DNA of 14,425 bases from Sphingomonadales bacterium (GTDB lineage Bacteria > Pseudomonadota > Alphaproteobacteria > Sphingomonadales > Sphingomonadaceae), in NCBI GenBank assembly GCA_020200935.1, contig JAIVHR010000025.1, positions 1-14,425 of the forward strand, written 5' to 3'. Each line of letters starts with the position of its first letter. Position 1 is the first letter of the stretch. The notes under the pieces are model-generated. The model had not been told where the DNA came from. It did not search any database and saw nothing but the letters and a program-made list of their open reading frames with translations. This document shows positions 1 through 14,425 of this stretch, piece by piece. Position numbers and translations under genes: made by a program.

Positions 1-784
1 GTTCGGGCACCCGCCCGGCGAGCACGAATGCGAGCCCGCCCAGCGTGTCGACATCTTCGTCGATTTCGCCGAGCCGCGGGTCGCCGAGCAATTCGGCGAC
101 ATCGTCGAGTTCGGCGCGCGCCTCGGCATCCCAGCTCCCGTCGGGATGGGGCGTCAGCAGCTCGGTTGCTTCCTCGTCATGTTCGTCCTCGATCTCGCCG
201 ACGATTTCCTCGACGATATCCTCGATCGTGACGATGCCCTCGGTGCCCGAATATTCGTCGATCACGATCGCCATGTGGGTCCGCGTCGTCTGCATCTCGG
301 CGAGCAGATCGAGCACGCCCATCGATTCGGGAACGTAGCGCGGCTCGCGGATGAAGCTTTCGATCGTCTCGGGGCGCTCGTCGGCGACCAGCGCCGCGAA
401 GACGTCTCGGATGTGGATCATGCCGATCACCTGATCGAGCGATTGGCGAAACACCGGGAGGCGGCTGTGGCCGGCCTCGGCGAATACCTTGACCACTGAC
501 TCGAAGCTTTCGCTCTCCTCGACCGCGACGATATCGGCGCGCGGCACGCAGACATCGTCCGCGGTGCTCTCGCCGAAATGGAGCAGCCGCTTCAGCATTT
601 GCCGCTCGACCGGCGAAAGGTCTCCGTCCGGCGGCGGCTGCTCGCTATGCTCGTCGATCGTCGCTTCGAGTTCGTCGCGCAGGCTCGATTCGCCGTCGTC
701 GCCGAAGAGAAGGCCGCGAAGCCCTTTCCATAATCGCCCACCGCCATTGTCGGCGGGGGCGGTGCTACTCGATTCCTCGGGCAT
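1..784 (-). CDS. CorC/TlyC (HlyC) family CBS-domain protein, C-terminus beyond window
   Basis: Reading the minus strand from the ATG at 784 gives 261 uninterrupted codons to the window edge. Residues 1-55 are a short acidic/polar N-terminus with no membrane segment. Residues about 77-135 and 143-200 form a CBS pair, with the typical stretches [33 protein letters not shown] and [13 protein letters not shown]. From about 215 the CorC_HlyC transporter-associated domain begins ([17 protein letters not shown]). The family is usually about 300 residues, so about 40 are outside. This is the cytosolic, DUF21-lacking form, generally linked to Mg/Co efflux or envelope functions, although the exact role is unsettled. 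It starts 9 bp after ybeY, at the end of the miaB-phoH-ybeY run; lnt commonly follows in alphaproteobacteria. An alternative start is possible because the nearest purine-rich stretch, GAGG, is 15 nt upstream. Confidence 0.9.
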
Positions 785-793
785 TATTCTGAA

Positions 794-1318
794 TTATACC
801 TCGTCCAAACTTGGCGGCATCCGATACGGGTCGGCGATGCCCATCGCGGCGAGTGCTTCGCATTCGAGCGCCTCCATGGCCTCGGCATCGGCTTCGCCGC
901 GTTCATGGTCGTAGCCTAGCAAATGCAGAACGCCGTGGACAAGCAGATGGGCGGCATGGTCGGCGAGCGCAATGCCCTTCTCCTCGGCCTCGCTACGGCA
1001 TACCCCGGCGGCGAGAACCAGATCGCCGAGCAGCACCTCGCCATCGTCGCTATTGGCAAGGCCGTCGAGCATGTCGGGCTGGACCATCGGGAAGGACAGG
1101 ACATTGGTCGGTCTGTCCTTGTCGCGATACTGGCGATTGAGCGTATGGACTTCGTCATCGTCGGTCAGCCGGATCGAGATTTCGACCGCGACGGTCCGGT
1201 CGATGAGGTCACCATGAGGAGTCCGGCGTATCGCCTCTATCGCGGCCTTCTGCGCCAGTCCCTCCCAGTCGATGTCGTCGGGCCATTGTTCGCTGCGCTG
1301 GAGCGCGGTCTCGATCAT
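794..1318 (-). CDS. ybeY: Endoribonuclease YbeY (rRNA maturation factor)
   Basis: This 174-residue protein matches the usual length of alphaproteobacterial YbeY. The zinc-binding motif H-x3-H-x5-H is at H128, H132 and H138 (HGVLHLLGYDH). The upstream strand and helix VAVEISIRLTDDDEVHTLNR followed by RDKDRPTNVLSFP is the conserved substrate-groove region. YbeY is a metal-dependent RNase involved in 16S rRNA 3'-end maturation and ribosome quality control in the cytoplasm. The ATG at 1318 overlaps the phoH stop as ATGA (1315-1318), so translation is probably coupled. PhoH-YbeY adjacency is one of the most conserved bacterial gene pairs, which supports the call. No damage is visible. Confidence 0.97.
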   Translation of the reverse strand: MIETALQRSEQWPDDIDWEGLAQKAAIEAIRRTPHGDLIDRTVAVEISIRLTDDDEVHTLNRQYRDKDRPTNVLSFPMVQPDMLDGLANSDDGEVLLGDLVLAAGVCRSEAEEKGIALADHAAHLLVHGVLHLLGYDHERGEADAEAMEALECEALAAMGIADPYRMPPSLDEV

Positions 1319-2310
1319 CCAGCGCCCTCATAGGCCTCGACGATCCGGCCGACGATCGGATGGCGGACGACGTCGCCGGTTCCGAAGCGGATCGTGGCGA
1401 TGCTTTCGAGACCTTCAAGCCGCGAGACGGCGTCGGCAAGACCGCTGACGCCTTCCCCCGGTAGATCGATCTGCTTGGGATCGCCGCAGACCACCATCCG
1501 GCTGTTCTCGCCGAAGCGGGTCAGGAACATCTTCATCTGCGCCGCGGTCGTGTTCTGCGCCTCGTCGAGGATGACGAAAGCATCGGCGAGCGTTCGTCCG
1601 CGCATGAAGGCGATCGGCGCGATCTCGATTTCGCCGTTTGCGATCCGCCGCTCGACCTGCTCGATCGGCAGCATGTCGTAGAGGGCGTCGTAAAGCGGGC
1701 GCAGATAGGGATCGACCTTTTCGCGCATGTCGCCGGGGAGAAAGCCCAACCGTTCGCCGGCCTCGACCGCCGGGCGCGACAGGATCAGCCGATCGACCGA
1801 TCCGGTAATCAGCTGATGAACGGCCTGCGCCACGGCGAGATAGGTCTTGCCGGTCCCGGCCGGGCCCAAGGCGAAGATCAGCTCGTCGCGCGCCAGCGCT
1901 TCCATATAGCGCGTCTGGGTGACCGAGCGCGGGACGATGGTCTTCTTGCGCGTCCGGATCATCACCTTGGGCGGTTCGGCGACTTCCCTGTGGATCAGGC
2001 CGTCGAGCACCGGTTCGGCCGACATTGCGATGATCGCCTCGACCGCGCCCGAATCGATCTCCTGGCCCTGGGCGATGCGGTTATAGAGGCCCTTCAGCAC
2101 ATCGCGAGCGCGGGCCGCGCTTTCGGCATCGCCCTCGATCGAGATCTTGTTGCCGCGCGCGGCGATATAGACGCCGAGCCGGTTCTCGATCGCCACCAGA
2201 TTCTGGTCATACTCGCCGAATAGCGGGCCGAGCAGCTGGGCGTTGTCGAATTCCAGATCGACGCGGACCTTCTGGCCGGCGAGCTTCTGGGCGGATTTTT
2301 TGGCGCTCAA
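1315..2310 (-). CDS. phoH: PhoH family ATPase (PhoH-like protein), TTG start
   Basis: The protein is 331 residues if it starts at the TTG at 2310-2308, beginning (M)[20 protein letters not shown]. That TTG overlaps the miaB stop (TGA, 2309-2307) and has a strong Shine-Dalgarno GGGAGG (2320-2315) four bases upstream, which decides the start. The same frame stays open far upstream to 4311, but that part is only a shadow of miaB. Residues about 15-80 look like the KH-like N-terminal domain of PhoH. The P-loop NTPase follows: Walker A GPAGTGKT at 149-156, and Walker B VILDEAQN at 246-253 followed by a glutamine-rich sensor stretch ([14 protein letters not shown]). PhoH proteins are predicted RNA-linked ATPases and functional partners of YbeY. 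The molecular substrate is not firmly known. Confidence 0.95.
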
Positions 2311-4217
2311 GCGGCCTCCCTTTCCGGCAGCGCGCCGCCGAGGCTGTTCGGGCCGGCGCTGACGATATCGACCTCGACCAGCGAACCGATCGGCGCATCG
2401 GTCTCGACATGCACCGATTGCAGCCAGGGCGACTTGCCGATCCGCTGGCCGGGTTTCTTGCCATCGCGCTCGAGCAGCAGGGTCGTCCGCCGCCCGACGC
2501 TCGCCCCGTTGAACGCCTGCTGCTGTTTGTTGAGCAAACCCTGCAGCCGCTGGAGCCGTTCGTGGGCGACTTGCGGCGCGACGAATGCGTCGTCCATCTC
2601 GGCTGCCGGGGTGCCGGGGCGCGGGCTGTATTTGAAGGAGAAGGCCTGGGCGTAGTTCGCCGCGCGAACGATATCGAGCGTCGCCTCGAAATCCGCATCG
2701 CTCTCGCCCGGGAAACCGACGATGAAGTCTCCCGAGATCGCGATGTCGGGCCGCGCCGCGCGCACCCGTTCGAGGGTCGCGAGATAGCTTTCGATGGTGT
2801 GGCTGCGGTTCATCGATTTGAGGATCGCATCGGAGCCCGATTGCACGGGAAGATGCAGATAGGGCATCAGCTTGCCGACCTCGGCATGCGCGGCGATCAG
2901 CCCCTCCGTCATGTCGTTGGGATGGCTCGTCGTGTAGCGGATGCGGGCGAGGCCCTCGATCGCGTCGAGCGCGCGGATCAGGCCGTCGAGCCCCTGTGTG
3001 CAGCCCTGACCGTCTTCGCCGGCCCAGGCATTCACATTCTGGCCGAGCAGCGTGATCTCCTTCGCCCCGGCATCGACGAGCGCCTGGGCCTCGTCGAGGA
3101 TCGCGTTCCAGGGCCGGGAGACCTCGGCGCCGCGCGTATAGGGGACGACGCAATAGGTGCAGAATTTGTCGCAGCCTTCCTGAACGGTCAAGAAGGCGCT
3201 CGGCGCCTGCTTCGCGCGCTTCGGCAGCGCGCCGAATTTGGAGGCGACCGGCATGTCGGTATCGAGTGCGGTCTCGCCCTTGGTCGCCTTGGCGACCAGT
3301 TCGGGCAGATGGTGATAGGCCTGCGGACCGACGACGATATCGACTTCGCGCGCCCGGCGCGGAATTTCGGCGCCTTCGGCCTGGGCGACGCAGCCGGCGA
3401 CCGCGATCATCGGCTTGTCGTTGCCTGCGCGCTTGGCGATCCGGCCGATATCCGAATAGGCCTTCTCGGCGGCCTTTTCGCGGATATGGCAGGTATTGAG
3501 CACGACCAGATCCGCCGTGTCGGCATCGGCCGCGCGGGTCAGTCCCTTGTCCTCTAGAAGTTCGGCCATCCGCCGGCAGAGCACGCGCCAGGCATTGCGG
3601 GTCACGGTTTCTTCTCCGATCCAGGCGATTTCCGGACCTTCGCCGCAGAAATCCAGCAGCACCGGCTGGACCTGCATCGGCCGCGGGGGCGGAGAAAGCA
3701 CCGCGAACAGGGTGGGCTTGAAAGGCCGGAGGCTGCATCCGTCGGTCGTCGTGCCCTCGGGAAAGATCGTCACCGGCTGGTGATCGTGCAGCGCTTCTTT
3801 CAGCTGCGCGATCTGCTCGGCCACGCCGAGCCGATCGGCGCGCGACACGAAGATCGTGTGGTTGAGCTTGGCCAACCATCCGACCACCGGCCATTTGGCG
3901 ATGCCGTCCTGCGCCACATAGGCGGTATTGGTCGCGCTGCCGAGGATCAGTATGTCGAGCCAGCTCAGATGATTGGCGACATAAAAAACGTTCTCCTTGA
4001 GACGAATGCCCTCCTTGGCGATCCGCAAATTGCAGATCCAGGCGGCGCCGACGAGGAAGCGCTGCGGCCAGGGCGAAATCGCGCCGAACAGCCGCCAGAG
4101 ATAATGGAAGGGAAGCAGGAGCAGCAGCAAGAGGACCAGCGCCAGAAGCCGGAAAAGAAAACGCAATGGGCCGAGCACGCCGACCGGCGGGTGGCGTTCC
4201 GAATGTCCGCCACTCAC
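2307..4217 (-). CDS. miaB: Acyltransferase-MiaB fusion ORF: MiaB lacks its first Fe-S cysteine
   Basis: One open frame of 636 codons runs from a GTG at 4217 (overlapping the upstream stop as GTGA) to the TGA at 2307. Residues 217-636 are MiaB, the radical-SAM enzyme that methylthiolates i6A37 of tRNA. Seen in order: the second and third N-domain cysteines ([10 protein letters not shown] and [11 protein letters not shown]), the radical-SAM CxxxCxxC ([10 protein letters not shown]), the core ([36 protein letters not shown]) and a C-terminal TRAM domain ending in SAGPNSLGG. The normal MiaB N-terminus, about 20-25 residues with the first cluster cysteine (SFGCQMN-type), is absent. In its place residue 216 of an acyltransferase joins directly to MAELLEDKG. 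An internal ATG at 3569 could give a 420-residue MiaB without the first cysteine. Activity is therefore doubtful. The reading frame is preserved throughout. Confidence 0.85.
2315..2320 (-). promoter_or_regulatory. Shine-Dalgarno of phoH
   Basis: On the minus strand the hexamer is GGGAGG, with four bases before the TTG start. It lies inside the last codons of miaB, so phoH translation probably depends on ribosomes finishing miaB. This site is the main argument for the non-ATG start. Confidence 0.75.
3570..4217 (-). other. PlsC-type lysophospholipid acyltransferase module of the fusion ORF, C-terminus missing
   Basis: These are residues 1-216 of the fused frame. A hydrophobic anchor ([22 protein letters not shown]) is followed by the acyltransferase block I NHLSWLD (H-x4-D) and block [12 protein letters not shown], then [10 protein letters not shown] and [14 protein letters not shown]. 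These are hallmarks of 1-acyl-sn-glycerol-3-phosphate acyltransferases or related lyso-lipid acyltransferases at the inner membrane. In this family about 50 further residues normally follow the RVL stretch, ending in an 'RK-alA' helix; here MiaB starts instead. The catalytic motifs are present, so this half might still work. The acyl donor and lipid acceptor cannot be told from sequence. It is a paralogue of the damaged acyltransferase immediately upstream. Confidence 0.85.
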
Positions 4218-4612
4218 GCCGGTACGCTGGCCGGTTCGCGGCCGAGCGCCCGGGCCACCGAAATCTCGGATTTGTAGGCGAGTTCCTTGCGATGGTCATC
4301 GGGTCCGGCAAAAACCTGTGCTCCTGCGGCGCGGCGGTCCTCGGCGGTGATATAGATCGTGCCGACCATCGTCGCGAGGCGGCCGGCGACGGGCCAGTTG
4401 CGCACGCTGTCCTTGGAGACGAAGGAAGCGCCGGTCGCGCCGCCGACCAGCAGGATATCGAGCCAGCTCAAATGATTGCTGGCGAACAATGCCGCACCTT
4501 CGACACGCTCTCCGATGATCCGGGCTCGCACGCCGAGCGCTCGCGCGCACCAGCCGAGAAAGCGCCGTGGCCAGGGCGAATGGCGGCCGAACACCCGCCA
4601 CAGCAAATGCAT
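4214..4612 (-). pseudogene. Damaged PlsC-type acyltransferase (internal in-frame loss, poor start)
   Basis: The 132-codon frame from ATG 4612 has RVFGRHSPWPRRFLG, the H-x4-D block (SNHLSWLD, H47-D52) and VGTIYITAEDRRAAGAQ, all typical of the first half of PlsC-type acyltransferases. It then jumps at about residue 99 (near 4317) to [18 protein letters not shown], which resembles the C-terminal end of the same family, and stops. The FPEGT block and about 100 residues expected between them are missing. The in-frame codons between fur and 4612 still encode a hydrophobic anchor (FFWLFGLILFCVP), but no ATG, GTG or TTG lies in that stretch back to fur, so the natural start also seems lost. The frame is still open, so a short product is possible, but without block III it should not be an active acyltransferase. 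It sits directly after fur and overlaps the next gene as GTGA. Confidence 0.75.
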
Positions 4613-4677
4613 CGGGACGCAGAAAAGAATCAGCCCGAAAAGCCAGAAAAAGCGAGAAATTTGCCGCGCAAGCCGGA

Positions 4678-5100
4678 CTATCGGTCGCGCTCCCGCGACA
4701 CGCCGTACAGCTCCATACGGTGATCGACGAGCTTGTAGCCGAGCCGCTCGGCGATCCGGCGCTGGAGCTCCTCGAGCTCCTCATCGACGAATTCGACCAC
4801 CTTGCCGGTCTCGACATCGATCAGATGATCATGATGCTCCTCGGCCGCGGCTTCATAGCGCGCCCGGCCGTCGCCGAAATCGTGGCGCTCGAGAATTCCC
4901 GCATCCTCGAACAGCCGGACGGTGCGGTAGACGGTCGCGATCGAAATGCCGCTGTCGATCTCCGAGGCGCGCGCATGCAGCGCTTCGACGTCGGGATGGT
5001 CCTCGGCCTCGGACAGCACCTTGGCGATCACCCGGCGCTGCTCGGTGATCCTCAGACCCTTTTCGGCGCACAGCGCTTCGACGTCGATTTTGCGATTCAT
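4678..5100 (-). CDS. fur: Fur-family ferric uptake / metal-responsive regulator
   Basis: The protein is 140 residues from the ATG at 5100 (MNRKIDVEALCAEKG). An upstream ATG at 5154 is less likely, because it would add a non-conserved leader that runs into the terminator stem. The winged-helix DNA-binding half includes GLRITEQRRVIAKVLSEA and the recognition helix SIATVYRTVRLFEDAGI. The dimerization half starts with the metal ligands HHDHLID (H89, H90, H92) and ends DHRMELYGVS. The CxxC structural zinc pair seen in E. coli Fur right after HHDHLI is absent (DVET instead), as in many alphaproteobacterial Fur/Mur proteins, so the sensed metal may be Fe or Mn. A rho-independent terminator precedes it, which suggests its own promoter in the narrow 5101-5139 gap or read-through from mucR. 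Confidence 0.95.
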   Translation of the reverse strand: MNRKIDVEALCAEKGLRITEQRRVIAKVLSEAEDHPDVEALHARASEIDSGISIATVYRTVRLFEDAGILERHDFGDGRARYEAAAEEHHDHLIDVETGKVVEFVDEELEELQRRIAERLGYKLVDHRMELYGVSRERDR

Positions 5101-5139
5101 GCGACCGGTGTAATGAATATGTGGCCACCTGCAAAGAGA

Positions 5140-5167
5140 AGGGGCGGCCGGCACGCCGACCGCCCCT
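5140..5167 (-). terminator. Rho-independent terminator between mucR and fur
   Basis: Arms at 5140-5147 and 5160-5167 (AGGGGCGG / CCGCCCCT on plus) form a perfect 8-bp GC stem. A mismatch and three further pairs close a 4-nt loop. On the minus strand the stem is followed by TCTCTTTGC, a modest U-rich tract. It lies 23 bp after the mucR stop and 39 bp before the fur start. The stem is very strong but the U-tract is imperfect, so termination may be partial. Confidence 0.65.
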
Positions 5168-5190
5168 CGTGGCGTGAATCACCGACAGGT

Positions 5191-5640
5191 CTATTTTTTC
5201 GCCGTCGTGCTCTTGCCGGTGCTCTTGCTGGTGCTGCCCTTGGGCTTGCGGCCGAGGCCGATCTTCTTCGCCAGCTGGCGCCGCTGCTCTGCGTAATTCG
5301 GCGCGACCATCGGATAGTCGGCATTGAGGCCCCATTTCTGGCGATAGTCTTCGGGTGTCATGTCGTAATGGGTGCGCAAGTGGCGTTTCAGCATCTTGAG
5401 CTTCTTGCCGTCCTCGAGACAGACAATATAGTCGGGCTTGATCGAGGAGCGGATCGGCACCGCCGGTTCAGGCTTCTCTTCCGCTTTGGCGTTCTTTTCG
5501 AGATCGGTAAGTGCCTCGTGAACGCTTTGGATAATCAGCGGAAGATCGGATACTGCCACGCTATTGTTGCTGACATGGGCGGATACGATGTCTGCCGTCA
5601 GTGTTATAAGTGCCTCATTCATTTCGATTTGTTCAGTCAT
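5191..5640 (-). CDS. MucR/Ros family zinc-finger transcriptional regulator
   Basis: The protein is 149 residues from the ATG at 5640 (MTEQIEMNEALITL). The frame extends upstream to 5703, but that leader overlaps the palindromic control region and is not family-like. Residues 8-48 are the conserved oligomerization part (LTADIVSAHVSNNSVAVSDLPLIIQSVH). The zinc finger is the prokaryotic Cys-Asp-His-His type at C74, D77, H87 and H91 (CLEDGKKLKMLKRHLRTH), followed by YDMTPEDYRQKWGL and YPMVAPNYAEQRRQLAKKIGLG. A lysine/serine/threonine-rich tail ends the protein. MucR/Ros proteins bind AT-rich DNA in an H-NS-like manner, control surface, exopolysaccharide and cell-cycle genes, and commonly repress themselves. 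The upstream 90 bp is notably AT-rich against the GC-rich background and carries a palindrome, consistent with autoregulation. Confidence 0.95.
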   Translation of the reverse strand: MTEQIEMNEALITLTADIVSAHVSNNSVAVSDLPLIIQSVHEALTDLEKNAKAEEKPEPAVPIRSSIKPDYIVCLEDGKKLKMLKRHLRTHYDMTPEDYRQKWGLNADYPMVAPNYAEQRRQLAKKIGLGRKPKGSTSKSTGKSTTAKK

Positions 5641-5654
5641 CTCGCGATCTCTTT

Positions 5655-5683
5655 TATATTGTGTTTGAGGTAAGTAATCGCAA
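5655..5683 (-). promoter_or_regulatory. Candidate mucR promoter
   Basis: On the minus strand TTGCGA (5683-5678) and AATATA (5660-5655) are 17 bp apart, in an AT-rich pocket that ends 14 bp before the mucR start. The match to a sigma-70 type consensus is moderate. The -35 element lies inside the 5672-5700 palindrome, which would suit repression. Confidence 0.4.
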
Positions 5684-5700
5684 ATCTTTTGCGATTGCTT
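5672..5700. promoter_or_regulatory. Palindromic operator candidate upstream of mucR
   Basis: Perfect 9-bp arms AATCGCAAA (5676-5684) and TTTGCGATT (5688-5696) flank TCT. Adding AAG/CTT outside gives 12 complementary pairs and one T/G mismatch. No U-run follows on either strand, so a terminator for rimI is unlikely. It overlaps the candidate -35 of mucR, so it may be a binding site for MucR itself or another dimeric regulator. Confidence 0.5.
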
Positions 5701-5732
5701 CACTTATTGCATACCTCGTTGCAGGAAAGCAA

Positions 5733-6242
5733 CTATCCCAGTTTGGGATGATCATATTTTCTCCTGCCCAGCGGCAGCGCGAGCGTGATTGCATCGCAAG
5801 TGCCGTGGTTGCGACTACGATAATAATCCCGTCTTCGGCCGATCGGCAGAAAGCCTTCCGATTCATAGAGTTCGCCGGCGGAATTTCCATCCCGCACTTC
5901 GAGATGAAGCTTTGTCGCGCCCCGCTCGGCGGCCTCGGCCCCGGTATGCCGAAGCAGCAGCCGGCCCACCCCCATGCGGCGAAAACAGGGGCGGACTCCG
6001 AGCAAGAGCAATTCGCCTTCGTCGACGATCAGGCGAGCGAGCGCAAAACCGGCGACTCGGTTGCCGACCCATGCAAGCGTCGACCAGACGCCGTCGCGAC
6101 CCAGGATCGCCTGACATTGCGCGCGCGACCAGGCTTCGCCGAAATCCGGATCGAAGGCTTCTTCCATCACTTGCATGATATCGTCGAGAGTTCGCGAATT
6201 TCCCGGCCGCAATCCGATATCGGGCAGCTGCAGGGTGCTCAT
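5733..6242 (-). CDS. rimI: GNAT N-acetyltransferase, RimI-like (ribosomal protein S18 alanine acetyltransferase)
   Basis: The protein is 169 residues with a GNAT fold. It has strand beta4 ELLLLGVRPCFRRMGVGRLLL with the acetyl-CoA pyrophosphate-binding R-R-M-G-V-G at about 88-93, then KLHLEVRDGNSAGELYESEGFLPIGRRRDYY with N120 and Y126 at the expected places. RimI acetylates the N-terminal alanine of ribosomal protein S18. Its ATG at 6242 overlaps the tsaB stop as ATGA (6239-6242). tsaB-rimI adjacency is conserved across bacteria and supports the assignment over other GNATs. The N-terminus of about 30 residues is somewhat longer than E. coli RimI, which is usual in alphaproteobacteria. The true substrate could differ. 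Confidence 0.88.
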   Translation of the reverse strand: MSTLQLPDIGLRPGNSRTLDDIMQVMEEAFDPDFGEAWSRAQCQAILGRDGVWSTLAWVGNRVAGFALARLIVDEGELLLLGVRPCFRRMGVGRLLLRHTGAEAAERGATKLHLEVRDGNSAGELYESEGFLPIGRRRDYYRSRNHGTCDAITLALPLGRRKYDHPKLG

Positions 6243-6853
6243 CGCATGGGCTTCGCATCGGGCGGCCGGCCATAGACCGGTTGCGGCGGCATGCGCTTCA
6301 AATCCTGCGGGAGATGGATCATCTCGGCGGCACGCGGCAGCATGTCACGTGCTTCGGCGGATGCACCGAGAGCGACCAGCTCCGCCGCCGCCTTGCCGAC
6401 GATCAGCGGCGCGTCGATTCGCTTCGCCGCCTCCTCCGGCGGCAGCGACACGAGCGGTCCGCAATCGGCGAGCGGGAAGGACGAAAAATGCTGCAGAAAC
6501 ACTTCTCCATGGCCGGCCGGAATGGCGACGGCGAGTGTATCCAAAGTCGGGCGCCGGGCCAATGCCGCTGCGGCGAGCAGCGATAGGGAAGTATAGCCGG
6601 TAATGTCGATCCGCCATGCCAAGCCGAGTGCACGCGCCGCGGCAATCCCGACTCGGACGCCGGTGAAGCTGCCGGGGCCGCAATCGACAATAATCGTATC
6701 GGGGCGTCCGCCGTCGGGCAATTCGGCGATCATCGGCAGCAGCCGTTCGGCATGGCCGCGGCCGATTTCTTCGTGGCGCTCGGCGACGACCTGGCCCTTG
6801 TCGATGAGCGCCACCGAGCAGGCATCGGTCGCGGTGTCGATGACAAGCTCCAT
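6239..6853 (-). CDS. tsaB: tRNA t6A37 threonylcarbamoyladenosine synthesis protein TsaB
   Basis: The protein is 204 residues of the ASKHA fold: MELVIDTATDACSVALID at the N-terminus, GHAERLLPMI, and the signature GPGSFTGVRVGIAAARALG at about 59-77. It ends LPPQPVYGRPPDAKP in slightly varied form (MPPQPVYGRPPDAKP). TsaB is the scaffold that binds TsaD and TsaE in the complex adding threonylcarbamoyl to A37 of ANN-decoding tRNAs. It starts 9 bp after the nitroreductase stop and overlaps rimI by 4 bp, so it is part of one transcription unit. No missing part is apparent. Confidence 0.95.
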   Translation of the reverse strand: MELVIDTATDACSVALIDKGQVVAERHEEIGRGHAERLLPMIAELPDGGRPDTIIVDCGPGSFTGVRVGIAAARALGLAWRIDITGYTSLSLLAAAALARRPTLDTLAVAIPAGHGEVFLQHFSSFPLADCGPLVSLPPEEAAKRIDAPLIVGKAAAELVALGASAEARDMLPRAAEMIHLPQDLKRMPPQPVYGRPPDAKPMR

Positions 6854-6862
6854 CGCCGGCCG

Positions 6863-7378
6863 TCAGACGATGCGGTTGAAGGTCTCGAAATCGGGGCGGG
6901 GGCTGCGATCGAAGATCGTCGATTCGTCGCCATAGCCGAGCGTCGAGATAAAATTCGCCTTGTGGTTGGTGTCGGCGAAGAAGGCCGCATTGACCTTGGC
7001 GTGATCGAAGCCCGACATCGGGCCGGTATCGAGGCCGATCGCGCGCGCGGCGATGAGGAAATAGGCGCCCTGGAGCGAGCTGTTGCGGAAGGCGTGATCC
7101 ATCCGACCTTCGGGATCGCCCTCGAACCAGCTCCTGGCGTCGGTATGCGGGAACAGCCAGGGCAGCTGTTCGTGGAAATCGGGATCCATGCCGATAACGA
7201 CGGCGGCGGGCGCGGCCTTGATCTTGGGCGGATTGGCGCCGGTCGCGCAATCGGCGAGCGTGTCTTTCGCCTCCCGGCTCATGCACCAGACGAAGCGCGC
7301 CGGCTGCTGGTTGGCCGAAGTCGGCCCCATCTTGAGCAGGTCGTAGATCAGCCGGATCTGGCTCTCGGTGACCGGCTC
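6863..7378 (-). pseudogene. RutE-like nitroreductase / malonic semialdehyde reductase, N-terminus lost
   Basis: Homology to the RutE branch of nitroreductases begins abruptly at EPVTESQIRLIYDLLKMGPTSANQQPARF (7378) and runs well conserved to the stop: LPWLFPHTDARSWF, AFRNSSLQGAYFLIAARAIGLDTGPMSGFDHAKVNAAFF, and LGYGDESTIFDRSPRPDFE. Roughly 25-30 N-terminal residues that normally precede PVTE, including an arginine region that contacts FMN, are missing. Upstream of 7378 this frame overlaps the nfu gene in a different register, so the formal ATG at 7495 is not a native start. The first in-family ATG is at 7330, inside the core. The gene is either broken or translated as a shortened form. The intact relatives use FMN and NAD(P)H. 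Confidence 0.75.
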
Positions 7379-7704
7379 AATTGTTCGTCGGCGGGAACCG
7401 CGATCTCGGCCGCGCTGCCCGGCTTGAACAGCGGCGCCTCGCTCGAAAAATGATCGAGCAATATCGCCAGCACGTCGGGCTTGAGATGTGCCCAATCGAC
7501 GCCTTCGCCGGCGGTCACCGAAACAAAGTCGCGCCCGAAAAAGACGCCGACCACGTCGCCGAGGCCGAAAAGCGCTTCGGCCAGCGGCGATGCTTCGGCC
7601 TCCTCCGGCGCCGCGAAATCGCGGGTGCCGCTCTCCATGACCGTCCGGCCGGGAAGGAATTTGAGGGCTGCCGGGTTTGGCGTCGGTTCGGTCTCGATCA
7701 GCAT
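7348..7704 (-). CDS. Nfu/NifU-type Fe-S scaffold, N-terminal domain only (C-terminal CxxC domain lost)
   Basis: Residues 1-107 are the Nfu N-terminal domain: MLIETEPTPNPAALKFLPGR, TRDFAAPEEAEASPLAEALF, GDVVGVFFGRDFVSVT, and LKPDVLAILLDHF. In alphaproteobacteria this is normally followed by an about 80-residue NifU-like domain carrying the CxxC that holds a 4Fe-4S cluster. Here the family match stops at IAVPADE (7384). The last 11 codons are an out-of-frame reading of the nitroreductase sequence, ending in TGA at 7348. The product would have no cluster-binding cysteines (no Cys in the frame at all), so it should not act as a scaffold. It starts the minus-strand cluster and is divergent from the methyltransferase across 101 bp. 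Confidence 0.85.
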   Translation of the reverse strand: MLIETEPTPNPAALKFLPGRTVMESGTRDFAAPEEAEASPLAEALFGLGDVVGVFFGRDFVSVTAGEGVDWAHLKPDVLAILLDHFSSEAPLFKPGSAAEIAVPADEQLSRSPRARSG

Positions 7705-7793
7705 GGTTCGAATGTGGGGCAGCGGCGCGCGCGGATCAAGCCGACCTGGACTTTTCCGCTTCGACGACTTGCGATAGGGTGGTCGCCTGTCGA

Positions 7794-7799
7794 GGGAGG
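7794..7799 (+). promoter_or_regulatory. Shine-Dalgarno of the exported methyltransferase
   Basis: GGGAGG, within a longer AGGGAGGGG run at 7793-7801, lies six bases before the ATG at 7806. It selects this start over the earlier in-frame ATG at 7677, whose leader would hide the signal peptide. Confidence 0.8.
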
Positions 7800-7805
7800 G
7801 GAATC

Positions 7806-8579
7806 ATGAAAAACTGGAAAAGCCTTGCAGCGGCCCTTTTGCTGCTGTCGATGCCGGCTGTCGTGCAGGCCGAGCCTGCGGCCGTCGAAGCGGCGGTGGC
7901 CAATGCCGACCGATCCGAGCCCGACACGGCGATGGATGAGAGCCGGCAGCCCGCAGCCGTGCTCCAGTTTCTCGGCCTCGAAGAGGGGGACCGGGTGCTC
8001 GATGTGATGGCGGGCGGCGGCTATTATACCGAGCTGATGGCGCGCGCCGTGGGTCCGGAGGGGCATGTCGTCGGCCAGAACCCGCCAGGCGTCGTCGAAG
8101 CCTATAGCCTGGGGCCGGTGTTCGAACGGCGCGGCTATGGCGCCGAAAGACTGCCGAATGCGGAACGGCTGGATGTCGAATTTGCCGATGCCGCTTTCGA
8201 GCCGAACAGCTTCGATTTCGCGCTGTTCCATATGGTGCTGCACGATCTGTGGCATGAAAACCCGCCCGCCTTGCCTCGCACCGAACCGGCCGATTTCCTC
8301 GCCGCGCTCTATACCGGAATGAAGCCCGGCGGGATCGTCGGCGTGGTCGATCATGTCGGCACCGATGCCGCCGACCCGCGCGGCGAGGTGGGCCGGCTGC
8401 ATCGCATCGATCCGCAGGTGGTCCGCGCGGCGATGGAAGAAGCCGGCTTCGTGCACGAGGAAGAATCCGATTTGCTGCGCAATCCCGAGGACACGCATGA
8501 AGTGAATGTGTTCGACCCCGCGATCCGCGGCCGTACCGACCGCTTCGTCTACCGCTTCCGCAAGCCGCCGGAGGAATGA
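7806..8579 (+). CDS. Class I SAM-dependent methyltransferase (COG4798-like) with signal peptide
   Basis: The protein is 257 residues. Residues 1-22 look like a Sec signal peptide: MKNWK, a hydrophobic core AAALLLLSMPAVV, then VQA followed by EP as a likely cleavage site. The mature part has a methyltransferase motif I, RVLDVMAGGGYYTELMARAVG (about 63-83), an acidic segment FADAAFEPNSFDFALFHMVLHDLW, and MKPGGIVGVVDHVG. The family is annotated as 'predicted methyltransferase' and its substrate is unknown. An exported SAM enzyme is puzzling, because SAM is cytoplasmic. A conserved VDHVG and late RIDPQVVRAAMEEAGFVHEEESDLLRN fit the COG4798 pattern. It is alone on its strand and divergent from nfu. 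A weak hairpin follows 22 bp after its stop. Confidence 0.88.
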   Translation: MKNWKSLAAALLLLSMPAVVQAEPAAVEAAVANADRSEPDTAMDESRQPAAVLQFLGLEEGDRVLDVMAGGGYYTELMARAVGPEGHVVGQNPPGVVEAYSLGPVFERRGYGAERLPNAERLDVEFADAAFEPNSFDFALFHMVLHDLWHENPPALPRTEPADFLAALYTGMKPGGIVGVVDHVGTDAADPRGEVGRLHRIDPQVVRAAMEEAGFVHEEESDLLRNPEDTHEVNVFDPAIRGRTDRFVYRFRKPPEE

Positions 8580-8601
8580 GCCCGTTGATATAATTTGAGT
8601 C

Positions 8602-8624
8602 GGGCGCGAAATAAAAATGCGCCT
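8602..8624 (+). terminator. Weak candidate terminator after the methyltransferase gene
   Basis: GGGCGC (8602-8607) can pair with GCGCCT (8619-8624), including one G-U pair, around an 11-nt A-rich loop. The pyrimidine-rich stretch TCGCTCTTTCTCTTTT follows. The stem is short and the loop long, so this is a weak call. Confidence 0.35.
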
Positions 8625-8644
8625 CGCTCTTTCTCTTTTAACGA

Positions 8645-8838
8645 TTAACCCCTATCTGGGGCCTTGACCGAATGAAGGGCCGGCATATCCGGCCAAACCC
8701 GGTGCGTGAATGCCCGATTGGGGCGACCGGTTTTCGTTAGGCATTTTTTCTCGAGGCTTCCTGATCACGCGGGTCGTTTCATAACCCGCTCTCCGTGCGC
8801 CAATTCGGCGCGCGGCGATATTTTCTGGAAGTTTACCC
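8645..8838 (+). promoter_or_regulatory. Structured leader of rhlE with possible attenuator
   Basis: The 259 bp between the methyltransferase stop and rhlE contain no gene but a row of hairpins. They are: 8649-8652/8658-8661 (CCCC/GGGG); 8678-8683/8689-8694 (GGCCGG/CCGGCC); 8695-8703/8726-8734 (8 pairs, one mismatch), enclosing 8712-8715/8721-8724; 8769-8774/8784-8789 (GCGGGT/ACCCGC); and 8797-8801/8807-8811 (GCGCC/GGCGC). A competing stem, 8709-8714/8740-8745 (AATGCC/GGCATT), runs straight into six T at 8744-8749 and cannot form together with the nested 8712-8724 hairpin. The layout resembles an attenuator or thermosensor. The transcription start is not known, and a small RNA ending near 8749 is an alternative. 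Confidence 0.5.
8709..8749 (+). terminator. Terminator-like stem and U-tract inside the rhlE leader
   Basis: AATGCC (8709-8714) pairs with GGCATT (8740-8745). The stem can extend by CGA/TCG (8715-8717/8734-8736) past a 3-nt bulge, and six T follow at 8744-8749. It lies 90 bp upstream of the rhlE ATG. The stem is only moderate and its loop is large, so its strength is uncertain. Confidence 0.45.
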
Positions 8839-10143
8839 ATGACTCAATTTTCCGATCTCGGCCTCGCCGAGCCCTTGTTGCGTGCTCTTGCCGCCAAGGA
8901 TTACGGCGCCCCGACGCCGATCCAGGCGCGGGCGATTCCCGTTCTGCTCGAAGGCCGCGATCTGTGCGGCATCGCCCAGACGGGCACCGGCAAGACCGCT
9001 GCTTTCGCGCTGCCTTCGCTCCATTATCTCGCCGAGAATCCTGTGGCGCGGCCGCACAGAGCCTGCCGCATGCTCATCCTCTCGCCGACCCGCGAGCTGG
9101 CCAGCCAGATCGCGGATAATTTCCGTCTCTATGCGAAATATCTCAATCTGTCGGTGACGACGGTGTTCGGCGGGGTTCCCGTCGGCAAGCAGAAGCGCCG
9201 GCTCGAAGGCGGCGTCGACATTCTCGTCGCCACGCCCGGACGGCTGCTCGATCTCGTCGACCAGCGCGCGCTCAATCTCGACAGGACCGAGATCTTCGTC
9301 CTCGACGAGGCCGACCAGATGCTTGATCTCGGTTTCATCCACGCGCTTAAGCGGATCGAGAAGCTGTTGCCGAACAAACGCCAGAGCCTGTTCTTCTCGG
9401 CCACCATGCCGCAGAAGATCCGCTCGCTCGCGGGCGGCTTTCTCGACGATCCGGTCGAGATTTCGGTTGCCCCGCAGGCGACGACCGTCGAGCGCGTCGA
9501 CCAGTTCGTGACTTTCGTCGAGCAGCGCGAAAAGCAGGCGCTGCTGACGCTGACCTTGCGCGATCAGGATATCGAGCGCGCGCTGATCTTCAGCCGCACC
9601 AAGCATGGCGCCGACCGCATCGTCCGCTTCCTCGAAGGAGCCGGTATCGGCGTCGCGGCGATTCACGGCAACAAGAGCCAGCCGCAGCGCGAGAAGGCGC
9701 TGGGTGCGTTTCGCGAGGGACGCATCCGCTATCTCGTCGCGACCGACATCGCCGCGCGCGGGATCGATATCCCGGCGGTCAGCCATGTCTTCAATTTCGA
9801 CATGCCCAATGTGCCCGAGCAATATGTCCACCGCATCGGCCGCACCGCGCGCGCCGGCGCCAGCGGTATCGCGGTCAGCTTCATCAACAATGACGACGAG
9901 CGCGCTTATCTCAAGGATATCGAACGGCTGACCGGAGTCCGGCTCGAAAAGAAGCCGTTACCGGAAGGCTTCGTCGAAGCGGCCGCGAAGCTTCCCAAGG
10001 CTGCACCCAAGCGCCGCGGCGAGAGCCAGGAGCACGGCCGTCCGCGCGGCGGCCAGGGTCGTCCCGGTGGCAACAATCGCCGTCGGCGGTCCGGGAACCG
10101 ATCGGTCGGTGCCCACAAGGGCTCCGTTCGCCGCGCGGGCTAA
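8839..10143 (+). CDS. rhlE: DEAD-box ATP-dependent RNA helicase, RhlE type
   Basis: The protein is 434 residues from the ATG at 8839, with GGAAG (8827-8831) seven bases upstream. All superfamily 2 DEAD-box motifs are present: Q motif F4 to PTPIQ, Walker A AQTGTGKT (46-53), PTREL (83-87), TPGR (132-135), DEAD (156-159), SAT (187-189), then VATDIAARGID (300-310) and HRIGRTARAG (331-340). The last 50 residues are a basic, Arg/Gly-rich disordered tail (RPRGGQGRPGGNNRRRR), as in RhlE proteins. These tails add nonspecific RNA binding. Such enzymes remodel RNA in ribosome assembly and decay and are often cold-induced. The long structured leader suggests post-transcriptional control. The stop TAA overlaps the convergent stop of the next gene. 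Confidence 0.95.
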   Translation: MTQFSDLGLAEPLLRALAAKDYGAPTPIQARAIPVLLEGRDLCGIAQTGTGKTAAFALPSLHYLAENPVARPHRACRMLILSPTRELASQIADNFRLYAKYLNLSVTTVFGGVPVGKQKRRLEGGVDILVATPGRLLDLVDQRALNLDRTEIFVLDEADQMLDLGFIHALKRIEKLLPNKRQSLFFSATMPQKIRSLAGGFLDDPVEISVAPQATTVERVDQFVTFVEQREKQALLTLTLRDQDIERALIFSRTKHGADRIVRFLEGAGIGVAAIHGNKSQPQREKALGAFREGRIRYLVATDIAARGIDIPAVSHVFNFDMPNVPEQYVHRIGRTARAGASGIAVSFINNDDERAYLKDIERLTGVRLEKKPLPEGFVEAAAKLPKAAPKRRGESQEHGRPRGGQGRPGGNNRRRRSGNRSVGAHKGSVRRAG

Positions 10144-11180
10144 ACCTCCGGTTCGGTCGCCTCGACCAGTTGTTCGGCCTGTGGGTCGCGATCGAGGCCG
10201 AGCGTATCGAGCAGCTGGTGACCCTCGTCATAGGCACTGCCGGTCCAGACCGGCGTGCCGGCCGCGCGGATCGCCTCGAGTGCGTCATGCCGCGCGCCGC
10301 TTGGCGGCTCGGGGCCGGCCATGCGGATGAAGACGGCGGCGACCCTGCCCGGATAGTCGCGCACCGCCGTCGCATACGCCTCGGCGTCGCCCTGGGTGTC
10401 GTCGCCCAGCAGGATGAAACGGTGGTCGGGATAGAAATCGAGGATCGTCTCGATCGCCCGGGTCTTGTGCGCGCCGTGGCTCGAGCGGCCCAGGGTCGCC
10501 CGGTTCAGCCCCCAGTCGCGGAGCAGCATCGGCCCCTTGGGCAGCGCATGCTGGCGCATGAATTCCTCGAGAAAGCCGTAGAGATTCCACGGGCTCGAAG
10601 AGATATAGAAGAACGGGCGGCGGATCGGCCCCGCCTCGCCAGGCCCGAGGCTCGCCAGCCGGGAATAGAGATCGGCCGCGCCCGGAACCGGCACCCGGTC
10701 GCCCGGCATTTGCATCAACACGCGCCGCCAGTTCCTCGCGAAATCATGCGCGCCGGTCTCGATGATCGTGTCGTCGATATCGGAGATCACGCCGAGGCGG
10801 CCATCGGTCCCGGCGGCTAGCACCGGCGCCTCGACCCGATGGTCGTGATCGGGAAGAGTCAGTTCGACGGTGTCCCATTGCGCTTGGCGCGGCAGGGACG
10901 TGTCTGCAAGCTCAAGCTCGAACAGCGCGAAGCCCTCGCGGTCGGTGATGGCCTCTGCCCGGCACCCGAAACCGGCAAGCCTGACGCGCGCGCCCGGCAC
11001 TTCGTGCGAGGCGAAAAGCCGCAACAGCCGCATCATCTTGCGCGGCCAGGTATGCGCCTGCCAATCGATCGGTTCGCGCCGCAGCACGCGGCAGCGTAGA
11101 TGGAGCCGCTCGGCATTCCGGAACCCGGCATACACGGCGATCGCCACCGGACGATTGCGGGCAAGGAAGCTGAACGGCAT
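10140..11180 (-). CDS. APP1-like (DUF2183) HAD-fold phosphatidate phosphatase family protein
   Basis: The protein is 346 residues. An N-terminal beta-rich region (about 1-120, with IAVYAGFRNAERLHLRCRVL and GFGCRAEAITDREGFALFELEL) precedes the HAD-type catalytic block. The nucleophile motif DxDxT is DIDDT at 134-138 (GVISDIDDTIIETGA), followed by FFYISSSPWNLYGFLEEF, SHGAHKTRAIETILDFYPDHRFILLGDDTQGDAEAYA, and VAAVFIRMAG. These match the APP1 family, whose yeast member dephosphorylates phosphatidic acid. The bacterial substrate is not established. No membrane segment or signal peptide is seen. It follows hslU by 49 bp on the same strand and ends on the complement of the rhlE stop (4-bp overlap), leaving no room for a terminator between the convergent genes. 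Confidence 0.88.
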   Translation of the reverse strand: MPFSFLARNRPVAIAVYAGFRNAERLHLRCRVLRREPIDWQAHTWPRKMMRLLRLFASHEVPGARVRLAGFGCRAEAITDREGFALFELELADTSLPRQAQWDTVELTLPDHDHRVEAPVLAAGTDGRLGVISDIDDTIIETGAHDFARNWRRVLMQMPGDRVPVPGAADLYSRLASLGPGEAGPIRRPFFYISSSPWNLYGFLEEFMRQHALPKGPMLLRDWGLNRATLGRSSHGAHKTRAIETILDFYPDHRFILLGDDTQGDAEAYATAVRDYPGRVAAVFIRMAGPEPPSGARHDALEAIRAAGTPVWTGSAYDEGHQLLDTLGLDRDPQAEQLVEATEPEV

Positions 11181-11229
11181 CGGCGCGGCCTAGCTTACCG
11201 AGTAGGTTGGTCGCAAACCTGCCGAAGGC

Positions 11230-12537
11230 TCAAAGCACATACTTGCTGAGGTCGGTATCCCGCGCCACCTTGGCGAGCTGCTTATCGACATAATCGGCGT
11301 CGATCACCAGCTTGTCCACGCGTTCCTCCGACCCCGCCGCGAAGCTGACTTCCTCGACGAGCTTCTCCATCATCGTCTGCAGCCGCCGCGCGCCGATATT
11401 CTCGATCTGGGCGTTCACCTCGGCGGCGAGGTGCGCGACCTTGGCGATCGCATCGGCGGTGAATTCGATCTCGACATTCTCGGTGGCGATCAGCGCCTGA
11501 TATTGTTCGGGCAGGTTGGCCTTGGTCTCGGTCAGGATGCGGACGAAATCCTCTTCAGTCAGAGCGCGCAGTTCGACGCGGATCGGCAGGCGGCCCTGCA
11601 ATTCGGGCAGCATGTCGCTGGGCTTGGCGGTATGGAAGGCGCCGCTGGCGATGAAGAGGATATGGTCGGTCTTCATCGGCCCGTATTTGGTGGCCACCGT
11701 CGTGCCCTCGATCAGCGGCAGCAGATCGCGCTGGACGCCTTCGCGGCTGATCGATCCGCCGCTACGGTGTTCGGATACCGCGATCTTGTCGATCTCGTCG
11801 AGGAAGACGATGCCGTTCGATTCGGCGTCCCTGAGCGCGGTTCGCGCGACATCCTCCTCGTCGAGCCGCTTGTCCGACTCTTCCTCGACCAGCTTGTCCC
11901 AGGCCTCGGCAACCCGCATCTTGCGGCGCTTCTTCGGCCTCTGGCCGAGCGCCTTGCCCATCATGTCGCTGAGATTGATCATGCCGACCTGGCCGCCCAT
12001 GCCGGGGATCTCGAAGGGCATGTTGGGCTGGTCCTCGACCTCGATCTCGACCTCGGTATCGTTCATGTGATTGTCGATGATGCGCCGGCGGAAGCTTTCG
12101 CGGGTCGCTTCGCTCGCATTCTTGCCGGTCAGCGCATCGAGCAGCCGCTCCATCGCCGCCTTGGAGGCGTCCTCGCGCACCGCCTCGCGGCGGCGATCCT
12201 TTTCGAGCCGGATAGCTTCTTCGACGAGATCGCGGGCGATCTGTTCGACATCGCGACCGACATAGCCAACCTCGGTGAATTTGGTCGCCTCGACCTTGAC
12301 GAAGGGCGCATCGGCGAGCTTCGCCAGCCGGCGCGAAATCTCGGTCTTGCCGCAGCCGGTCGGCCCGATCATCAGGATGTTCTTGGGCGTGATCTCGTTG
12401 CGCAGATCCTCCGACACGCGCTGCCGTCGCCAACGATTGCGGAGCGCCACGGCGACCGCGCGCTTGGCGTCCTTCTGGCCGACGATATGTTCGTCGAGCG
12501 CGGCGACGATGGCTTTGGGGGTGAGCGCGTCGGTCAT
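11230..12537 (-). CDS. hslU: ATP-dependent protease ATPase subunit HslU
   Basis: The protein is 435 residues, the standard HslU (ClpY) length. It shows [34 protein letters not shown], Walker A GPTGCGKT at 58-65, the pore-loop GYVGRD, the family-specific I-domain (about 110-240, with [21 protein letters not shown]), Walker [39 protein letters not shown], and the arginine-finger box [15 protein letters not shown]. It ends LSKYVL, the C-terminal tail that docks into HslV. HslU unfolds substrates for HslV. It lies 61 bp downstream of hslV in the usual order, and no damage is seen. Confidence 0.98.
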
Positions 12538-12598
12538 ACTGTGTGCCGTTTCAATGGGGTGCGAAGCTGGCGCGAAGATGGGAGGTTGCGGCGCGCGA

Positions 12599-13153
12599 TC
12601 AACCGTCGATCGCTTCGATCGTCAGCTCGCCGTTGGTATAGACGCAGACCTCGGCGGCAATCTTCATCGCCTTTCTCGCGATCGTCTCGGCATCGTCCTC
12701 ATAATCGAGCAGCGCGCGCGCGGCGGCGAGGGCGTAATTGCCGCCCGAGCCGATCGCCGCCAGCCCGTCGGCCGGCTCGAGCACATCGCCCTTGCCGGTC
12801 AGGATCAGCGTCGTATCCTTGTCGGCGACGATCATCATCGCTTCGAGGTTGCGGAGATATTTGTCGGTCCGCCAGTCCTTGGCCATCTCGACCGCGGCGC
12901 GCATCAGCTGTCCCTGATGCTGATCGAGCTTCTTCTCCAGCCGCTCGAACAGAGTGAAAGCGTCGGCCGTCGCGCCGGCGAAGCCGCCGATCACATGGCC
13001 CTCGCCGAGCCGCCGTACCTTGGTCGCGTTGGGCTTGATGATCGTGTCGCCCATCGAAACCTGTCCGTCGCCGGCGAGGACGACCTTGTTTCCGGTACGG
13101 ACCCCGAGAATCGTCGTTCCGTGCCAGTCATTGCCTTGTCTGTCGCTGTTCAT
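12599..13153 (-). CDS. hslV: ATP-dependent protease peptidase subunit HslV
   Basis: The protein is 184 residues from the ATG at 13153; an earlier ATG at 13216 would add an unconserved leader. The N-terminal nucleophile is Thr13 in WHGTTILGV, so a 12-residue propeptide is expected to be removed. Other proteasome-beta-like features are [51 protein letters not shown], and [19 protein letters not shown] with SGG for the active site. The double hexamer docks with HslU as a heat-shock-linked cytosolic protease. The start has no obvious Shine-Dalgarno, and a promoter-like pair lies directly in front, so the transcript could be nearly leaderless. Confidence 0.97.
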
Positions 13154-13160
13154 GCGGCCG

Positions 13161-13188
13161 ATATACGCTCGAACCGACGCGCTGCAAG
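13161..13188 (-). promoter_or_regulatory. Candidate hslVU promoter (sigma-70 or sigma-32 type)
   Basis: On the minus strand CTTGCA (13188-13183) and GTATAT (13166-13161) are 16 bp apart. CTTG and a TATAT-like -10 could fit either a housekeeping or a heat-shock sigma factor, and hslVU is heat-shock controlled in many proteobacteria. The -10 ends 8 bp before the hslV ATG, which would make the mRNA nearly leaderless. The match is only moderate. Confidence 0.35.
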
Positions 13189-13236
13189 GATTGGCCGGTA
13201 AGCTGTTGGAAACCATTAGTCGTTACCGCTTTTCCG

Positions 13237-14425
13237 ATGAAATCCGGGGGCAAATCCGACGGCCGCTTGATCGATGATCGACGCGTCGCCGATCTGATCA
13301 GCGAATTCGGCGATCTCGCCTTGTTTTCGCTCGATGCCGAGGGCGTCTGCACGCGCTGGGAAGCGGTGTCCTCCAACATGAAGGCGTTGACGCGCCGCGA
13401 GCTGGTCGGGCGGTGTTTCGAGGAGTTCCTGCCCGAGGAGCAGCGCGAACTCAGGACTTTCTGGCAGGAGCTCGAATGCGCGGCCGAGCAGGGCCGAAGC
13501 GAGGGCGAGGGATGGCGGGTCCGCAAGGACGGCACCCGGCGATGGATGCGCCATACCCGCTCGATCCCGAGGGCCGCGTTTCGAGCTGGAATGCCGGGGC
13601 CGAAAGGATGACCGGCTATCGCGCCGAGGAGATCGTCGGCCGCCATTGCTCGTGCTTCTATAGCGACGAGGATCGGGAAATCGGCAGGCCCGCGCTCGCC
13701 TTGAAATCCGCGCTCGAGGACGGCCGTTACGAGTGTGACGGCTGGCGGGTCCGCAAGGACGGCACGAGGTTTCGCGCGCATATCCTGATCCAGCCGGTAT
13801 TCGATGGCGACAAGCGGCTGGTCGGCTATACCAAGCTGGTCCGCGACGTGACCGCCGAGGCGACGGTCGCCGAGGAACTCGCCGAGGCGCACGAAGCCCT
13901 CGACCGGTCCGAAAAGCTGCGTTCGCTCGGCGAACTGACCGGCGGCATCGCCCATGATTTCAACAATCTGCTGACCGTCGTTCGCGGCTCGGCCGAATTG
14001 CTGCAGAATGCGGAGCTGCCCGAACACAAGCGCGCACGGCATATCGAGGCGATCGTCGAGACCGCCGACCGGGCGGCCGAACTGACCGGCCAGCTGCTTT
14101 CCTTCGGCCGCCGCCAGGCGCTCCAGCCCAAACCGACCGACATCAACGGTGTCATCGCCGAGATAACCGAGATGCTGCGCCGCACGCTGGGTCTCAGGGT
14201 CGCGGTGCTCAAGGCGCCGCAGCCCGGGCTCTGGCAGGTCGAGGTCGATCCGCAGCAACTCCACAATCTGATCCTCAACGCGGCGCTCAACGCGCGCGAC
14301 GCGATGGACGGCGTCGGCACCTTGACCATCGCCACCCGCAACGTCACCGGCGCCCAGGGCGAGGAAGTCCGGCTGTCGATATCCGATACCGGCAGGGGCA
14401 TGGCGCCCGAGGTCAAGGAACGCGC
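13237..14425 (+). pseudogene. PAS-PAS sensor histidine kinase, frame broken between the PAS domains, right end beyond window
   Basis: Frame 1 starts at the ATG at 13237 and encodes a first PAS domain (LALFSLDAEGVCTRWEA to GEGWRVRKDGTRRW), then goes out of frame and stops at 13611. From about 13542 another frame continues open to the window end: a second PAS domain from mid-strand (LDPEGRVSSWNAGAERMTGYRAEEIVGRH, then GWRVRKDGTRFRAHILIQPV and KLVRDVTAEA), the HisKA H-box LGELTGGIAHDFNNLLTVV, then LLSFGRRQAL, the N-box NLILNAALNARDAMDG, and G1 SISDTGRGM. The end of PAS1 and the linker plus start of PAS2, about 60 residues, are missing at the break. A separate start at the ATG at 13542 could give a shorter soluble kinase. 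No transmembrane segment is visible. It is divergent from hslV; the signal and partner regulator are unknown. Confidence 0.8.
13513..13765 (+). repeat. 23-bp exact direct repeat in the two PAS domains (copies 13513-13535 and 13743-13765)
   Basis: Both copies start TGGCGGGTCC and end GGACGGCAC, are identical over 23 bp, and lie 230 bp apart. They encode the same W-R-V-R-K-D-G-T strand of PAS1 and PAS2. They mark duplicated PAS sequence and could promote recombination or mis-assembly here. Confidence 0.8.

Follow-up and report, generated by a model that had tools for sequence, protein, structure and literature searches.

A predicted kissing-fold RNA, supported by covariation, in the leaders of alphaproteobacterial rhlE genes

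The rhlE locus

The window, that is, the whole stretch of 14,425 nucleotides analysed here, comes from the fragmented genome of a Sphingomonadales bacterium (G000; 343 contigs, 66% complete). Its forward strand carries rhlE at 8839..10143, which encodes a DEAD-box RNA helicase of 434 amino acids. The best NCBIfam model for this protein is PRK10590.1 RhlE, with 462 bits, under the equivalog cut-off of 743, and its closest named relatives belong to Parasphingopyxis (Sphingomonadales). The start codon at 8839 is ATG, and a Shine-Dalgarno-like GGAAG can be read from the letters at 8827..8831 on the same strand. Among the 155 related leaders defined below, alignment places the RhlE start at TTG in 65 and at ATG in 42, and many of the other 48 placements are alignment errors; weak start codons seem to be common in rhlE.

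Elsewhere in the window, a reading frame on the reverse strand (2307-4217) looks like the start of an acyltransferase (PlsC-like) that continues in frame into a MiaB-like protein lacking its normal N-terminal part, and a second, short PlsC-like frame adjoins it at 4214-4612. Both frames were named from their letters, and the PlsC-like and MiaB-like identities are presumed. The fusion could reflect either a deletion or a join made during assembly of the fragmented genome.

The complete leader of rhlE (8645-8838) is more stably folded than its shuffled versions (z -3.06, reached by 0 of 200). The stability of the sub-region 8676-8752, in which a switch had been proposed, is no better than that of shuffles (z -0.32, 70 of 200). 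Two candidate promoters were read by eye on the forward strand: CTTTCT-N17-CTATCT at 8629..8657, with a start near 8664, and the poorly spaced TTGACC-N14-CATATC at 8664-8689, with a start near 8696. A strict sigma-70 scan of 7800-9300 returned no promoter. Of the 155 related leaders, 65 have a promoter-like pair upstream of GCGTGA, compared with 12 in the reversed control. Thus, a transcription start downstream of 8750, which would be at odds with the leader folds first proposed, is unlikely.

Predicted architecture of the leader RNA

The leader was compared with those belonging to 80 RhlE relatives in named genomes, to 8 more genomes of the genus (two of which are the records L002 and L023 already in the set), to relatives at the order and class levels, and to two lineages selected for their deviating letters; all were picked as near relatives of the window RhlE. 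A motif is visible by eye in many of these leaders: GCGTGA bulges out close to the base of a hairpin, and TCACGC precedes GGG further downstream.

The original prediction had described a nested fold (8695-8703/8726-8734 around 8712-8715/8721-8724) and a stem competing with it, and all of the letters and arms that it named are in place. The nested fold is conserved. It forms the first arm of the element (8699..8730, forward strand), in which P1 (8699-8703/8726-8730), with a 5' bulge, encloses P2 (8711-8715/8721-8725) at -14.7 kcal/mol, or -17.1 kcal/mol when the foot of P1 is extended to 8695/8734. P1 reads CCGGU/ACCGG in the window and CCGGC/GCCGG, UCGGC/GCCGA or UCGGC/GCCGG in relatives from the genus. 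The P1/P2 hairpin is kept, with compensatory changes, in the rhlE leaders of Sphingomonadales, Caulobacterales, Hyphomicrobiales and others.

What the original prediction missed is a helix that interleaves with this hairpin, and a further hairpin around the 3' strand of that helix. The bulged GCGUGA at 8704..8709 (forward strand), for which relatives show compensatory variants, is the 5' strand of a predicted kissing or pseudoknot helix, and UCACGC at 8765..8770 (forward strand), its exact complement, is the 3' strand. UCACGC stands in the loop of the hairpin P3' (8754..8779, forward strand), which was read from the letters and covaries in relatives. In the window itself P3' is degenerate, with C8760-C8761/G8771-G8772, an internal loop and A8754-C8757/G8776-U8779, and its probability in the pseudoknot-free model is 0.00. 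Over the 155 leaders, the P3' stem score is 15.0 within leaders compared with 12.6 +/- 0.25 when arms are exchanged between leaders (reached in 0 of 300 exchanges), a difference inflated by relatedness; for the leader L144, the exact GCGTGA/TCACGC pair was used in this scoring in place of a misplaced candidate. P3' covaries in the two lineages f141 and f59. In Sphingomonadales, where duplicates were removed from 48 leaders to leave 36, it is weak, shows modest covariation and is split by an internal loop into two short stems. Since a second covarying hairpin presents UCACGC in its loop in relatives, the core is best described as a bulge-loop kissing fold: two predicted stem-loops, P1/P2 with the bulged GCGUGA and P3' with the UCACGC loop, would be joined by a kissing helix of 6 bp.

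Downstream of the kissing core, a predicted G+C-rich hairpin, P4 (8793..8815, forward strand; 8793-8801/8807-8815), would be followed by the ribosome-binding site. The equivalent region in 148 distinct leaders is stabler than shuffles (mean z -1.72; z < -1 in 100). The core is not favoured by thermodynamics alone (mean z -0.47 in 146 leaders), and thermodynamic folding of it is uninformative, P1 being unpredicted in the 8 genus relatives.

Another hairpin, P3 (8769-8774/8784-8789, spanning 8769..8789 of the forward strand), has a pair probability of 0.94-1.0 in the window. It shares the GGG strand with P3', and its formation precludes both P3' and the last two kissing pairs. Among 60 leaders, one P3 pair is U-A in 19, G-C in 14 and unpaired in 21, and the between-leader support for P3 is weaker (11.5 compared with 11.0 +/- 0.17; 0 of 100). 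Outside Sphingomonadales, P3 is weak, including in f141, which retains the core, and it was therefore dropped as a member of the universal core. Alternative folds thus remain part of the picture for Sphingomonadales, where the possible exclusive pair is P3' plus the kissing helix on one side and P3 on the other, in place of the pair named in the original prediction.

A pairing of CTTCC (8757-8761) with the Shine-Dalgarno GGAAG occurred in one minimum-energy fold and was rejected: its probability is 0.01-0.03 with the coding sequence added, and the position of CTTCC as the 5' arm of P3' in relatives also counts against it. Minimum-energy folds that include the coding sequence pair CGAGGCU of the leader (8752-8758) with GGCCUCG (8860-8866) in the first codons of rhlE, letters that may be conserved for protein reasons.

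Covariance models and covariation

A covariance model (R1) was built from 8 Sphingomonadales leaders, with the window and its genus left out. Over 100 sources (415,593 bases), R1 gave 61 matches with E up to 1. The sole match in the window was 8690-8793, with 22.7 bits and an E of 0.022 for the 415,593 bases. In the alignment of the 61 matches, 87.2% of the cells are standard pairs, 18 of the 22 pairs are changed on both sides, and the covariation is 0.288, compared with 0.097 in shuffled data and 0.03-0.05 when the partner strand is slid. The structure-fitted alignments comprise A4 and A5; the window is among the sequences of A5, on which a second model (R2) is based.

Because the R1-matched alignment was fitted to the structure, the test was repeated on plain MAFFT alignments of two lineages. 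The f141 alignment (A6) holds 13 of 19 leaders, 6 having been omitted as identical in the aligned stretch. Over its 31 pairs, 96.0% of the cells are paired, and 6 pairs are changed on both sides (one in P1, three in P2, two in P3' and none in the kissing helix). The f59 alignment (A7) holds 18 of the 19 leaders of genus g175, L212 being omitted; for P1 the count was restricted to its inner three pairs, as the outer part was inconsistently aligned. Here 98.3% of the cells over 23 pairs are paired, and 8 pairs are changed on both sides (two in inner P1, three in P2, two in P3' and one in the kissing helix). In each of the two lineages, four of five measures are higher than in all 500 shuffles or in all except one; the fifth, a count of further pair types, was attained in 16 of 500. 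Compensatory changes, the hallmark of a conserved cis-regulatory leader and the check proposed for the nested fold, are thus present in its helices among relatives. The predicted fold is supported by covariation in several lineages.

Variation of the kissing helix

Among 142 distinct leaders, GCGTGA and TCACGC are both exact in 94, another candidate pair is found in 29 and none is found in 19, one of which (L065) has no leader on its contig. This count takes the candidate of best complementarity in each leader, a few of which are misplaced, as in L144. Of the 19 genomes in genus g175, 15 have GCGTGT/ACACGC, 3 have GCGTGA/TCACGC and 1 has GCGTGG/TCACGC, while all 19 genomes of genus g305 have GCGTAG/CTACGC. 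GCGTGT with ACACGC is also found in the leader of Alsobacter (L077), and in Inquilinus and Hyphomonas the downstream strand is TCGCGC, which substitutes a G-U pair. When 59 RhlE rows are placed on a tree, the variants of Alsobacter, f141 and f59 fall in separate places, and the GCGTGA leader L320 stands apart from L309 and L317 inside f59, some forks of the tree being unresolved.

The complementarity also has exceptions. At least 9 leaders carry a mismatch at the sixth kissing pair, and only four pairs are left in L210, L211 and L213. The helix is invariant in f141, and a single pair of the six varies in f59. The 155-leader set comprises those of 193 leaders (142 and 51) with at least five of the six kissing pairs, so its counts are no test of the kissing helix. 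The case for this helix therefore rests on the letter variants among leaders and on the plain f59 alignment.

Distribution and gene specificity

In a search of 387 genomes of the class, R2 gave 26 matches with E up to 0.1, of which 19, including the window, are located at an RhlE gene. All 17 matches with E up to 0.0101 sit at RhlE genes. The search scored 9 prefiltered candidates per genome, so that these counts, and the 23 of 387 genomes with a hit, are lower bounds. Seven weak matches away from rhlE (L176, L177 and L180-L184; E 0.02-0.06) were taken as chance. In the genome of the window, R2 has one convincing match, the rhlE leader itself, at E 4e-6 with the window in the training set; the next match has an E of 3.2. 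The element thus keeps a steady position upstream of one gene family, as is expected of a conserved cis-regulatory leader.

The second RhlE-like gene (45-47% identical) of 8 genus members (L091-L098) gave no hit in a pattern scan of both strands and one weak match to R2 (13.9 bits, E 0.13). Of 60 more distant RhlE leaders, three match R2 with E < 0.01 (L232, L258 and L273). Among 16 leaders outside g175 and g305, six pairs can be formed in L306 and five in L303, and 14 have no candidate. An exact-pattern search of the family found 26 of 199 genomes, with few places resembling leaders, and was rejected as too strict because it misses the window itself. To judge from these comparisons of sequence, the leader element is associated with one RhlE lineage in several alphaproteobacterial orders.

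Some RhlE leaders have other features in common. Four leaders without the motif (L047, L049, L056 and L059; three Bosea and one Methylobacterium) share CCGGCGCNGTGGCTAGCGGTTCGCCGG, with one additional T in L059, and possibly have a different leader structure. The leaders L215, L217, L218, L219 and L298 have GGCGTTTCGTNAGAC in common; other RhlE lineages may have leader RNAs of their own.

No Rfam 15 family attained its gathering score anywhere in the window, and the single Rfam match among 10 loci of relatives was a tRNA outside the leader. A 2017 paper reportedly presented 224 candidate structured RNAs. No prior description of the element was found in the open-licence PMC papers searched or in Rfam 15, and the rhlE leader RNA appears to be uncatalogued.

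Possible function of the element

Work on the long leaders of cold-shock helicase genes appears to have proceeded mostly one gene at a time. The rhlE 5' UTR of Caulobacter crescentus is 186 nt long (Aguirre et al. 2017, PMC5472812). According to the passages of that paper drawn on here, constructs lose about 30-70% of their expression when the UTR is removed. Transcriptional fusions of rhlE are expressed more highly when the gene is mutated, and a UTR-bearing translational fusion responds to cold with an induction that is at least partly post-transcriptional. In cold cells RhlE becomes part of the degradosome (PMC5472812). As the passages do not say whether the rise in the mutant also affects fusions that lack the UTR, the UTR need not be the target of RhlE autoregulation. 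In C. vibrioides T5M6 (L071), which is not the published strain (one of six published primers matches within 3 substitutions), a length of 186 nt places the start near 284, with GCGTGA at 312, TCACGC at 377 and the start codon at 470. Both motif strands fall inside the 186-nt stretch; thus the published UTR, as those passages describe it, very probably holds a homologous element.

The reading favoured here, with slightly better than even confidence, is that the rhlE mRNA starts with a conserved cis-acting kissing-fold element, a member of a leader family that controls rhlE post-transcriptionally and through which RhlE may lower its own expression. That rhlE has a leader of regulatory type, as originally predicted, agrees with the covariation of the nested fold, with the partly post-transcriptional cold induction of Caulobacter rhlE and with the higher expression of its fusions in the mutant (PMC5472812). 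By analogy, the Caulobacter data suggest that the control exerted by the leader would be post-transcriptional. The kissing fold would protect the rhlE mRNA, keep it translatable, or both. RhlE would remodel its own leader RNA, upon which its own expression would fall, and cold would both favour the fold and occupy the helicase, so that rhlE would rise. In Sphingomonadales, P3, which uses the 3' kissing strand, could be the other state of this switch.

A more specific proposal, offered tentatively, is that the element acts as a gauge of free helicase activity. RhlE would then be the factor sensed: it would open the kissing helix and thereby adjust its own abundance, and when cold or misfolded RNA ties up the helicase, the knot would persist and rhlE would rise. 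If true, a family of helicase-sensing leader RNAs would extend over several alphaproteobacterial orders. The covariation-supported RNA architecture is now defined across several such orders and contains two six-letter strands whose pairing can be disrupted and then re-established, which makes it testable whether a DEAD-box helicase senses how its own mRNA is folded.

Leaders that bind a ligand or a protein typically show a knotted fold whose core hardly varies. The conserved fold might thus control rhlE by binding a factor other than RhlE, such as a small ligand, a ribosomal or cold-shock protein or a component of the degradosome, and the presence of Caulobacter RhlE in the degradosome in the cold would fit the last of these (PMC5472812). 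The restriction of strong class matches to rhlE, the one convincing copy in the genome and the lack of an Rfam match speak mildly against such a binder, which is regarded as rather unlikely.

An RNA-only thermosensor, in which temperature shifts the leader between P3' with the kissing helix and P3 and thereby alters translation, is improbable. The common GGG strand of P3 and P3' and the cold induction of the Caulobacter translational fusion with the UTR (PMC5472812) are consistent with it. Against it stand the weakness of P3 in f141, where the core is kept, a start region that is already about half open in the models (mean 0.53 in 155 leaders), and the score of the best Rfam thermosensor match in the window, ROSE_3 (RF02523), which has 12 bits compared with a gathering score of 43.

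The original prediction placed the switch in transcription, with the nested fold and an intrinsic terminator (8709..8749, forward strand) as exclusive folds and with temperature, ribosomes or RhlE deciding between read-through and termination. The competing stem (8709-8714/8740-8745), followed by six T, does exist in the letters. In the pseudoknot-free model of the window, its pair probability rises from 0.00 at 37 C and 0.05 at 25 C to 0.75-0.76 at 10 C, where that of P1 drops to 0.15-0.18, so that the ensemble moves from P1/P2 to the competing stem. However, the stem has only 6 bp around a loop of 25 nt, its energy is -3.9 kcal/mol, and it lies outside the conserved element. A stem of at least 6 pairs with a T-rich tail was found anywhere in only 22 of the 155 leaders, at scattered positions, and is thus not conserved. 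No matching temperature shift of P1/P2 appeared in the 8 genus relatives; this point is weak, as the same model misses their P1 at any temperature and the modelling computed P1/P2 and left out the competing stem itself. Termination in the cold would also oppose the cold induction seen in Caulobacter (PMC5472812). A terminator scan of 7800-9300 gave 2 sites compared with 1.5 expected, the proposed terminator not being among them; its loop limit of 8 excludes a loop of 25 nt, and the scan is thus no test of this terminator. A conserved U-tract hairpin alternative to an antiterminator, the mark of an intrinsic attenuator, was not found in the leader. Owing to its low stability and absence of conservation, the terminator switch at 8709-8749 was dropped, and switching between read-through and termination is very improbable. 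Release of the leader as a small RNA acting elsewhere, as is reportedly the case for the leader-derived UpsM of Rhodobacter, is hardly credible, since no conserved stem with a T tail follows the core and a 3' end near 8749 would split the conserved element in two.

Comparison with known systems

The Rfam cis-regulatory families, including ROSE_3, resemble the rhlE element as structured 5' leaders near a start codon, with no match at gathering score. The deaD gene of Escherichia coli, a gammaproteobacterium, is likewise a helicase gene with a long leader. The structure of the deaD 5' UTR is said to be remodelled by its own DEAD-box helicase, and autoregulation through this leader is reportedly Rho-dependent.

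In Caulobacter, the cspA and cspB leaders are also long 5' UTRs with post-transcriptional cold induction, but the 'upstream box' that they share is absent from the rhlE UTR according to the authors (data not shown; PMC5472812). The closest system is the Caulobacter rhlE UTR itself, a homologous leader upstream of a cold-induced RhlE, with the same element in L071. The published structure differs in being the minimum-energy fold of a single sequence, and the passages of the paper drawn on here describe no conserved motif, pseudoknot or comparative analysis of the rhlE UTR (PMC5472812). The kissing fold predicted from many leaders offers a structural basis for the published Caulobacter rhlE UTR data, at least for those given in these passages (PMC5472812).
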